Below are positions 1-64,000 of a stretch of DNA of 64,000 nucleotides, in pieces. The position numbers were made by a program, and so were the translations under genes. The DNA is from Pseudolabrys sp. GTDB taxonomy: Bacteria; Pseudomonadota; Alphaproteobacteria; Rhizobiales; Xanthobacteraceae. The notes under the pieces were generated by a model, which saw only the letters and a program-made list of their open reading frames with translations, was not told where the DNA came from and did no database searches. The stretch spans positions 558,001 to 622,000 of the forward strand of contig JARYIJ010000001.1 in assembly GCA_029980465.1 (NCBI GenBank). Direction: 5' to 3'. Position 1 is the first letter of the stretch. Each line of letters begins with the position of its first letter.

Positions 1-57
1 GGCCTGCGCCTCGGTCAGCTTGTCGACGGCAATATCTGAGGGATCGCGTGACGCCAT
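1..57 (-). CDS. ligA: NAD-dependent DNA ligase LigA, N-terminal fragment (runs off the window)
   Basis: An ATG at 57-55 on the minus strand opens a frame beginning MASRDPSDIAVDKLTEAQA, which runs off the left edge. The LTEAQA element is typical of the first helix of alphaproteobacterial LigA (domain Ia, NMN binding), and ligA following recN is the usual Rhizobiales order. LigA seals nicks in duplex DNA using NAD+. Only 19 codons are visible, so the assignment depends on this short match and on synteny. The gap to the recN stop is 15 bp, so co-transcription with recN is likely. Confidence 0.7.
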   Translation of the reverse strand, partial: MASRDPSDIAVDKLTEAQA

Positions 58-72
58 ACGCGGCACTCTCTG

Positions 73-1743
73 TTAGCCCGCCGCCTTGATGAGGCGCTCG
101 GCCGCAGCCCGCGCCTCGTTGGTGATCTCGGCGCCGGCCAGCATGCGGGCGATCTCCTCGCGGCGCTTGTCGGCGGCCACCTCGGCGACGCGAGTCGCCA
201 CCCGCTTGCCCTTGTCGAGCGCGTCCTTGCTGATGACGTAGTGGCGGTCGGCGCGCGCCGCCACCTGTGGCGCGTGCGTCACCGCCAGCACCTGGACGCC
301 GCGGCCGAGGCTGCCGAGCCGCGTGCCGATGGCATCCGCCACCGCGCCGCCGACCCCGGTGTCGATCTCGTCGAATACCAAAGTGGGCGCCGAGCCGCGG
401 TCGGCCAGCACCACCTTGAGTGCCAGCAGGAACCGCGCCAGTTCGCCGCCCGACGCCACCTTCATCAACGGGCCGGGGCGCGTGCCGGGATTGGTCTGCA
501 CCCAGAACTCGGCGCGATCAATGCCGTGCGGCCCGGCGGCATCCTCGCGCGACTCGAGCTCGGTCGAGAATTTGGCGCGCTCGAGCTTGAGCGGCTTGAG
601 CTCGCCGTTGACGGCCTTGTCGAGCTTCGCCGCGACGGCCTTGCGCGATTTCGACAGCGCGAGCGCGGCGGCGCGATAATCGGCTTCGGCTTTGGCGACC
701 GCGGCGTCCAGTTCCTTGAGCCTGTCTTCGCCGGCGTCGATCAGCGCGACGTCTTCGGCATATTTCTTCGCCAGCGTGGCAAGATCGTCGACCGGCACGT
801 TGTACTTGCGCGCCGCAGCGCGCAGCGCGAACAGCCGCTCCTCGATGCGCTCGAGCTCGGCCGGATCGTGATCGGCGGCGCGCAACGCCGCCTCGAGATG
901 AGCGCGCGTCTCCTCCAACGCGTTCAACGCCGCATCGAGCGACTTCACCGCCGGGTCGATCAGCGACGGCGCCTGGCTGCTGCGCCGCTCGAGCCGGCGG
1001 ATCACGCCGGACAGCGGCGGCACCGGCGAATTGACGCCTGCAATGTGATCGTGCGCGTCGCGCAAATCAGCGGCGATCTTCTCGCCCGCCATCATCATGG
1101 CGCGGCGCTCGGCCAAGGCCGTCTCCTCGCCCGTCTCGGGCGCGAGCTTGGTCAATTCCTCGACCGCGTGGCGCAGATAATCGCTCTCGCGCCGCGCCCG
1201 CCCGACCTCGGCGCGATGCGTCTCGGCCGCCTCGGCGGCGAGGCGGCGCAGCTGCCAGAGCGCGCTCACCTTTTCCGCCGCGTCTTCGAGGCCGCCGAAG
1301 GCGTCGAGCAGGCGGCGATGCGTCGCCGCGTCGGTCAGCGCGCGATCGTCGTGCTGGCCGTGGATCTCGACCAGAGCCGCACCGAGTTCCCTGAGCACCT
1401 GAACGCTGACCGGCTGATCGTTGACGGTGGCGCGGGTGCGGCCGTCGGCGAACTGGACGCGGCGCAGGATCACCTCGCCATCGCTGTCGATGCCGGCCGC
1501 CTTGAGGATCGCGTGCACCGGATGCCGGCGGCCGAGCTCGAACGCGGCGATCACCTGGCCCTGCTCGGCGCCCTGACGCACCAAAGCCGCGTCGCCGCGC
1601 GCGCCGAGCGCCAGCGCGAAGGCATCGAGCAGGATCGACTTGCCGGCGCCGGTCTCGCCGGTGAGCACGGCGAGCCCCCTGGCGAAGTCGATGTCGAGCT
1701 TGTCGATCAGAACGATGTCACGGATCGAGAGCCGGGAAAGCAT
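73..1743 (-). CDS. recN: DNA repair protein RecN
   Basis: RecN is an SMC-like ATPase that acts early in recombinational repair of double-strand breaks in the cytoplasm. The 556-aa product has a Walker A GETGAGKS at residues 29-36, a long central coiled-coil arm rich in Ala, Glu, Arg and Lys, and a C-terminal ABC signature (ASGGELAR) followed by Walker B (LVFDEIDTGVGG). This is the normal RecN layout and length. The start at 1743 (MLSRLSIRD) is chosen because RecN proteins begin directly with this strand; an in-frame ATG at 1791 would add 16 unrelated residues. The gene lies between bamD and ligA on the same strand. Confidence 0.96.
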   Translation of the reverse strand: MLSRLSIRDIVLIDKLDIDFARGLAVLTGETGAGKSILLDAFALALGARGDAALVRQGAEQGQVIAAFELGRRHPVHAILKAAGIDSDGEVILRRVQFADGRTRATVNDQPVSVQVLRELGAALVEIHGQHDDRALTDAATHRRLLDAFGGLEDAAEKVSALWQLRRLAAEAAETHRAEVGRARRESDYLRHAVEELTKLAPETGEETALAERRAMMMAGEKIAADLRDAHDHIAGVNSPVPPLSGVIRRLERRSSQAPSLIDPAVKSLDAALNALEETRAHLEAALRAADHDPAELERIEERLFALRAAARKYNVPVDDLATLAKKYAEDVALIDAGEDRLKELDAAVAKAEADYRAAALALSKSRKAVAAKLDKAVNGELKPLKLERAKFSTELESREDAAGPHGIDRAEFWVQTNPGTRPGPLMKVASGGELARFLLALKVVLADRGSAPTLVFDEIDTGVGGAVADAIGTRLGSLGRGVQVLAVTHAPQVAARADRHYVISKDALDKGKRVATRVAEVAADKRREEIARMLAGAEITNEARAAAERLIKAAG

Positions 1744-1827
1744 GTGGCTGGTCCAAACGCTGTCATGCCCGGCCTTGTGCCGGGCATCCACGCCTACTGA
1801 CTGATTCTGGCATTCTCAAAGACGTGG

Positions 1828-1852
1828 ATGGCCGGGGCAAGCGCGGCCATGA
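1828..1852. repeat. GC palindrome of the GGCCGGG family, variant copy
   Basis: Between recN and bamD there is an imperfect palindrome of the form ATGGCCGGG-loop-CGCGGCCAT. It resembles the family used as insertion target by the IS elements at 33.2 and 58.3 kb, but its right arm and loop differ. A related TGCCCGG...CCGGGCA palindrome lies just to its left, at about 1768-1791. Confidence 0.55.
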
Positions 1853-1872
1853 CGCTGTGCAAAAGGTGCCGC

Positions 1873-2742
1873 TCAGCTCAACCCAATGCCCTTGAACGCC
1901 TTGCTGATCCAGGAGTTCGAGTCCTCGGCCGGCTCCTTGCCGCCGGACTTCACGAGCCGGTAGGCGTCCTTGTACCAGGTACTGTCCGGGAAATTGTGGC
2001 CCAGCACCGCCGCGGCGGTCTGCGCCTCGCCGACGATGCCGAGCGCCATATAGGCCTCCGTGAGGCGTTCCAGCGCCTCCTCGACCTCGCGCGTCGTCTG
2101 GTATTTCGTCACCACCACCTTGAAACGGTTGATGGCGCCGACATAGTCCTTCTTCTTGAGGTAGTAGCGGCCGATCATCATTTCTTTGCCGGCGAGCTGA
2201 TCGCGCGCGACCTCGATCTTCTGCTTGGCGGCATTGGCGTATTCGGTGCCGGGATACTTGTTGATGATGTCCTGCAGCGCGGCGAGCGCCTTGTCGGTGT
2301 CGCCCTGGTCGCGCGTCACGTCCGGAATCTGATCGTAATAGGACGACGCGATCAGATATTGCGCATAGGACGCGTCGGGGCTGCCGGGATGCAGCGCGAT
2401 GTAGCGCTGCGCGGTTGTGATGCAGTCCGCATATTTGCCGGCGGTGTAGTAGGAGTAAGCCGCCATGATGAGGCCTTTGCGGGCCCATTCCGAATAAGGC
2501 GCTTCCTGATCGACGTCCTCGAACTTCTTGGCGGCGTCGGCCGGCCGGTTCTTCACGTTGAGGAGGTACAGGCCCTCGTTATAGAGTTTGTCGGCCGGCT
2601 GATCGGGCACCGGCTTGTCCTTGCCGAACAGTTTGAAATCGCTGCAGCCGCCGACCGCCGCGCCGAGCAGCACCACGGTCATCACGACGCGGGCGCCGGC
2701 GCGCCACTTGCGTACGAGATCCACTCCCACCACCGCCATCAA
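1873..2742 (-). CDS. bamD: Outer membrane protein assembly factor BamD (ComL)
   Basis: BamD is the essential lipoprotein of the BAM complex, which folds beta-barrel proteins into the outer membrane. The 289-aa product has an N-terminal signal with a lipobox (AVGGC, Cys33), then TPR-like helical repeats with the family patterns ADKLYNEGL, AAYSYYTAGKY and YLIASSYYDQI. Length fits alphaproteobacterial BamD. A shorter start at Met21 would still leave a lipobox, so the exact start is uncertain. The lpxC-bamD-recN order is characteristic of Rhizobiales and links lipid A synthesis to outer-membrane assembly. Confidence 0.95.
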   Translation of the reverse strand: MMAVVGVDLVRKWRAGARVVMTVVLLGAAVGGCSDFKLFGKDKPVPDQPADKLYNEGLYLLNVKNRPADAAKKFEDVDQEAPYSEWARKGLIMAAYSYYTAGKYADCITTAQRYIALHPGSPDASYAQYLIASSYYDQIPDVTRDQGDTDKALAALQDIINKYPGTEYANAAKQKIEVARDQLAGKEMMIGRYYLKKKDYVGAINRFKVVVTKYQTTREVEEALERLTEAYMALGIVGEAQTAAAVLGHNFPDSTWYKDAYRLVKSGGKEPAEDSNSWISKAFKGIGLS

Positions 2743-2850
2743 TTGCCCCGGGTCCGCGCTGATCTATCTGAAAACGTGAGGGCGCGCCAATGCCAGTGCG
2801 CGTTTAGCCGCAACATCCCGGCTGCATTAAGGCGGGGAAAACCCAGTCTT

Positions 2851-3807
2851 TCAGGACACTTCCGGGCCGTAAGCCGGAGCGACCAGGCCGCCCACCGGCT
2901 CGGCATGGCCCCGGGAGCGCGGGGCCGCGGCCTGGGCATCGACGAGGCGCCACGCCGTCGGATCGGCCATCAAGGCCGAGAGCACCGCGTAATTGAGGCG
3001 ATGACCGCCGCGATAGCTGCGGTAGGCGGCCAGCAGCGGCGCGCCGGCCAGCGCGAGGTCGCCGAGCGCGTCGAGCATCTTGTGCCGCACGAATTCGTCC
3101 GAATAGCGCAGCCCCGCCGGATTGAGCACGCCGTCGTCGGTGACCACCACGGTGTTCTCGAACGACGCACCGAGCGCGTAGCCCGCGCTCCACAGCTTGG
3201 CGACGTCGCGCATGAAGCCGAAGGTGCGCGCCTTGGCGATCTCGCGGCGGAAGGTCGCCGGATCGATATCGAGCGCGCAGGTCTGGCGGCCGATGACCTT
3301 GTTGGAGAAGTCGATCTCGGCCTCGATGCGGAAGCCGCGCGCATAGGGCCGCAACTCGGCGCTACCTTCGCCTTTTGCGACCCGGATCGGCTTGAGCACC
3401 TCGATGAACCGGCGCGGCGCATTCAGCGTGGCGAGGCCGGCCTGGTCGATCGCGGCGACGAAAGGCTCGGCGCTGCCGTCCATGATCGGCACTTCCGAGC
3501 CGTCGATCTCGACGATCGCATTGTCGACGCCGCAGCCGCGCAGCGCGGCCAGCACATGCTCGGCAGTCGAGCACAGCGGCCCCGACGAATCGCCGAGAAC
3601 GGTGGCGAAATCGGTCGCCGTCACCGCGCGAACGTCGGCGCGGATTTCGCGCTCGGGTTGATCGGCCGTTGCGGTGCGGACAAACGTAATGCCGCTGTCG
3701 GCATCGGCGGGATGCAACGTGAGAGTCGCGGACAACCCCGAATGAACACCGACACCGAACACGGCTACGTGGTCACGAAGCGTCGTTTGCTTGGCGACTC
3801 TGAACAT
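2851..3807 (-). CDS. lpxC: UDP-3-O-acyl-N-acetylglucosamine deacetylase LpxC
   Basis: LpxC is the zinc amidase that carries out the committed step of lipid A synthesis, removing acetate from UDP-3-O-acyl-GlcNAc. The 318-aa protein shows the family metal and catalytic elements: the first zinc histidine in TAEHVLAAL, the HKMLDALGD helix with the second zinc histidine and aspartate, and the C-terminal GGHRLNYA histidine. It starts MFRVAKQTTL; length is normal. It lies between ftsZ, which ends in its own terminator, and bamD, so it probably has its own promoter in the 376-bp gap on its 5' side. Confidence 0.97.
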   Translation of the reverse strand: MFRVAKQTTLRDHVAVFGVGVHSGLSATLTLHPADADSGITFVRTATADQPEREIRADVRAVTATDFATVLGDSSGPLCSTAEHVLAALRGCGVDNAIVEIDGSEVPIMDGSAEPFVAAIDQAGLATLNAPRRFIEVLKPIRVAKGEGSAELRPYARGFRIEAEIDFSNKVIGRQTCALDIDPATFRREIAKARTFGFMRDVAKLWSAGYALGASFENTVVVTDDGVLNPAGLRYSDEFVRHKMLDALGDLALAGAPLLAAYRSYRGGHRLNYAVLSALMADPTAWRLVDAQAAAPRSRGHAEPVGGLVAPAYGPEVS

Positions 3808-4130
3808 TCAACCCCTTCCGCGGCAGGCCCGCTCCGGCGAACCAACCGCGCGCCCCATGATCAGGCCCTATTCAGGCCTTCGTCTTGCCCACGTTCCCGG
3901 TCTCGCCACAGCGCAGGAAAAAAGCCGGAAACGCCAAAGCCCCTTATGCCCCCGCAACTTAGGCCTCGCGACACCCGCTTCCAACTCACGTTGTCTTACC
4001 AACTATTACCCTTTTTCGCCGCAATTGCTGCGACTTGGCGTTTCGTCACGGTGAAGGCCGCTTACGATCGGCGGCCGCGCGGGGAAGACAAGATCGGCGT
4101 TATAGAAAATAATGTAAGATCAATGAGTTA
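3808..4130. other. ftsZ-lpxC intergenic region
   Basis: No coding sequence is supported here. The left part is GC-rich; the right part (about 3980-4140) is unusually AT-rich for this window. It must hold the lpxC promoter on the minus strand. A possible minus-strand match is TTGGAA followed 17 bases later by TAAGTT within 3960-4000, but it is weak and not asserted as a promoter. Confidence 0.4.
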
Positions 4131-4172
4131 ATAAAAATAGCGGCGCGCCCCTCAGAAAAAGGGAGCGCGCCG
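4131..4172 (-). terminator. Rho-independent terminator of ftsZ
   Basis: Immediately downstream of the ftsZ stop on the minus strand there is a strong hairpin with 8-bp GC arms (CGGCGCGC / GCGCGCCG, 4141-4172), extended by CCCT/AGGG. On the minus strand it is followed by a T-rich run (CTATTTTTATT). This marks the end of the dcw transcript. Confidence 0.85.
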
Positions 4173-4183
4173 CCGGTTCCAGA

Positions 4184-5848
4184 CTAGTTGGCCTGGCGGC
4201 GGAGGAACGCCGGGATTTCGAGCTGATCCTCCTCCGGAGAGTTGTGGACAGGTGCCGGACGGCCATGCGGGTCCAGACCTTGGGGGGCCTGCCGGGGCGC
4301 GTATTGCGACACCTGCTGCGGCGCCGGGGCCGGCCGCACCGGCCGCCTGACCTGAGGCACCGGGGCCGGTTCCGCCGCGGCGGTATGCGGCAGGTCCGGC
4401 ATTTCGTCCTTGCGGCCGAGGCCGACGGCGGCCAGACGCTGCATCAGCGACATCCGGCGTTTCTCCGGATGGTCCGCCGGCAATTCGCCGCGCTGAGCCT
4501 TGATCTCGTTCTGGGCCGGGATCGGCAGTTCGTCGATTCGCGGCATCCGCACCGGCGTCAGCGGGCGCTCCGCGGCCGGCGGAATGAAGGTGCGGGCCGG
4601 CGGCAGTTCGACGACCGGCTCTTCGGCCGGCGTCTCGAACAGCGACGGCTTGATGGCCGGCATCGGACGGATGGCGACCTCTTCGAGCGCCGCGGCAACC
4701 GCTGCATGAGCGGCTTCGGCAGCGGCGGGAGCCGGCGCATGTACCGGCGCGGGCGCCGGAGCGGCGGCGGGAGCCGGAGCCTCACGCGCGACGCGATCGG
4801 CGTGGCGACGCGCCTCGTTGCGGATCTTGTTGGTGATTTCGGCGGCGCGAGTCTCCGCCGGGGTCGGACGTTGCGCCACGCCGGCGTTGTCGATGCCGGT
4901 GGCGACGACGGACACGCGGATGATGCCCTCGAGGCTTTCGTCGAAGGTGGCGCCGACGATGATGTTGGCGTCCTGATCGACCTCGCCGCGAATGCGGGTG
5001 GCCGCCTCGTCGACTTCGTACAGCGTCAGGTCCTTGCCGCCTGTGATCGAGATCAGGAGACCCTTGGCGCCCTTCATCGAGGCGTCGTCGATCAGCGGGT
5101 TGGCGATCGCCGCCTCGGCGGCGGTCAGCGCGCGCTTCTCGCCCGACGCTTCGCCGGTGCCCATCATCGCCTTGCCCATCTCCTTCATCACCGCGCGCAC
5201 GTCGGCGAAGTCGAGATTGATGAGGCCTTCCTTGACCATCAGGTCGGTGATGCAGGCGACGCCCGAGTAGAGCACCTGGTCGGCCATCGCGAAGGCGTCG
5301 GCGAAGGTGGTCTTCTCGTTGGCGACCCGGAACAGGTTCTGGTTCGGGATGATGAGCAGCGTGTCGACGTGCTTCTGCAGCTCGGCGATGCCGGCTTCGG
5401 CGAAGCGCATGCGGCGCGCGCCCTCGAACTGGAACGGCTTGGTGACGACGCCGACCGTGAGGATGTTGAGTTCCCGCGCCACGCGGGCGACGACCGGCGC
5501 CGCGCCGGTGCCGGTGCCGCCGCCCATGCCGGCGGTGACGAACACCATGTGCGCGCCGGTGAGGTGATCGCGGATTTCGTCCATGGTCTCCTCGGCCGCG
5601 GCGCGGCCGACTTCCGGCTGCGAACCGGCGCCGAGGCCCTCGGTGACCTGCGAGCCCATCTGGATGATGCGCTCGGCCTTCGACATGGTCAGCGCCTGCG
5701 CGTCGGTGTTGGCCACCACGAAGTCGACGCCCTGAAGGCCCGCCGTGATCATGTTGTTGACGGCATTGCCGCCAGCGCCGCCAACTCCGAACACGGTGAT
5801 ACGCGGTTTCATTTCGCGAATATCCGGGATCTTCAGATTGATGCTCAT
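4184..5848 (-). CDS. ftsZ: Cell division protein FtsZ
   Basis: FtsZ is the tubulin-like GTPase that forms the division ring at mid-cell. The 554-aa protein has the GTP-binding GGGTGTG loop at residues 109-115, the N-terminal [14 protein letters not shown] segment, and a conserved C-terminal peptide ([12 protein letters not shown]) that binds FtsA and other partners. The GTPase core of about 320 residues is followed by a long Ala/Pro-rich linker of some 200 residues. This explains why it is far longer than the roughly 383-aa E. coli protein and is typical of Rhizobiales. It is the last dcw gene and ends at a terminator. Confidence 0.99.
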
Positions 5849-5902
5849 CAGTTGCCTCTCTTGTCGCGCCGGCCGCCACCGGCGCTGGTGATTTCTCTCA
5901 GG

Positions 5903-7225
5903 TCAGAAGCTCTCTCGCAGCCACTGGCCGACCTTCGCCATGTAGCCGCCGGTTCCTGTCATCAGATGCCGCGTCTTGCGCGGTTCGAAGTGTTCGAGAT
6001 GCGCCGCCTGCGGGTAGATCAGCAGGCCGGCCGCGGCTGCGAAGGCCGGACCTTTCGCCGATTCCGGCAGGCCGGACAGGCCAAGCGGGCGGCCGATGCG
6101 CACCGCGCGCCCGAGCACCCGCGTCGCCAGCTCGGTAAGTCCGACAAGCTGGCTCGCGCCGCCGGTCAGCAGCACGCGCGCCCGCGGCTCGGCCGCGAAC
6201 GGCGACGCCGCCAGGCGATCGCGCACCATCTCGAGAATCTCTTCAACGCGAGGCTTGATCATCTGCACGAGCGTCTCCCGGGAGACGAACTGCGGCGGCT
6301 CGCGGTCATCGTCCCCGACCGGCGGGACCGTAATCATGTCACGGTCGTCGGCACCGCCCGTGAAAACAGTGCCATAAAACGTTTTGATTCGCTCAGCGTC
6401 GCTGATCCTCGCGTTGAGGCCGCGCGCCAGATCCATCGTGACGTGCTGGCCGCCAAGCGCGAAGCCGTCGGCGTGAATGAAACGGCCACCCGAGAATACG
6501 GCGATCGTCGTGGTTCCGGCGCCCATGTCGACGACGGCGGCGCCGAGGTCGGCCTCGTCGTCGGCGAGCGCCGACAGGCCGGCGGCGTAAGGCGACGCCA
6601 CCATGGCCTCGACCTCGAGGTGACTGCGCTCCACCGTCAGCATCAGGTTGCGGGCCGCGGCGGCGTCCGCCGTGACCATGTGCATGTCGACGCCGAACCG
6701 GCTGCCGACCATGCCGCGCGGGTTGCGGATGCCGCGCGAGGCGTCGAGCGCATAGCCGATCGGCAGCGAATGGAGAACGGCGCGCCCTTCCCGCACGGTA
6801 TGGCGGCTGGTCGCGGCGAGCACGCGCGCGATGTCGCCGTCGCGCACCGCGCTGTCGTTGAGATCGACGCTGGCGTTGAACAGCTCGGAGGTCAGCCGGC
6901 CGCCCGACAGCGACACGACAACCGATTCAAGCTGGACCCCGGCCCGGCTCTCGGCGCTGTCGATCGCATGACGGATCATCTCTTCGGCGGCAACCAGATC
7001 GACCACCGCGCCGGCCTTCATGCCGCGCGCGGCGGTATGGCCGAAGCCCATCACCTGCACGCCGTGGCTGCGGCGGCGCAGAACGTCCTGCGGCGGCGCC
7101 GGCGCGAGCCGCGCCACCAGGCACACCACCTTGCTGGTGCCGATGTCGAGCGCAGCGACCACCGCGCTCTTGCGCGGCGACACCGGTTTCATCTTCGGAG
7201 TGAGGCCGAAGTGCAGCACGGTCAT
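5903..7225 (-). CDS. ftsA: Cell division protein FtsA
   Basis: FtsA is the actin-like ATPase that tethers FtsZ to the membrane and recruits later division proteins. The 440-aa product has the phosphate-1 motif ALDIGTSKV near residue 27, an actin-fold MGAGTTTIAVF phosphate-2 segment, the LLTGGASQLVG adenosine loop, and a C-terminal amphipathic tail (GYMAKVGQWLRESF) that serves as membrane anchor. The start at 7225 (MTVLHFGLTP) is preferred: an upstream in-frame ATG at 7375 would translate a palindromic repeat. An internal ATG at residue 12 is another option. ftsZ follows after 54 bp. Confidence 0.96.
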   Translation of the reverse strand: MTVLHFGLTPKMKPVSPRKSAVVAALDIGTSKVVCLVARLAPAPPQDVLRRRSHGVQVMGFGHTAARGMKAGAVVDLVAAEEMIRHAIDSAESRAGVQLESVVVSLSGGRLTSELFNASVDLNDSAVRDGDIARVLAATSRHTVREGRAVLHSLPIGYALDASRGIRNPRGMVGSRFGVDMHMVTADAAAARNLMLTVERSHLEVEAMVASPYAAGLSALADDEADLGAAVVDMGAGTTTIAVFSGGRFIHADGFALGGQHVTMDLARGLNARISDAERIKTFYGTVFTGGADDRDMITVPPVGDDDREPPQFVSRETLVQMIKPRVEEILEMVRDRLAASPFAAEPRARVLLTGGASQLVGLTELATRVLGRAVRIGRPLGLSGLPESAKGPAFAAAAGLLIYPQAAHLEHFEPRKTRHLMTGTGGYMAKVGQWLRESF

Positions 7226-7237
7226 GCCTCCCTCCGC

Positions 7238-7373
7238 GTCATTCCGGGGCGCGAGCACTCGAACGCGTTTACGCGCGTCTTCGACGCGCGATGGCGAGCG
7301 AACCCGGAATCCAGCAACGCACACCACCGTCGCTGGATTCCGGGTCCGGCGCTGCGCGCCGTCCCGGAATGAC
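7238..7373. repeat. Large palindromic repeat between ftsQ and ftsA, with nested stem-loop
   Basis: The 5' end GTCATTCCGGG and the 3' end CCCGGAATGAC form an inverted repeat about 136 bp apart. A second inner pair (CCGGAATCCAGC / GCTGGATTCCGG) lies in the middle. The left arm holds a nested element, a GCGTTTACGCGCGTCTTCGA-type stem-loop at about 7262-7288. The same stem-loop is found in repeats at about 12.0, 14.2, 15.0, 61.4 and 63.4 kb. The element fills almost the whole ftsQ-ftsA spacer. Confidence 0.75.
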
Positions 7374-7397
7374 AAAATAAGAAGGCGAAAAGCACGG

Positions 7398-8327
7398 TCA
7401 TGCCTCGTTGCCCTTCTTTTTGGGCTTCTTCAGCAAGTTCTTCATCGCTTCGGCGCGGGCCGCGGCGGCGTCATCCGACAGACGCACGGTGACGCGATCC
7501 GACAAACGCAGATCGACGACGGTGATGTCGCGCGACAGCAGCTTCTTGTCGCGGTCGAGATCGATGAGCGTCTGCAGCGCGCGATCGACGCCGCTATCCG
7601 GCAGCTTGATATCGACGCCGCTGTCGAGCCGCACGTTCCAGCGGCGGTCGGCGACCAGCACGGCCGCATTCATCGCGCTGCGGATCGCCGGATAGCGATC
7701 GAGCATGGCGAGGAAGCCGCGCGCCTGCTTGGCGGCGCCGTCGCCGACGACGAGCGGCAGCTTGCGGAAACGATTGCCGGTGAAGTCCTCGAGCACGGTG
7801 CCGTCGTCGGAGATCACCGCGACGCGGCCGTCCTTTTGCCACAGCGCCAGCGGCTTGCGTTCGGTGATGCTGATGTGCAGGCGGCCGGGATAAAGCTTGA
7901 GCACCGTGGCGTCAGCGATCCACGGATTGCTCATGAGGTCGCGACGCGCGCTCGCGGCATCGAGGCAAAGCAACGACGATTCATCGCCGACTCCGGCGGC
8001 GGCCAGCACCTGATTGCGCGTGAGTTGGTGTTCGCCGCTCAACGCGACGGAGGTGACGCGGAAGCCGGCGCTGTCGGAGACGCGATCGCAGGCGCGATGC
8101 AACTCGGCGGCGATCTCGGGCCCGTGATGGCCGGCCGCGATGCCGTAGCCGATGCTGGCGGCGACGACCATCGCCGCGGCGATCGAGCCGGCGCCGCGCG
8201 GAATATCGAGGTCGAGCAGCGGAACGACACGGCGGCGAACGAAGCGCTTGAACCGGCGCGCGCGTCCCGATGCCTCCAGCCAGTCCGGCCGGGTCAGCGG
8301 TTGAGCGAAGCGTCCCTGAAGGTCCAT
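7398..8327 (-). CDS. ftsQ: Cell division protein FtsQ
   Basis: FtsQ is a bitopic inner-membrane protein that links early and late division proteins. With the start at 8327 the product is 309 aa. It has a basic cytoplasmic N-terminus, one membrane segment (SIAAAMVVAASIGYGIAAG), and a periplasmic POTRA domain (FRVTSVALSGEHQLTR) followed by the FtsQ beta-domain (WIADATVLKLYPGRLHI). A Lys-rich tail closes it. An ATG 23 codons upstream (8396) is also in frame; 8327 (MDLQGRFAQPL) fits family N-termini better. The DUF559 cassette separates it from ddlB, so it probably has its own promoter in 8328-8560. Confidence 0.93.
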   Translation of the reverse strand: MDLQGRFAQPLTRPDWLEASGRARRFKRFVRRRVVPLLDLDIPRGAGSIAAAMVVAASIGYGIAAGHHGPEIAAELHRACDRVSDSAGFRVTSVALSGEHQLTRNQVLAAAGVGDESSLLCLDAASARRDLMSNPWIADATVLKLYPGRLHISITERKPLALWQKDGRVAVISDDGTVLEDFTGNRFRKLPLVVGDGAAKQARGFLAMLDRYPAIRSAMNAAVLVADRRWNVRLDSGVDIKLPDSGVDRALQTLIDLDRDKKLLSRDITVVDLRLSDRVTVRLSDDAAAARAEAMKNLLKKPKKKGNEA

Positions 8328-8418
8328 CGCAGGCTTTCGTGCGCAAATCCGGTTCGACACGCGCAAACGCGCAGCAGCCTCGCAGCAAGGCGCCACCTGC
8401 CAGTCTTGGGAGGATTTG

Positions 8419-8442
8419 GTAAATGATGAGTAAATATTTACC
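8419..8442. promoter_or_regulatory. Possible regulatory site upstream of ftsQ
   Basis: An AT-rich patch in the GC-rich leader of ftsQ contains GTAA-N7-GTAA (8419-8433); on the ftsQ strand it reads TTAC-N7-TTAC. It also contains an inverted repeat GGTAAAT / ATTTACC (8418-8424 and 8436-8442). The spacing is that of the CtrA box (TTAA-N7-TTAA) and CtrA is known to act upstream of ftsQA in Caulobacter, but the half-sites are imperfect. The assignment is tentative. Confidence 0.3.
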
Positions 8443-8568
8443 GATCGGGAACGAAGATTACCGGCGAATGTCGCTTTCGCTCACGGCCCAGCGAAGCGGT
8501 GAGCGAATTGACGGCGCGGACCTGAGCCGGGCCGCGGGTCAGGGGGGTTATTAGGTAAGCACCGGCTT

Positions 8569-9038
8569 ACCTCTCCCCGCGGGCGGGGAGAGGTCGGGAC
8601 GACTAAGCGCCAGCTTTGTCGTCCCGGGTGAGGGGGTCGTGCAAGGCCGCAACGATCTGCTCCAGAACTCCTTCGACGTTGCCAAGGACATCGTTATTCC
8701 AGAAACGCAGGACCGTGTATCCACGACATTGCAGCCATTCAGTGCGAGTAATGTCATCCTGATTTTCGGCGTGCTGACCGCCATCGACCTCAACGATGAG
8801 TCTTTGTTCGCGACAGGCAAAGTCAACAATGAAGGGACCGATCGACGCTTGGCGCACGAACTTGAAGCCGCCGAGTGTACGCGATCGCAGCCGGTTCCAA
8901 AGCTTTACTTCGGCAATCGTCGAATCCCGTCGCAAGCGACGAACGACTTTTGTTCGGATTGGTTTGGCGCCACGCATACGGTGATCCCCCTCACCCGGCG
9001 CCTTCGGCGCCGACCTCTCCCCGCGTGCGGGGAGAGGT
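8569..9038 (-). mobile_element. DUF559 cassette A: nuclease-like gene enclosed by inverted palindromes
   Basis: Read on the gene strand, the cassette starts with a 26-bp palindrome (ACCTCTCCCCGC / GCGGGGAGAGGT, 9013-9038), a small GGCGCC stem-loop and GGTGAGGGGG. The DUF559 gene follows, and then the mirror image: CCCCCTCACCC, a CGGGACGAC / GTCGTCCCG stem and a second palindrome (8569-8594). The stop codon of the gene lies inside the 3' repeat. It sits between ddlB and ftsQ, which are normally adjacent, so it looks like an insertion. No target duplication was identified. Confidence 0.6.
8603..8977 (-). CDS. DUF559 endonuclease-like protein (copy A)
   Basis: The 124-aa product matches the DUF559 family, related to the Vsr/PD-(D/E)XK nuclease fold. 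A basic helical N-terminus (RRLRRDSTIAEVKLWNRLR) is followed by the core FKFVRQASIGPFIVDFAC, the acidic strand LIVEVDGGQH, and the C-terminal VLRFWNNDVL. The Asp of VDF and the Glu/Asp of EVDG are the likely metal ligands. No biological role is established for the family; nuclease activity is inferred from the fold. The last residues (DPLTRDD) are encoded by the flanking repeat. Start ATG at 8977. It lies between ddlB and ftsQ on the same strand. Confidence 0.85.
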   Translation of the reverse strand: MRGAKPIRTKVVRRLRRDSTIAEVKLWNRLRSRTLGGFKFVRQASIGPFIVDFACREQRLIVEVDGGQHAENQDDITRTEWLQCRGYTVLRFWNNDVLGNVEGVLEQIVAALHDPLTRDDKAGA

Positions 9039-9049
9039 ATAGGACCGTA

Positions 9050-9979
9050 TTACCGCCCGAGCGAGGCGTCCTCGACCATCCAGCGCACCAGCTCCGGGAA
9101 CGGCCGGCCGGCGTGAACCGCCAGATCGGGCACCAGCGAGGTCTGCGCCATGCCGGGCTGGGTGTTCACCTCGAGACAGACCAGCCCCTTTGTCCCTTCG
9201 AGGCTGTCGTCGTAACGGAAGTCGGCGCGCGATACGCCACGGCAGCCGAGCGCCTTGTGCGCCGCCACCGACAGCCGGCGCACCTCCTCGTAGACCTGTG
9301 GCGGGATCGGCGCCGGCAGCAGATGCTTGGAGCCGCCGGGGGCGTATTTCGACTCGTAGTCGTAGAACTTCGTCGTCGGCACGATCTCGATGACACCGAG
9401 CGCCTCGTCGCCCATGACGCCGCAGGTCAATTCCTTGCCGGGGATGTAGGGTTCGACCAGCACCATCTCGCCGAACGGCCAGTCCGGCCGTGTCAGTTCC
9501 TGCGGCGGATGCGTCATGTCCTCGCGCACGATGAAGACACCGACGCTCGAGCCCTCCGCCACCGGCTTGATGACATAGGGCACCGCGATCAGGTGGCGCC
9601 TGGCCGCCTCCATGCGGGTCGCAACGAGCCCGCCCGGCACCGGCACGCCGGCGGCGCGCAGCACGCTCTTGGCGATATCCTTTTGTATGGCCAGCGCCGA
9701 CGCCAGCACGCCGGAATGCGAATAGGGAATGCCGAGAATCTCCAGCATGCCCTGCAACGTGCCGTCCTCGCCGGGACGGCCGTGCAGGATGTTGAGCGCC
9801 ACGTCCGGCTTGAGGTCGCGCAAGGTGAACGCGATGTCGCGGGTGACGTCGACGCGGCTGACCCTGTAGACGCCGAGGCTGTCGAGCGCATCGGCGCAGG
9901 CCTTGCCGGACCACAGCGACACCTCGCGTTCGGCCGACCAGCCGCCCATGAGGACGGCGACGTGTTTCTTGCCGCTCAC
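9050..9979 (-). CDS. ddlB: D-alanine--D-alanine ligase
   Basis: This ATP-grasp ligase makes D-Ala-D-Ala, the dipeptide that MurF adds to the peptidoglycan precursor. At 309 aa it has normal length. Visible family features are the N-terminal VAVLMGGWSAEREVSLWSG, the LHGRPGEDGTLQG segment, the ATP-grasp lysine strand YVIKPVAEGSSVGVF, and the C-terminal CLEVNTQPGMAQTSL metal-binding strand. It lies between murB and ftsQ as in other Rhizobiales, but is separated from each by an inserted accessory gene and palindromes. Confidence 0.96.
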   Translation of the reverse strand: MSGKKHVAVLMGGWSAEREVSLWSGKACADALDSLGVYRVSRVDVTRDIAFTLRDLKPDVALNILHGRPGEDGTLQGMLEILGIPYSHSGVLASALAIQKDIAKSVLRAAGVPVPGGLVATRMEAARRHLIAVPYVIKPVAEGSSVGVFIVREDMTHPPQELTRPDWPFGEMVLVEPYIPGKELTCGVMGDEALGVIEIVPTTKFYDYESKYAPGGSKHLLPAPIPPQVYEEVRRLSVAAHKALGCRGVSRADFRYDDSLEGTKGLVCLEVNTQPGMAQTSLVPDLAVHAGRPFPELVRWMVEDASLGR

Positions 9980-10110
9980 GTGACCTCCGTCATGCCGATG
10001 GCAGCGCCGCGAATCAAGCCTTACAATCGCCTATTCTAAGGGGATGTCCAGTATTCGCGCCGCCGCCGTTTGGTCCCCGGCGCGGGACATGATTCAAGCA
10101 TGACTCAGAC

Positions 10111-10893
10111 ATGATCCAGGCTTGGCTCGACTCGCCGACGCCCGTGCTGTTCGTGACGCTGGCGGCGTTCTACGCCGTGACCGGGACGATCATCGCCTTA
10201 GTGGTCTTCGGCCGCATCTTCAAACCGCTGACCAGCCGCGTCGAAGGCGTGGCGCCGGCTTATTTCGGCGTTGTCAGCATCCTGTTCGCGCTGCTGACCG
10301 GCTTCCTCGCCAGCGACATCAGCGACCGCAACCGCCAGGCGGCGCGCGCGGTGCAAGCGGAAGCCGGCGCGCTGCGCAACGTCTTCACGCTGAGCGTCGC
10401 CGCGGCCGCCGACATGCACCACATCCGCGCGGCGTGGCGGGCCTATGTCGAAAGCGTCGTCAACGACGACTGGCCGGCGATGGCGCGCGGCGAGATGTCG
10501 GCCACAACCGACCACGCCTACGATCAGCTGCTGCGCGAGGTCGCCGATCCGGGGATCACGTCGACGTCCGGCGCCGCCGTTCAGAATGCTTTGCTGAGCG
10601 AGATGGTGCGCGTCGGCACGGCGCGCTCCGACCGCAGCACGCTCGCCAACGACCGCACCAACGACATCAAGTGGATCATGGTGCTGCTGCTCGGTGTCAT
10701 GACGCAGGTCGGCATCGGCGTCGTGCATCTGCAGAAACGCGGCGCCCACATCGCCGCGCTGGCGATCTTTTCGACCGCCGCGGTGGTCGCGCTCGGCCTC
10801 GTCGCCCTGCAGGAATCGCCGTTCGAAGGGCCGGTCGAGATCAGCCCGGCGCCGTTCCAGGCGCTGCTCAAGCTCGGCGGCCCGGGCGGGTAG
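10111..10893 (+). CDS. DUF4239-family membrane protein
   Basis: A 260-aa protein with four predicted membrane segments: about residues 12-33, 50-66, 189-206 and 212-230. A soluble helical region lies between the second and third. This layout matches DUF4239 (bestrophin-like) proteins, whose function is unknown. It is on the strand opposite to the dcw genes, between ddlB and murB, so it must have its own transcript. The start at 10111 has no clear Shine-Dalgarno; short direct repeats (CATGA-type) precede it. The 3' end is followed within 10 bp by a palindrome pair. Family assignment is from topology and general pattern only. Confidence 0.65.
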   Translation: MIQAWLDSPTPVLFVTLAAFYAVTGTIIALVVFGRIFKPLTSRVEGVAPAYFGVVSILFALLTGFLASDISDRNRQAARAVQAEAGALRNVFTLSVAAAADMHHIRAAWRAYVESVVNDDWPAMARGEMSATTDHAYDQLLREVADPGITSTSGAAVQNALLSEMVRVGTARSDRSTLANDRTNDIKWIMVLLLGVMTQVGIGVVHLQKRGAHIAALAIFSTAAVVALGLVALQESPFEGPVEISPAPFQALLKLGGPGG

Positions 10894-10901
10894 CCGTTCT
10901 T

Positions 10902-11018
10902 CCCTCTCCCGTTCACGGGAGAGGGTGGCGAGCGCCGGTTGGCGCGAGCCGGGTGAGGGCGTTTCGGTGATAAAGCAAAGACCCCACACCCCGACCCTCT
11001 CCCGCAAGCGGGAGAGGG
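10902..11018. repeat. Gene-less REPIN-like pair of palindromes
   Basis: Two copies of the CCCTCTCCCG / CGGGAGAGGG palindrome (10902-10925 and 10995-11018) face each other around GGGTGAGGG ... CCCCACACCCC. The unit order is the same as in the DUF559 cassettes, but only about 20 bp replace the gene. It sits between the convergent DUF4239 gene and murB and could also act as a two-way transcription barrier. Confidence 0.75.
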
Positions 11019-11063
11019 AGCGCTCCATGCCCGCGGCGGTGCTGCGCCTGAATCTCACTCAAG

Positions 11064-11981
11064 CTAACCCGCAACGCCGATCCGCTTGATCTCCCACTCG
11101 AGCGTGATGCCCGACTGCGCCTTGACGCGCTCGCGCACGGTCTCGCCCAGCGTCTCGATGTCGGCGGCCGTGGCGGCGCCGCGATTGATCAGGAAGTTGC
11201 AATGCAACTCCGACACCTGCGCGCCGCCGACGACGAGGCCGCGGCAGCCGGCGGCGTCGATCAGTTGCCAGGCCTTGTGGCCCGGCGGATTCTTGAAGGT
11301 CGAGCCGCCGGTGCGGCTCTTGATCGGCTGCGTCGCCTCGCGCGCCTCGGTGATCTTGTCCATCTCGGCGGCGATCACAGCCTTGTCGCCCGCTTTGCCC
11401 TCGAACAAAGCGGACGTGAAGATGACGTCGTCCGGCACGCCGCTGTGACGATACGAGAAGCCCATCTCGGCATTGGTGAAGGTACGCAGGTCGCCGCCAC
11501 GCGTCACCGCATTGGCGAGCACGAGCACATCCTTCGTTTCGCCGCCATAGGCGCCGGCGTTCATGCGCAGCGCGCCGCCGACGGCGCCGGGCACGCCGCG
11601 ATAGAACGACAGGCCGGCGATGCCGGCATCCGCCGCGGCGCGCGCCACCTTGACGTCCGGCACCGCGGCGCCGGCAAGGACGCGCGTGCCTTCGGCGCTG
11701 ACCTCGTTGAAGCCGCGGCCGAGCCGGATCGTCACGCCGGGCACGCCGCCGTCACGCACGATGAGGTTCGAGCCGAGCCCGATCGCCTGCACGGGAAGGT
11801 CGGACGGCAGCTTGCCGAGGACGTAGGCGAGATCGTCCTCGCTGTCCGGCATGAACAGCACCTGCGCCGGCCCGCCGACGCGAAACCACGTGACATCGGC
11901 GAGCGGCTGGTTGGCGACCAGCCGGCCGGCAAGCCGCGGCATCAGCGCCTTCAGCTTCGGGACGATATCGGGGAAGGTCAT
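11064..11981 (-). CDS. murB: UDP-N-acetylenolpyruvoylglucosamine reductase MurB
   Basis: MurB is the FAD enzyme that reduces UDP-GlcNAc-enolpyruvate to UDP-MurNAc with NADPH in the cytoplasm. The 305-aa protein has the FAD-binding patterns [13 protein letters not shown] and [13 protein letters not shown], the [21 protein letters not shown] signature, and the late [20 protein letters not shown] segment whose serine is the proton donor. Length is typical of the type without the extra C-terminal domain loop. It follows murC on the same strand; the 155-bp spacer holds repeats, including an unoccupied IS target palindrome. Confidence 0.97.
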
Positions 11982-12002
11982 GCTTTGTCTCTGTCGTCAC
12001 CG

Positions 12003-12040
12003 GGCATAGCACGTCGACGACGGGCGTGAACGCCCTTATG
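12003..12040. repeat. Nested stem-loop repeat, degraded copy
   Basis: On the minus strand this reads as an ATAAGGGCGTTCACGCCCGTC-type stem-loop closing with CTATGCCCGG. It is the same family as the nested inserts near 7.27, 14.2, 15.0, 61.4 and 63.4 kb. Confidence 0.5.
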
Positions 12041-12081
12041 TCCCGGTAACCCCGCTGAGGAAAAGTGCGTCCTTGATCGGG

Positions 12082-12107
12082 ATGGCCGGGACAAGCCCGG
12101 CCATGAC
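12082..12107. repeat. GC palindrome: unoccupied copy of the IS481 target
   Basis: Arms ATGGCCGGG and CCCGGCCAT enclose a 5-bp loop that reads CTTGT on the minus strand, followed by GAC on the plus strand. This is the same sequence that, interrupted, flanks both IS481-family copies (33210 and 58301), so it represents an empty insertion site. Confidence 0.8.
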
Positions 12108-12136
12108 GGGCTATTGAATGCGACTGCGAAATCAAC

Positions 12137-13540
12137 CTACCCCAATACCGCAAGCTCACCCGGCAGCGCGGCGGCCCATTGCGTGATGTTGCCGGCGCCG
12201 AGCAGCACGACGAAGTCGCCGGGCCTGGCCAGGCCCTTGACGATGCCGGCCAGTTGCTCCGGTCCGTCGAGCGCGATGACCTGGCGGTGGCCCCGCGCGC
12301 GCAAGGCTTCGACCAGGCTGTCGCGGTCGGCACCCTCGATCGGCGCCTCGCCGGCCGGATAGACGTTGGCGACGATGACGGCGTCGGCGTCGTTGAAGCA
12401 GGTCGAGAACGGCTCGAACAGGCTCTTGAGCCGCGTGTAGCGGTGCGGCTGCACCACGGCGATCACCTGCCCCTTGGTCGACTCGCGCGCCGCCCTGAGC
12501 ACCGCCGCGATCTCGACCGGGTGGTGACCGTAGTCGTCGATGATGACCGCGCCGTTCCATTCGCCGACGCGCGTGAAGCGGCGCTTGACGCCGCCGAACT
12601 TGCCGAGCGCGGCGCGGATCTTGTCGTCGGCAATGCCGAGCTCGTGCGCGACCGCGACAGCCGACGTCGCGTTGAGCGCGTTGTGGCGGCCCGGCATCGG
12701 CAGCGCGAGGTCGCGCACGCGATGCACCTCCTTGCCGTCGCGGTCGCGGAACACGACCGCGAAGCGCTGGGTGCCGCCGTCGTTGACGAGATCGACGAGC
12801 CGCACGTCGGCCTGCGCGTTCTCGCCGTAGGTGATGATGCGCCGGTCGGTGATGCGGCCGACCAGGCGCTGCACGATCGGATGGTCGGTGCACATGACGG
12901 CGAAGCCGTAGAACGGCACGTTGCCGACGAAGTCGACAAAGGCGTCCTGCACCGCGGCGAAGGTCTTGAAGTGATCGAGATGCTCGGCATCGACATTGGT
13001 GACGATGGCGACGTCGGCCGGCAGCTTGAGGAACGTGCCGTCGGACTCGTCGGCCTCGACCACCATCCAGTCGCCGGCGCCGAGGCGGGCGTTGGTGCCG
13101 TAGGCGTTGATGATGCCGCCGTTGATGACGGTCGGATCGAAGCCGGCGGCGTCGAGCAGGGTCGCGACCATCGAGGTCGTCGTGGTCTTGCCGTGCGTGC
13201 CGGCGATGGCGACGCAGCTTTTCAGCCGCATCAGCTCGGCGAGCATCTCGGCGCGCCGCACCACCGGCAGGCGCAGCGCCCGCGCCGCCACCAGTTCCGG
13301 ATTGTCCGGCCTGATCGCCGACGACACGACCACGACGTCGGCGCCGTCGAGGTTCTCCGCCTTGTGGCCGATATGGACGGTCACGCCCTTGTCGCGCAGC
13401 CGCTTGACGTTGCCGCTGTCGGCGGCGTCGGAGCCGGTCACCGTATAACCGAGATTGACCAGCACCTCGGCGATGCCGCTCATGCCGATGCCGCCGATGC
13501 CGACGAAATGCACCGGGCCGATGTCGCGCGGCAGTTTCAT
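12137..13540 (-). CDS. murC: UDP-N-acetylmuramate--L-alanine ligase MurC
   Basis: MurC adds L-Ala to UDP-MurNAc, the first amino acid of the stem peptide, using ATP. The 467-aa product shows an N-terminal Rossmann-like UDP-binding start ([18 protein letters not shown]), the Mur-ligase ATP loop GTHGKTTT at residues 114-121, [10 protein letters not shown], and the C-terminal [10 protein letters not shown] and QPHRYTR motifs. These distinguish MurC from MurD, MurE and MurF. It starts at 13540 ([10 protein letters not shown]). Upstream, two plus-strand accessory genes separate it from murG, which it normally follows. Confidence 0.98.
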
Positions 13541-13555
13541 GGGTTTTGACGCCCC

Positions 13556-13614
13556 CTCTTGTCCCGGATCAGCGGTGCACCGTTACACGCTGCGCCGCAT
13601 CCGGGACACGAGTC
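13556..13614. repeat. Partial GTGTCCCGG-family palindrome
   Basis: A short inverted repeat with ends TTGTCCCGGAT and ATCCGGGACACGAG around a GGTGCACC... core. It is a truncated copy of the longer GTGTCCCGG elements at 14042, 14911, 22319 and 63362. It occupies the murC leader; the remaining bases to 13759 show another CCCGGGACACGAG fragment and no supported gene. Confidence 0.55.
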
Positions 13615-13759
13615 AGTATTCGGCGTCAAGCCCCAGCGACTTCAGCACCAACAGCGCGAGCCACCAGGCGCGCCGGCAGGCCCGGGACACGAGTCCGGGA
13701 AATCCAGTATTCTTTTCGGCCAGACTCCAAGGTTTCCAAGGTTGCGGAGGACCACCGCC

Positions 13760-14005
13760 ATGCCTGCAAAGCCGTCAAAACGCCGCGCCGCCAGCCTGAA
13801 GCGTTTCAAGGTCGGCGATCACGTCAGCTGGAACTCCGAGGCGGGCCGGGTCAGCGGCAGGATCATCCGCGTTCACACCGGCGACGTGAACTACAAGGGC
13901 TACATCCACCACGCCAGCGAGGACGAGCCGCAATACGAGATCAAGAGCGACAAGACCGATCACGTCGCCTTGCACAAGGGCGCGGTGCTCCGCCTGATCC
14001 GCTGA
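13760..14005 (+). CDS. DUF2945 / HVA1-type small Tudor-like protein
   Basis: An 81-aa basic protein. After a Lys/Arg-rich leader it carries the pattern FKVGDHVSWNSEAGRVSG, then IIRVHTGDVNYKGYIHHAS and the closing DHVALHKGAVLRLI. This matches DUF2945 (hypervirulence-associated TUDOR domain), a small beta-barrel of unknown bacterial function. A good Shine-Dalgarno (GGAGG, 13746-13750) lies 9 bp before the ATG at 13760, which decides this start over an upstream in-frame ATG at 13559. It is antisense to the dcw genes, between murC and murG, next to a GTGTCCCGG repeat. Confidence 0.8.
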   Translation: MPAKPSKRRAASLKRFKVGDHVSWNSEAGRVSGRIIRVHTGDVNYKGYIHHASEDEPQYEIKSDKTDHVALHKGAVLRLIR

Positions 14006-14041
14006 CGCCGAAACGGGATGATGTCGCAGCCAAATCGACGG

Positions 14042-14246
14042 CGTGTCCCGGACGCGGTGCAGCACGAACCAGAAGCGCGGTCATGCGCTTCTGGTGATGT
14101 GGTGCTCCGCAGAGCCGGGACCCCGGTTTCTTCATCCTCGCGCACACAATTCAAATGAAGCGGGGTCCCGGTTCTGCGGAGCAGCGCCATAAGCGCGTTT
14201 ACGCTCGTCTTCGACGCGCTATGGCGCTGCACCGCGCCCGGGACAC
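14042..14246. repeat. GTGTCCCGG-family palindromic element, full copy
   Basis: The outer ends GTGTCCCGG and CCGGGACAC are inverted. Inside lie a second pair (CAGAGCCGGGACCCCGG / CGGGGTCCCGGTTCTGCGG) and a nested AAGCGCGTTTACGC stem-loop at about 14191-14220. The left arm carries an extra CCAGAAGCGC hairpin missing from the 14911 copy. It fills most of the 332-bp gap 14006-14337; no gene is seen there. Confidence 0.8.
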
Positions 14247-14337
14247 GAGCCTGAAAATCTGCAGTCCTTTCCGGGCCAAACGCTTGGATGAGGAAAAACG
14301 GCTGTGCTTGAAACAAGCGGCGCGTTAAGACACGAAC

Positions 14338-14874
14338 ATGGCACTGCCGTTCTACACCATCGGCCACTCCACCCGCAGCATCGAGGACTTCGTCGCGCTG
14401 CTGAGGGAGGCCGGGGTCCGCGTTGTCGTCGATGTGCGCACGATCCCGCGGTCGCGCACCAATCCGCAATACAACGCCGACGTGCTGCCGCAGACGCTGT
14501 CGGACTTCCAGATCGGCTACGAGCACATCGCGGCGCTCGGCGGCCTGCGCGGCCACAAGGCCGCGATCCCGGCCGAGGTCAACGGCTTCTGGGAGAACCA
14601 GAGCTTTCACAACTATGCCGACTACGCCATGAGCGAGAGCTTTCGCATCGGATTGTCGCGGCTGCGCGACATCGGCCACGCGACGACCTGCGCGACGATG
14701 TGCGCCGAGGCGGTCTGGTGGCGTTGTCACCGGCGGATCATCGCCGACTATCTGATCGCGGCTGGCGAAACCGTCTTCCACATTCTGGCGCAGAACCGCA
14801 TCGACCCGGCGCGCATGACGGAGGGAGCGCGGCCCGGACCCGACGGCTCGCTGGTCTATCCGGCGGCAACTTGA
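14338..14874 (+). CDS. DUF488 family protein
   Basis: The 178-aa protein starts with the family hallmark FYTIGHSTRSIEDFVALL and continues VVDVRTIPRSRTNPQY, IAALGGLRGH and a C-terminal CAEAVWWRCHRRIIADYL block. The conserved CAE...CHR cysteines and histidine suggest a metal or redox site, but no DUF488 member with this layout has a settled activity. Both sides carry GTGTCCCGG-family repeats (14042-14246 and 14911-15084), and the gene is on the strand opposite the surrounding mur genes. This looks like an insertion of the gene together with repeats, or repeat accumulation around it. Confidence 0.85.
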   Translation: MALPFYTIGHSTRSIEDFVALLREAGVRVVVDVRTIPRSRTNPQYNADVLPQTLSDFQIGYEHIAALGGLRGHKAAIPAEVNGFWENQSFHNYADYAMSESFRIGLSRLRDIGHATTCATMCAEAVWWRCHRRIIADYLIAAGETVFHILAQNRIDPARMTEGARPGPDGSLVYPAAT

Positions 14875-14910
14875 GAGCTTGCCCGGACAGTCAGGCTTGA
14901 ATTGAGCGTC

Positions 14911-15084
14911 GTGTCCCGGACGCGGTGCAGCACGAAGTGATGCACCGCAGAGCCGGGACCCCGGTTTCTTCATCATCGCGCACACAATTCACATGAAGCG
15001 GGGTCCCGGTTCTGCGGAGCAGCGCTACAAGCGCGTTTACGCGCGTCTTCGACGCGCTATAGCGCTGCACCGCGCCCGGGACAC
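14911..15084. repeat. GTGTCCCGG-family palindromic element, full copy
   Basis: This is nearly identical in plan to the 14042 copy: outer GTGTCCCGG / CCGGGACAC, inner CCGGGACCCCGG / CGGGGTCCCGG, and a nested GCGCGTTTACGCGCG stem-loop (about 15029-15060). The two copies bracket the DUF488 gene in direct orientation. Confidence 0.8.
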
Positions 15085-15099
15085 GAGCAGCATCCGGTA

Positions 15100-16203
15100 T
15101 CAAATCCCCGCCGTTTTCAGCACCAACGCCGCGAGCCGTTCGGCCGCATCGAGAGTGCCGATGCCTTTCGCCACGGCGGCCATGCCGGCGAGCGTATCGG
15201 GCGAGGCGGCGAGCCGCGTGATCTCCGCCGCCAGACGTTCAGGCGAAAAATCCTTCTGCTCCATGACGACGGCGCCGCCCGCCTTCTCGAGCACCCGCGC
15301 GTTGCCGAGCTGATCCTGGTCGAGCGCGCCGGGCAGCGGCACAAGGATCGCCGGCCGGCCGATGGCGGACAGCTCGGCGACCGTCGAGGCCCCCGAGCGC
15401 GCGATCACCAGATGGCTGTGCGCGATGCGCGCCGGCAGGTCCGTAAAGAACGGCGCGACCTCGGCCGTCACGCCGGCTTTCTCATAGTCGCCGGCAACGC
15501 GCGCCCGATCCTCGCCGCGCGCCTGCTGCACGATAACGAGCCGCGCGCGCAACGCCGGATCGAGCATGGCGATTGCGTCCGGCACGATGTCGGCCATCAC
15601 CCGCGCGCCCTGGCTGCCGCCGAAGATGACGAGCTTGAGCGGTCCGCCCGGCTGCGGCGCGTCGTAGGGCGTGCTCGCCGCCGCGATCACATTGGGCCGC
15701 ACCGGATTACCGGTCACGGTCACCTTCGGCCTGAACGCCTCGGGCAACAGCCGCACCTCGGGAACGCTCGCGGCGATGGCGTCGACCCGCGCGGCCAATG
15801 CGCGGTTGGCGCGGCCCATCACCGCGTTCTGCTCGTGCAGCACCGCCGGGATGCCGCGCATCGCCGCGGCGAACAAAGGCGGCAAGGTCGGATAGCCGCC
15901 GAAGCCGACCACGACGGCCGGTTTCAGACGGCCGAGCACGAGCCACGCCTTGGCCAGGCCGTAGGTCAGGACCGCGATCGTCTTCGCGTAGTCGAGCGGG
16001 CTTGAGCCGCGCAATGTGCTGCTCGGAATGACGTGGGTGGACTCGGCGGGAAAATCGCCGCCGTAGCCGGCGACGCGCTCGTCGGTCGCCAGCGCGACGC
16101 GCACGCCGCGCGCCTTCAGCGCGACCGCGAGGGCCTGGGCGGGAAAGAGGTGCCCGCCGGTTCCGCCCGCGGCGAGAAGGACGAGGGGTTTGTTCTCCGG
16201 CAT
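15100..16203 (-). CDS. murG: UDP-N-acetylglucosamine--N-acetylmuramyl-(pentapeptide) transferase MurG
   Basis: MurG is the membrane-associated glycosyltransferase that converts lipid I to lipid II. The 367-aa product begins MPENKPLVLLAAGGTGGHLF, with the acceptor-binding GGTGGH loop at 13-18. It also has the YPTLPPLFAA and LHEQNAVMGRANR segments and the C-terminal UDP-GlcNAc site (VIARSGASTVAEL, LPGALDQDQLGNA). The start at 16203 is chosen on homology; an in-frame ATG at 16278 would translate a palindrome pair. ftsW lies upstream on the same strand. Confidence 0.97.
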   Translation of the reverse strand: MPENKPLVLLAAGGTGGHLFPAQALAVALKARGVRVALATDERVAGYGGDFPAESTHVIPSSTLRGSSPLDYAKTIAVLTYGLAKAWLVLGRLKPAVVVGFGGYPTLPPLFAAAMRGIPAVLHEQNAVMGRANRALAARVDAIAASVPEVRLLPEAFRPKVTVTGNPVRPNVIAAASTPYDAPQPGGPLKLVIFGGSQGARVMADIVPDAIAMLDPALRARLVIVQQARGEDRARVAGDYEKAGVTAEVAPFFTDLPARIAHSHLVIARSGASTVAELSAIGRPAILVPLPGALDQDQLGNARVLEKAGGAVVMEQKDFSPERLAAEITRLAASPDTLAGMAAVAKGIGTLDAAERLAALVLKTAGI

Positions 16204-16222
16204 CGTGACAATCGCTGCCTTC

Positions 16223-16329
16223 ACCCTCCCCCTTGTGGGGAGGGTCGACCGCCAAAGGCGGTCGGGGTGGGGGTCCATCGAGGAAGACAGCTACCCCCCT
16301 CCCCAACCCTCCCCCACAAGGGGGGAGGG
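16223..16329. repeat. Gene-less REPIN-like palindrome pair in the murG leader
   Basis: Two facing palindromes (ACCCTCCCCC / GGGGAGGGT, 16223-16245; and ACCCTCCCCCAC / GGGGGGAGGG, 16307-16329) enclose a GACCGCC-AAA-GGCGGTC stem, GGGGTGGGGG and a mirrored CCCCCCTCCCC. It has the same order as the 10902 element but belongs to a CCTCCCCC sequence subtype. It occupies most of the ftsW-murG spacer. Confidence 0.75.
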
Positions 16330-16348
16330 AGAAGAGAGCAGCGACGCT

Positions 16349-17491
16349 TCATGTCGAGGCCGGCAGCGGCTCCGGCGCCAGGAGCGCCGAGCGCGGCTGC
16401 TCGCGCGTGAGCGCCAGTAGCATGCCCATGGTGAAGGCGATCGCCAGCATCGACGAACCGCCATAGGAAATGAACGGCAGCGTCATGCCCTTGGCCGGAA
16501 TGAGCCGCAGGTTGACCGACATGTTGATGGCCGACTGCAGGCCGATCAGCATGGCGAGGCCGGACGCGGCGAAGCGCGTGAAGGCGTCGTCGTTGCGCAG
16601 CGCGCGCAGCAGCGCGCGGATGACGATGAAGGCGAACAGCGCCGCGATGACGAGGCAGAGCGCGACGCCGAATTCCTCCGCCGCGACCGAATAGACGAAA
16701 TCGGTATGGCTCTCCGGCAGGATGCGCTTGACGGTGCCCTCGCCCGGGCCGCGGCCGAACCAGCCGCCGCGCATGAACGACTCCGTGGCGATGTCGATAT
16801 TGAACGTGTCGCCCGACGACGGGTCGAGGAAGCGCTGAATGCGGCGCGCGACGTGCGGCACGGTGTAATACGCCGTCGTCAACCCGATCGCGGCGCTCAT
16901 CGCCAGGCCGAACACCCAGACGACGCGCATGCCGGCCATGAAGAACAGCGCGCCCCACACCAGCAGCACCAGCATGGTCTGGCCGAAATCCGGCTGCATC
17001 ACCAGCAGCGCGACGACGACCACCAGCAGGCTGAGCGCGATGGCGTTGGCCGGCATCTCGGGCCGGCGCGCGGATTCGGCGAACAGCCACGAGATGATGA
17101 TGACGAACGATGGCTTGAGAAACTCGGACGGCTGGATGTTCAGGCCTGCGATCACCAGCCAGCGCCGCGCGCCCTTGATCTCGGCGCCGAAGTGCGGCGT
17201 CGCCGCCACCATCAGCAGGCTGACGACGAAGACGAACAGCGACAGGTGTCTGATCTGGCGCGGATTGAGGAACGACACGCCGAGCATCACGGCGACGGTC
17301 GGGAACAGGAAGACGATCTGCCGGTCGACGAAGTAGAACGGGTCGAGGCCGAGCCGAGCGGCCACCGGCGGCGACGCGGCAAGCGACAGCACGACGCCGA
17401 TCAGCAGCAGCGCGCCGACCGCGGCCAGCGTCAGTTGATCGACCGTCCACCACCATTCGCCGAACGGCGTGCGTTGCGCGCGCGAAACCAT
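16349..17491 (-). CDS. ftsW: Septal peptidoglycan polymerase FtsW (SEDS family)
   Basis: FtsW is the SEDS glycosyltransferase that polymerises lipid II at the septum together with FtsI. The 380-aa protein has about ten membrane segments, the LNIQPSEFLKPSFVI motif, a periplasmic loop with ESFMRGGWFGRGPGEGTVK, and the C-terminal PFISYGGSSMLA signature. The length is normal. It is placed between murD and murG as in other Rhizobiales; a DUF559 cassette now lies between it and murD. The start at 17491 (MVSRAQRTPF) leaves a short cytoplasmic N-terminus before the first membrane helix. Confidence 0.97.
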   Translation of the reverse strand: MVSRAQRTPFGEWWWTVDQLTLAAVGALLLIGVVLSLAASPPVAARLGLDPFYFVDRQIVFLFPTVAVMLGVSFLNPRQIRHLSLFVFVVSLLMVAATPHFGAEIKGARRWLVIAGLNIQPSEFLKPSFVIIISWLFAESARRPEMPANAIALSLLVVVVALLVMQPDFGQTMLVLLVWGALFFMAGMRVVWVFGLAMSAAIGLTTAYYTVPHVARRIQRFLDPSSGDTFNIDIATESFMRGGWFGRGPGEGTVKRILPESHTDFVYSVAAEEFGVALCLVIAALFAFIVIRALLRALRNDDAFTRFAASGLAMLIGLQSAINMSVNLRLIPAKGMTLPFISYGGSSMLAIAFTMGMLLALTREQPRSALLAPEPLPAST

Positions 17492-17603
17492 GGAATCCCC
17501 GTCCCGGCACCGTGCCGCGTTACGGTTGACGAAGGATTAACTCCCGCTGGTATGGCCCGCGAAAAGGGCATCCGCCCTCACCCGCCCTCGCTCCGCTCGG
17601 GCA

Positions 17604-18085
17604 CCCTCTCCCGTAAACGGGAGAGGGACAGATCGATTCGCCGAAAGGCACGGACTACTCCCTCTCCCGCTTGCGGGAGAGGGTTGGGGTGAGGGCATGC
17701 TGAATTTCCTCAAGCACGCCATCCCGATTGGAGAGCACATCGTTGTTCCAGAAGCGAAGGACACGCCATCCTTCCGCGGCCAGGAAAGCGCCGCGTTTGA
17801 GGTCACCGGCACTCTCGACATGCTGGCCACCGTCGAGTTCGATGACGAGCCGCTGCTGGATCGAGGCAAAGTCCGCAATGTAAAGCCCGATCGGCACTTG
17901 TCGGCGGAATTTTGCGCGACCCAGCCGGCGGTCTCGTAATAAAAACCACATCGCGCGCTCCGCGTCGGTCGCATTGCGCCGCAGTCTGCGCGCTATGTCT
18001 CGCTTTTGTCCGTTACGCATTCCCTCACCCACCCTCGCTCGGCTTCGCCTCTGCTCGGGCACCCTCTCCTGCAAGCGGGAGAGGG
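17604..18085 (-). mobile_element. DUF559 cassette B: nuclease-like gene enclosed by inverted palindromes
   Basis: On the gene strand the order is: palindrome CCCTCTCCCG / GGGAGAGGG (18062-18085), a GCCCGAGC...GAGCGAGGG linker, GGGTGAGGG directly before the ATG, and the gene. Then come CCCTCACCCC, a second palindrome (17660-17683) that encodes the gene's last codons, and a third palindrome (17604-17627) followed by the same GCCCGAGCGGAGCGAGGG linker. It interrupts the normal murD-ftsW adjacency. The plan is the same as cassette A at 8.6-9.0 kb. Confidence 0.6.
17655..18020 (-). CDS. DUF559 endonuclease-like protein (copy B)
   Basis: With start MRNGQKRDIARRLRR at 18020 the product is 121 aa. 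It shows the DUF559 pattern: a basic N-terminal helix (NATDAERAMWFLLRDRRLG), FRRQVPIGLYIADFAS, LVIELDGGQHVES and VLRFWNNDVLSNRDGVLEEI. The Asp of ADF and the Glu/Asp of ELDG are the likely catalytic acids of a PD-(D/E)XK-like fold. The last residues (TPTLSRKRERE) come from the palindrome, an unusual case of a repeat supplying the C-terminus and stop. It is clearly related to copy A at 8603 but divergent, so not a recent local duplication. Role unknown. Confidence 0.85.
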   Translation of the reverse strand: MRNGQKRDIARRLRRNATDAERAMWFLLRDRRLGRAKFRRQVPIGLYIADFASIQQRLVIELDGGQHVESAGDLKRGAFLAAEGWRVLRFWNNDVLSNRDGVLEEIQHALTPTLSRKRERE

Positions 18086-18124
18086 ACAGCGTGCCACTGT
18101 CACGGGCGATGGAATAGTAACGAG

Positions 18125-19525
18125 TCAGCTTTTCGGCACCACTCCCGGCAGGCCGAGCACGATGTCGCGGAACGCGGCGCCGCGGACCTCGAAATTTTTG
18201 TACTGGTCGAACGAGGCGCAGGCCGGCGACAGCAACACGACCGGCTCGGCGGCGTCCGAAGCCGCGGCATCGCGGCTGGCGGCCTCGACCGCCGCCGGCA
18301 TCGCGCCGCTGATCTCGTACGGCACTTTCCCTTCGAGCGTCGCGGCGAACTCCTGCGCCGCCTCGCCGATCAGGTAGGCCTTGCGGATGCGCGGGAAATA
18401 TTCGGCGAGCGGGGTGATGCCGCCGGTCTTCGGCTTGCCCCCGGCGATCCAGAAAATGTCGTGGAACGAGGCCAGCGCCCGCGCCGCGGAGTCGGCATTG
18501 GTCGCCTTGGAATCGTTGATGTAGAGACTCTTGCCGCGCCGCCCGACCTCCTCCATGCGATGCGGCAGGCCGGGAAACGTCGTCAGCGCCTGCTGGATCG
18601 CCGCCGGGTCGAGGCCGAAGCGGCGCGCCACGGCGATCGCCGCCGCCGCGTTCTGCGCGTTGTGGGCGCCGCGCAGCGAGCCGATGCCGGCAAGCTGCGC
18701 CACCACGTCTGTCTTGCCGCCCGACGCATGCACGATGCGGGAGCCGTCGGCGTAATAGCCGTCGCGCAGGGGATGCGTCGCGGAAATCTGCACGACCGGC
18801 CGCCCGGCGCCGGCGACGCGCTCGGCTGCGGCGCGCGACCAGGCGTCATCGACGCCGACGATCGCCACGCCGCCCGGCTCGACCGCCGCCGGCACGAGCG
18901 CCTTCAACGCGGCGTAATTCTCCATCGTGCCGTGGCGGTCAAGGTGATCCGCCGAGATATTGAGGAGGACGCCGACGGTCGGCTTGAGCGACGGCGCGAG
19001 ATCGACCTGGTAGGACGACACCTCGATGACGTAGACGCGGTCCTGTGCGAGCGGCGCGAGGGCGAGGATCGGCACGCCGATATTACCGCCCATCTGCACG
19101 TCGAGCCCGGCGCTGCGCAGCAGATGCGCGGTGAGCGCCGTGGTGGTCGACTTGCCGTTGGTGCCGGTGATGGCGACAAACGGGCAGCCGAAACCCGACG
19201 CGCCGCGCTCGCGGCAGAACAGCTCGATGTCGCCGATCACCTCGACGTCGTTGTCGCGCGCCTTGTCAACCACCCAGTGCGGCTTCGGATGGGTGAGCGG
19301 CACGCCCGGCGCCAGCACCAGCGCGGCGACGCCGCTCCAGTCCGTCGCGCGCAGGTCGTTGGTGGGAAGCCCGGCGGCTTTGGCGTCTTCGATACGCGCG
19401 GCGGAATCGTCGAAGCACACGACTGTGGCGCCGCCCGCCTGCAACGCCCTGGCGCTGGCCAGCCCGGAGCCGCCGAGGCCGAACACCGCGACGGTCCTGC
19501 CGGCAAAGACGGTGACCGGGATCAT
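18125..19525 (-). CDS. murD: UDP-N-acetylmuramoylalanine--D-glutamate ligase MurD
   Basis: MurD adds D-Glu to UDP-MurNAc-L-Ala with ATP. The 466-aa product starts [21 protein letters not shown], has the ATP loop [14 protein letters not shown], the middle-domain [18 protein letters not shown] and the C-terminal [15 protein letters not shown] and [19 protein letters not shown] segments typical of MurD. The start at 19525 overlaps the mraY stop by 4 bp (ATGA), indicating translational coupling; a much longer in-frame extension upstream is only the antisense-like reading of mraY. DUF559 cassette B lies downstream. Confidence 0.97.
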
Positions 19526-20607
19526 CGCAGCTTGAGCGAGGCGAGCCCGGCGAGCGCCAGCACCACGGCGACGATCCAGAACCGGATCACGATCTGCGGC
19601 TCGGTCCAGCCGAGCTGCTCGTAGTGATGATGGATCGGCGCCATCTTGAACACGCGCTTGCCGGTGAGCTTGAATGACACCACCTGCACGATCACCGATA
19701 CCGCCTCGAGCACGAACAGGCCGCCGATCACGGCGAGCACGATCTCGTGCTTGACCGCGACCGCGACGGTGCCGAGCAGGCCGCCGAGCGCCAGCGAGCC
19801 GGTGTCGCCCATGAAGATCGAAGCCGGCGGCGCGTTGAACCACAGGAATCCCAGGCCGGCGCCGATCATGGCGCCGCACACCACGGCGAGCTCGCCGGTG
19901 CCGGCGACGTAATGGATCTGCAGGTATTCGGCGAACACCGCGTTGCCGGCGAGATATGAGATCAGCCCGAAGCTCGCCGCTGCGATCATCACCGGCACGA
20001 TGGCGAGGCCGTCGAGGCCGTCGGTCAGGTTCACGGCATTGCCGGCGCCGACGATGACGAAGGTGCCGAGCACGAAGAAGAACAGGCCGAGGTCGAACAC
20101 CATGTCCTTGAAGAACGGGAACACCAGCGACGTCGCGATCGGCGGCCGGCTCAGCTTCGCCATGACGATGACGGCGACCAGCGCGACCACCGCCTCGATG
20201 GCGAGCCGCGTCTTGCCGGAGATGCCGGCATGCGTCTGCTTCGTCACCTTGAGGTAGTCGTCGTAGAAGCCGATCAGCCCGAAGCACAGCGTCACGCCGA
20301 GCACGATCCAGACATAGGGGTTGAGCGGGTTCGCCCACAGCACGGTCGAGACCAGAAGCCCGGACAGGATCATCAGCCCGCCCATGGTCGGCGTGCCGAT
20401 CTTGGTGACGAGATGCGACTGCGGCCCGTCGGTGCGGATCGGCTGGCCCTTGCCCTGCCGCACCCGCAGCATGTCGATGATCGGCCCGCCGAACAGGAAC
20501 ACGAACACCAGCGCGGTCACGATCGCGCCGCCGGTGCGGAAGGTGATGTAACGGAAGACGTTGAGGAAGGAGAGCTTGTCGGACAGCTCGGTCAGCCAGT
20601 AGAACAT
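19522..20607 (-). CDS. mraY: Phospho-N-acetylmuramoyl-pentapeptide transferase MraY
   Basis: MraY transfers phospho-MurNAc-pentapeptide to undecaprenyl phosphate, making lipid I in the inner membrane. The 361-aa protein has about ten membrane helices and the family motifs [21 protein letters not shown], the catalytic [32 protein letters not shown] and [12 protein letters not shown]. The start at 20607 ([12 protein letters not shown]) is standard for MraY; an upstream in-frame ATG at 20706 has no family support. It is coupled to murD by a 4-bp overlap. A palindromic repeat separates it from murF. Confidence 0.98.
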
Positions 20608-20745
20608 ATCGAGCCTTGGCGGTCGCCCGCGCCAGTTCTGATTCGGCGCAGCATAGCAGGGGACGCTTTCCGGTGCTTCATGGGCGGCGGGCCGCGGGCT
20701 TGTCAAATCGCTCCGAAAGAGTCCGGTTTCGCGGGTTTACAAAAA

Positions 20746-20837
20746 CCGCTCGTCCCCGCGAAAGCAGGGACCCCGGGGGCGGAAAAGACAGACGGTTCAA
20801 TACAGCCCTGGATTCCCGCTTGCGCGGGAATGAGCGG
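20746..20837. repeat. CCGCTCGTCCCCGCG-family palindromic pair
   Basis: Left unit CCGCTCGTCCCCGCGAAAGC and right unit GATTCCCGCTTGCGCGGGAA with TGAGCGG form an inverted pair across a 40-bp centre in the murF-mraY spacer. The same family appears at 23925-24010 between ftsI and murE. Confidence 0.7.
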
Positions 20838-20883
20838 AGCATGATTCAGCGCTCCTCGGATAAGGCCAACCCGATGACGATGC

Positions 20884-22308
20884 CTACTCCGCCGGCACGG
20901 CCGCCTGCGGCGGGAAGCGCTTCTCCAGCGCCCGCACCACGGGGCCCAGCTTCGAGCCGTTCGACCCTTTGACCATGATGGCGTCGCCCGGCTGCAGCGC
21001 GCCGAGCACGTCCGGTTCCAGTTCGGCCGCCGTCCCGGCGTAACCGCCGCGGCGCGAGGCCGGCACGGCGTCATAAAGGTGGCGCATCAGCGGCCCGGCA
21101 CAGAACACGAGGTCGATGCCGGCGCCGGTCACGGCCTGCGCCAGCTCGCGGTGCAGCCGCTCGCCCTCGGCGCCAAGCTCGAGCATGTCGCCGAGCACGG
21201 CGATGCGGCGGCCGCGCGGCCCGAGCTCGGCCTGGCCGAGCAGCGCGATGGCGGCGCGCATCGACGCCGGATTGGCGTTGTAGCTCTCGTCGATCAGCAG
21301 CGCGCTGCCGCCCGGCACCGTCAGCGTCAGCCGCGCGCCGCGGCCCGCCGCCGGCTGCAGCTTCGCCAGAGCGAGCGCGGCAAGCGCGATATCCGCGCCG
21401 GCGAGCGTCGCCGCCGCCAGCACCGCGAGCGAGTTCTGCACGAGATGGCGGCCCGGCGCGCCGAGCTTGTAGGCAACGTCGTGGCCGAGAATATCGGCGT
21501 GCACGCAGGAGCAGTCCGGCTTGAGCGCGACCTTGACGAGCCGCGCGTCGGCGCCGTCGCGTTCGCCGAACGAGACGATGCGCGACACGCCCGCCGCCCG
21601 CACCGCGCGAACGAGATGATCGTACAGCGGGTTGTCGCGGTTGAGCACCGCCGCGCCGTCCGGCTCGAGGCCGAGGAAGATCTCCGCCTTGGCGTCGGCG
21701 ATCTTGTCGAGCGTGCCGAAGAATTCGAGATGCACCGGCTCGACCGCGGTGACGATGGCGACGTGCGGGCGCACCATCCTCGTCAGCGGCGTGATCTCGC
21801 CGGCATGGTTCATGCCGATCTCGAACACCGCGTACCTCACGCCGGCCGGACAGCGCGCCAGCGACAGCGGCACGCCCCAGTGATTGTTGTAGGACGCCGT
21901 CGAGGCGTGCGTCGGCCCGTCGGCGGCGAGCGCCAGCCGCAGCGCCTCCTTGGTCGAGGTCTTGCCGACCGAGCCGGTCACCGCGATGACCCTCGCCTGC
22001 GTGCGGGCCCGCGCGGCGCGCGCCAGGTCGCGCAGGCCGTCGAGCACGTCGTCGACGATCAGCAGCGGCGCATCCGGGAAGTCGGCGGCGCGGACACGCG
22101 ACACCACCGCGACGCCGGCGCCGGCATCGAGCGCCGCCTTGACGAAGTCGTGGCCGTCACGGGCATCGCCTTTGATGGCGAAGAAGGCGTCGCCGGCGTC
22201 GAGATTGCGGCTGTCGATCGACAGGCCGTCGACCGACTGCGGCAGCGCGCCACGCCTCTCGGCGCGCATCGCCTTCGCCATGTCCGCGATGGTCCAAAGC
22301 GGGGTCAT
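20884..22308 (-). CDS. murF: UDP-N-acetylmuramoyl-tripeptide--D-alanyl-D-alanine ligase MurF
   Basis: MurF joins D-Ala-D-Ala (made by DdlB) to the UDP-MurNAc-tripeptide, finishing the cytoplasmic precursor. The 474-aa product has the ATP loop VTGSVGKTSTKEAL, the ASYNNHWGVPLSLA and FEIGMNHAGEI segments, and the C-terminal DESYNANPASMRAAI and VLGDMLELG motifs specific to MurF. The start at 22308 (MTPLWTIADM) is standard. It lies between murE and mraY; a GTGTCCCGG repeat separates it from murE, so the operon carries large non-coding hairpins. Confidence 0.97.
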   Translation of the reverse strand: MTPLWTIADMAKAMRAERRGALPQSVDGLSIDSRNLDAGDAFFAIKGDARDGHDFVKAALDAGAGVAVVSRVRAADFPDAPLLIVDDVLDGLRDLARAARARTQARVIAVTGSVGKTSTKEALRLALAADGPTHASTASYNNHWGVPLSLARCPAGVRYAVFEIGMNHAGEITPLTRMVRPHVAIVTAVEPVHLEFFGTLDKIADAKAEIFLGLEPDGAAVLNRDNPLYDHLVRAVRAAGVSRIVSFGERDGADARLVKVALKPDCSCVHADILGHDVAYKLGAPGRHLVQNSLAVLAAATLAGADIALAALALAKLQPAAGRGARLTLTVPGGSALLIDESYNANPASMRAAIALLGQAELGPRGRRIAVLGDMLELGAEGERLHRELAQAVTGAGIDLVFCAGPLMRHLYDAVPASRRGGYAGTAAELEPDVLGALQPGDAIMVKGSNGSKLGPVVRALEKRFPPQAAVPAE

Positions 22309-22318
22309 GTCGTTTCTC

Positions 22319-22441
22319 GTGTCCCGGACGCGGCGCAGCGTACAACGCTGCGCCGCAGAGCCGGGACCCCGGTTCCGTCTTTAAGCTGGGTCCCGGGTCT
22401 GCAGCGCACCACGAAGACGTGCTGCGCTGCGCCCGGGGCAC
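22319..22441. repeat. GTGTCCCGG-family palindromic element without nested insert
   Basis: Outer ends GTGTCCCGG and CCCGGGGCAC, an inner CCGGGACCCCGG / GGGTCCCGGG pair, and CGCAGCGT / ACGCTGCG hairpins. It lacks the GCGTTTACGC stem-loop found in the 14 and 15 kb copies. It occupies the murE-murF spacer. Confidence 0.75.
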
Positions 22442-22456
22442 GATGCCGAAATCCGC

Positions 22457-23917
22457 TCACTCCTTCGTCTCCCTCAGCGCCGCCGCGACGACGTCCTGGT
22501 CCTGGAACGGCAGCACCGTGTCGCCGACAATCTGCCCGCTTTCGTGACCCTTGCCCGCGATCAACAGCACGTCGCCCTTCTGCAGCATGGCGACACCGGC
22601 GCGAATCGCCGCGGCGCGGTCGCCGATCTCGGTGGCGCCGGGCGCGGCGACGAGAATCTCGGCACGGATCGTCGCCGGATTTTCGCCCCGCGGATTGTCG
22701 TCGGTGACGATGACGCGGTCGGCCTTCTTCGTGGCGATGCCGCCCATCAGCGGACGCTTGCCCTTGTCGCGATCGCCGCCGCAGCCGAACACGACGATGA
22801 GCCGCCCGGCAGCGTAAGGCCGCAGCGCGTCGAGCGCCTTGGCGAGCGCGTCAGGCTTGTGCGCATAGTCGACGAAGATCGGCGCGCCGTTGCGCGTGCC
22901 GGTGAGTTCGAGACGGCCGCGCGCGCCGGCGAGCGTTTCGAGCGCCGCAAAGACCTTGTCCGCGGCGCTGCCGGTCGCGATGGCGAGGCCCGCGGCGACC
23001 GCCGCATTTTGCACCTGGAACGCGCCAACCAGCGGCAACCGCACGACGTAATCGCGGCCGCCGTGGCGCAGGGTGACGCGTTGCGCGAAACCCTCGACGC
23101 GGCCGTCGACGAGCCGGATGTCCCCGCCGCGCTCGCCGACCGTGAAGAGTTTCAGTCCCCGCTTGCGCGCGGCGTCGATGACCGGCGCCGCGTAACAATC
23201 GTCGACGTCGATGACCGCCGCGCCGCCCGGCCGCACCAGCGCCTCGAACAGCCGCAGCTTGGCGGCGAGATAGGCCTCGATGGTCGGGTGATAGTCGAGA
23301 TGATCGCGCGACAGGTTGGTGAAGGCGCCGGCGGCGACGCGCACGCCGTCGAGGCGATGCTGGTCGAGGCCGTGCGACGACGCCTCGAGCGCGAGATGGG
23401 TCACACCCTCGCCTGCCAGGGCATCGAGCGTGCGATGCAGCTCGACCGGATCGGGCGTCGTCAGCGAGCCGTACACTTCGCCCTTGGGCGAGGTGACGCC
23501 GATGGTGCCGACGCTCGCCGCGGCGCAACCGAGCGCCGTCCAGATTTGCCGTGTGAACGAGGCGACCGACGTCTTGCCGCTGGTGCCGGTCACCGCCGCG
23601 ATGGTCGCCGGCTGGCGCGGATAGAGCGCCGCGGCGGCCAGCGCCAGCGCGCGGCGCACATTGGCGACCTCGATGAAAACGGTCTGCGCCGGCAGGCCGG
23701 CAACGGGATGCTCCGCGGCGACCGCGACCGCGCCGGCCTCGACGGCGGCCTGCGCGAATTGCGCGCCGTCCGCCCTGACGCCCGGAACGGCGAAGAACAC
23801 GAAGCCCGGCCGCACCTTGCGGCTGTCGAAGGCAATGCCGGAGACGGCGACGTTGGCAATGCCGGCCGCAAGCTGCTGTTCGGGAAAGAGCTCAGTGAGT
23901 GTCATATCGCCTTGCAT
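22457..23917 (-). CDS. murE: UDP-N-acetylmuramoyl-tripeptide synthetase MurE (meso-diaminopimelate adding)
   Basis: MurE adds the third amino acid of the stem peptide. The 486-aa product has the ATP loop VTGTSGKTSVASF, SRDHLDYHPTIEAYLAAKLRLF and the DNPRGENP motif. The DNPR sequence indicates meso-diaminopimelate rather than lysine as substrate, as expected for a Gram-negative. The start may be 23917 (MQGDMTL...) or the ATG four codons later (MTLTELFPEQ, 23905), which matches most homologues. It lies between ftsI and murF. The 235-bp leader holds two palindrome families. Confidence 0.97.
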   Translation of the reverse strand: MQGDMTLTELFPEQQLAAGIANVAVSGIAFDSRKVRPGFVFFAVPGVRADGAQFAQAAVEAGAVAVAAEHPVAGLPAQTVFIEVANVRRALALAAAALYPRQPATIAAVTGTSGKTSVASFTRQIWTALGCAAASVGTIGVTSPKGEVYGSLTTPDPVELHRTLDALAGEGVTHLALEASSHGLDQHRLDGVRVAAGAFTNLSRDHLDYHPTIEAYLAAKLRLFEALVRPGGAAVIDVDDCYAAPVIDAARKRGLKLFTVGERGGDIRLVDGRVEGFAQRVTLRHGGRDYVVRLPLVGAFQVQNAAVAAGLAIATGSAADKVFAALETLAGARGRLELTGTRNGAPIFVDYAHKPDALAKALDALRPYAAGRLIVVFGCGGDRDKGKRPLMGGIATKKADRVIVTDDNPRGENPATIRAEILVAAPGATEIGDRAAAIRAGVAMLQKGDVLLIAGKGHESGQIVGDTVLPFQDQDVVAAALRETKE

Positions 23918-23924
23918 CTATGCA

Positions 23925-24089
23925 CCGCTCATTCCCGCGAAAGCGGGAATCCAGGGTGACAGGCTGCAAGCAAGCGAGGCTGGGTCCCCGCTTCCGCGGG
24001 GACGAGCGGGGAAATGGCAGACGCTCATAGGCCATCCGCTACCGCCTGGCTGCGCCTGTCGGGCGACCTCTCCCGCATACGGGAGAGGT
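23925..24089. repeat. Palindromic repeats between ftsI and murE
   Basis: An inverted pair (CCGCTCATTCCCGCGAAAGC ... CCGCTTCCGCGGGGACGAGCGG, 23925-24010) matches the family at 20746. Next to it, 24066-24089 is a single palindrome ACCTCTCCCG / CGGGAGAGGT of the DUF559-cassette family, preceded by a degraded linker. No coding sequence is seen between 23918 and 24152. Confidence 0.7.
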
Positions 24090-24152
24090 GAAGCATCGAT
24101 TCCCGCTTTGGTGGAGCGAGCGGAGATTGGGCAGACGCTCATGGGCCATCCG

Positions 24153-25898
24153 CTACCGGCTCGCTGTGGCTTTTGCGAGGATGAGCTGGTCCGCGGTCGG
24201 CAAATCGAAGCGCGGCTCGATATCGAGCAGCGGCGCGATGCGCTCGATCAGCTTGGCCGCGGTCGGCGCCGAATTCCAGCCGGCGGTGGCAAAGCCGTGG
24301 GTCTCCGGCAACGGCTTCGGCTCATCCAGCATGATGAGCACGAGGTATTTCGGCTGGTCGGCCGGCAGGATGCCGATGAAGTCGGTCAGCAGCCGCTTCT
24401 TGGCGTAGTGACCGTTGATGACCTTTTCCGCGGTGCCGGTCTTGCCGCCGACGTAATAGCCGGGAACGTTGGCCTTGGTGCCGGTGCCCTGCTCGGCGTT
24501 GAGGCGCATCAGGTAGCGCATCTCGCGGCTGGTCTCGGGCTTGATGACCTGCTTGGCGAGTTGCAGCGCGTCCTCGCGGCTGCGCTTGAGGAAGGTCGGC
24601 GGGATCAGGAGGCCGCCGTTGATCATGGCGGCGGCGCCCATCACCGCCTGCAGCGGCGCGACCGACAGGCCGTGGCCAAAAGCGATCGTCACGGTGTTCA
24701 ACTCGCCCCAGTTCTTCGGCACGATCGGCTCGGCGCTTTCCGGCAGCTCGGTGCGCAGCCGGTCGAGCTGGCCGATCTTCTTGAGGAAGGCCTTGTGCGC
24801 GGGCACGCCCATTGCCAGCGCGATGCGCGCCGCGCCGATGTTCGACGAATATTTGAAAATCTCCGGGATCGACAGCGCGCGATGCATCGGCTCGTAGTCG
24901 TGGATGGCGAAGCGGCCGTACTGCAGCGGATGCGAGGCGTCGAAGGTCGACGCCAACGTCATCTTGCCGGAATCGAGGCCCATCGCCACCGTGAGGATCT
25001 TGAAGGTCGACCCCATCTCGTAGACGCCGGTGGTCATGCGGTTGATGCGGGTCGGGTCGTTGGCCTCGCGCGGATTGTTGGGGTCGTAGTCGGGCTCCGA
25101 CACCAGCGCGACGATCTCGCCGGTGTTGACGTTGAGCACGACGCCCGAAGCGGCCAGCGCCTTGAATTTCTCGCGCGCCTTGACCAGCTCGTCGCGCAGC
25201 GCGAACTGCACGCGCAGGTCCAGCGCCAGGTTGACCGGCTGCTGCAGGCGGTCGGTCGCGAGCCCCGCCATGTGCAGCGCGGCGAGCCCCTGCCCGTCGA
25301 GCCACTTCTCCATGCCGGCGATGCCCTGGTTGTCGATGTTCACCAGGCCGATGACGTGCGACACCGTCGGCCCGTTCGGATAGACGCGCCGGTTCTCGGG
25401 CAGGAAGCCGATGCCGGGAATGCCGAGGCGATGGATTTCCTTCTGCTGCACGGGCGTGATCTCGCGGCGCAGCCAGACGAAGCCGCGCTTCGAGCTCAAG
25501 CGCTCGCGCAATTCCTTGGCGTCGAGATCGGGCAGCGTCGCTGTGAGCTGCTCGACGGCGTCTTCGACGTCGATGATCTTGCGCGGCTCGGCGTAGAGCG
25601 ACGGTGCCTTGATGTCGGTCGCCAGGATTTCGCCGTTGCGGTCGAGGATATCGGGCCGCGCCGTCGCCACCGCGTCCTGCCCGACCGTATGGCGCTGGGT
25701 GTGCTCCTCGCTGACCACGGCGAAACCGACCAGCCGCGCGGCGATGACGCCGTAGATGACGGCGAAGCCGACGATGGCGAGGCCGAGACGTGCCTTGGTC
25801 TTCAGTGTGCGGTCGACGTCCTTGCCGTACAGCAGGCGGCTACACAACCGCTGCCAGCGGTTTTGCGCGGATTTGGGGGGAAGCGCGGCGCTCGTCAT
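24153..25898 (-). CDS. ftsI: Septal peptidoglycan transpeptidase FtsI (PBP3)
   Basis: FtsI is the class B penicillin-binding protein that cross-links septal peptidoglycan with FtsW. The 581-aa protein has a short cytoplasmic N-terminus, one membrane anchor (LGLAIVGFAVIYGVIAARLVG), a pedestal domain (RPDILDRNGEILATD), and a transpeptidase domain. The domain shows all three active-site motifs: STFK with catalytic Ser297, SSN in KYSSNIGAARIA, and KTGTAEKV. Length is normal. The start at 25898 overlaps the ftsL stop by 4 bp (ATGA), which indicates coupling. Confidence 0.98.
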   Translation of the reverse strand: MTSAALPPKSAQNRWQRLCSRLLYGKDVDRTLKTKARLGLAIVGFAVIYGVIAARLVGFAVVSEEHTQRHTVGQDAVATARPDILDRNGEILATDIKAPSLYAEPRKIIDVEDAVEQLTATLPDLDAKELRERLSSKRGFVWLRREITPVQQKEIHRLGIPGIGFLPENRRVYPNGPTVSHVIGLVNIDNQGIAGMEKWLDGQGLAALHMAGLATDRLQQPVNLALDLRVQFALRDELVKAREKFKALAASGVVLNVNTGEIVALVSEPDYDPNNPREANDPTRINRMTTGVYEMGSTFKILTVAMGLDSGKMTLASTFDASHPLQYGRFAIHDYEPMHRALSIPEIFKYSSNIGAARIALAMGVPAHKAFLKKIGQLDRLRTELPESAEPIVPKNWGELNTVTIAFGHGLSVAPLQAVMGAAAMINGGLLIPPTFLKRSREDALQLAKQVIKPETSREMRYLMRLNAEQGTGTKANVPGYYVGGKTGTAEKVINGHYAKKRLLTDFIGILPADQPKYLVLIMLDEPKPLPETHGFATAGWNSAPTAAKLIERIAPLLDIEPRFDLPTADQLILAKATASR

Positions 25899-26263
25899 CG
25901 CGCCCCCGCCGCCGGGATGCTGCCGGTCGTCTCGCCGCTATCGATCATGGCGCCGATCGGATCGTCGGCCGCCGCCGGCGGCTTGGGCGGACGCGGCGGC
26001 AGACGGTCGAAGGTGCCGAACTGCGTCGACTGGATCGGCTGCAGCGACAGGTGGCGCTGCGCCAGCGCCTCGAGCCGCGACGGCGTGTCGAGCTTGGACC
26101 AATCGGCGCGCAGCAGCGCGATCCTGTCGCGCTCGTGGCGGATCTCGTTGCGCAGCTTGGCGACGCGCTCGGCCTGCAGCGTCGAGTCGAACTTGATCTT
26201 GTAGACCACCGAGGCCGCCGCGATCAGCGTCGCGATCACCATGATGTTGACGAGGCGCATCAT
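25895..26263 (-). CDS. ftsL: Cell division protein FtsL
   Basis: FtsL is a small bitopic protein that acts with FtsB and FtsQ to activate FtsWI. The 122-aa product has a very short N-terminus, one membrane segment (VNIMVIATLIAAASVVYKI) and a periplasmic coiled coil (LQAERVAKLRNEIRHERDRIALLRADW). The tail RHLSLQPIQSTQFGTFDRLP is the conserved alphaproteobacterial end. It is identified by size, topology and position between rsmH and ftsI rather than by strong sequence identity. It follows the rsmH stop by 1 bp and overlaps ftsI by 4 bp. Confidence 0.92.
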   Translation of the reverse strand: MMRLVNIMVIATLIAAASVVYKIKFDSTLQAERVAKLRNEIRHERDRIALLRADWSKLDTPSRLEALAQRHLSLQPIQSTQFGTFDRLPPRPPKPPAAADDPIGAMIDSGETTGSIPAAGAR

Positions 26264-26264
26264 G

Positions 26265-27323
26265 TCAGGCGCCCCTCATCACGTCGGCGAGCGACGGCAG
26301 ATCGGGCAGCAGGTCCGGCATGGTAGCGCGCGGCGCGGCGCCGGTGCGCGCGGCGGCGCGCAGCTTGGCGCTGCGGGCGCGCGGATTGGCGGCGATCTCC
26401 CCGGCGTCCGGCGTCACCACGCGGCGCGTCAGCACGGTGAAGGTCGGCGTGGCGCGGCGGACTTCCGGCGCGTGGCGCGAGCCGCCGCGCGTCTCGCCGC
26501 GGTCGGCGAGGAACGTCTTGACGATGCGGTCCTCGAGCGAATGGAACGACACAACGACGAGGCGGCCGTCCGGCGCGAGCAGCCGCTCGGACGCGGCGAG
26601 CGCCGCGACAAGCTCGCCGAGCTCGTCGTTGACGAACATGCGCAGCGCCTGGAACGTGCGCGTCGCCGGATGGATGTCGCCCGGCTTGCCGCGCACGACG
26701 GAGGCGACGATGTCGGCCAGCGCTTTCGTCGTGGTGATCGGCGCCTCGGCGCGGCGCCGGACGATGGCGCGGGCGATGGCGCGCGACTGTCGCTCCTCGC
26801 CGAGCCGGTAGATGATGTCGGCGAGGCTGCGCTCGCTGGCCCGCGCCACCACGTCGGCGGCGCTCGGGCCGTCCGGCCCCATGCGCATGTCGAGCGGGCC
26901 GTCGTTGCGGAACGAGAAGCCGCGCTCGGCGCGGTCGAGCTGCATCGACGACACGCCGAGGTCGAACACGATGCCGTCGACAGGTACGAAACCTTGCGCG
27001 AAGCCCCGCGCGGCGTCCTCGATCTCCGAGAAGCGGCTCTCGACCAGCGTGAGCCTGCCGTCCGACGCCTCGACCAGACCGTAGCCGGCGGCGATCGCCG
27101 ATCGATCGCGATCAAGGCCGAGCACGCGCCCGGACAATGGTCCGAGCAATGGCCCGAACTTGGCGATAATCAGCTTCGTATAGCCGCCGTTCCCGAACGT
27201 GGCGTCGATGTAGCGGCCGTCCGGCCGCACGTTGAGGGCGTCGACCGCCTGGCGGCCGAGCACGGGAATGTGGGGAGCAGGTCCGCCGGCAACGGCCGGG
27301 ACGCCGTTGCCGCTCCCCATCAT
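26265..27323 (-). CDS. rsmH: 16S rRNA (cytosine-1402-N4)-methyltransferase RsmH (MraW)
   Basis: RsmH methylates C1402 of 16S rRNA at the ribosomal P site using S-adenosylmethionine. The 352-aa product has [13 protein letters not shown], the SAM loop [12 protein letters not shown], the [28 protein letters not shown] signature and [16 protein letters not shown]. The start is at 27323, overlapping the mraZ stop as ATGA; a second ATG directly follows. A longer in-frame extension upstream is the out-of-frame reading of mraZ and was discarded. ftsL begins 1 bp after the stop. Confidence 0.97.
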
Positions 27324-27796
27324 TCCCGCGCTCCGGGCGCGTCCCGCGCCGTCTGTGAGCCGAGCCGTTGCTTGAGCGCACGCACCTTGTCGGTGGCCTC
27401 CGCGAGCTCCGCGCGAAACCGGTCCGGTTCCCAGATCTGAAATTTGTGGCCGAGGCCCACGAACGCCACGCGGTCCGTGATTCCGGCATGGCTCTTGAGC
27501 GTTTCGGACAGCATCACCCGTCCCTCGCCGTCGATCTTCAACGTCTCGCTGGTGCCATAGAGCGCGATCGCCAGTTGCTCCCGCTCGTCCGAGAACGGCG
27601 CGTAGCGCGTGGTCAAATGCTCGATCTCCGCCATCAGCGCATTCCCGCCGGCGTCGATCGCCGGACGATCCAGAGCCGGGTAGCAATAAAGGCCGTCGAA
27701 GCCATCGCGGTTCAGCACCGAGCGAAATTGAGCCGGAATCGACACGCGGCCCTTGGCGTCGAGCCGCAACACCACGTTGGAAACAAAGCGGTCCAT
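27320..27796 (-). CDS. mraZ: Transcriptional regulator MraZ
   Basis: MraZ is an AbrB-fold protein that binds the promoter of its own dcw operon and represses it. The 158-aa product carries two MraZ repeats: [16 protein letters not shown] near residue 10 and [21 protein letters not shown] near residue 80, each with the conserved D-x-x-G-R pattern. The start at 27796 ([10 protein letters not shown]) is standard; an ATG eight codons upstream is also in frame. It is the first gene of the cluster and overlaps rsmH by 4 bp. A TGGG repeat array lies about 175 bp upstream. Confidence 0.96.
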
Positions 27797-27969
27797 CGGC
27801 CGCACCTGACGCCCACGCATACCGGAACCGCGCCACGCAAGCCGGTCCTGACCGGCCTACGCCTGAACGGGCCGATGCCGGACGAACCCGGCAGCGGTGG
27901 CGATCCCGGCAGAACTCCGGGCCGCTATGGCTTTCGCCTCGGGCCTCTTGAGCGCTCCAAGATAGATCG

Positions 27970-28003
27970 TGGGATATCATGGGTATTTATGGGCGTCAAT
28001 GGA
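27970..28003 (-). promoter_or_regulatory. dcw operon promoter overlapped by MraZ-type TGGG repeats
   Basis: On the minus strand TTGACG (27999-27994) is followed after 17 bp by TATCCC (27976-27971), a good sigma70-type promoter pointing at mraZ. On the plus strand TGGG occurs at 27970, 27980 and 27990 and TGGA at 28000, exactly 10 bp apart. MraZ is known to bind TGGG-type direct repeats with 10-bp periodicity at mra promoters. The repeats cover the -35 to -10 region, which fits repression. The leader to mraZ is about 165 bp. Confidence 0.75.
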
Positions 28004-28139
28004 ACGAGTTCGCTGCAGCTCCCCACCCGAAGCCGCCGCGAAGCGATGCGCGATCCGCATTAAGACGCCCTTAAGTTTAAGGATTTGTTGCCGGATTCAG
28101 CCGCCGGGGACGGAACTTGGGCGGCGGCCACAGTTCCGC

Positions 28140-28164
28140 GGAACGGCGGCAGGAGTCGTGGGTT
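28140..28164 (+). promoter_or_regulatory. Possible EcfG-type (general stress) promoter of the PRC-barrel gene
   Basis: GGAAC (28140-28144), a 16-bp spacer and GGTT (28161-28164) resemble the alphaproteobacterial EcfG consensus GGAAC-N16/17-CGTT. The site is 54 bp before the ATG of the downstream exported PRC-barrel gene, a gene class often found in the general stress regulon. A second imperfect match (GGAAC at 28112) overlaps. This is inferred from motif only. Confidence 0.4.
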
Positions 28165-28217
28165 GCCGTTGCGGAGGGAGGAAACCGAACCAACCAACGA
28201 ACTACTCTGGAGGCCAC

Positions 28218-28829
28218 ATGATGAAACAGCTTCTGATTGGCGTCGCGCTTGGTGCGCTGACGCTGTCGGCCGCGCAGGCTCAGTCCACCCCGCCGACCGG
28301 CGGTTCGAAGGCGCCGGCGGCCCAGACCCAGACCATGCCGAACAACAGCTCGTCGCCAAGCACCAAATCTGGCTCATCGTCGACGAGTTCGTCGAGTAGC
28401 TCGAGCTCGGGGATGCAGCAGAATGCGAGCGCGGATCACGTGATCACTTCGCAGCAGCCCGACCAGTGGCTGGCGTCGAAGTTCAAGGGCACTACCGTGC
28501 TCGGCCCCGACAACAAGTCGATCGGCGACGTCTCCGACATTCTGTTCGACAAGGACGGCAAGATCGAAGCCTATGTCGTGAGCGTCGGCGGCTTCCTCGG
28601 CATGGGCGCGAAGGACGTCGCGCTGGCGCCGGCCTCATTCGAGGTCGTGCCGGGCACCAACAACGCGAGCCCGAAGCTGAAGTTGTCGATGAGCAAGGAC
28701 CAGCTCAAGGAAGCCCAGAACTTCGAGCCCTACAAGGCGCCGCAGGCGACAACGACCGGCTCGGGCGCTCCGTCGGCCGGCGGCATGGGCGCTCACCCGT
28801 CGCCGTTGAGCTCTCCCAAGGGCAAGTAA
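28218..28829 (+). CDS. Exported PRC-barrel domain protein
   Basis: The 203-aa product has a signal peptide (MMKQLLIGVALGALTLSAAQAQ, cleavage after AQA), then a low-complexity Gln/Ser/Thr linker with a run of serines. A PRC-barrel follows: WLASKFKGTTVLGPDNKSIGDVSDILFDKDGKIEAYVVSVGGFLGMGAKDVALAP. PRC-barrels are small beta-barrels that bind other proteins or RNA; exported versions in Rhizobiales are common and often stress-induced, but their function is not known. A strong Shine-Dalgarno (TGGAGG, 28209-28213) precedes the ATG at 28218. It is divergent from mraZ and ends at a hairpin terminator. Confidence 0.9.
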   Translation: MMKQLLIGVALGALTLSAAQAQSTPPTGGSKAPAAQTQTMPNNSSSPSTKSGSSSTSSSSSSSSGMQQNASADHVITSQQPDQWLASKFKGTTVLGPDNKSIGDVSDILFDKDGKIEAYVVSVGGFLGMGAKDVALAPASFEVVPGTNNASPKLKLSMSKDQLKEAQNFEPYKAPQATTTGSGAPSAGGMGAHPSPLSSPKGK

Positions 28830-28848
28830 AGCTGTCTCTCGAGTATCG

Positions 28849-28876
28849 AAGGCCCGCGTTTCGGCGCGGGCCTTTC
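28849..28876 (+). terminator. Rho-independent terminator after the PRC-barrel gene
   Basis: AAGGCCCGCG and CGCGGGCCTT form a 10-bp stem around TTTCGG, followed by TCTTC. The stem has A-rich and T-rich ends and could work in both directions. Confidence 0.8.
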
Positions 28877-28942
28877 TTCACATCCTTCACGTCGGCTCGC
28901 GCGTTGATATCGACTCGCGGGCTCCTTATAGGTGGCGCCGGA

Positions 28943-29734
28943 ATGCAGTGGTCCCCCATGGCCGAACGGCCCGCCTTCATGGCTGAAACCTACATCGCCG
29001 CCGACGTCGTCTCCTCGTCGAATTTCGACGAGCGGATCGGCGCTGCGCCCGACATGATTCTGTTGCACTACACCGGCATGCAGGACGGACAAGCGGCGCT
29101 GAAACGGCTGTGCGCACCGGACAGCAAGGTTTCGGCGCACTACGTCGTGTTCGAGGACGGCCATACCGTGCAATGCGTGCTGGAAGGCAAGCGCGCCTGG
29201 CACGCCGGCGCATCGTCCTGGGCCGGAGAGACCGACATCAACTCGCGCTCGATCGGGATTGAGATCGTCAATCCCGGACACGAGTTCGGCTATCCGAAAT
29301 TTCCCCTGCGCCAGATCGCGGCCGTGATCGCGCTGTGCCGCTCGATCATGACGCGTCATACAATTCCGGCCGACCGTGTGCTCGGCCATTCGGACGTTGC
29401 CCCGTCACGCAAGCAGGATCCCGGCGAGAAATTCCCGTGGGAGTTGTTGCACGAGTCGAATGTCGGCCACTGGGTGCGCCCGGCACCGCTGTCGAGCGAA
29501 GGCCCGAGCCTCAAGCTCGGCGAAACCAGCGAGGCCGTGCGCCACATGCAGCGGCGGCTTCGCGATTACGGCTACGGTGTCGATGACACCGGCAGCTACG
29601 GCGAGGAGACCCGGATTGTGGTCGCGGCGTTCCAGCGTCACTTCCGTCCCGAGCGCATTGACGGTGTCGCCGACGCCTCGACCTTGCTGACGCTGCGGGC
29701 TCTTCTCGATACGCGCCCGCCGCCGCTGGGGTGA
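28943..29734 (+). CDS. N-acetylmuramoyl-L-alanine amidase with peptidoglycan-binding domain (AmiD/AmpD type)
   Basis: The 263-aa product is an Amidase_2 zinc enzyme that cuts the amide between MurNAc and L-Ala. The catalytic domain shows MILLHYTGMQ (zinc His), SAHYVVFEDGHTVQCV, AWHAGASSW, SIGIEIVNPGHEF and the late VLGHSDVAPSRKQDPGEKFPW (zinc His and Asp). A C-terminal PG_binding_1 domain follows (LKLGETSEAVRHMQRRLRDYGY...VVAAFQRHFRP). No signal peptide is seen, so it may act in the cytoplasm in wall recycling. The start is 28943, with AGGTGG about 8 bp upstream; ATGs at 28958 and 28979 are alternatives. Confidence 0.9.
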   Translation: MQWSPMAERPAFMAETYIAADVVSSSNFDERIGAAPDMILLHYTGMQDGQAALKRLCAPDSKVSAHYVVFEDGHTVQCVLEGKRAWHAGASSWAGETDINSRSIGIEIVNPGHEFGYPKFPLRQIAAVIALCRSIMTRHTIPADRVLGHSDVAPSRKQDPGEKFPWELLHESNVGHWVRPAPLSSEGPSLKLGETSEAVRHMQRRLRDYGYGVDDTGSYGEETRIVVAAFQRHFRPERIDGVADASTLLTLRALLDTRPPPLG

Positions 29735-29934
29735 GTACCGCAGCAAGCAGCGAACTCACTTTACGAGTCGTTCCTCAATGAAAGAAAATGGGCGCCGCAT
29801 CCAACACAAGCGTCGTCATCGCCCGCGCAAGCGGGTGATCCAGTAAACGTCGGCAGGATGTTGCTGAAGGTCCAGCGCAGCGTCACGTCGTCGAACTTGC
29901 CGATCTGCGCGATGGTGTCGCCCTGCTTGCGGCC
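29735..29934. other. Region with repeat and short degraded coding trace
   Basis: After the amidase there is a weak GTGAGT...ACTCAC hairpin and a CCCGCGCAAGCGGG palindrome (about 29820-29838). On the minus strand, 29860-29960 reads QIGRKQGDTIAQIGKFDDVTLRW-like sequence, truncated by the palindrome. It looks like the broken end of an unidentified gene, but too little is left to name it. Confidence 0.35.
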
Positions 29935-30111
29935 GATCTGGCGCGTATAAATCTGCTGGATCGGATCGCTCCGGCGCTGCGGCTGCGGCAGGGCGACGAT
30001 GCCGTGTCGGCCATCGCCTATGAGTGCGGCTTCAACGACCTGGCGACCTTCAACGGCCGCTTCGCGCGAGTGATGGGCGCGACGCCGACCGCCTATCGCG
30101 CCAGACGCCAG
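29935..30111 (+). pseudogene. Remnant of an AraC-family regulator (C-terminal HTH only)
   Basis: The plus-strand frame from 29935 reads DLARINLLDRIAPALRLRQG, then AVSAIAYECGFNDLATFNGRF and ARVMGATPTAYRARR. This is the second helix-turn-helix of an AraC/XylS protein, with the conserved IA..CGF.D...F...F....G.TP..YR pattern. There is no start codon or N-terminal part. The end overlaps the last codons of the convergent LysR gene at 30093. A former gene cut off by rearrangement is the simplest reading. Confidence 0.7.
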
Positions 30112-30998
30112 GGCGCGCTCGAGAACTTCTCGAACAGGAAATCGAGAAACACGGCGCACCGCGGCAGGCGCTGACGGCCGACAGGATAGATCGCCGACAA
30201 TGGAAACGGCTCGACGTGATGCACGTCGGCCAGCACGGTGACGAGTTCGCCGCTGCGCAGCGCGCCACTGACGATCGCCTCCGACAACCGGACGAGGCCG
30301 GCGCCTTCGATCGCGAGCCGCAGCGCCGCCTCGGCGTCGTCCGTCATGACGCGCGGCCGGACCTCGACGACGTCGACGCCGCCGCGCACGTCGAACGGCC
30401 AGCGGTTGAGCCCCCGCCCCATCACCGTGACGCAATCGTGCTGCCGCAAGTCCGATGGCGATTTCGGCGTGCCGCGCCTGTCGAGATAGGCCGGCGATGC
30501 GCAGATCAGGCGATGCAGGTCGGCGATCTTGCGCAGCGTGAACGGCCCTTCGGGAATATGACCGGAGCGCACGCCGATATCGGTCTGCTCCTCGATCAGA
30601 TCGACCAGGCGGTCGGTGATCGAAAGCTCGATGTTGATCTCGGGATACCGGGCGAGAAACTCGGCAATCGAGGGCGCGAGAACGTGGAGGCCGAATGCCG
30701 TGCCGGCGTTGACGCGCAGCAGGCCTCGTGGTGCGCCGCGCAGCCGCGTCACTTCCGCTTCGGCTTCCTCGACATCGGCGACGATGCGGCGCGACCGCGC
30801 CAGGAACGCCTCGCCTTCGGCGGTGAGCGCGAGCCGCCGCGTGCTGCGAAGCAGGAGCTTGGCGCCGAGCCGGTCCTCAAGCCTGGACATCAATTTGGAC
30901 ACCGCCGAAGGCGTCAGCCCGAGTTCCTCGGCGGCCGCCGAAAAGCTGCCACGATCCATGACTTTCACGAAGACGTGGAGATCCGAGGTGCGATCCAT
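30093..30998 (-). CDS. LysR-family transcriptional regulator
   Basis: The 301-aa product has the LysR winged HTH at residues 1-60 (FVKVMDRGSFSAAAEELGLTPSAVSKLMSRLEDRLG), followed by a periplasmic-binding-like effector domain (DIGVRSGHIPEGPFTLRKIADLHRLICASPAYL). Length and the C-terminal FLDFLFEKFSSAPW are those of a complete member of the CrgA-like group. Its target is unknown; the divergent neighbour is a 51-aa ORF across a 161-bp AT-rich gap, the usual place for a LysR binding site. Its 3' end runs into the AraC remnant. Confidence 0.92.
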   Translation of the reverse strand: MDRTSDLHVFVKVMDRGSFSAAAEELGLTPSAVSKLMSRLEDRLGAKLLLRSTRRLALTAEGEAFLARSRRIVADVEEAEAEVTRLRGAPRGLLRVNAGTAFGLHVLAPSIAEFLARYPEINIELSITDRLVDLIEEQTDIGVRSGHIPEGPFTLRKIADLHRLICASPAYLDRRGTPKSPSDLRQHDCVTVMGRGLNRWPFDVRGGVDVVEVRPRVMTDDAEAALRLAIEGAGLVRLSEAIVSGALRSGELVTVLADVHHVEPFPLSAIYPVGRQRLPRCAVFLDFLFEKFSSAPWRLAR

Positions 30999-31159
30999 TT
31001 TTGTATGATTTCCAGTCGCTTAATAAGCCGGACAGAATCTATCTGTGCCTTATCGTCATGAATATATGTCTAAATGAACACATTATCATTTTCAATGATC
31101 GGAATATTGTGCACCCAGGACATAGGAACTGATCGAGCGAGATTTCAAAGGAGACGGCC

Positions 31160-31315
31160 ATGAGCGCCATGCAGGACTTCTACGTTGCCCCGGTTTCGGT
31201 CGAAGCCACGATTGCCAAGGCGCAGGCCGACCGTTCGCTGGTTCTGGCCGCGATGATCCGCTCGCTGCCGGCCAAGTGCTCGCGCCTCGTCGCTTCGCTG
31301 CAAGCGAATGGCTGA
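31160..31315 (+). CDS. Small protein, 51 aa, unknown function
   Basis: An ATG at 31160 preceded by AAAGGAGA (31148-31153) opens a 51-codon frame that begins MSAMQDFYVAPVSVEA, continues TIAKAQADRSLVLAAMIR and ends SLPAKCSRLVASLQANG. It could form one amphipathic helix with a single cysteine. Support: a good ribosome site, an independent AT-rich upstream region shared with LysR, and a strong terminator 50 bp after the stop. No family was recognised. It could be a leader or a regulated small protein under the LysR gene. Confidence 0.6.
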   Translation: MSAMQDFYVAPVSVEATIAKAQADRSLVLAAMIRSLPAKCSRLVASLQANG

Positions 31316-31365
31316 TCCTCTTCATTCAATCCAAGCCTCCTGAACCTCCCAGAGGCTGCCTCGAC

Positions 31366-31402
31366 GGGCCGGACTGCAAATTATAGTCCGGCCCAATTTT
31401 TT
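31366..31402 (+). terminator. Rho-independent terminator
   Basis: GGGCCGGACT and AGTCCGGCCC pair around an A/T-rich loop, followed by AATTTTTT. It closes the transcript of the 51-aa ORF and isolates it from rnpB. Confidence 0.9.
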
Positions 31403-31460
31403 ACTGGTCCGGAACGGTGGTCCTTGACCGGGACGCATCTGCACCCCATTCCTGTCTCGT

Positions 31461-31899
31461 CAGTCGGCCGGACGGCCGCTCCGGCCAACGCCGAAAGGCG
31501 GCCGGGGAGGAAAGTCCGGGCTCCATGGACAAACGATGCCGGATAACGTCCGGCGAGGTCCGGTCTTTCGGGAGCGGGCTTCAGGGACAGTGCCACAGAG
31601 ACGATACCGCTTCCCCACCCCCGACCCTCCCCGCTTGCGGGGAGGGATGAAGGGTAGGGCAGCAAGGGTGAAAAGGTGCGGTAAGAGCGCACCGCGCTGG
31701 CGGCAACGTCGGCGGCAGGGCAAACTCCATCGGGAGCAAGACCGAATAGGAACGGCGTGGGCTCACGCCCGGTCAGTCCGGACCAGCCGTTCGGGTAGGT
31801 TGCTGAAGGCGCCGGGCAACCGGCGTCGCAGATGAATGGCCGTCACGCTCGCGGCGCGAGTCGCGGGCCATACAGAACCCGGCTTACAGGCCGGCTGAT
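31461..31899 (+). ncRNA. rnpB: RNase P RNA (type A)
   Basis: This is the catalytic RNA that trims tRNA 5' leaders. Canonical blocks are visible: GAGGAAAGTCCGGGCTCC near 31509 (P3-J3/4-P4), GTGCCACAGAGACGATACCGC near 31590, AAGGGTGAAAAGGTGCGGTA near 31666, GGTAGGTTGCTGAAG near 31795, and CAGAACCCGGCTTACAGG near 31873 (P4 3' strand). P1 pairs CAGTCGGCC at 31461 with GGCCGGCTG at 31889. The length is about 439 nt. The P12 arm is built from a palindrome of the DUF559-cassette family. Ends are set from P1 pairing and may be off by a few bases. Confidence 0.95.
31613..31647 (+). repeat. REP-type palindrome forming the P12 arm of rnpB
   Basis: CCCCACCCCCGA followed by CCCTCCCCGC-TT-GCGGGGAGGG is one unit of the family that also flanks the DUF559 genes. 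Compare the second half of the 10902 and 16223 elements. Here it lies between ATACCGC and the AAGGGTGAAA block of RNase P RNA, where the variable P12 stem is expected. Confidence 0.75.
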
Positions 31900-31908
31900 A
31901 CGTCGATA

Positions 31909-31949
31909 GGGGCGCCCGGCGGAGAACCCGCAGGGCGCCCCGCCATTTT
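31909..31949 (+). terminator. Rho-independent terminator of rnpB
   Basis: GGGGCGCCC and GGGCGCCCC pair around GGCGGAGAACCCGCA, itself a small stem, and are followed by GCCATTTTG, 10 bp after the rnpB 3' end. Confidence 0.75.
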
Positions 31950-31990
31950 GGTACGCCTGCCGAGTTGTCATTGTCCGCGTTTTTCAAGGA

Positions 31991-32110
31991 TGTCATTGCC
32001 CGCGGAAGCGGACAATCCAGTCGACGCAGGCGCCAGTCGAATCGAACAACGTCAGAACACACGGCAGCCTTCCCCTGTACTGGATCACCCGCTTCCGCGG
32101 GTGATGACGG
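31991..32110. repeat. Palindromic repeat pair (CCCGCGGAAGCGG family)
   Basis: TGTCATTGCCCGCGGAAGCG at the left and CGCTTCCGCGGGTGATGAC at the right form an inverted pair with about 60 bp between. It occupies the leader of the DMT permease; an in-frame upstream ATG at 31965 would translate it and was rejected as start. Confidence 0.65.
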
Positions 32111-32132
32111 CCTGCTAATCGTTTTGCTCCTC

Positions 32133-33014
32133 ATGCCCTCCCCCCACAAAAATCTCGGCGTCGCGCTCGGTCTCGCCGGTGTCCTGTGCTTCGCCAGCAC
32201 GGCCCCGGTGACCCGGCTGGCGGTCCGCTGGTTCGATCCGGTGTTCCTGACGATGGCGCGCGCGACCATCGCCGGCTTCATCGCGCTCACCGTCGTCATC
32301 GTGATGAAGCGCAAGCCGCCGCGGCGCGAACTGTGGCCGAAATTCATGGTCCTCGCCTTTTGCGTGATCTTCGCCTACCCGGTGCTGCTCGCACTGGCGC
32401 TGCGCACGGTGCCGGCGTCGCACGGCGGCGTCGTGCTCGGCATCGTCCCGCTGGCGATTGCCGCGATGGCCGCCCTGCTGGGCTACGAACGGCCGAGCGC
32501 GGGATTCTGGATCGTCAGCGCGCTCGGCGCGGCGACCGTGATCGGCTTCGTGCTCCGTCACGGCGAGGCCGGCACGATCGGCAGCGGCGATCTGATCCTG
32601 CTCGTCGCCGTTGTCGCCGGCGCGCTAGCGTACACCCTGTCCGGCCATCTCAGCACCGGCATGCCGGGCTGGGAGGTGATCAGTTGGCAGCTCGCCATCT
32701 TCCTGCCGGTCACGCTCGGCGCAACGATCTGGCTGTGGCCGTCGCATGTCGCAGAGGTGCCGCCGCAGGCCTGGGGCGCGCTCCTGTGGGTCGCCCTGAT
32801 CAGCCAGTATTTCTCGTTCGTCCTCTACAACGCGGCGATGGCCATGGGCGGCGTCGCGCGGATCGGACAACTGATGCTGCTGCAGCCGTTCGTCATCGTC
32901 GCGCTCTCGGTGCCGATCAACGGCGAGCGTCTCGACCTTGAGACGATTCTGTTCGCGGCGGCTGTTGTCGCCGCCGTCGTCGTCGGCCAGCGCATGCGCG
33001 TGAAACGCAGCTAG
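32133..33014 (+). CDS. EamA/DMT-family membrane permease
   Basis: The 293-aa protein has about ten membrane helices in two EamA repeats. The first starts VALGLAGVLCFASTAPVTRLAVRW, the second LILLVAVVAGALAYTLSG. The LLQPFVIVALSVPINGERLDLETILFAAAVV end is characteristic of the drug/metabolite transporter superfamily. Such proteins usually export amino acids or small metabolites; the substrate cannot be told from sequence. The start at 32133 (MPSPHKNLGV) follows the repeat. It is followed by palindrome remnants and the first IS copy, so it stands alone. Confidence 0.85.
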   Translation: MPSPHKNLGVALGLAGVLCFASTAPVTRLAVRWFDPVFLTMARATIAGFIALTVVIVMKRKPPRRELWPKFMVLAFCVIFAYPVLLALALRTVPASHGGVVLGIVPLAIAAMAALLGYERPSAGFWIVSALGAATVIGFVLRHGEAGTIGSGDLILLVAVVAGALAYTLSGHLSTGMPGWEVISWQLAIFLPVTLGATIWLWPSHVAEVPPQAWGALLWVALISQYFSFVLYNAAMAMGGVARIGQLMLLQPFVIVALSVPINGERLDLETILFAAAVVAAVVVGQRMRVKRS

Positions 33015-33040
33015 AGCCGTTTCGCTTTTGATGAAAATGA

Positions 33041-33209
33041 GACTCGTCATGGCCGGGCTTGACCCGGCAATCCATCCTTTTGAGATGATTCATCTTTTTC
33101 GATAGATGCGCGGTCAAGCCCGCGCTTGACGATTCCGAGTAAACCTGAACCGCTTTAGCGATCTATGCCATCGCGACATTACCGATGATCTCGTCATGGC
33201 CGGGCTTGT
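33041..33209. repeat. GC palindrome remnants upstream of IS copy 1
   Basis: GTCATGGCCGGGCTTGACCCGGCAATCC (with a break in the right arm) at 33048 and a second half-palindrome GTCATGGCCGGGCTTGT at 33193-33209 are seen. The latter is cut by the IS. No gene is present in 33015-33209. Confidence 0.6.
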
Positions 33210-34469
33210 TGTACGGCCTTGAGAGATACCTGACACCCGTTCGGAGACATGCCTGACACTGCCGCCGAGAGGCAGGGAGGTCGGGATGACATGGCGGGAG
33301 GTATCGGTGGCGGATCAGCGTCGGGAGTTCGTGATGCTGGCCTCACTTGAGGGAGCGAACGTGTCAGCGCTGTGCGCGCGCTTTGGGATCAGCCGGCAGA
33401 CGGGTCATCTGTGGCTGCGGCGGTTCGCGGCAGGAGAAAGCAATTTTGCGGACCGCTCGCGGCGGCCACTGCAGAGCCCTCGGCGGCTTGCGGGGGAGCT
33501 CGAAGCGCGCATTCTTGCGGTGCGCGACGCGCATCCGGCCTGGGGGGCGCGCAAGATCGCGGCGGTTTTGCAGCGGAACGGAATCGTGCCACCGTCGGCC
33601 TCGACCGTCCATGCGGTGCTGTCGCGTCATGGCCGCATCGCGGTGGATAGTCCCGGCCGTGCCTATGGAGGCTTCGAGCGCACAGCGCCGAATGCGCTGT
33701 GGCAAATGGATTTCAAGGGACGCGTGCGGCTCGGCAGCGGTGCCTGGCTGCATCCTCTGACGATCATCGATGATCATTCGCGCTTTGCTGTGGGGCTTGC
33801 AGCCTGTGCCGACCAGCAGACGCAGACGGTCCAAGCGCATCTGGAGCGGGTTTTGCGCCGCCACGGCCTGCCCCATGCCATCTATGTCGACAACGGATCG
33901 CCTTGGGGCGGTGGAAAGCCCGGCCAATGGACACCCCTGCGGCTGTGGCTGCTCAAGCTCGGCATCGCCATCATCCACAGCACACCGTATCATCCGCAAG
34001 GACGCGGCAAGAACGAACGCTTCCATCGCAGCCTTGCCGCCGAGGTACTCGCGCTCGTACAACTGCAAGGGTTCGATGATGCGCAAGCCGCTTTCGATCA
34101 CTGGCGTCATGTCTACAATCGCCAGCGGCCGCATCAATCGCTCGGCTTCACGACACCCGCTGAGCACTACCGACCGTCAAGGCGAAGCTTCCCCGAGACA
34201 CTGCCGGTTCCCCGCTACGATCAAGGTGAGATCGTCCGCCGCGTCGGCAAGACCAAGGCCTATGTGTCCTTTCACAACAGGCTCTGGAAAGTACCGGACG
34301 CCTTTTGCGGGGAATATCTCGCTATCCGGCCTCGCCTGCCTGATGGATGCTTCGCCATCTGCTTCGGAGCCCACGAAATCGCTTCCTTCGATCTTAACTG
34401 TCCGCGTTCCTCCCAAATGGCGTAAAGCATCTCTCCGAACACCTGTCAGGGATGTCCTCGGGCTTTACA
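33210..34469 (+). mobile_element. IS481-family insertion sequence, copy 1 (1,260 bp)
   Basis: The ends TGTACGGCC (33210) and GGCTTTACA (34469, reverse complement TGTAAAGCC) start imperfect terminal inverted repeats of about 42 bp that share CCTGACA and GTTCGGAGA blocks. A 5-bp direct repeat CTTGT lies on both sides (33205-33209, 34470-34474). Joining the flanks restores a palindrome with arms ATGGCCGGG and CCCGGCCAT. One transposase gene fills the element. It is apparently identical to the copy at 58301-59560 in reverse orientation. Confidence 0.93.
33286..34425 (+). CDS. IS481-family transposase, copy 1
   Basis: A 379-aa DDE transposase that cuts and joins the IS ends. An N-terminal HTH (LEGANVSALCARFGISRQTGHLWLRRF, about 21-47) is followed by a second HTH-like region (ARKIAAVLQRNGIVPPSASTVHAVL). 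The rve integrase core has D142 (QMDFKGR), D202 (YVDNGSP) and E244 (GKNERFH). The C-terminal tail contains an SH3-like segment (AYVSFHNRLWKVPDAF). It appears intact, with no frameshift or stop. The start at 33286 (MTWREVSVAD) has GGGAGG just upstream. Confidence 0.95.
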   Translation: MTWREVSVADQRREFVMLASLEGANVSALCARFGISRQTGHLWLRRFAAGESNFADRSRRPLQSPRRLAGELEARILAVRDAHPAWGARKIAAVLQRNGIVPPSASTVHAVLSRHGRIAVDSPGRAYGGFERTAPNALWQMDFKGRVRLGSGAWLHPLTIIDDHSRFAVGLAACADQQTQTVQAHLERVLRRHGLPHAIYVDNGSPWGGGKPGQWTPLRLWLLKLGIAIIHSTPYHPQGRGKNERFHRSLAAEVLALVQLQGFDDAQAAFDHWRHVYNRQRPHQSLGFTTPAEHYRPSRRSFPETLPVPRYDQGEIVRRVGKTKAYVSFHNRLWKVPDAFCGEYLAIRPRLPDGCFAICFGAHEIASFDLNCPRSSQMA

Positions 34470-34529
34470 CTTGTCCCGGCCATGACAGCAAACGCCAGGG
34501 TGGTGGTGCCGGCCACCCTACACCTTCAC

Positions 34530-34561
34530 AAAACAAATCGGGCGCCCACAGGGCGCCCGAT
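34530..34561 (-). terminator. Rho-independent terminator of the TRAP operon
   Basis: On the minus strand ATCGGGCGCCC-TGT-GGGCGCCCGAT is followed by TTTGTTTT, 22 bp after the dctP stop. Confidence 0.85.
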
Positions 34562-34583
34562 CCATCTGCGACATTCGTGGCGG

Positions 34584-35564
34584 TTACATCTTCTTGTAGG
34601 CCGCGATCACCTCTTCGCCCTGCTTGCCGGCCTTCTTGAGCCAGTCGGCGGTGAGCTGCTCGCCGATCTTCTTGAAGCCGGCTGCGAGCTCGGGGCTCGG
34701 CGGCAGCACTTTCATGCCGTGCGCCTTGAGTTGGTCGAGATACCAGGAGCTTTTCTGTTCCCACATCTTCCAGCCGCGAACCTCGGCCTCCGCCGCGGCC
34801 TTGAGCACGGCTTCCTGCGTCGGCTTGTCCAGCGAGGCGAAGGCGGCCTTGTTGACGAAGGTGATGTTCTTCGGAATCCACGCCCGCGTGTCGTAGAAGT
34901 GGTTGAGCGACTCCCACACCTTGCTGTCGTAGCCGGTGCCGCCGGACGAGATGAAGGAATTGACGACGCCGGTCGCCAGCGCCTGCGGCAGGTCGGCGGC
35001 CTGCACAGTCACCGATTGGGCTCCGACGGCCTCGCCGATCTTCGCGGTTCCGACGTTATAGGCGCGCCACTTGAGGCCCTTCATGTCGGCAATCGTATTA
35101 AGGTCCTTGTTGACGTAGATGCCCTGCGGCGCCCAGGGCACCGCGAACAACACCATCAAGCCCTGCTTGTCGAGCTTGTTGACGATCGCCGGCTTCGACG
35201 CCTCCCACAGCTTCTTGGCTTGCGGAAAGCTCGTGGCGAGGAACGGAATGACGTCGATGCCGAACATCGGGTCTTCGTTCTCGTGGATGGAGATCAGCAC
35301 CTCGCCGACCTGGGCCTGGCCGGTCTGCACCGCGCGCTTGATATCCGGCGCCTTGAACAGCGACGCGCCCGGATGAACGGTGATGACAAGCTTGCCGTTG
35401 GTCGCCTTCTCCACGTCCTTGGCGAACTGGATCAGGTTGACGCTGTGCGGATTGTCGGCCGGATACGCGGCCGGCAAATCCCATTTGGTCTGGGCCAGCG
35501 CCGGCGTGGCGGCGGCCGCCGCTACCACGACAGCCGCGGCAAACAGGGACTGCAGTTTTTTCAT
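34584..35564 (-). CDS. TRAP transporter substrate-binding protein DctP
   Basis: A 326-aa periplasmic receptor that captures an organic acid for the TRAP permease. It has a signal peptide (MKKLQSLFAAAVVVAAAAATPALAQ), then the DctP fold with FAKDVEKATNGKLVI, IKRAVQTGQAQVGEVL, MKGLKWRAYNV (contains the conserved ligand-binding arginine) and ALATGVVNSFISS. The closing helices include YLDQLKAHGMKVLPPSPELAAGF. It is last in the operon MarR-dctQ-dctM-dctP and ends at a terminator. The position opposite a 5-oxoprolinase gene suggests an oxoproline- or hydantoin-like ligand, but this is inference. Confidence 0.93.
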   Translation of the reverse strand: MKKLQSLFAAAVVVAAAAATPALAQTKWDLPAAYPADNPHSVNLIQFAKDVEKATNGKLVITVHPGASLFKAPDIKRAVQTGQAQVGEVLISIHENEDPMFGIDVIPFLATSFPQAKKLWEASKPAIVNKLDKQGLMVLFAVPWAPQGIYVNKDLNTIADMKGLKWRAYNVGTAKIGEAVGAQSVTVQAADLPQALATGVVNSFISSGGTGYDSKVWESLNHFYDTRAWIPKNITFVNKAAFASLDKPTQEAVLKAAAEAEVRGWKMWEQKSSWYLDQLKAHGMKVLPPSPELAAGFKKIGEQLTADWLKKAGKQGEEVIAAYKKM

Positions 35565-35623
35565 GAATCGCCCTCTTCTGTTGAGTTGACGCTACGTGAT
35601 CGGACTGGCGCCGAGCGTACCAC

Positions 35624-36937
35624 CTATCCTTGCGGAAAGACGAGATGCGGCAGCACCATGACGATTTGGGGATATTCGGTGATGATGAAGACCGCCGCCA
35701 GCAACAGCAGGAAGAACGGGAATGCCGCGCGGGCCACGGTCCATGTATCGCGCCCGCTCATGCTCTGCAGCACGAACAGGTTGAAGCCGACCGGCGGCGT
35801 GATCTGCGCCATCTCGACGTGAATGACGAGGTAGACGCCGAACCAGACCAGATCGAGGCCGGCCTGCTGGATCATCGGCAGCACCACCACCATGGTCAGC
35901 ACGATCATCGAGATACCGTCGATCAGGCAGCCGAGGATGATGTACATGATCGACAGGTAGAGCGCGAGCATGCCCGGGGTGAGATGCTGTCCCTTCACCC
36001 ATTCGGCCAGCGCGGCGGGAATGCCGGTGTAGGCCATCGCCGCCGTGCAATAGGCGGCACCTGCAAGGATCAGCATGATCATGCAGGTAAGCCGCGTCGT
36101 GCTCATGACGCTTTCGACGAACGTCTTGCGCGTCAGCGTGCCGCTCCACCAGGCGAGGATCAGCGAGCCGGCGACGCCCCATGCCGCGCATTCGGTCGCG
36201 GTGGCAAAGCCGAGCACCAGCGACAGGAACACGGCGAGGATCAGCAGCAGGCACGGCACCAGCTTGGTCGACTGCTTGAGCTTGGCCCCGAACGCCATCG
36301 GCGGGTCGCGCGGCGGAATGCGGTTTGGATAAAGCAGCGACCAGCCGATGATGTAGCCGGAATAGAGCGCCATCACGAGCAGGCCCGGCAGGAAGCCGCC
36401 GAGAAAGACCTGCAGCACCGACACGTTGGCGGTGACGGCGTAGACGACCATCGGAATCGACGGCGGAATGAGAAGGCCGAGCGTTCCGGATCCGGCCAGC
36501 GAGCCGAGGCTCAGACTCTTGTCGTAGCCGCGCTTGTCGAGCTCGGGCAGCGCGATCTTGCCGATCGTCGCGCAGGTCGCGGCGGACGAGCCGGACACCG
36601 CCGCGAAGATGCCGCAGCCGATGACGTTCACATGGACGAGCCGTCCCGGCAGCCATTGCAGCCACGGCGACAGGCCGCGGAACATCTCTTCGGAGAGCCG
36701 CGTGCGGAACAGGATCTCTCCCATCCAGATGAACAGCGGCAGCGCCGCCAGCGTCCACGACGCGCTGGCGCTCCATACGCTGGTGGCCAGCACCTGCCCG
36801 ACCGGCACGCTGGTCGTGAGAACCATAGCCAGCAGGCCGACGAGGCCGAGACCGACCGCGATCCAGACGCCGCTGGCGAGAACGACGATCAGAAAGCCGA
36901 GCAGGATGACCGAGAGATCGACGAGACCCATGTGCAT
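35624..36937 (-). CDS. TRAP transporter large permease DctM
   Basis: The 437-aa inner-membrane protein is the sodium-coupled transport subunit of the TRAP system. It has about twelve hydrophobic segments and the family patterns WTLAALPLFIWMGEILF, GCGIFAAVSGSSAATCATIGKIALPEL, GTLGLLIPPSIPMVVYA and late EMAQITPPVGFNLFVLQ. The start at 36937 (MHMGLVDLSV) overlaps the dctQ stop by one base (TGATG), showing coupling; an ATG two codons later is the alternative. A longer reading to 37102 is only the shifted frame of dctQ. Confidence 0.95.
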   Translation of the reverse strand: MHMGLVDLSVILLGFLIVVLASGVWIAVGLGLVGLLAMVLTTSVPVGQVLATSVWSASASWTLAALPLFIWMGEILFRTRLSEEMFRGLSPWLQWLPGRLVHVNVIGCGIFAAVSGSSAATCATIGKIALPELDKRGYDKSLSLGSLAGSGTLGLLIPPSIPMVVYAVTANVSVLQVFLGGFLPGLLVMALYSGYIIGWSLLYPNRIPPRDPPMAFGAKLKQSTKLVPCLLLILAVFLSLVLGFATATECAAWGVAGSLILAWWSGTLTRKTFVESVMSTTRLTCMIMLILAGAAYCTAAMAYTGIPAALAEWVKGQHLTPGMLALYLSIMYIILGCLIDGISMIVLTMVVVLPMIQQAGLDLVWFGVYLVIHVEMAQITPPVGFNLFVLQSMSGRDTWTVARAAFPFFLLLLAAVFIITEYPQIVMVLPHLVFPQG

Positions 36938-37482
36938 CAGCCCGCGCCTCCCGATGCCACGCGCTCGACGAACTCGTCCGGCGTCGCTGGTGGCTCCTTC
37001 TCGTAGGATGGCTTGTTCCCGCGCAACACGTTGATCAACTCGTCGACGACCGCGATCGATAGAATGATCAGCCCGCCACAGTAGCCGAGCTGCGGAATCC
37101 ACAGCGGCACCGCGACCACGCCCTGCGCCATGTCGTTGAAGATGTAGGAATCATAGGTCATGACCGTCGCCTGCCACGAAAAGTAGATCGTGAAGGCGCC
37201 CGCCACGACGAGCGTGAAAATCTCGATGGCCCGGCGCCTCTCTCCCGTGAAACGTTCGAGAATGATGCCGACGCGAATGATCTCGCCCTTCTTGAACGTA
37301 TGAGCGAGGCCGAGGAACGACATCGCGCACATCGCCCACGAGGCGAAATCGTCGCCGGCCGGGATGTTCAATCCGAACTGCCGGCCGACCGACATGTACA
37401 TCATGATCCCGAAGATCACGACGAGCAGGAAGCCCGCGGCATATCCTGCGTAGAGGTAAAGGGTATCCAAAGCCCTGCGCAT
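36937..37482 (-). CDS. TRAP transporter small permease DctQ
   Basis: A 181-aa protein with four membrane segments (YAGYAAGFLLVVIFGIMMYM; DDFASWAMCAMSFLGLAHTF; FTLVVAGAFTIYFSWQATVM; LGYCGGLIILSIAVVDELI), the DctQ layout. DctQ pairs with DctM to form the membrane complex that takes substrate from DctP. It is coupled to dctM by a one-base overlap. The gene starts 85 bp after the MarR-type gene on the same strand, so regulator and transporter are probably one transcript. Confidence 0.9.
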   Translation of the reverse strand: MRRALDTLYLYAGYAAGFLLVVIFGIMMYMSVGRQFGLNIPAGDDFASWAMCAMSFLGLAHTFKKGEIIRVGIILERFTGERRRAIEIFTLVVAGAFTIYFSWQATVMTYDSYIFNDMAQGVVAVPLWIPQLGYCGGLIILSIAVVDELINVLRGNKPSYEKEPPATPDEFVERVASGGAG

Positions 37483-37567
37483 CGTGCCCCCGAAGTTGAC
37501 CTCAGTCCGCGGTGCCGACGGGCCGCCGGAGTGAGGATTTGTATGCCGTGGCTGTCATGGCTTTCAT

Positions 37568-38110
37568 CTACAGACTCGCGGCGGCCCGCGCCGCCTGATC
37601 GTAATGACCGGACATCGCCCGCATCAGCGCCGCCACTTCAGAAAGACGTTGCGGGTCGCTGCCCGAACTGCGGACCGGCGAAACCAGAAGCCGCTCGCGC
37701 AGCCTGGTGTAAGCGCGGATCACGTCCTCGCCCTTTTTCGTCAGGCTGACGGTCTTCTCGTTGCCGCTGCGGCCCGACGTCACCAGCCCGAGGGTCTCCA
37801 GCTTCTTCACCGAATAGGTGACGAGATGGGTGTCCTCGACGCTCAGGACCAGGCAGATGTCGGCCAGCCGCTTCGCCTTGTCACGATGCGCGATGGTGTG
37901 GACAACGAGGACGTCGAGCGGGGAGAGGTCCGGCACGCCGGCCGCCGCCATGCAGCGGACCATCCAGCGGTTGAAGGCGTGGCCGAGCAGAATGAGGCCG
38001 AATTCCATCTCGGAGAGCGCCGGCAGCGCCCCGGCGGCCAGATGGGCCGACGATACAATCGGCGCCCCGCTCCGTTCGACGGATTTTCCAGCACGCGATG
38101 GTCCGGCCAT
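37568..38110 (-). CDS. MarR-type winged-helix transcriptional regulator
   Basis: With start 38110 (MAGPSRAGKSV) the product is 180 aa. The helical dimerisation start (ALSEMEFGLILLGHAFNRWMVRCM) is followed by a winged helix: SPLDVLVVHTIAHRDKAKRLADICLVLSVEDTHLVTYSVKKLETLGLV, with the wing SGNEKTVSLTKKGEDVI. It heads the TRAP operon and diverges from the oxoprolinase gene; two overlapping palindromes lie in the 116-bp gap between them. It probably senses the substrate or product of that pathway. An in-frame ATG at 38284 would run through the neighbouring promoter and was rejected. Confidence 0.85.
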   Translation of the reverse strand: MAGPSRAGKSVERSGAPIVSSAHLAAGALPALSEMEFGLILLGHAFNRWMVRCMAAAGVPDLSPLDVLVVHTIAHRDKAKRLADICLVLSVEDTHLVTYSVKKLETLGLVTSGRSGNEKTVSLTKKGEDVIRAYTRLRERLLVSPVRSSGSDPQRLSEVAALMRAMSGHYDQAARAAASL

Positions 38111-38144
38111 AATCACGTTCCCCGGGGGCAGGCTATCGCACCAT

Positions 38145-38169
38145 GACAAACTGTCAACGATTTGTTGAC
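38145..38169. promoter_or_regulatory. Probable operator of the MarR-type regulator
   Basis: Two overlapping inverted repeats lie between the divergent regulator and oxoprolinase genes: GACA-AAC-TGTC (38145-38155) and GTCAAC-GATTT-GTTGAC (38153-38169). The second is a perfect 6-bp-arm palindrome. This AT-rich patch is the only clear dyad in the intergenic region. Confidence 0.6.
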
Positions 38170-38226
38170 GAAATGCCACCGCGAATTTACGGTGCGCGAA
38201 ACGGAGCGAACGGAGATTGAGGGGCG

Positions 38227-41200
38227 ATGGCGAGGGCGGCGGATCGGACGCTTTGGGACTTCTGGATCGACCGCGGCGGCACATTCACCGACATCGTCGG
38301 CCGCCGGCCGGATGGCGCGCTGGTGGCGCACAAGCTGCTCTCCGAGAACCCCGAAGCCTATGCGGATGCCGCCGTCCAGGGCATCCGCGACCTGCTCGGC
38401 CTCGCGCCCGGCGAGCCCATTCCGCCCGGCAAGATCGGTGCCGTGAAGATGGGTACCACGGTCGCGACCAATGCCCTGCTCGAGCGCAAGGGCGAGCGCA
38501 CGCTGCTCGTTACTACCAAAGGCTTCCGCGACGCGCTCAAGATCGGCTACCAGGCGCGGCCGAAGATTTTCGCGCGGCACATCGTCAAGCCCGACATGCT
38601 GTTCGACGAGGTGCTCGAGGTCGACGAGCGCGTGCGCGCGGACGGCACGGTCGAGCGCGCGCCCGACGTCGCGGCGGTTCGCGCCGGCCTGCAGCGCGCC
38701 TACGACGCGGGCTTCCGCGCCGTCGCCATTGTCTTCATGCACGCCTACAGCCACCCGGCGCACGAGAGCGAGGTCGCCGCCATCGCGCGCGAGGTCGGCT
38801 TTCCGCAGGTCTCGGTCAGCCACGAGGTCTCGCCGCTCATCAAGCTGGTCGGGCGCGGCGACACCACCGTCGTCGATGCCTATCTGTCGCCGATCCTGCG
38901 GCGCTACGTGGCGCAGGTCGACGAGGACCTCGACTCGAAGCGCTCCAATGCCCGCCTCATGTTCATGATGTCGTCGGGTGGCCTCACCGCCGCCGAGCTG
39001 TTCCAGGGCAAGGATGCAATCCTGTCCGGCCCTGCCGGCGGTGTGGTCGGCATGGCGCAGACCGGACGCGAGGCCGGCGCCGACCGCCTGATCGGTTTCG
39101 ACATGGGCGGCACCTCGACCGACGTCTCGCACTACGACGGCGAATACGAACGCGCCTTCGAGACGGAGGTCGCCGGCGTGCGCATGCGCGCGCCGATGAT
39201 GCTGATCCATACCGTCGCCGCCGGCGGCGGTTCGATTCTGCACTACGACGGCGCGCGCTTCCGCGTCGGTCCGGATTCCGCCGGCGCCAATCCCGGCCCG
39301 AAATGCTACCGCCGCGGCGGCCCTCTCGCCGTCACCGACGCCAACGTGATGCTCGGCAAGCTGATGCCGGAGTTCTTCCCGAAGATTTTCGGGCCGCACC
39401 AGGATCAACCGCTCGACGCCGGCGCCGTGAAGGCCGCCTTCTCCGATCTCGCCAGGGAGGTCGGCGACAAGACGCCGGAAGAGATCGCTGACGGTTTCGT
39501 CAAGATCGCCGTCGAGAACATGGCGAACGCGATCAAGAAGATTTCCGTGCAGCGCGGCTACGACGTGACGCGCTACATGCTCAACTGCTTCGGCGGCGCC
39601 GGCGGCCAGCATGCCTGCCTCGTCGCCGACGCGCTCGGCATGACGAAGGTGCTGATCCACCCGTTCTCGTCGCTGCTGTCGGCCTACGGCATGGGCCTCG
39701 CCGACATTCGCGCCACCCGCCAGCAGGCGATCGAGCAGCCCTTCGGCGCGAAGTCGCTCGCCGCCCTGAAGACGATCGGCGGCAGGCTCGGCAAGGACGT
39801 CAAGGCCGAAGTCGCCGGTCAGGGCGTACCTTCCGCGAAAATCAAGGTCATCACCCGCGCCCATATCCGCTACGCCGGCACCGACACCGCCCTGGTGGTC
39901 ACTGCCGGATCGCTTGCCGCGATGAAGCGGCTGTTCGAGCGGGCCCACAAGGCCCAGTTCGGCTTCATCGACCGCAGCAAGCAGCTCGTGATCGAGGCCG
40001 TTTCGGTCGAAGCGGTCGGCGGCGGCGCGACCTTTCGCGAGCGCGCCGGCAAGACGTCGCGCGCCAGGCTGCCGAAGCCGGCCAGACACACCCGCTTTTT
40101 CTCGGATGGCCGCTGGCACAACGCCAATGTCTATACGCGCGACCAGCTCAGGCGCGGCGCCAAGGTGAAAGGCCCGGCCATCCTCATCGAGCCTCATCAG
40201 ACCATCGTGATTGAGCCAGGCTGGCAGGCTGCACTGACGGCGAAGAACCATCTCGTGCTGACACGCGTCGTCAAGCTCAAGCGCACCCACGCCATCGGCA
40301 CGCATGCCGATCCGGTGATGCTCGAAGTGTTCAACAACCTGTTCATGTCGATCGCCGAGCAGATGGGCGTGTCGCTGCAGAACACCGCCTACTCCGTCAA
40401 CATCAAGGAGCGGCTCGACTTCTCCTGCGCGGTGTTCGCGCATGACGGCACCTTGGTCGCCAACGCGCCGCACATGCCGGTGCATCTCGGCTCGATGGAC
40501 CGCGCCGTCGAGACCATCATCCGCGAGAACAAGGGGCGGATCGCGCCCGGCGACGTCTATGCGATCAACGCTCCCTACAACGGCGGCACGCACCTGCCCG
40601 ACATCACCGTGTGCACGCCGGTGTTCGACGACAAAAAGAAGAAGAACATCCTGTTCTGGGTGGCGTCGCGCGGACATCACGCCGATGTCGGCGGCATCTC
40701 GCCCGGATCGATGTCGCCCAACGCGACAACGATCGAGCAGGAAGGCGTGCTGTTCGACAATTTCAAGCTGGTCGACCGCGGCAAATTCCGCGAGAAGGAA
40801 CTGATGGCGGCGCTCACCGGCGCAAAGTATCCGGCCCGCAATCCGGTCCAGAACGTCAACGATCTCAAGGCGCAGATTGCCGCCAACGAGAAGGGCGTCG
40901 CCGAATTGCGCAAGATGGTGACGCATTTCACCATGCCGGTGGTGAAGGCCTACATGCGGCATGTGCAGGACAACGCCGCCGAGAGCGTGCGGCGCGTGCT
41001 CGACCGCCTGCACGATAGCGAATTCGCCTACGAGATGGATCAGGGCACCGTCATCAAGGTGAAGATCACGGTCGACAAGGCGAAGCGCGAGGCAACCGTC
41101 GACTTCACCGGTACCTCGCCGCAGCAGCCGACCAACTTCAACGCGCCGGAACCGGTGGCGCGCGCCGCGGTGCTCTACGTGTTCCGCGTCATGGTCGACG

Positions 41201-41841
41201 ACGATATTCCGATGAACGCCGGCTGCCTGCGGCCGATCAACATCGTCATCCCGAAGAAGTCGATGCTGTCGCCGGAATATCCGGCCGCGGTCGTCGCCGG
41301 CAACGTCGAGACCTCGCAGGCCGTCACCGACACGTTGTTCGGCGCGCTCGGCGCACTGGCCGGCGCGCAGGGCACGATGAACAATCTCAACTTCGGCAAC
41401 GAGCGCTATCAGTATTACGAGACGATCTGCTCGGGTTCGCCAGCCGGTCCGGGCTTCAACGGCACCGACGCCGTGCACACCCACATGACCAACACCCGCC
41501 TCACCGACCCGGAGATCCTGGAATTCCGCTACCCGGTGGTGCTGGAGGATTTCCACATCCGCAAGGGCTCCGGCGGCAAGGGCAAATGGCACGCCGGCGA
41601 CGGCATCCGCCGCACCATCCACTTCCTCGAACGCATGGAATGCACGATCCTGTCCGGCCATCGCCGCGTGCCGCCGTTCGGACTGGCGGGCGGCTCGTCC
41701 GGCCAGGTCGGCGAGAACTGGGCGCGGCGCAAGGACGGCCGCCTCGAGCGCCTCGAAGGCTGCGACGCCACCTGGATCGACGCCGGCGAGGCGATCGTGA
41801 TCCAGACGCCGACCGCAGGTGGATACGGAAAGCCCGACTGA
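38227..41841 (+). CDS. 5-oxoprolinase / hydantoinase, fused HyuA-HyuB type
   Basis: The 1204-aa cytoplasmic protein joins the two subunits of ATP-dependent hydantoinases in one chain, as in eukaryotic 5-oxoprolinase (about 1290 aa). The N-terminal HyuA part begins [15 protein letters not shown] (ATP-binding) and contains [35 protein letters not shown] and [11 protein letters not shown]. The HyuB part starts near residue 695 ([20 protein letters not shown]) with HMPVHLGSM and [14 protein letters not shown]. It hydrolyses an oxoproline- or hydantoin-like ring with ATP. It is divergent from the MarR-TRAP operon, which likely imports its substrate. Start ATG at 38227. Confidence 0.93.
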
Positions 41842-41858
41842 ATCTCTGCTTATGCCCC

Positions 41859-43469
41859 CTAATGCCCGCCGGCACCCGCGGCGACCGGCGCCGGCTTGCG
41901 CATTAGCACGCCGAGGCCTGCCAGCACGAGAAACAATACGGTCAGCATCAGGAAGACGTCGGCAAAGCTCATCACCACGGCCTGCTGGCGCACGAGACCC
42001 ATCATCTGCTTGAGCGCCTTGAGCTGCGCATCGGAACCCGGCAGCGCCTGCGCCATGTGCGACAGCGCTTCGGTCGCGGGGACGCGCGCCCAGTTGATCG
42101 ACTCGTGCAGCCGCGCGAGGTGCAGATCGAGCCGGTCGTTGATCTGCGTATTGATGACGGCGAGGCCGATGGCGCCGCCGAGGTTGCGCGTCAGGTTGAA
42201 CAGTCCGGAGGCGTTCTTGACGCGGTCCGGCGGCAGCGTGCCGAGCGCGGTGTTCGTCACCGGCACGATGGCGAACATCAGGCCGATGCCGCGGAAAATC
42301 TGCGGCCAGAAGATTTCCCAGAAGTCCCAATCGGTCGTGACCGACGACATCTGCCAGGTGCCGATGGCGAACAGGATGAAGCCACCGATCAGCGCGTAGC
42401 GCGGATCGAAGCGCTGGCTGACCTGTCCTGCGATCGGCGCCGTAGCGAACATGGCGATGCCCGACACGAACATCGTGTCGCCGATCATCTGCGCGTTGTA
42501 GCCGCGCACCTCGGCGAGATAGACCGGATAGAGATAGGTCAGCCCGTACAGCCCGATGCCGAGCACGAACGAGAACATGCTGCCGATGGCGAAGTTGCGG
42601 TTGACGAAGGCGCTGAGGTCGACGATGGGCGCCTTCGCCGTCAGGACGCGCCAGAAGAAGACGACCGCCGACACAGCGGACACCACCGCCATCATGGCGA
42701 TCGCCTGATCGTCGAACCAGTCCTTGCGCGGTCCCTCCTCCAGCACGTATTCGAGCGCGCCGAGGAAACCGGCCATGCTGATGAGGCCCCACCAGTCGAA
42801 GTTCTCGAGCAGCGAATAATCCGGCTGGTCGAAGTCGACGAGCGCCAGCATCGCGACCGTGACGGCGATGCCGGGCACGATGTTGATGAAGAACAGCCAG
42901 TGCCAGGACAACGCTTCGGTGACGTAGCCGCCGATCGTCGGCCCGATCGTGGGGGCAAGCGTTGCGATCAAGCCGATGATCGGGGCTACGAACTTCTGCC
43001 GCGAGCCGGGAAAGATCAGATAGGCCGAGGCGAAGACTGTCGGCACCATGCCGCCGCCGATGAAACCCTGCAGCGCGCGCCACAGGATGATTTCATTGAT
43101 CGACGACGAGAACCCGCACATCACGCTGGCGAGCGTGAAGCCGGCGGCCGCGACCGAGAACACGGTCCGCGTACCAAGCGCGCGCGACAGGAAGCCGGAC
43201 AGCGGAATGGCGATAACCTCGGCGACCAGATACGAGGTCTGCACCCAGGGAATCTCGTCGGCGGAGGCCGACAGGCCGGCCTGAATTTCCGACAGCGAGG
43301 CCGACACGATCTGGATGTCCAGGATCGCCATAAACATGCCGAAGCACATCACCACGAAGGCGACGACCTTGGTGCGATCCAGCGGCTCGAGCCGTGCCGC
43401 GCTTCCGGCACCACCTGTCGGGGAACGGGCGGAGGCCGGAAGCGCGTCGGCGGTGGTGGCTGTACTCAT
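41859..43469 (-). CDS. emrB: EmrB/QacA-type multidrug efflux MFS transporter (DHA2, 14 TM)
   Basis: A 536-aa permease with 14 predicted membrane helices. DHA2 patterns are MCFGMFMAILDIQIVSASLSEI, SYLVAEVIAIPLSGFLSRALGTR (motif A), WRALQGFIGGGMVPTVFASAY (motif B) and APTIGPTIGGYVTEALSWHWLFFINIVPG (motif C). It exports hydrophobic toxic compounds by proton antiport across the envelope with its HlyD-type partner. It follows emrA by 12 bp on the same strand and ends 17 bp from the convergent oxoprolinase. Control by the divergent TetR gene is likely. Confidence 0.94.
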   Translation of the reverse strand: MSTATTADALPASARSPTGGAGSAARLEPLDRTKVVAFVVMCFGMFMAILDIQIVSASLSEIQAGLSASADEIPWVQTSYLVAEVIAIPLSGFLSRALGTRTVFSVAAAGFTLASVMCGFSSSINEIILWRALQGFIGGGMVPTVFASAYLIFPGSRQKFVAPIIGLIATLAPTIGPTIGGYVTEALSWHWLFFINIVPGIAVTVAMLALVDFDQPDYSLLENFDWWGLISMAGFLGALEYVLEEGPRKDWFDDQAIAMMAVVSAVSAVVFFWRVLTAKAPIVDLSAFVNRNFAIGSMFSFVLGIGLYGLTYLYPVYLAEVRGYNAQMIGDTMFVSGIAMFATAPIAGQVSQRFDPRYALIGGFILFAIGTWQMSSVTTDWDFWEIFWPQIFRGIGLMFAIVPVTNTALGTLPPDRVKNASGLFNLTRNLGGAIGLAVINTQINDRLDLHLARLHESINWARVPATEALSHMAQALPGSDAQLKALKQMMGLVRQQAVVMSFADVFLMLTVLFLVLAGLGVLMRKPAPVAAGAGGH

Positions 43470-43481
43470 GACACCACCGGA

Positions 43482-44816
43482 CTAGCGAACGTTAGAGGAC
43501 TCGGCGGCTTGCGCCGCGAACGACAGCGGATTGGATGCAAGCGCCGTCGGCTTGGTGTTGACGTTGACGATTACCGACATGCCGGGCCGCAGCAGCCGCT
43601 TGTCCATCACGTCCTCGGGCAGCTTGATGCGCACTGCGAGACGCTGGACGATCTTGGTGAAGTTGCCGGTCGCGTTGTCGGGCGGCAGCAGCGAGAACAC
43701 CGAGCCCGAGGCCGGCGACACGCTGGCGACGGTACCCTTGATGTCGTGGTCGGGCAGCGCGTCGACGCTGACCGTCACCGGCTGGCCGGGACGCAGGCCC
43801 TGAAGCTGGGTCTCCTTGAAGTTGGCGTCGATATAGACGTTGTTCAGCGGCACCAGCGCCGCGAGCCGCTGGCCCGGTTGCACGTAATCGCCAACCTGCA
43901 TCGCCCGGTTGCCGAGCACGCCATCGATCGGCGCGCGGATTTCGGTGAACGACAGGTCGCGCTCGGCCTTGGCCTCGGCGGTCTGCAATTCCTTGAGCGT
44001 GCGGCTTGCTTCCTGCTGCTGCGCCTTCAGGACTTCGACATTGGCCTGCGCGGCTTCGACCGCCGCCTTGGCGTTGGCAACGCCGGCGACCGCCTGATCG
44101 CGCGAGGCTTGCGCCTGCTCCAGAGTCTGCTGGCTGGCGAATTCCTTGGTGGCGAGCGCCTTCTGGCGAACGAGCTCGGACTGCGCGCGGGTTTCGGCGG
44201 CCTGCGCCGAAACGAGCTGCGCCCGAGCCTGATCGACCAGCGCTTCCTGCGCCGGAATCTGGCGGCCGATGCGCTCGACCGTCGCCTGCTGCGTCGCGAC
44301 CTTGTCGCGCGCCGATTCAAGCGCGAGCTTGTAGTCGCCGTTGTCGATGCGGGCTATCACCTCACCGGCATGGACGAATTTGTTGTCGGCGGCGTCGATC
44401 GACGCGATATAGCCGGACACCTTGGCGGCCAGCGTGGTCGCGTCGGCATGCACATAGGCGTCGTCGGTCGAGACGATGTAACGGCCGACGGTGAGATAGT
44501 CGTAGCCGAACCAGGCAACGCCGATGAGCGCCAGCACGCCCACGCCCTGCAGGACGCGCTTGCGGTTCGCCTTGAGCGCGCCGCCGAGCTTCACCTTGGC
44601 GGACGGGGCCGGCGTATTCGGCGCGCGGTCCTGCACAGGCTCGGCCTCGGTGGGCTCGGCCGGACCCGGTTCAACGATCCGCGCCTCGACCGGACCCGGC
44701 TCGGCGGATATGGAAGAACTGCTGTGGATTTCCTTGGCTTGCTCAGCCGAGATGGGGACGAGGGACAGGCGGGAGATGTCCCCGCTCTTGGGTCCTGTTT
44801 TGGCGCGCTGTAACAT
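43482..44816 (-). CDS. emrA: HlyD-family membrane fusion protein (EmrA type)
   Basis: The 444-aa protein has an unusual 90-residue Pro/Glu-rich cytoplasmic N-terminus, one membrane helix (VLQGVGVLALIGVAWFGYDYL), a biotinyl-lipoyl-like domain (YIVSTDDAYVHADATTLAAKVSGYIASI), a long coiled-coil hairpin rich in Ala/Gln (about 190-280) and beta-barrel segments (IRAPIDGVLGNRAMQVGDYVQPGQ). It bridges EmrB to an outer-membrane channel. It starts at 44816, directly downstream of two TetR-type palindromes; the first lies 18 bp upstream of the ATG, where it would block transcription. Confidence 0.93.
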   Translation of the reverse strand: MLQRAKTGPKSGDISRLSLVPISAEQAKEIHSSSSISAEPGPVEARIVEPGPAEPTEAEPVQDRAPNTPAPSAKVKLGGALKANRKRVLQGVGVLALIGVAWFGYDYLTVGRYIVSTDDAYVHADATTLAAKVSGYIASIDAADNKFVHAGEVIARIDNGDYKLALESARDKVATQQATVERIGRQIPAQEALVDQARAQLVSAQAAETRAQSELVRQKALATKEFASQQTLEQAQASRDQAVAGVANAKAAVEAAQANVEVLKAQQQEASRTLKELQTAEAKAERDLSFTEIRAPIDGVLGNRAMQVGDYVQPGQRLAALVPLNNVYIDANFKETQLQGLRPGQPVTVSVDALPDHDIKGTVASVSPASGSVFSLLPPDNATGNFTKIVQRLAVRIKLPEDVMDKRLLRPGMSVIVNVNTKPTALASNPLSFAAQAAESSNVR

Positions 44817-44833
44817 AGGCGCAGCTCCCTTTT

Positions 44834-44852
44834 TGACCGAACGGTTCGGTCA
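44834..44852. promoter_or_regulatory. TetR-type operator 1 (emrA side)
   Basis: TGACCGAAC-G-GTTCGGTCA is a perfect 9-bp-arm palindrome, 17 bp before the emrA start. It is identical to operator 2, 49 bp away. Confidence 0.9.
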
Positions 44853-44882
44853 GATACTCGTGCTGCAGTGCAATGTCAATAA

Positions 44883-44901
44883 TGACCGAACGGTTCGGTC
44901 A
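44883..44901. promoter_or_regulatory. TetR-type operator 2 (tetR side)
   Basis: A second exact copy of TGACCGAAC-G-GTTCGGTCA in the AT-rich part of the divergent promoter region, about 100 bp before the TetR gene. Two copies suggest separate control of the two divergent promoters by the adjacent TetR protein. Confidence 0.9.
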
Positions 44902-45000
44902 TTGAATTTTTGTGATGAATGGGCCATATGTTGCTTATGGCAAGCAGGAGAATCGGGCCGGCATCGCTTTGTTGACCCCGACAGGGTGATGGAGAGAGCA

Positions 45001-45639
45001 ATGAGCGAAACAGTGGTTCTGGACCGGCCTGCGGATGGTGCCGAAGACAGTGCCAAACGGCGCCAGATCGTCGAAGGCGCCCGCTCGGTGTTCCTCGCCC
45101 GCGGCTTCGACGCCGCCAGCATGGCCGATATCGCCAAGGAGGCCGGGGTCTCCAAAGGCACGCTCTACGTGTACTTCACCAACAAGGAACAGTTGTTCGC
45201 CGAGATCGTGAAGCTCGAATGCGCCACCCATGCCGAAGGTGCGTTCGAACTCGATCCGGGCAACCCCGACGTTGAAACCGCCCTCATTCGCCTTGGCACC
45301 AATTTCGTAGGCTTTCTCTGCACGCCGGAAAAAGCCGCCTCGCTGCGTGTGGTCATCGGCATCGCCGAGCGCAAGCCCGAGATTGGCCAGGTGTTCTACG
45401 AAACCGGCCCCGCCTTCGGCGTTGCGCGCCTGCGCGATTATCTCGAGGCCCAGGTCAAGGCGGGCGTTCTCAAGATCGAGGATTGCGAAGTTGCGGCGTC
45501 ACAGTTCCTCGACTCCTGCCAATCCACGCTGTTCAAGCCGGTGCTGTTCAACTTCGGCCCGCCGCCCACGCCCGACCAGGTTCGGCGCGTGGTAACCATC
45601 GCAGTGCGTACATTTCTCGCCGCTTACCGCGCGAAATAG
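45001..45639 (+). CDS. TetR/AcrR-family transcriptional repressor
   Basis: The 212-aa product has a TetR HTH at about 20-66 (KRRQIVEGARSVFLARGFDAASMADIAKEAGVSKGTLYVYFTNKEQLF) and a C-terminal ligand domain of the AcrR C-terminal type (RVVIGIAERKPEIGQVFYETGP). It most likely binds the two identical palindromes between it and emrA and derepresses the pump when a toxic ligand binds. The start at 45001 has GGAGAG about 7 bp upstream; an ATG four codons earlier (44989) is possible. Confidence 0.93.
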   Translation: MSETVVLDRPADGAEDSAKRRQIVEGARSVFLARGFDAASMADIAKEAGVSKGTLYVYFTNKEQLFAEIVKLECATHAEGAFELDPGNPDVETALIRLGTNFVGFLCTPEKAASLRVVIGIAERKPEIGQVFYETGPAFGVARLRDYLEAQVKAGVLKIEDCEVAASQFLDSCQSTLFKPVLFNFGPPPTPDQVRRVVTIAVRTFLAAYRAK

Positions 45640-45717
45640 CCGTACTTTTCGAGCATCGCGTTAAGCATGCTGCGTCCGCGCTCTTGCGGAAAGAGGGCTG
45701 CATGCAAGATTCAGTCT

Positions 45718-46080
45718 ATGCGCATTGTGTTCATCATTCTTGCCCTCGGCGCCCTCACCGCGCCGGCGCTGGCCAACGACTACCCGGTGTCGGGGCGATG
45801 GGGTGTGACTCCCGATGCGCAGCAAGGCGCGATCGACTGCGCCGGCAAGCGTGTGATCGACTTCGAGGGCAATCAGCGCAGGGATTCGAACGGCGGCGTG
45901 CCCGCCTATCGCAACGAGTCGGTGACGAATGTCGACGGCAATTACCGCATTGTCGACCAGTTCACGACCGGCCAGATTTCCAACGGGCGCACGAATTACA
46001 CGCTGCGCCAGGTCGACAACGATCGCCTGGAAATGACGCAGCAGAACGGCACGACGCTGACGCTGCAGCGCTGCCGATAG
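45718..46080 (+). CDS. Small exported protein, unknown function
   Basis: A 120-aa protein with a signal peptide (MRIVFIILALGALTAPALAND, cleavage after ALA). The mature part is Asn/Gln-rich with two cysteines (DCAGKRVIDFEG and the C-terminal LQRCR), which could form a disulfide. The pattern YPVSGRWGVTPDAQQGAIDCAGKRVIDF recurs in Rhizobiales hypothetical proteins but has no named function. It starts at 45718; a longer frame from 45667 would destroy the signal peptide. It lies 78 bp after the TetR gene and converges with the DUF6101 gene, 3 bp away. Confidence 0.75.
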   Translation: MRIVFIILALGALTAPALANDYPVSGRWGVTPDAQQGAIDCAGKRVIDFEGNQRRDSNGGVPAYRNESVTNVDGNYRIVDQFTTGQISNGRTNYTLRQVDNDRLEMTQQNGTTLTLQRCR

Positions 46081-46083
46081 CGT

Positions 46084-46653
46084 TCAGCTTCGCGCGATGA
46101 TCTCGCGCTCACCGCGATAGACGGCGGCGTTACCGGCAAGCCGTTTCGGCGCGCGGCGGAGAAGAATCGACGGCCGCCGTGTCTTGATCGCATTGCGGCG
46201 CCGGCGGCGCTGGCAGACCGGCTTCACCCGCACCTGACCGATCCGTTCGAACGGCTCATATAGCCCGCCGTCACCGTCGGTGACGAGCAGCGGCAGGCCC
46301 AGCACATAACCCCACGTGCGCCACTCGGCGGCCACTTCGTGACCGTCGGGCGCGACGTAGAGTTCGAGCGCCAGCCCAGGATCCTTGTGTTCGAGAACGA
46401 CGGCCGTCGCGGCGATGCCGGCCGCGTCCGGCGGCAGCATGCGGATGGCGACGCCGCGATAGGCCGACAGCGGAAGATTGACCGCCATGCGCATGCCGCG
46501 CACGGCCCGCCGGACCACGACGCGGTCCCGCGTCAGCACGACGTCGCGTAGCCGGCTGTCCGCAGCCGCATCGCGTGCCGAAAAACGCACCGGCAGGGCG
46601 AACGGGTCGAGCCGCATCGCGCGGCCCGACCCGTCGGGCATTCCGCCACTCAT
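46084..46653 (-). CDS. DUF6101-like protein
   Basis: A 189-aa soluble protein with RLDPFALPVRFSARDAAAD, the double-Arg strand DRVVVRRAVRGMRMAVNLPLSAYRGVAIRM and the tail YRGEREIIARS. It resembles a Rhizobiales family annotated DUF6101, which has no known function. A basic stretch (CQRRRRRNAIKTRRPS) near the end could bind nucleic acid. The start at 46653 is supported by GAGG six bases upstream; an in-frame ATG at 46710 lacks one. It lies between two small genes and diverges from pmbA by 246 bp. Confidence 0.65.
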   Translation of the reverse strand: MSGGMPDGSGRAMRLDPFALPVRFSARDAAADSRLRDVVLTRDRVVVRRAVRGMRMAVNLPLSAYRGVAIRMLPPDAAGIAATAVVLEHKDPGLALELYVAPDGHEVAAEWRTWGYVLGLPLLVTDGDGGLYEPFERIGQVRVKPVCQRRRRRNAIKTRRPSILLRRAPKRLAGNAAVYRGEREIIARS

Positions 46654-46899
46654 CTGACGCCTCGAAACTCTCCCGCGCCGAACTTTTTTGCCCGGTCGCA
46701 GGAGGATCATCGCAGAGAGGCTGCGGAATTGGCTTAAGGTTCTCGGTTAAGACTTGGTACCGGGCCACTCTTCGGCCCGCATGATTGACGGGGCGTTGCC
46801 GGACATGTTTGACGAGACCTTGCCGCGATCCGTTCAAATGCCGCGGCTCCGTTCATCGCCGGTTGATTTGCCGGAACTTGTCGTTATCTGAAAGACCTC

Positions 46900-48267
46900 A
46901 TGCGTCCTGCCCAGAAGACCTCCCTGTTCGATCAATCCACGCTCGGCGAGCTGGCCGACCGCCTCGTTACGCAGGCGAAACGCGCCGGCGCCGATGCAGC
47001 CGATGCAGTCGCGGTGCGTTCGGTGTCGCTATCGGTCGAAGTGCGCGATGGCGCCGTCGAAGAAAGCGAGCGCGCCGAGGGCGACGATCTCGGCCTGCGT
47101 GTCTTCATCGGCAGGCGCCAGGCCATCGCATCGACCAACGACATGTCGTCTTCAGCGATCTCGGCGCTGGTCGAGCGTGCTGTGGCGATGGCGAAGGTCG
47201 CGCCTGAAGACAGGTTCGCCGGCCTTGCCGACGCCAACCTGCTGACGCACGATATTCCCGATCTCGATTTGCTCGATCCTGATTTGCCGTCCGTCGCCGC
47301 GCTCGAAGCGCAGGCGCGCGCCGCGGAGGAGGCCGGCCTTGCCGTGAAAGGCGTGTCGAAATCCGGCGGCGCATCGGCCAGCGCCGGCATCGGCGGCATG
47401 GTGCTGGCGACCAGCACCGGATTTCACGGCTCCTATCTCGGCTCGAGCCATGGCCTCTCGATGACGGCCATCGCCGGCGAGGGCACCGGCATGGAGCGCG
47501 ATTACGATTACTCGTCGGCGCCGCACGCCGCCGACCTCGACAGCCCAGACAAGATCGGCCGCACCGCCGGCGAGCGCGCCGCGGCGCGGCTCAACCCGCG
47601 CAAGGTCACGACCCGCAAGGTGCCGGTCGTGTTCGATCCGCGTATCGCCGGCAGCATCGTCTCGCATCTCGCCAACGCGGCGAATGGCGCGGCGGTCGCG
47701 CGCAAGACCAGCTTCCTCAAGGACAAGCTCGGCCAGAAGCTGTTCGCCGGCGGCATCTGCATCGTCGACGATCCGTTGCGGCGGCGCGGCCTGCGTTCGC
47801 GGCCGTTCGACGGCGAGGGGGTGCGCGGCGAAAAGATCAACCTCGTCGATGACGGCGTACTGCAGACCTGGCTGCTCGACAGCGCCAGCGCCCGCGAACT
47901 CGGCCTTGTCACCAACGGCCGCGCCGCGCGCGGCGTGTCGTCGGCGCCGTCACCCGGCACGACCAACCTGCATCTCGAGCCCGGCACGCCGACGCCCGAC
48001 GAACTGATCGCCGATATCAAGGACGGCTTCTACGTCACCGACCTCATCGGCAGCGGCGTCAACGGCGTGACCGGCGACTACAGCCGCGGCGCTTCGGGCT
48101 TCTGGATCGAGAACGGCAAGCGCGTCTATCCCGTCAGCGAGATGACGATTGCCGGGCATCTGTTCGATATCTTCCGCAGTCTGACGCCCGCCAACGATCT
48201 GACGTTCCGCTTCGGCGTCAATGCGCCGACCTTGCGGTTCGAGGGCCTGACCGTTGCCGGTCAGTGA
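46900..48267 (+). CDS. pmbA: Metallopeptidase PmbA (TldE)
   Basis: PmbA/TldE forms a heterodimer with TldD that degrades unfolded peptides and matures some modified peptides (microcin, CcdA turnover). In the known TldD/E complex, TldD carries the HExxxH zinc site; TldE lacks it, and no such motif is seen here. The 455-aa product has DAVAVRSVSLSVEVRDGAVEESERAEGDDLGLRVFIG at the start and GASGFWIENGKRVYPVSEMTIAGHL near the end, as in PmbA. No tldD is in the window. It begins at 46900 and overlaps the next gene by 14 bp, implying coupled expression. Confidence 0.93.
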   Translation: MRPAQKTSLFDQSTLGELADRLVTQAKRAGADAADAVAVRSVSLSVEVRDGAVEESERAEGDDLGLRVFIGRRQAIASTNDMSSSAISALVERAVAMAKVAPEDRFAGLADANLLTHDIPDLDLLDPDLPSVAALEAQARAAEEAGLAVKGVSKSGGASASAGIGGMVLATSTGFHGSYLGSSHGLSMTAIAGEGTGMERDYDYSSAPHAADLDSPDKIGRTAGERAAARLNPRKVTTRKVPVVFDPRIAGSIVSHLANAANGAAVARKTSFLKDKLGQKLFAGGICIVDDPLRRRGLRSRPFDGEGVRGEKINLVDDGVLQTWLLDSASARELGLVTNGRAARGVSSAPSPGTTNLHLEPGTPTPDELIADIKDGFYVTDLIGSGVNGVTGDYSRGASGFWIENGKRVYPVSEMTIAGHLFDIFRSLTPANDLTFRFGVNAPTLRFEGLTVAGQ

Positions 48268-49048
48268 TCCGCTCCGCGACCGGCTCGCCATCATCGTCCG
48301 CGAGGCGGGCGCGATGGCACTGACCGCCTCGAAGGGCGATCTCAAGCGCTGGATCAAGGATGGCAACTCGCCGGTCAGCGAAGCCGACATCGCCGTCAAC
48401 GATTTCCTCGCCGCGCGATTGCCGCCGTTGCGGCCGGGCGCCGGCTGGCTCTCCGAAGAAACCGAAGACGATCTCCGCCGCACCGACGCCGGCGAAGTCT
48501 GGGTGGTCGATCCGATCGACGGCACGCGGGCCTACCTCGACGGCCGTCCGGACTGGGCCATCTCGATTGCCTTGGTGGAACAGGGCCGGCCCTCGCTGGC
48601 GGCGCTCTACGCGCCGGTCACGGACGAATTGTTTCTCGCGGTGCGGGGCGGCGGCGCGACGCTCAACGGCGCATCCATTGTCGCCACGTCCGGCGAGGGT
48701 CTCGACGGCGCGCGCATTGCCGGTCCCAAGCGTCAGCTCGACCTGCTGTCGCGGCTCAATCCCGGCGTACAGCCGCAGCCGAAAATCCACTCCCTCGCCA
48801 TGCGGCTGGCCCGGGTCGGTTCCGGCGCGCTCGACGGCGCCTTCGCGTCCCGTAACAGCCATGACTGGGACCTTGCCGCCGCCGACCTTTTGGTGCACGA
48901 AGCCGGCGGCGCGATGACCGATCTCGCCGGCCAGGTTCTGACCTATAACGAGACCGAGACCAGGCACAGTGCGTTGCTTGCCGCCGGACCGGGCCGCCAC
49001 GGTGCGCTGATCGATCTCATCCGCGACCGCTGCGCCGAATTCGCGTAA
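48254..49048 (+). CDS. Inositol monophosphatase-family phosphatase (CysQ-like 3'(2'),5'-bisphosphate nucleotidase)
   Basis: The 264-aa enzyme has the three motifs of the lithium-sensitive phosphatase family: the metal site GWLSEETEDD, WVVDPIDGTRAYLDGRPDWA and HDWDLAAADLLVHEAGG. The YLDG-RPDWAISIALVE region fits CysQ, which hydrolyses 3'-phosphoadenosine 5'-phosphate from sulfate assimilation, more than true inositol phosphatases, but the substrate is not certain. It starts 14 bp inside the pmbA end and is followed by a DUF4170 gene. Confidence 0.85.
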   Translation: MPVSDPLRDRLAIIVREAGAMALTASKGDLKRWIKDGNSPVSEADIAVNDFLAARLPPLRPGAGWLSEETEDDLRRTDAGEVWVVDPIDGTRAYLDGRPDWAISIALVEQGRPSLAALYAPVTDELFLAVRGGGATLNGASIVATSGEGLDGARIAGPKRQLDLLSRLNPGVQPQPKIHSLAMRLARVGSGALDGAFASRNSHDWDLAAADLLVHEAGGAMTDLAGQVLTYNETETRHSALLAAGPGRHGALIDLIRDRCAEFA

Positions 49049-49092
49049 CGTTTCCAGTCCGCCGGGAAGCCTCTTTTCAAGGATCGTCCGTC

Positions 49093-49341
49093 ATGCCCGA
49101 TACCTCTGGCCGGCAACTGCTCCATCTCGTCTTCGGCGGCGAACTGGTCGAGCCCGGCAGCACCGAGTTCAGGAGTCTCGACAACCTCGATCTCGTTGGA
49201 ATGTATCCAAACTATGCCAGCGCATACGCGGCGTGGAAGGCAAAGGCTCAGCAGACGGTCGACAACGCGCACATGCGTTATTTCATCGTTCATCTCCACC
49301 GCCTGCTCGATCCCGCCGCCACGCCGGAGAAGACGCGTTAA
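49093..49341 (+). CDS. DUF4170 small protein
   Basis: An 82-aa protein with the DUF4170 pattern LLHLVFGGELVEPGSTEFRSLDNLDLVGMYPNYASAYAAWKAKAQQTVDNAHMRYFIVHLHRLLDP. It is common in Alphaproteobacteria directly before a DUF374 acyltransferase and waaA, as here, and may act in the same lipid A step; no function is shown. AAGGATCG upstream serves as ribosome site. It ends 10 bp before the acyltransferase start. Confidence 0.9.
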   Translation: MPDTSGRQLLHLVFGGELVEPGSTEFRSLDNLDLVGMYPNYASAYAAWKAKAQQTVDNAHMRYFIVHLHRLLDPAATPEKTR

Positions 49342-49351
49342 CGGAGCGTCC

Positions 49352-50053
49352 ATGCGGCTGGTCAAGCGTCTGGGACGGCAGCGATGGGCTCAGGTGGCGT
49401 TGGGCGTCTCCGGCGCGCAATACCTGCGCTTCGTCAGGGCCACCAACCGCCTGATCCTCGAGCCGGCCGACTTTTATGAGCGCATCGCCGACGACCTCCC
49501 GGTCATCGTCGCGATGTGGCATGGTCAGCACGCGCTGATGTCGTTCATGCGGCGGCCGGAGCACCACGCCAAGGCGCTGATCTCGCGCCATCGCGACGGT
49601 GAAATCCAGTCGATCGCGCTCAACGCGCTCGGCGTGCAAACCATCCGCGGTTCGGGCGACCACCGCGGCGACTTTCATCGCAAAGGCGGCGTCGGCGCGT
49701 TCCGCGAGATGCTGAACGCGCTTGCCGAGGGCCACAGCATGGTGCTGACCGCAGACGTGCCGAAGATTGCCCGCGTGTGCGGACAGGGCATCGTCAAGCT
49801 CGCCGCGATGTCGGAACGGCCGATCTATCCGGTCGCGGTCACCACCAGCCGCCGCATCGAGTTTCGCGACAGTTGGGATCGCGGCGTGCTCAACTTGCCG
49901 TTCGGCCGCATGGCGGCGGTCGCCGGCGACCTGGTGCGCGTGCCGCCCGAAGCGGACGATGCGGCGCTCGAAGCGGCGCGGCTGGCCGTCGAAACCGGAC
50001 TGAACCGCGCGACCGCCCGCGCCTACGAACTGGTGGACGGTCTCCGTGGCTAG
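49352..50053 (+). CDS. DUF374 lysophospholipid-acyltransferase-like protein
   Basis: The 233-aa product matches DUF374, a distant branch of the lysophospholipid/lipid A acyltransferase superfamily. It has IVAMWHGQHALMSF, with the HG of the HX4D-like site altered in this family, then ALISRHRDGEIQSIALNALGVQTIRGSGDHRG and MVLTADVPKIARVCGQGIVKLAAMSERPIYPVAV. The expected role is in lipid A acylation or trafficking, given its position before waaA and lpxK. The start at 49352 has ACGGAG eight bases upstream. The 3' end overlaps waaA by 8 bp. Confidence 0.85.
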   Translation: MRLVKRLGRQRWAQVALGVSGAQYLRFVRATNRLILEPADFYERIADDLPVIVAMWHGQHALMSFMRRPEHHAKALISRHRDGEIQSIALNALGVQTIRGSGDHRGDFHRKGGVGAFREMLNALAEGHSMVLTADVPKIARVCGQGIVKLAAMSERPIYPVAVTTSRRIEFRDSWDRGVLNLPFGRMAAVAGDLVRVPPEADDAALEAARLAVETGLNRATARAYELVDGLRG

Positions 50054-51362
50054 GCGCCTGCCGCTGTCGCTCCGCCTGTACCGGTTCCTCTGGGGCATCG
50101 CCGCGCCATTGACGCCGCTGCTGTTCCAGCGGCGGCTGCGGCGCGGCAAGGAAATCAAGGAGCGCTTGCCCGAGCGGCGCGGCCTGCCCGGTTTCGAACG
50201 ACCGCCCGGGCCGCTGATCTGGATCCACACCGCGAGCGTCGGCGAGATCACCAGCGTCTTCGGCCTGATCGAGCGCGTCCACGCCCAGAACATCAATCTG
50301 CTGGTGACCTCCGGCACGGTCACCTCGGCCGCGCTCGCGGCGCAACGGCTGCCGCGCCGCGTGATCCACCAGTTCGTGCCGCTCGATGCGCCGCGCTATG
50401 TCCGGCGCTTCCTCAACCACTGGCAGCCGGACCTCGCGCTCCTCGTCGAATCGGAGCTGTGGCCGAACCTCATCGTCGAAGGCGCCGCGCGGTCGATGCC
50501 GCTCATCCTCGTCAACGGCCGCCTGTCCGAATCCTCGTTCCGCCGCTGGCGCCGGTTTCCGCGAACGGCCGCCGCCGTGCTCGACCGGCTCGATCTGTGT
50601 CTCGCCCGCACGCCAGCCGACGCGGAGCGTTTCGCCGCGCTCAATGCTCCGCGCGTCATCACGACCGGCAACCTGAAATTCGACGTGCCGCCGCCGCCGG
50701 TCGCAACCGACAAGCTCAATGCGCTTCGCGCCGCCGCGGCGACCCGACCCGTGATCGGCGCCGCCTCCACTCATCCGGGCGAAGAGACGATCGTTCTCGA
50801 GGCCCACCGGCTGCTGCGCGCGCGCACACAGAATCTGTTGACGGTGATCGCGCCGCGCCACCCCGACCGCGGGCCGGACATCGCCGCGATGGCCGCCGCC
50901 GCCGGATTGAAGCCGGCGTTGCGCTCGCGTGGGCAACTGCCGGGGCCGGGAGTCGACATCTATATCGCCGACACCATCGGCGAACTCGGCCTGCTCTACG
51001 CCTTCGTGCCGATCGTCTTCATCGGCGGCTCGCTCGTCCGCCACGGCGGGCAAAATCCGATCGAGGCCGCAAAGCTCGGCTCGGCGATCATGCACGGGCC
51101 GCACGTCGGCAATTTCAGCGAGATCTACGGCGCGCTCGATACCATCAACGGCGCCGGTCTGGTCGCCGACGCGGAGACGCTCGCCGACCTCGCCTATGCG
51201 TGGCTGCGCGATCCGGCCGGACGCAAGGCCGCGGCCGAGGCCGCGCACAACACCGTGATGGCGCTCGGCGGCGCGCTCAATCGCACGCTGCAGACGCTCG
51301 ACCCCTATTTGATGCAGTTGCGCCTCGGGCAGCGCGCCGGATTCGGAGGCGACCGTGCGTGA
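50046..51362 (+). CDS. waaA: 3-deoxy-D-manno-octulosonic acid (Kdo) transferase WaaA
   Basis: WaaA transfers Kdo from CMP-Kdo to lipid IVA at the inner membrane. The 438-aa protein has an N-terminal membrane-proximal helix, then the GT-B start PLIWIHTASVGEITSVFGLIE, LLVTSGTVTSAALAAQRLPRRVIHQFVPLD, LLVESELWPNLI and the C-terminal VIAPRHPDRGPDI and GGSLVRHGGQNPIEAAKLG. These are standard Kdo transferase motifs. It overlaps both neighbours by 8 bp, forming a tight unit DUF4170-DUF374-waaA-lpxK. Confidence 0.97.
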   Translation: MARRLPLSLRLYRFLWGIAAPLTPLLFQRRLRRGKEIKERLPERRGLPGFERPPGPLIWIHTASVGEITSVFGLIERVHAQNINLLVTSGTVTSAALAAQRLPRRVIHQFVPLDAPRYVRRFLNHWQPDLALLVESELWPNLIVEGAARSMPLILVNGRLSESSFRRWRRFPRTAAAVLDRLDLCLARTPADAERFAALNAPRVITTGNLKFDVPPPPVATDKLNALRAAAATRPVIGAASTHPGEETIVLEAHRLLRARTQNLLTVIAPRHPDRGPDIAAMAAAAGLKPALRSRGQLPGPGVDIYIADTIGELGLLYAFVPIVFIGGSLVRHGGQNPIEAAKLGSAIMHGPHVGNFSEIYGALDTINGAGLVADAETLADLAYAWLRDPAGRKAAAEAAHNTVMALGGALNRTLQTLDPYLMQLRLGQRAGFGGDRA

Positions 51363-52350
51363 TCCCGCATTCTGGTGGCGGCCGCCAGGCCTCGCCGCCG
51401 GGCTGCTGGCGCCCGTTGCCGCGATCTACGGCGCGGTCACCGGCGCGCGCATGGCGCGGCCCGGACACCGCGCCACAGTGCCGGTCATCTGCGTCGGCAA
51501 CTTCACGCTGGGCGGCAGCGGCAAGACGCCAGTCGCCATCGCTATCGCCGCCCTGCTCCAGTCCGCAGGCCATTCTCCGGCTTTGCTGAGCCGCGGCTAC
51601 GGCGGATCGCTCGCTGGACCCGTGACCGTCGACCCGCAGTCTCATACGGCAGCGCAGGTCGGTGACGAAGCGCTGCTGCTCGCACAGGCCGCGCCGACGA
51701 TCGTCGCGCGCGACCGTGTCGCGGGTACCGCGGCAGCAGCCGCCTCGGGGGCGGACGTCATCGTGATGGACGACGGGCTGCAAAACCCGTCGCTCGCCAA
51801 GACGCTCAGCATCGCGGTGATCGACGGCATACACGGCATCGGCAATGGCCGCGTGTTTCCCGCCGGTCCGCTGCGCGCGCCGCTCGCGGCGCAGCTCGGC
51901 AACAGTGACGCCCTGCTGGTGATCGGCGATGCAGCGGGCGCCCACGCCGTCATCGCCAGCGCACAGACACGCGGCCTGCCCGTCTTTCATGGCCGGCTTG
52001 TGCCCGACGCCGCCGCGGTTGGCGCGCTCGCAGGCCGCAAGGTGCTGGCCTTCGCCGGCATCGGACATCCCGACAAGTTTTTCCGGACACTGGCGGACGC
52101 CGGGCTCGAGATCGGCGACCGCCTCGCCTTTGCCGACCATCATCCTTACACGGCGGAGGAAGCCGCCGGTCTCATCATGCGCGCGGAACATGAAGGCTGG
52201 CGGCTCGTCACCACGGCGAAGGACCACGCGCGTCTGACGGGCAACCCCGCTCTCGCCGCGCTAGCGAGTCGCGCTCACGTCGTGCCCGTGCGGCTTGTCG
52301 TCGAGGACGACGCGCCGTGGCGCGCGCTGGTGCTCAAGGTGCTGGTTTGA
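51355..52350 (+). CDS. lpxK: Tetraacyldisaccharide 4'-kinase LpxK
   Basis: LpxK phosphorylates the 4' position of the lipid A disaccharide, giving lipid IVA, the substrate of WaaA. The 331-aa product has a membrane-associated N-terminus, the P-loop VGNFTLGGSGKTPVAIAI, LSRGYGGSLAGPVTV, DVIVMDDGLQNPSLAKTLSI and FADHHPYTAEEAA. All are family signatures. It overlaps waaA by 8 bp. The stop is directly next to the stop of the convergent DUF2093 gene. Confidence 0.97.
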   Translation: MRDPAFWWRPPGLAAGLLAPVAAIYGAVTGARMARPGHRATVPVICVGNFTLGGSGKTPVAIAIAALLQSAGHSPALLSRGYGGSLAGPVTVDPQSHTAAQVGDEALLLAQAAPTIVARDRVAGTAAAAASGADVIVMDDGLQNPSLAKTLSIAVIDGIHGIGNGRVFPAGPLRAPLAAQLGNSDALLVIGDAAGAHAVIASAQTRGLPVFHGRLVPDAAAVGALAGRKVLAFAGIGHPDKFFRTLADAGLEIGDRLAFADHHPYTAEEAAGLIMRAEHEGWRLVTTAKDHARLTGNPALAALASRAHVVPVRLVVEDDAPWRALVLKVLV

Positions 52351-52572
52351 TCAGGCGCCGGGGAAACGCTGTGCCACTGCTTCCGGCGACGCGTAGGCTT
52401 CCTGCCGCTCGACGCTCCAGTACTTCAACTCTTCGAGCGGAATAGCAGCGCCGGTCACGGCGCAACGCACGAACGCGCCCGGTTTGACGACGCGGAAATC
52501 GCCGTCGAGATACTTGATCTCGGCTTCGCCGCTCATCGGCGAGGGTCGATCGGAACGATACAGCACGGGCAA
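52351..52572 (-). CDS. DUF2093 small protein
   Basis: A 73-aa protein with the DUF2093 pattern EAEIKYLDGDFRVVKPGAFVRCAVTGAAIPLEELKYWSVERQEAYASPEAVAQRF. It contains one cysteine and is predicted to be a small cytoplasmic beta-rich domain. The family is restricted to Alphaproteobacteria, and the neighbourhood (lpxK, xseA) is conserved in related genomes. Function unknown. Its stop abuts the lpxK stop, so the two are convergent. Confidence 0.9.
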   Translation of the reverse strand: MPVLYRSDRPSPMSGEAEIKYLDGDFRVVKPGAFVRCAVTGAAIPLEELKYWSVERQEAYASPEAVAQRFPGA

Positions 52573-52735
52573 GTCTCCTCACCGAACGGCGCGATGAGCA
52601 TCAAACATAGTCGCTTCGCGGCCGAAACGGAACCTCGCATCGCGCCGGATTGCCGCAGCCCTCTTAGGCCGGAACCTTGCCGCATTTGCACGCGTTGGTC
52701 TTGCGACGAGGGCGGACACAACGTGAGGAGCGGCG

Positions 52736-53008
52736 ATGCGCAAATTCGTGATTGCGGCAGCTTTGGCGGCGGGTTTCTCCGCCGCAGGCGCGATGACGCC
52801 GGTTCAGGCCATGACGATAACCGCGCCGGCGGGATTGTCCGATGCGGCCAGTACGACAAATAACGTCACCCAGGCACGCTACGTTTGCCGTCGCTGGTGG
52901 GCATATGGACGCTGGCACCGCCGCTGCTATTGGCACCCGGACTACTATCACCACTATCACCACTGGCACCATCGTTACTGGCGTCATCATCACTGGGACT
53001 ATTACTGA
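52736..53008 (+). CDS. Exported His/Tyr/Trp-rich small protein
   Basis: A 90-aa protein with a signal peptide (MRKFVIAAALAAGFSAAGAMTPVQA). The mature C-terminal half is dominated by His, Tyr, Trp and Arg (YHHYHHWHHRYWRHHHWDYY) and holds two cysteines (CRRWWAYGRWHRRC). Such tails bind metals or act in the envelope, but no function is known. GTGAGGAG provides the ribosome site. Its stop (TGA) is directly joined to the xseA stop on the other strand (TCA), giving the 6-bp palindrome TGATCA. Confidence 0.8.
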   Translation: MRKFVIAAALAAGFSAAGAMTPVQAMTITAPAGLSDAASTTNNVTQARYVCRRWWAYGRWHRRCYWHPDYYHHYHHWHHRYWRHHHWDYY

Positions 53009-54535
53009 TCAACCGAACAGATTGCCTTGACCGCCATCGCTCCCGCCGCCGCGGCGGGAGCGGCGGCGCACCGGCGCAAGCGGCGCGGCGGCCAGCGTTT
53101 CGCCCGCGGTGGCGCGGACGCGGCCGTCGGCAAGCTCGATCTCAAGACGCATCGGCGGCGTGATCGCGGCAGCGCTCCGCAACGGCTTGCCGGCCTCGTC
53201 GCGCACCAGCGCATAACCGCGCTTGAGCACTTCGCGATAGGAAAACGCTGCGAGCAGCCGCTCGGCGCGCTCCAGCCGCGCATAACGCTGGTCGAGCTGC
53301 GTGTCGATGCTGCGCTGGACGCGGCCGAAGAGCGTCGCCGTGCGATCGCGTTCACGCGCGATGCGCGCGCGATAGGCCTGCGCATTCGCGCTGACACCGG
53401 TTCGCAGCCGGTGCGCCAGCGCCTCGAACCGGTCGCGGCGACGTGCCATCAGCGTGCGCACCGCTTGCGGCGACAGGCGGCCGGCAATGCGCAAATATTG
53501 CGTGTGATGAAGCTGCGCGTTGGCAAGCAACGCGCGCGGCAACCGCTCGGCGCAGGCGTCGAGCCGCTGCCGCGGACCCGCCAGCACATCGTCCGCACCC
53601 GGCAACGCGCGCGACAGCAGAGTGAGCTCCTTGCGCCGCTGGTCGAGGCCGCGGCGCCAGCACGCCAGCTTGCGATCGGTCAAAGCCGAAATCTGCGACA
53701 GCAATTCGCTGCGCACCGGCACGGCGAACTCGGCCGCCGCGGTCGGCGTCGGTGCACGCTGGTCGGCGACGAAATCGATCAGCGTGAAGTCTGTCTCGTG
53801 GCCGACCGCCGAGATCAGCGGGATCATGCTCTCGGACGCCGCGAGCACGACGATCTCTTCATTGAACGACCACAGGTCCTCGAGCGAACCGCCGCCGCGC
53901 GCCACGATGATGAGGTCGGGCCGCCGGATCGGACCTCCGCCGTCGAGACGGTTGAAACCGGCGATCGCGTTAGCGACTTCCGCCGCCGAGGTCTCGCCCT
54001 GCACGCGCACCGGCCACACCAGCACGTGACGCGGGAAGCGGTCCGACAGGCGATGCAGGATATCGCGGATCACGGCGCCGGTCGGCGACGTCACGACTCC
54101 AATCACCTCCGGCAGGAACGGCAGCAACTGCTTGCGCGCGGCGTCGAACAGTCCGGCGGCGGCGAATTTCTTCTTGCGCTCCTCGAGGAGCTTCATCAGC
54201 GCGCCGATGCCGGCCATCTCCAGCGTCTCGACGACGATCTGATACTTCGACGAGCCGGGGAACGTGGTCAGCCGGCCGGAGACGATGACGTCAAGACCTT
54301 CCTCCGGCTTGATCCGCATCCGGCCGAAGGTGCCCTTCCAGATCACGGCCTCGAGCACCGCCTTGTCGTCCTTGAGGCGGAAATAGCAGTGGCCGGACGG
54401 CGAGGCGCCGCGAAATCCCGAAATCTCGCCGCGCACCCGGACATAGCCGAACGCCTCCTCGACCGTGCGCTTGAGCGCCGCCGACAGATCGGAGACCGAC
54501 CATTCCACAACATTATCGAGCGCGGCTTCGGACAT
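53009..54535 (-). CDS. xseA: Exodeoxyribonuclease VII large subunit
   Basis: XseA with XseB degrades single-stranded DNA in repair. With the start at 54535 ([14 protein letters not shown]) the product is 508 aa. An N-terminal OB-fold ([37 protein letters not shown]) is followed by the catalytic region ([66 protein letters not shown]) and a long coiled coil. The C-terminal [18 protein letters not shown] tail is flexible. An in-frame ATG at 54577 is the alternative start. The small subunit gene is not in the window. Confidence 0.97.
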
Positions 54536-54585
54536 CGAACGCGAATCCCTTGCGGTGCCGGTGGGCATGCTACACAACTGCCCTG

Positions 54586-54658
54586 GTGGAGTGGATTTGA
54601 CATTCGCTACCCCGTTTGCGGCGGGTTCGTTTAGCGAATGTCAAATCTAAAACTCCAC
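54586..54658. repeat. Large hairpin (a) between xseA and purD
   Basis: The arms GATTTGACATTCGCTA (54594-54609) and TAGCGAATGTCAAATC (54632-54647) are a perfect 16-bp inverted repeat around a 22-bp centre. They are flanked by outer arms GTGGAGT (54586-54592) and ACTCCAC (54652-54658). It shares the ACATTCGC / GCGAATGT core with hairpin (b), 17 bp downstream. Confidence 0.8.
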
Positions 54659-54674
54659 TAGAAACCTATATTTA

Positions 54675-54750
54675 CTAGTGGTCCTTTGATTCCAACATTC
54701 GCAAAGAAGGCTGCCGAAGTGGGATGCGAATGTTAGAATTGGACCACTAG
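54675..54750. repeat. Large hairpin (b) directly before purD
   Basis: Outer arms CTAGTGGTCC (54675-54684) and GGACCACTAG (54741-54750) and inner arms AACATTCGCA (54694-54703) and TGCGAATGTT (54725-54734) form a two-stage cruciform ending one base before the purD ATG. No Shine-Dalgarno is visible for purD outside it. It is related in core and layout to hairpin (a). It may be a miniature mobile element or a regulatory hairpin. Confidence 0.8.
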
Positions 54751-54751
54751 C

Positions 54752-56062
54752 ATGAACATTCTCCTGCTCGGCTCGGGCGGCCGCGAACACGCGCTGGCCT
54801 GGGCCCTCTCCGCCAGCCCGCTCACCGCCCGGCTGATCTGCGCGCCGGGCAACGCCGGCATTGCGCAGATCGCCGAATGTGTAGCGCTCGATGTCGGCAA
54901 CCATGAGGCGGTGATCGCCTTCTGCAGGCAGAATGCGGTCGACTTCGTGGTGATCGGGCCGGAAGCGCCTTTGGTTGCCGGGCTGGTCGACGATCTCGAA
55001 GCGGCCGGCATCAAGGCGTTTGGCCCGAGCCAGTGGGCAGCCCGCCTCGAAGGCTCGAAGGGCTTCACCAAGGACCTGTGCAAGGCCAATAACATCCCGA
55101 CCGCCGCCTACCAGCGCTTCAAGCAGGCCGGCCCCGCAAAAGAGTACGTGCGCGCCAAAGGTGCGCCGATCGTGGTCAAGGCCGACGGCCTCGCCGCCGG
55201 CAAGGGCGTCGTGGTGGCCGAGACCGTGGCCGAAGCCGAGGCGGCCATCGACATGATGTTCGGCAGCGGCCCCGGCGGCGCGCCCGCAAGTACGCCAACA
55301 AGTACTCCAGCTTGGGAGATCGTGATCGAGGATTGTCTCGTCGGCGAGGAAGCCTCGTTCTTCGCGCTGTGCGACGGCGAGACGGCGTTGCCGCTGGCGT
55401 CGGCGCAGGATCACAAGCGCGCGTTCGATGGCGACAAGGGTCCGAATACCGGCGGCATGGGCGCTTATTCGCCGGCGCCGGTGATGACCGACGAGATCAC
55501 GCGCCGCACGATGGACGAGATCGTCACTCCGACGTTACGCGCCATGAAAGCCATCGGCGCGCCATACAAAGGCGTGCTGTTCGCCGGGCTGATGATCACC
55601 GCGCAAGGCCCGCAGCTCATCGAATACAACGTGCGGTTCGGCGATCCGGAATGCCAGGTGCTGATGCTGCGCCTGATGTCGGACCTGCTGCCGGCGCTGA
55701 TCGCGGCGCGCGACGGCCAGCTCAGAAATTTCGATCTGCGCTGGTATCCGCGCGCGGCGCTCACTGTGGTGATGGCGGCGAACGGTTATCCCGGAGACTA
55801 TGAAAAAGGCAGCGTCATCGGCGGACTCGCGCAAGCGGCCGGATTGCCGGACGTCGAAATCTTCCATGCGGGCACCAAGCTGAGCGACGGCAAGATCGTC
55901 GCCAACGGCGGCCGCGTGCTCGACGTATGCGGAACCGGTTCAACAATCCGTGAGGCGCAGCAGCGTGCCTACGCGGCTATCGACGCCATCGACTGGCCCG
56001 GCGGCTTCTGCCGCCGCGACATCGGCTGGCGCGCCATCGCGCGCGACATAGCCAAGCGATAA
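54752..56062 (+). CDS. purD: Phosphoribosylamine--glycine ligase PurD
   Basis: PurD (GAR synthetase) joins glycine to phosphoribosylamine with ATP, the second step of purine synthesis. The 436-aa ATP-grasp enzyme has [74 protein letters not shown] and the signature [11 protein letters not shown]. An Ala/Ser/Thr/Pro insert ([14 protein letters not shown]) near residue 175 sits in the flexible loop before [14 protein letters not shown] and is encoded by a short near-tandem DNA repeat. The start at 54752 is fixed by homology; it directly follows hairpin (b). Confidence 0.97.
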
Positions 56063-56075
56063 ATTCTTTATCTCG

Positions 56076-56195
56076 CAGGATGATGCGTATGGCGCATACG
56101 CATCCGTGCAGCCGAGCACGATCGTGATCGAGAATGGCCCGTACGCTGGCGCCGATCCGGATCCGAACGTGCGCCTGATGCTGCGCCGGCGCCGA
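56076..56195 (+). pseudogene. Truncated duplicate of the downstream small exported protein
   Basis: The plus frame from 56076 reads QDDAYGAYASVQPSTIVIEN, then GPYAGADPDPNVRLMLRRR. It matches the mature half of the protein at 56330 (GYGAYAYAPG...VVFQNGRYAGADPDPTVRIQL) but lacks a signal peptide and start. It is a decayed paralogous copy just after purD. Confidence 0.7.
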
Positions 56196-56329
56196 AGTAT
56201 GACCGAACGGTGCCGGTTCCGCCGCATCAGACGAAAGACCGATCATGGCACGCATGCAAATGCGCGCCTGTCGGTCTGTGTTCCGATTCCTAGGTGTCGG
56301 CGGGGCGCAACGAACCTGGAGAGAGTGAC

Positions 56330-56599
56330 ATGAGAACAGTTTTTGCAGCAGTTGCACTGACGGCCATGACTGCCGCGCCGGCGCTGGCGCAAAGTGACTA
56401 TTTAGCGCCGCGAGCGGCCGCGCCGGGCTACGTCATGCAGGATGAGGGCTATGGCGCTTATGCCTATGCGCCGGGTTCGGCCGTGGCAGGCTGGCAAACC
56501 GGCGTGGTCTTCCAGAACGGCCGCTACGCCGGCGCCGATCCGGATCCCACCGTCCGCATACAGCTCGAGCAGCAGGCCGACACCAATTTCAACCGCTAA
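56330..56599 (+). CDS. Small exported protein with a GRYAGADPDPTVR motif
   Basis: An 89-aa protein with a signal peptide (MRTVFAAVALTAMTAAPALAQS, cleavage after ALA) and a short Tyr/Ala-rich mature chain ending GRYAGADPDPTVRIQLEQQADTNFNR. The GADPDPxVR motif is shared with the truncated copy at 56076. No function is known. CTGGAGAGAG upstream gives the ribosome site and decides the start at 56330. It ends with a strong terminator. Confidence 0.75.
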   Translation: MRTVFAAVALTAMTAAPALAQSDYLAPRAAAPGYVMQDEGYGAYAYAPGSAVAGWQTGVVFQNGRYAGADPDPTVRIQLEQQADTNFNR

Positions 56600-56620
56600 A
56601 GGCCGCGCGATCTTCCGCGA

Positions 56621-56659
56621 GGCCCGGTCCGAGTCCCTCGGGCCGGGCTTTGCTTTTTT
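56621..56659 (+). terminator. Rho-independent terminator
   Basis: GCCCGGTCCGAG and CTCGGGCCGGGC form a long GC stem with a short loop, followed by TTTGCTTTTTT. It closes the transcript of the 89-aa protein. Confidence 0.9.
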
Positions 56660-56684
56660 GCGGGACGCCGCTAGGTCTTGAGGC

Positions 56685-57767
56685 ATGACCTCGATCGACC
56701 GGCAGAGCGCGTTTTCCGGCACCAAGGATGTGGCGGCGGCGCTGCGCATCGATGCCGCAAGGCTGCAGGATTATCTCGCGCGTCACATCGGCGGCTTCGC
56801 CGGCCCGCTGACGATCCGGCAATTCAAGGGCGGCCAGTCCAACCCGACCTACCTGCTCGAGACGCCGGCGCGGCGCTACGTGCTGCGCCGCAAGCCGCCC
56901 GGCAAGCTGTTGCCGTCGGCGCATGCGGTCGACCGCGAATACCGCGTCATCCGCGCGCTGTTCGCACAAGGCTTCCCGGTCGCCGAGCCGCTCGTCTATT
57001 GCGACGACGACAGCATCACCGGCACGGCGTTCTACGTGATGGCGTTCGCGGACGGCCGCGTGTTCTGGGAGCCGCAAATGCCGGGCTCGTCGCCAGCCGA
57101 GCGCGCGGCGGTCTACGACGCGATGAACGAGACTCTGGCGCGGCTGCATTGCTACGATCCGCAGGCGATCGGACTCGGCGATTTCGGCAAGGGCGAGAAC
57201 TACGTCGCGCGCCAGATCGCGCGTTGGTCGAAGCAATACCGCGCCTCCGAGACCGAAAAGATCGATGACATGGAGCGGCTGATCGAATGGCTGCCGCAGC
57301 ACGTGCCGCCCTCGCCCGCGACGCGGCTCGTTCACGGCGACTACCGGCTCGACAATCTCATCCTCGAAGCCGATGCGCCGAAGGTCCGTGCGGTGCTCGA
57401 CTGGGAGCTGTCGACGCTCGGCGATCCGCTGGCGGACTTCTCTTATCATCTGATGGCGTGGCACATGCCGTCGACCGAGAGCAGCGCCGGCACCGCGACC
57501 TTGATCGGTCATGACCTCAAGGCGCTCGGCATTCCGGCGATGAGCGACTATGCCGACGCCTATCGCGCCCGCACCGGGCTCGATCCGCGGCCTTATCTGC
57601 CGGTCTATCTCGCCTACAACTTCTTCCGCATCGCCGCGATCCTGCAGGGCATCATCGGCCGCGTGCGCGACGGCACGGCGACGTCGGAGTTCGCGCCGGC
57701 CAAGGCCGGCATGATCCGGCCGTTGGCGGCGACCGCGTGGCAGTTCGCGCTCTCTGCGGACCGATAG
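56685..57767 (+). CDS. Aminoglycoside-phosphotransferase-fold (APH/ACAD11-N type) phosphotransferase
   Basis: The 360-aa cytoplasmic enzyme has a kinase-like fold. The substrate-anchoring strand FKGGQSNPTYLLETPARRYVLRRKPPGKLLPSAHAVDREYRVI resembles the nucleotide lobe of the family found fused to acyl-CoA dehydrogenase ACAD11. The Brenner motif VHGDYRLDNLIL holds the catalytic Asp, and VRAVLDWELSTLGDPLADFSYHLMAW the metal Asp. Such proteins phosphorylate hydroxyacyl-CoAs or related alcohols; the substrate here is unknown. The start at 56685 follows a terminator, so it is a separate transcript. Confidence 0.88.
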   Translation: MTSIDRQSAFSGTKDVAAALRIDAARLQDYLARHIGGFAGPLTIRQFKGGQSNPTYLLETPARRYVLRRKPPGKLLPSAHAVDREYRVIRALFAQGFPVAEPLVYCDDDSITGTAFYVMAFADGRVFWEPQMPGSSPAERAAVYDAMNETLARLHCYDPQAIGLGDFGKGENYVARQIARWSKQYRASETEKIDDMERLIEWLPQHVPPSPATRLVHGDYRLDNLILEADAPKVRAVLDWELSTLGDPLADFSYHLMAWHMPSTESSAGTATLIGHDLKALGIPAMSDYADAYRARTGLDPRPYLPVYLAYNFFRIAAILQGIIGRVRDGTATSEFAPAKAGMIRPLAATAWQFALSADR

Positions 57768-57840
57768 CACCCAACTGTCTACACTCGGGCATCATTGCCG
57801 GGCTTGACCCGACAATCCATCAAGGCGCGTGCACCGCGTC

Positions 57841-58278
57841 TCATCGTTTTGCCTGAAAGAAATCCCGCAGCAAATCGCCAGCCTCACCCTCGCCGATGCC
57901 ACCGTAGACCTCCGGCCGGTGATGGCAGGTCGGCGCCGAGAAAAATCGTACACCGTTGTCGACCGCCCCGCCCTTCGGATCCGCGGCGCCGTAATAGAGT
58001 CGCCGGATTCGGGCGAACGACGAGGCCGCCGCGCACATGGCGCAGGGCTCGAGCGTGACGTAGAGGTCGCAGTCGGTCAGCCGCTCGCTGCCGAGCTTCG
58101 CCGCCGCCGCCCGGATCGCCAGCAGCTCGGCATGTGCTGTGGGATCGCGGTCGGCCAAAGTCCGGTTGCCGGCCTTTGCCACCACCTCGCCGCCGCGCAC
58201 GATGACGGCACCGACCGGCACCTCGCCGCGCGCCGCCGCGGCGCGGGCCTCATCGAGCGCGATGGTCATGAAATTCAT
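57841..58278 (-). CDS. tadA: tRNA-specific adenosine deaminase TadA
   Basis: TadA converts the wobble adenosine of tRNA-Arg(ACG) to inosine. The 145-aa product has the zinc-deaminase motifs HAELLAIRAAA (zinc His and catalytic Glu) and TLEPCAMCAAA (two zinc Cys), followed by the ARIRRLYYGAADPKGGAV strand of the tRNA type, and NGVRFF. The start is at 58278 (MNFMTIALDEA), with a possible alternative two codons later. The second IS copy begins 22 bp upstream, so the natural promoter has been displaced; expression may depend on sequence inside the IS. Confidence 0.93.
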   Translation of the reverse strand: MNFMTIALDEARAAAARGEVPVGAVIVRGGEVVAKAGNRTLADRDPTAHAELLAIRAAAAKLGSERLTDCDLYVTLEPCAMCAAASSFARIRRLYYGAADPKGGAVDNGVRFFSAPTCHHRPEVYGGIGEGEAGDLLRDFFQAKR

Positions 58279-58300
58279 GAATTGTCATGGCCGGGCTTGT

Positions 58301-59560
58301 TGTAAAGCCCGAGGACATCCCTGACAGGTGTTCGGAGAGATGCTTTACGCCATTTGGGAGGAACGCGGACAGTTAAGATCGAAGGAAGCGATTTCGTGGG
58401 CTCCGAAGCAGATGGCGAAGCATCCATCAGGCAGGCGAGGCCGGATAGCGAGATATTCCCCGCAAAAGGCGTCCGGTACTTTCCAGAGCCTGTTGTGAAA
58501 GGACACATAGGCCTTGGTCTTGCCGACGCGGCGGACGATCTCACCTTGATCGTAGCGGGGAACCGGCAGTGTCTCGGGGAAGCTTCGCCTTGACGGTCGG
58601 TAGTGCTCAGCGGGTGTCGTGAAGCCGAGCGATTGATGCGGCCGCTGGCGATTGTAGACATGACGCCAGTGATCGAAAGCGGCTTGCGCATCATCGAACC
58701 CTTGCAGTTGTACGAGCGCGAGTACCTCGGCGGCAAGGCTGCGATGGAAGCGTTCGTTCTTGCCGCGTCCTTGCGGATGATACGGTGTGCTGTGGATGAT
58801 GGCGATGCCGAGCTTGAGCAGCCACAGCCGCAGGGGTGTCCATTGGCCGGGCTTTCCACCGCCCCAAGGCGATCCGTTGTCGACATAGATGGCATGGGGC
58901 AGGCCGTGGCGGCGCAAAACCCGCTCCAGATGCGCTTGGACCGTCTGCGTCTGCTGGTCGGCACAGGCTGCAAGCCCCACAGCAAAGCGCGAATGATCAT
59001 CGATGATCGTCAGAGGATGCAGCCAGGCACCGCTGCCGAGCCGCACGCGTCCCTTGAAATCCATTTGCCACAGCGCATTCGGCGCTGTGCGCTCGAAGCC
59101 TCCATAGGCACGGCCGGGACTATCCACCGCGATGCGGCCATGACGCGACAGCACCGCATGGACGGTCGAGGCCGACGGTGGCACGATTCCGTTCCGCTGC
59201 AAAACCGCCGCGATCTTGCGCGCCCCCCAGGCCGGATGCGCGTCGCGCACCGCAAGAATGCGCGCTTCGAGCTCCCCCGCAAGCCGCCGAGGGCTCTGCA
59301 GTGGCCGCCGCGAGCGGTCCGCAAAATTGCTTTCTCCTGCCGCGAACCGCCGCAGCCACAGATGACCCGTCTGCCGGCTGATCCCAAAGCGCGCGCACAG
59401 CGCTGACACGTTCGCTCCCTCAAGTGAGGCCAGCATCACGAACTCCCGACGCTGATCCGCCACCGATACCTCCCGCCATGTCATCCCGACCTCCCTGCCT
59501 CTCGGCGGCAGTGTCAGGCATGTCTCCGAACGGGTGTCAGGTATCTCTCAAGGCCGTACA
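58301..59560 (-). mobile_element. IS481-family insertion sequence, copy 2 (1,260 bp)
   Basis: It has the same length, ends and gene as the copy at 33210, reversed. TGTAAAGCC begins at 58301 and GGCCGTACA ends at 59560. The direct repeat CTTGT lies at 58296-58300 and 59561-59565. The joined flanks again restore the ATGGCCGGG / CCCGGCCAT palindrome. It separates tadA from rluB, which are divergent neighbours. Confidence 0.93.
58345..59484 (-). CDS. IS481-family transposase, copy 2
   Basis: The translated protein (379 aa) is identical to copy 1 at 33286, including the HTH and the D142, D202 and E244 catalytic triad, and the antisense readings of the two genes also agree. The two elements therefore differ little if at all in DNA sequence. 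Recent transposition or gene conversion is the likely reason. The frame is intact. Confidence 0.95.
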   Translation of the reverse strand: MTWREVSVADQRREFVMLASLEGANVSALCARFGISRQTGHLWLRRFAAGESNFADRSRRPLQSPRRLAGELEARILAVRDAHPAWGARKIAAVLQRNGIVPPSASTVHAVLSRHGRIAVDSPGRAYGGFERTAPNALWQMDFKGRVRLGSGAWLHPLTIIDDHSRFAVGLAACADQQTQTVQAHLERVLRRHGLPHAIYVDNGSPWGGGKPGQWTPLRLWLLKLGIAIIHSTPYHPQGRGKNERFHRSLAAEVLALVQLQGFDDAQAAFDHWRHVYNRQRPHQSLGFTTPAEHYRPSRRSFPETLPVPRYDQGEIVRRVGKTKAYVSFHNRLWKVPDAFCGEYLAIRPRLPDGCFAICFGAHEIASFDLNCPRSSQMA

Positions 59561-59687
59561 CTTGTCCCGGCCATCCACGTCTTTTATGCGGCTCCGTGTA
59601 TAAAGGCGTGAATGCCCGGCACAAGGTTTATGCCCGGGCCGGTCGAAGGCCGGACCCGGGTGCCGCCCATGGCTGGTACAGGTATAA

Positions 59688-60689
59688 ATGACGAACCCAC
59701 ATCAGGGCGAACGCATTGCCAAGGTGATGGCCCGCGCCGGGCTGGCCTCGCGCCGCGAGGCCGAGGCTTGGATCGCGGCCGGTCGAGTCAGCGTCAACGG
59801 CCAGCCGATTTCGTCGCCCGCGCTCAACGTCACGCCCGCCGACAAGATCACCATCGACGGCGCGCCGCTGCGCCAGCGCGAGCGCGCGCGGCTATTCCTC
59901 TATCACAAGCCGCGCGGCCTGGTGACGACGCATTCCGACCCGCAGGGCCGCCCGACCATCTTCGCCGCGCTGCCGAAAAACCTGCCGCGCCTCATCAGCG
60001 TCGGCCGGCTCGACCTCAACACCGAGGGGCTGATCCTGCTCACCAACGACGGCGGACTGGCGCGCACGCTCGAACTGCCGCAGACGGCCTGGCTGCGGCG
60101 CTATCGCGTGCGCGCGCTCGGCCGCGTCACGCAGGACGCGCTCGACAGATTGCGCAACGGCGTCACCGTGAAAGGCGTGCGCTACGGCCCGGTCGAGGCG
60201 ACGTTCGACCGCGAGCAAGGCGCCAATGTCTGGCTCACCATTGGCATCCGCGAAGGCAAGAACCGCGAGGTGCGCAACGTGCTCGAGCATCTCGGCCTCA
60301 AGGTGAACCGGCTGATCCGCATCGCGTTCGGGCCGTTCGAGCTCGGCGCGCTGGAGCGCGGCGACGTGCAGGAGCTGACCACCGACGTTATCCGGACGGC
60401 GCTCGGCGACCTTGCCGCGGGCGTCGATCTCGAAGGCCTGGTGCTCGAGCATGATGATACCCTCACCCTTTGCGCCGCAGGGCGGCGCTCTTCCCTCTCC
60501 CGCAAGGCGGGAGAGGGTGGCGAGCGGCCGACGCTCTCGCGAAAAACGCCACCCGATTTCCACCGCGAGCCGGGTGAGGGCCAATTCGCGAAAACGAGAA
60601 GCAAAAAGCCACGCCGCGACCGCAGCGGCGGGCCGCGGCCGTCACGGCCCAAACCGTCGAGCAAGCCCGCGCCGCGGGGCGAGCGCTGA
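59688..60689 (+). CDS. rluB: Large-subunit-type pseudouridine synthase RluB
   Basis: The 333-aa enzyme has an N-terminal S4 RNA-binding domain (RIAKVMARAGLASRREAEAWIAAGRVSVNG) and the RsuA/RluB catalytic domain with YHKPRGLVTTHSDPQGRPTIF and VGRLDLNTEGLILLTNDGGLA, where the Asp is catalytic. RREGKNREVRNVLEHLGLKV-type residues follow. It makes pseudouridine in 23S rRNA (position 2605 in E. coli RluB). After residue 257 a palindromic repeat has been read in frame (about 41 codons), followed by a basic Lys/Arg/Pro tail. It overlaps rsmD by one base. Confidence 0.93.
   Translation: MTNPHQGERIAKVMARAGLASRREAEAWIAAGRVSVNGQPISSPALNVTPADKITIDGAPLRQRERARLFLYHKPRGLVTTHSDPQGRPTIFAALPKNLPRLISVGRLDLNTEGLILLTNDGGLARTLELPQTAWLRRYRVRALGRVTQDALDRLRNGVTVKGVRYGPVEATFDREQGANVWLTIGIREGKNREVRNVLEHLGLKVNRLIRIAFGPFELGALERGDVQELTTDVIRTALGDLAAGVDLEGLVLEHDDTLTLCAAGRRSSLSRKAGEGGERPTLSRKTPPDFHREPGEGQFAKTRSKKPRRDRSGGPRPSRPKPSSKPAPRGER
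60459..60581. repeat. REP-type palindrome inserted in frame within rluB
   Basis: CCCTCACCC, a GCCGC / GCGGC stem, the palindrome CCCTCTCCCGC / GCGGGAGAGGG (60493-60517), a TGGCGAGCGG...CCGCGAGCC stem and GGGTGAGGG follow each other. This is the unit order of the DUF559-cassette repeats. It adds about 41 codons (TLCAAGRRSSLSRKAGEGG... to ...REPGEGQ) to the C-terminal part of the enzyme without breaking the frame. Confidence 0.85.
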
Positions 60690-61246
60690 TGCGCGTGGTC
60701 GGCGGCCGCCTGCGTTCGCGCCCGATCGCGGGCCCGAAGTCCCACGGCATCCGGCCGACCGCCGACCGGCTGCGCGAGTCGCTGTTCAACATCCTGATGC
60801 ACGGCTACGGCAATCCGGTCACCGGCGCGCGCGTGCTCGACCTGTTCGCCGGCACCGGTGCGCTCGGCATCGAGGCGATCTCGCGCGGCGCGGCCTATGT
60901 GCTGTTCATCGACGATGCCGCCGAGGCGCGCGCGCTGCTGCGCGACAACACGCAGACGCTCGGCCTCGCCGGCGTCTCCCGTATCTTCCGCCGCGACGCC
61001 ACCAGACTCGGCCCCTGTCATCCGGTCGAGCCGTTCACGTTGGCATTTCTCGATCCGCCCTATGGCAAGGGTCTCGCCGGGCAGGCGCTCGCCTCCATGC
61101 GCGACGGCGGCTGGCTGGTGCCAGGCTTGATTGCCGTCGTTGAGGAGGCGACGGACGCCGCGTTCAAGGCACCTGACGGCTACGAGGAGCTGGAGCGGCG
61201 AACGTACGACGATACCGAGTTGGTGTTTTTGAGATACGGCATCTGA
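60689..61246 (+). CDS. rsmD: 16S rRNA (guanine-966-N2)-methyltransferase RsmD
   Basis: RsmD methylates G966 of 16S rRNA with S-adenosylmethionine. The 185-aa product has MRVVGGRLRSRPI, RPTADRLRESLFNIL, the SAM-binding VLDLFAGTGALGIEAISRG and the catalytic FLDPPYGKG (DPPY). The start codon at 60689 shares a base with the rluB stop (TGATG), so the two rRNA modifiers are co-translated. Length is normal. Confidence 0.97.
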   Translation: MRVVGGRLRSRPIAGPKSHGIRPTADRLRESLFNILMHGYGNPVTGARVLDLFAGTGALGIEAISRGAAYVLFIDDAAEARALLRDNTQTLGLAGVSRIFRRDATRLGPCHPVEPFTLAFLDPPYGKGLAGQALASMRDGGWLVPGLIAVVEEATDAAFKAPDGYEELERRTYDDTELVFLRYGI

Positions 61247-61269
61247 CTACATTCGGACGTCATCGCCGA

Positions 61270-61405
61270 ACTTGACCCGGCGATCCATCGTGATTTGCCG
61301 CATCTGCGGGCTTACGAAAAGCAACCTGTTCGGTCGCCCATCATGGATGCCTGGGTCATAAGGGCGTTTACGCCCGTCTTTGACGGGCTATGCCCGGGCA
61401 TGACA
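61270..61405. repeat. Palindrome remnants between rsmD and mutL
   Basis: A degraded CGAACTTGACCCGGCGATCC unit is followed by a CATGGATGCCTGGGTCATAA ... TATGCCCGGGCATGAC palindrome that carries a nested GGGCGTTTACGCCCGTC stem-loop (61362-61388). The 187-bp gap holds no gene and separates convergent rsmD and mutL. Confidence 0.65.
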
Positions 61406-61433
61406 CGGAGAATGTGACACCGCCGAAGAAAGA

Positions 61434-63191
61434 TCACCGCCGCCCAAACAACCTCTCGATATCGCCAAGCTTCAATTCGACATAAGTCGGCCGGCCGTGG
61501 TTGCACTGGCCGGAATTCGGCACGGCTTCCATCTCGCGCAGCAGCGCGTTCATCTCCTCCGGCTTGAGACGGCGGCCGGCGCGTACCGAGCCGTGGCACG
61601 CCATGGTCGCCGCGACATACATCAGCCGCCGCTCGAGCGGCAGCGCCTCATCCCACTCCGCCATGTGCTCGGCCAGGTCGCGCAGCAGCGCCTGCGCATC
61701 GATCTCGCCCAGCAACGACGGCGTCTCGCGCACCGCCACCGCGCCCGGTCCGAACGGCTCGATCAGCAGGCCGAAGCGCGTCAGCTCGCCGGCGCGCGCG
61801 GTCAGGCGCGCGACGTCGGCGGCGTCGAGTTCGACGATCTCCGGGATCAGCAGAATCTGTCGCGCCACCCCGGTCTTGTCGAGCGCCGCCTTCATGCGCT
61901 CATAGACGATGCGCTCGTGCGCGGCATGCTGGTCGACGATGACGAGGCCGTCCGTAGTCTGGGCGACGATGTAGGTCTCGTGGATCTGCGCCCGCGCCGC
62001 GCCGAGCGGCCGCGCGATCAGGTCCGGCTGCGGCGCGAAGGTCTCGACGCGCACATCGGCGGCCGGCGCGCCGGTATCGAACACCGCCTGCGCGACCTCG
62101 GCCAGTCCGGGGCCGCCTCGCTGCGGCGCATAGGGCGCGACATACGGGCGCCGCGGCTGGCCGAGCGGCCGGAACGCGGCGATGGTCGCGGCGCGGCCCG
62201 CCTCGCGCTGCAGCGCGAGCTTGAGCGCGCTGACGATCAGCCCGCGCACCAGCCCGCCGTCGCGGAAGCGCACCTCGGTCTTGGCCGGGTGCACGTTGAC
62301 GTCGACCTCGCGCGCGTCGAGCGTCACGAACAGCGCCAGCGCCGGATAGCGGTCACGCGGCAGGTAGTCGGCGTAGGCGGCGCGCACCGCGCCGAGCAGC
62401 AGCTTGTCGCGCACCGGGCGGCCGTTGACGAACAGGTACTGCGACAGCGAATTCGCCTTCGAGTAGGTCGGCAGCCCGGCATAGCCCGAAATCCGCGCAC
62501 CCTCGCGCTCGCCGCTCACCGCGATGGCGTTGGCGCGGAAATCGGAGCCGAGCGCATCGCCGAGACGCGCCAGTTGGGCCTCATCGCCCTCGCGCCCGTT
62601 CCACGTCACCGGCGCGCGCTCCTCGCCCGCCAGCGTGAACGTGACGTCGGGGCGGCTCATGGCGAGACGCCGCACCACGTCGCGCACCGTTTCGCCTTCG
62701 GTGCGGTCGGTCTTGAGGAATTTCAGCCGCGCCGGCGTCGCGTAGAACAGGTCGCGCACCTCGACGCTGGTGCCCTGCGCCAGCGCGGCAGGCCTGACCG
62801 CCGACTTGGCGCCGCCCTCGACACCGATCGACCACGCGTGCGGTTCGCTCGCGTGCCGCGTCGTGATGGTCAGCCGCCCCGCCGCGCCGATCGACGGCAG
62901 AGCCTCGCCGCGAAAGCCGAGCGTGCGGATCGCCAGCAGGTCCTCGTCGTCGAGCTTCGAGGTGGCGTGGCGCTCGACCGCCAGCGCGAGATCGGCACGC
63001 GTCATGCCGGCGCCGTCGTCGGTGATGCGGATCAGCCGCCGGCCACCGCCATCGGTCAGCACGTCGATGCGGCGCGCCCCGGCGTCGAGCGCGTTCTCGA
63101 CCAGCTCCTTCACGACGCTCGCCGGCCGCTCGATCACCTCGCCGGCGGCGATGCGGTTGACGACGGCTTCGGACAGTTGGCGGACGGGCAT
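61434..63191 (-). CDS. mutL: DNA mismatch repair protein MutL
   Basis: MutL couples mismatch recognition by MutS to strand removal. The 585-aa product has the GHKL ATPase motifs ([36 protein letters not shown]), [12 protein letters not shown], and a C-terminal domain with [12 protein letters not shown], matching the DQHAx2Ex4E endonuclease motif, plus [12 protein letters not shown] and CNHGRP metal-site segments. It is thus a nicking-type MutL, expected in organisms without MutH. The start at 63191 ([10 protein letters not shown]) is standard. The gene is preceded by repeats. Confidence 0.97.
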
Positions 63192-63648
63192 CCAGTTTCT
63201 CTCACCTCTTCCGCAAGCGGGAGAGGAACGTGACGATTCGAACGGATTTTATCGCTTTGCCAGCAAAGACGGCGAGGTGAAAGGCCACATTGCCCCCGCT
63301 ATCCCTCTCTCCGCCCCATCCTGACAGTCTGACTCGAAATGATTCCGTCAAAATCAACGACGTGTCCCGGACGCGGTGCAGCACGAGCCATCAGCGCGTT
63401 TACACGCGTCTCCGACGCGCTATGGCGAAGTGGTGCACCGCAGAGCCGGGACCCCGGTTATATGCAAAGAAATCGGGGTCCCGGGTCTGCAGCGCATCGT
63501 TTCGCTTCGCTCACGCTGCGCTGCGCCCGGGACACGAGCTTGAAAACTCAGAATCATTTCCGGTCAGACTCTCAGGAGTGGGCGAAGCCCGCACCTCCTC
63601 ACCGTGAAGCCAAATGACGTTTGCACGCGCTCGGCCGGGACGACAGCA
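63192..63648. other. arfB-mutL intergenic region with repeats
   Basis: No gene is supported. A short palindrome (CCTCTTCCGCAAGCGGGAGAGG, with a break; about 63206-63227) of the DUF559-cassette family sits in the mutL leader. A full GTGTCCCGG element (63362-63535) follows. The mutL promoter must lie in this region. Confidence 0.6.
63362..63535. repeat. GTGTCCCGG-family palindromic element, full copy
   Basis: Outer ends GTGTCCCGG and CCGGGACAC, inner CCGGGACCCCGG / CGGGGTCCCGGG, and a nested GCGCGTTTACACGCG stem-loop (63394-63422). Here the nested element is in the left arm, whereas in the 14 and 15 kb copies it is in the right arm. Confidence 0.8.
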
Positions 63649-64000
63649 TCAGTCGTAACCGGCACGTCCCGATCGGAACTTCTTGATCTCCCCGCGCCGC
63701 TTCTTGCCTTCGAGCCGGCGCTTCTTCTCGGCCTTCGGCACCCTGGTGGCGCGCCGCACCTGCGGACGCACCGCGGCCTGGCGGATCATCTCGAACAGTC
63801 GCTCGCGCGCCTCGGCGCGGTTGCGGTCCTGCGAGCGGTGCTGCTGCGCGATGATGACAATGACGCCGTCCTTGGTCAGGCGGCTGCCGGCGATCTTCAT
63901 CAGCCGGACGGCGACGTCGTTCGGCAGCGACGGCGAGTGGCGCGCGTCGAAACGCAACTGCACCGCCGACGACACCTTGTTGACGTTCTGCCCGCCCGGT
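63649..64000 (-). CDS. arfB: Alternative ribosome-rescue factor ArfB, 3' part (runs off the window)
   Basis: ArfB is a peptidyl-tRNA hydrolase that frees ribosomes stalled on mRNAs without stop codons. The frame is open to the right edge and reads PGGQNVNKVSSAVQLRFDARHS, with the catalytic GGQ motif, and ends in the basic tail KKRRLEGKKRRGEIKKFRSGRAGYD that enters the empty mRNA channel. The N-terminal residues are outside the window. The Lys/Arg tail distinguishes ArfB from release factors. Confidence 0.95.
   Translation of the reverse strand, partial: PGGQNVNKVSSAVQLRFDARHSPSLPNDVAVRLMKIAGSRLTKDGVIVIIAQQHRSQDRNRAEARERLFEMIRQAAVRPQVRRATRVPKAEKKRRLEGKKRRGEIKKFRSGRAGYD

Follow-up and report, generated by a model that had tools for sequence, protein, structure and literature searches.

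Intrastrand triplex motifs (TM) have been described in more than 260 bacterial genomes by Holder et al. 2015 (PMC4666352), in whose account the E. coli motif forms a stable triplex in vitro, as judged by CD and NMR, and occurs as five inverted pairs with two linker types to each pair. The same account found stable triplex formation in cells unsupported and states that transposase or integrase remnants were never found around the motif. No word beginning with endonuclease, nuclease, DUF or ycjD occurs in its main text, and a search of the open-access literature (subscription papers and preprints being outside its scope) returned no paper linking TM/PIT-type motifs to DUF559. A TM-type 34-mer was present in 3788 of 5426 E. 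coli genomes. The name PIT for intrastrand triplex motifs reportedly comes from Hoyne and Maher. Short inverted repeats paired with an enzyme are known from the REPIN-RAYT system (Bertels and Rainey 2011, PMC3116915). As for DUF559 proteins, one gene has been placed in the EDxHD homing family (PMC9403480), and the Caulobacter DUF559 protein VsrA is described as required for the SOS response in cells without a cytosine methyltransferase (PMC12907096).

The window analysed here is a stretch of 64,000 nt from Pseudolabrys sp., contig JARYIJ010000001.1 (C1 of the window's genome), positions 558,001-622,000. Cassette A (8569-9038 of the window) consists of a 124-aa DUF559 gene bracketed by two inverted end units. 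The mirrored units around the gene in the preliminary description were borne out, in the order palindrome, hairpin, box on one side and box, hairpin, palindrome on the other, as was the position of the DUF559 stop codon inside the 3' end unit. The features of the window are as follows.

7398..8396, minus strand: ftsQ, flank of cassette A
8569..8594, plus strand: outer palindrome of the cassette A 3' end, arms ACCTCTCCCCGC/GCGGGGAGAGGT
8595..8626, plus strand: variable linker hairpin of the cassette A 3' end, containing the DUF559 stop codon
8603..8977, minus strand: DUF559 gene, 124 aa, predicted Vsr/EDxHD-type nuclease (profile and structure model)
8627..8636, plus strand: third-strand box GGTGAGGGGG of the 3' end, mirror of the purine arm GGGGAGAGG with one A as T
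8986..8995, minus strand: third-strand box of the cassette A 5' end, reading CCCCCTCACC on the plus strand
8996..9012, minus strand: variable linker hairpin of the cassette A 5' end
9013..9038, minus strand: outer palindrome of the cassette A 5' end
9050..9979, minus strand: ddlB, flank of cassette A
10902..11018, strand not applicable: gene-less inward-facing motif pair, MITE-like
16224..16329, strand not applicable: gene-less inward-facing motif pair of another subfamily
17655..18085, minus strand: cassette B, the second in the window, with a DUF559 ORF at 17655-18074 and ends at about 17660-17696 and 18024-18085

The cassette B palindrome (CCCTCTCCCGC) belongs to a different subfamily from that of cassette A. 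At up to three mismatches, the cassette A palindrome occurs at two places in the 64-kb window and at none in 100 shuffles. Genome-wide, the same search finds 17 places, comprising two pairs 441-444 bp apart that enclose DUF559 genes, four pairs 94-143 bp apart and five single copies. More triplex motifs, one overlapping pair and one single, lie at 31614-31658 and 60461-60517 of the window; a shuffled half of the window, the control for these further motifs, contained none.

Read from the outside inwards, each end unit comprises a pyrimidine arm, a loop, a purine arm, a linker and a purine box. The preliminary description had treated the GGTGAGGGG box as a motif of its own; it is instead a mirrored copy of the purine arm of the palindrome, in which T replaces A at some positions (GGGGAGAGG to GGTGAGGGG in cassette A; GGGAGAAGG to GGATGAGGG, GGGGGAGGG to GGGAGGGGG and GGGAGAGGGG to GGGGTGAGGG in other copies). 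In the antiparallel purine motif, a third strand places G on G-C and A or T on A-T, and the relation of arm to box, including its A-to-T changes, fits this rule. The cassette ends are therefore predicted to fold as intrastrand purine triplexes, and their layout of a hairpin with a purine arm followed by a mirrored third strand is that of the TM/PIT motif, not that of the REP palindromes to which they had been likened. The TM/PIT motifs share the pyrimidine arm, the purine arm, the mirrored purine third strand and the many copies per genome, but they have been described as solo or paired repeats, whereas the cassette motifs are the ends of a gene-bearing element and many have long hairpin linkers. 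RIME-type repeats of rhizobia are palindromes with similar arms, of CCTTCTCCCC type.

Linkers are either 0-5 bases long (often TTA) or longer. A stem of at least five pairs is present in 68.7% of 166 longer linkers (6-45 bases), against 5.4% after shuffling, and only 3 of 69 elements have identical linker sequences at their two ends; usually the sequence differs yet still pairs. A long linker upstream with a short one downstream outnumbers the reverse arrangement, 23 to 8 (p 0.011). The Rfam family whalefall-1 (RF01762) scored 25.5 bits at window positions 8567-8635, below its gathering threshold of 37, and the end unit was not retained as a whalefall-1 RNA on this weak resemblance. At L245 1796-1852 the resemblance was weak too (21.4 bits, cut-off 37). 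The whalefall-1 'RNA' may itself be an end unit of the DUF559-cassette kind.

The cassette A gene matches DUF559 (PF04480, E 8.6e-40), and NGO0050 (3hrl, E 1.5e-24) is the only solved structure that it matches by sequence. A structure model of the nuclease resembles Vsr and the homing endonuclease I-Bth0305I, the latter being the best structural match apart from DUF559 itself, and the predicted structure has the fold of an EDxHD/Vsr-like catalytic domain. Residues E22, D51, E62, D64, H68 and D74 are invariant across 30 sequences and were compared with EDxHD by letters only; the nuclease is under purifying selection. The match of the model to Vsr agrees with the earlier assignment of DUF559 to the Vsr nuclease group, and the protein is predicted to be a Vsr-like nuclease. 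It could on that ground be a Vsr-type mismatch endonuclease of host repair, its flanking motifs being terminators or spacers, and the role of Caulobacter VsrA in the SOS response (PMC12907096) would suit such a function. We regard this as very improbable: it leaves unexplained the paired inverted ends, the presence/absence states and the co-variation of arm and nuclease described below, and work cited in Holder et al. 2015 (PMC4666352) saw no promoter or terminator activity of the motifs.

The association between motif and DUF559 was scored with a finder whose threshold was the 99th percentile of 532 dinucleotide shuffles. The first set comprised 135 hits in 134 loci from the window's genome, its relatives, a phylum-wide draw and E. 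coli MG1655; the motif was present at both ends in 99, at one end in 22 and at neither in 8, and 6 lay at a contig edge. A further 18 weaker matches were added (both ends 0, one 2, none 14, edge 2), while ten fragments with E 8e-10 or worse were left out. The total of 153 DUF559 copies thus divides into 99 with both ends, 24 with one, 22 with none and 8 cut by a contig end, so that, of the 145 copies whose flanks are complete, 46 have no motif on one side (24) or on either side (22). Control intervals shifted by 1050 bp at the first set's loci (245) gave both ends in 1, one in 6 and none in 238, and an inverted-repeat test with 287 control intervals had the same outcome. Protein similarity alone yielded at least 556 loci, whose best 80 formed a second set; its counts were 64 with both ends, 12 with one, 3 with none and 1 at an edge (64 of 79 bracketed). 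Flanking units on DUF559 genes elsewhere, a check that the preliminary description had proposed, were thus found on most copies in both sets.

Two-ended copies in the second set include loci from Chloroflexi SAR202 (L286), Nitrospirota (L268, L275), Dadabacteria (L309), Rokubacteria (L260, L299), Omnitrophota (L243) and Doudnabacteria (L314); loci from these phyla are mostly MAGs, as are many loci overall, and may be misbinned. Ten of the 44 plasmid loci found were scored, with both ends in three (one barely above threshold) and one end in seven. Plasmid copies from Synechocystis, Picosynechococcus and Deinococcus (three loci) were set aside as examples, having G-rich hairpins but marginal motif scores.

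Ten DUF559 matches in the window's genome correspond to nine genes, two of the matches being halves of one gene with an internal TGA. Eight of the nine are bracketed by eye; the finder gives seven with both ends, L003 with one and L009 with none. A bracketed gene at L008 (C1:1328849-1329162) contains an internal TGA and is on that account taken as a decaying copy. Copies of a long form, with an open frame of about 400 aa or more, number 21 (both ends 0, one 1, none 20) and account for 20 of the 22 motif-less copies. This form, seen once in most genomes of the window's genus (L009 at C1:261726-262040, L049-L053, L348-L362), is vertically kept and is possibly a domesticated relative. The remaining two motif-less copies are L179 and E. 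coli ycjD. For ycjD the status of a bracketed cassette was rejected, since the finder gives no motif; by eye, the region downstream of the gene (L125 6200-6435, E. coli MG1655) has the remnant of a decayed palindrome and, apart from it, a triplex motif, and looks as if it were an eroded cassette.

Inward-facing pairs 200-900 bp apart contain DUF559 in 77 of 79 cases, at loci chosen for DUF559. This count bears on the proposal that triplex motifs break unaided and that host recombination shuffles the DNA between them. Greater variability around the motifs in E. coli (Holder et al. 2015, PMC4666352) is in keeping with such fragile sites, and solo palindromes are compatible with host slippage; breakage of this kind would nevertheless have to account for the near-constant presence of DUF559 within those pairs and for an entire cassette lying in frame within a coding gene (L156, below), and we find it barely credible.

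Arm, third strand and nuclease co-vary at the level of sequence, with different end types on different nucleases, in permutation tests whose significance is overstated by the shuffles because close relatives were not thinned. The fit of a third strand to its own arm was 0.968, against 0.854 with permuted arm types (300 permutations, maximum 0.932; 123 ends), and the last eight arm bases were alike at both ends in 72.6% of 157 elements (permuted mean 16.9%, maximum 26.1%). On a FastTree phylogeny of 151 proteins, arm class changed 43 times for the left end and 43 times for the right end, where shuffling gave means of 76 and 78 (minimum 69 and 71). For the 51 rows of the window's genus, 13 and 8 changes compare with shuffled means of 29 and 28 (minimum 24 and 20). 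Linker class changed 48 times on the tree, against 67 after shuffling (minimum 57).

A survey of 120 genomes, with DUF559 called at E<=1e-20 and the motif by a GAGAGG-type pattern, found DUF559 in 25 and the motif in 29: both in 21, DUF559 only in 4, the motif only in 8 and neither in 87. The link is significant by genome (Fisher p 2.8e-13) and by genus (17, 3, 7 and 51 in the same order, p 4.4e-9). The four DUF559-only genomes have other end types, which in three of them lie at a single side of the gene. A reversed-pattern control gave zero save in one genome (2+2). Pattern copies number 31 in the window's genome, alongside its nine genes, and 303 in genome G097.

These data bear on whether another enzyme, such as a Y1/RAYT transposase, moves the motif pairs while DUF559 is cargo that retains them. 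Gene-less pairs outnumber gene-bearing ones for the cassette A palindrome in its own genome (four to two), and 8 of the 29 motif-bearing genomes have no DUF559 at E<=1e-20, as a passenger might predict. Against this, the window's genome gave no PF01797 (Y1_Tnp, RAYT-type) match at E<=1e-8, and across genomes Y1_Tnp is not linked to the motif (12 of 29 with it, 51 of 91 others, p 0.20), so that Y1/RAYT was rejected as the general cause; moreover, nuclease type co-varies with end type, and DUF559 occupies nearly all wider inward pairs, albeit at DUF559-centred loci. A passenger role for DUF559 is accordingly judged quite unlikely.

Comparison with the known systems follows the same lines. Like REPIN-RAYT, the cassettes present their repeats as short inverted palindrome pairs with many gene-less copies and one enzyme type per repeat type; unlike it, their enzyme is a predicted Vsr-like nuclease and not a Y1 transposase, their ends are triplex motifs, and the DUF559 gene, of which a genome has several copies, is located within the pair. 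REPIN-RAYT repeats carry a GTAG-type tetranucleotide beside the palindrome; base counts outside both-end elements were T-rich, with no G-T-A-G run. The phrase 'nuclease-based counterpart of REPIN-RAYT' in the preliminary description fits, because nuclease and repeat types appear to co-evolve and Y1 transposases do not track the repeats. IS200/IS605 elements also have structured DNA near their ends; their TnpA is a Y1 transposase, whereas the cassette element encodes DUF559 only.

At the site of cassette A, DUF559 is present in 1 of 30 ddlB loci, the window's own. The cassette had been said to split genes that are normally adjacent, and ftsQ indeed lies at the ddlB end or at most 1 kb off in 20 of the 29 relatives' loci compared, all 20 without the cassette; in the other nine, ftsQ was not found within the stretch covered. 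Junctions that lack the cassette, which the preliminary description had thought worth seeking, therefore exist here and at the sites below. Exact insertion boundaries at ddlB-ftsQ were dropped, the relatives being too diverged. At L108, a small two-gene insertion, by eye a HigB/HigA-like pair, lies downstream of ddlB at this junction.

At a junction in the G129 genus whose genes were named hppD and hmgA by eye, the 30 loci closest to the query, of 91 matching genomes, contained DUF559 in 9 (L210 cut by a contig end), a gene-less pair in 2 (L194 cut), a single outer palindrome in 5, another insertion in 2 and none in 12. The solo palindromes have flanking bases in common with the full elements, most clearly in L193, L196 and L207 (by eye). 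Another junction, from the G110 genus and again covered by the nearest 30 loci, of 142 matching genomes, had DUF559 in 12 (8 and 4, of two end types), gene-less insertions in 10 (L319 cut; the finder gives L335 one motif), a solo palindrome in 3, an empty site in 3 and a mixed longer insertion in one (L326), L325 being unclassified. At L156 (1180-2103) a whole cassette lies in frame within an L,D-transpeptidase gene, where two YkuD stretches flank DUF559 and a 308-aa frame is open throughout. Fourteen of 16 family genomes match this site: one is the L156 cassette, ten are uninterrupted (length differing by at most 9 bases), a gene-less pair (L224) or a lone motif (L234) occupies the same point in two others, as read by eye, and the second part is missing from L227. 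The in-frame motifs and cassette of L156, L224 and L234 are read as peptides, for example LPLGEGRGEG.

Full cassettes, gene-less pairs, single motifs or palindromes and empty sites thus occur as alternative states in two genera and one protein gene, with the empty orthologous sites and gene-less derivatives expected of insertion sequences and MITEs. The junction comparisons alone are compatible with gain or loss. Among 94 elements, no target-site duplication length of 3-8 bp stands out, and 2-bp duplications are weakly in excess (18 of the 94, against a permuted maximum of 13). Azospirillum plasmids were rejected as a source of empty sites, as seven records covering most of the query each match DUF559, and a flank comparison on S. 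meliloti pSymB was dropped as uninformative because the right side is an ISRm16 copy.

Occupation of the same junctions in many related species, with two end types at the G110-genus junction, raises the alternative of homing, in which alleles that are empty or hold a solo motif would be cut by the nuclease and homologous recombination would copy the cassette into that very site, spread to new sites being rare and accidental. The structural match to I-Bth0305I points the same way. However, the PDB entry of that enzyme names a mobile-intron protein, and in 20 cassette loci no Rfam family, introns included, reached gathering score; structured DNA ends are found instead. Copies at many unrelated sites (the window's genome has nine genes and 31 matches to the pattern, G097 has 303 matches) also argue for movement to new sites and not for allelic homing alone, which we consider unlikely.

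From the anatomy of the ends, their recurrence around DUF559, the concerted variation of nuclease, arm and third strand, and presence and absence at orthologous sites, all of them read directly in the DNA, we conclude that the DUF559 cassette is a mobile element; that its nuclease moves it via triplex ends is the best inference. Cassette A would be one copy, of about 450-600 bp, whose sole gene, a predicted Vsr-like nuclease, likely moves it via its predicted triplex ends, a reading to which we assign a probability of roughly two in three. When a strand becomes single during replication or repair, each end would fold into a hairpin with a third strand. The nuclease would recognise this fold and nick beside the palindrome, and the freed segment would be copied to a new site by host repair or replication, host functions being needed because a hydrolysing nuclease has no evident means of strand joining. 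Gene-less motif pairs would be moved in trans. Since the two palindromes also repeat each other directly, the middle would be deleted by slippage or recombination across the pair, leaving a solo palindrome, and the solo palindromes at two unrelated sites fit this step.

We give about even odds to the broader proposal that DUF559 cassettes are a new class of transposable element, each using one small triplex-reading Vsr-like nuclease, and that the many orphan TM/PIT motifs, present from E. coli to cyanobacteria, represent gene-less copies and footprints of this class. TM/PIT motifs have no known origin; with a candidate autonomous element and enzyme now named, that question becomes directly testable. 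We know of no other mobile element whose ends are defined by three-stranded DNA, so that, if the nuclease reads the triplex, this would be the first such element known to us, and a widespread family lacking a function would gain one. A mobile cassette would also explain the source of a long-puzzling family of bacterial repeats.
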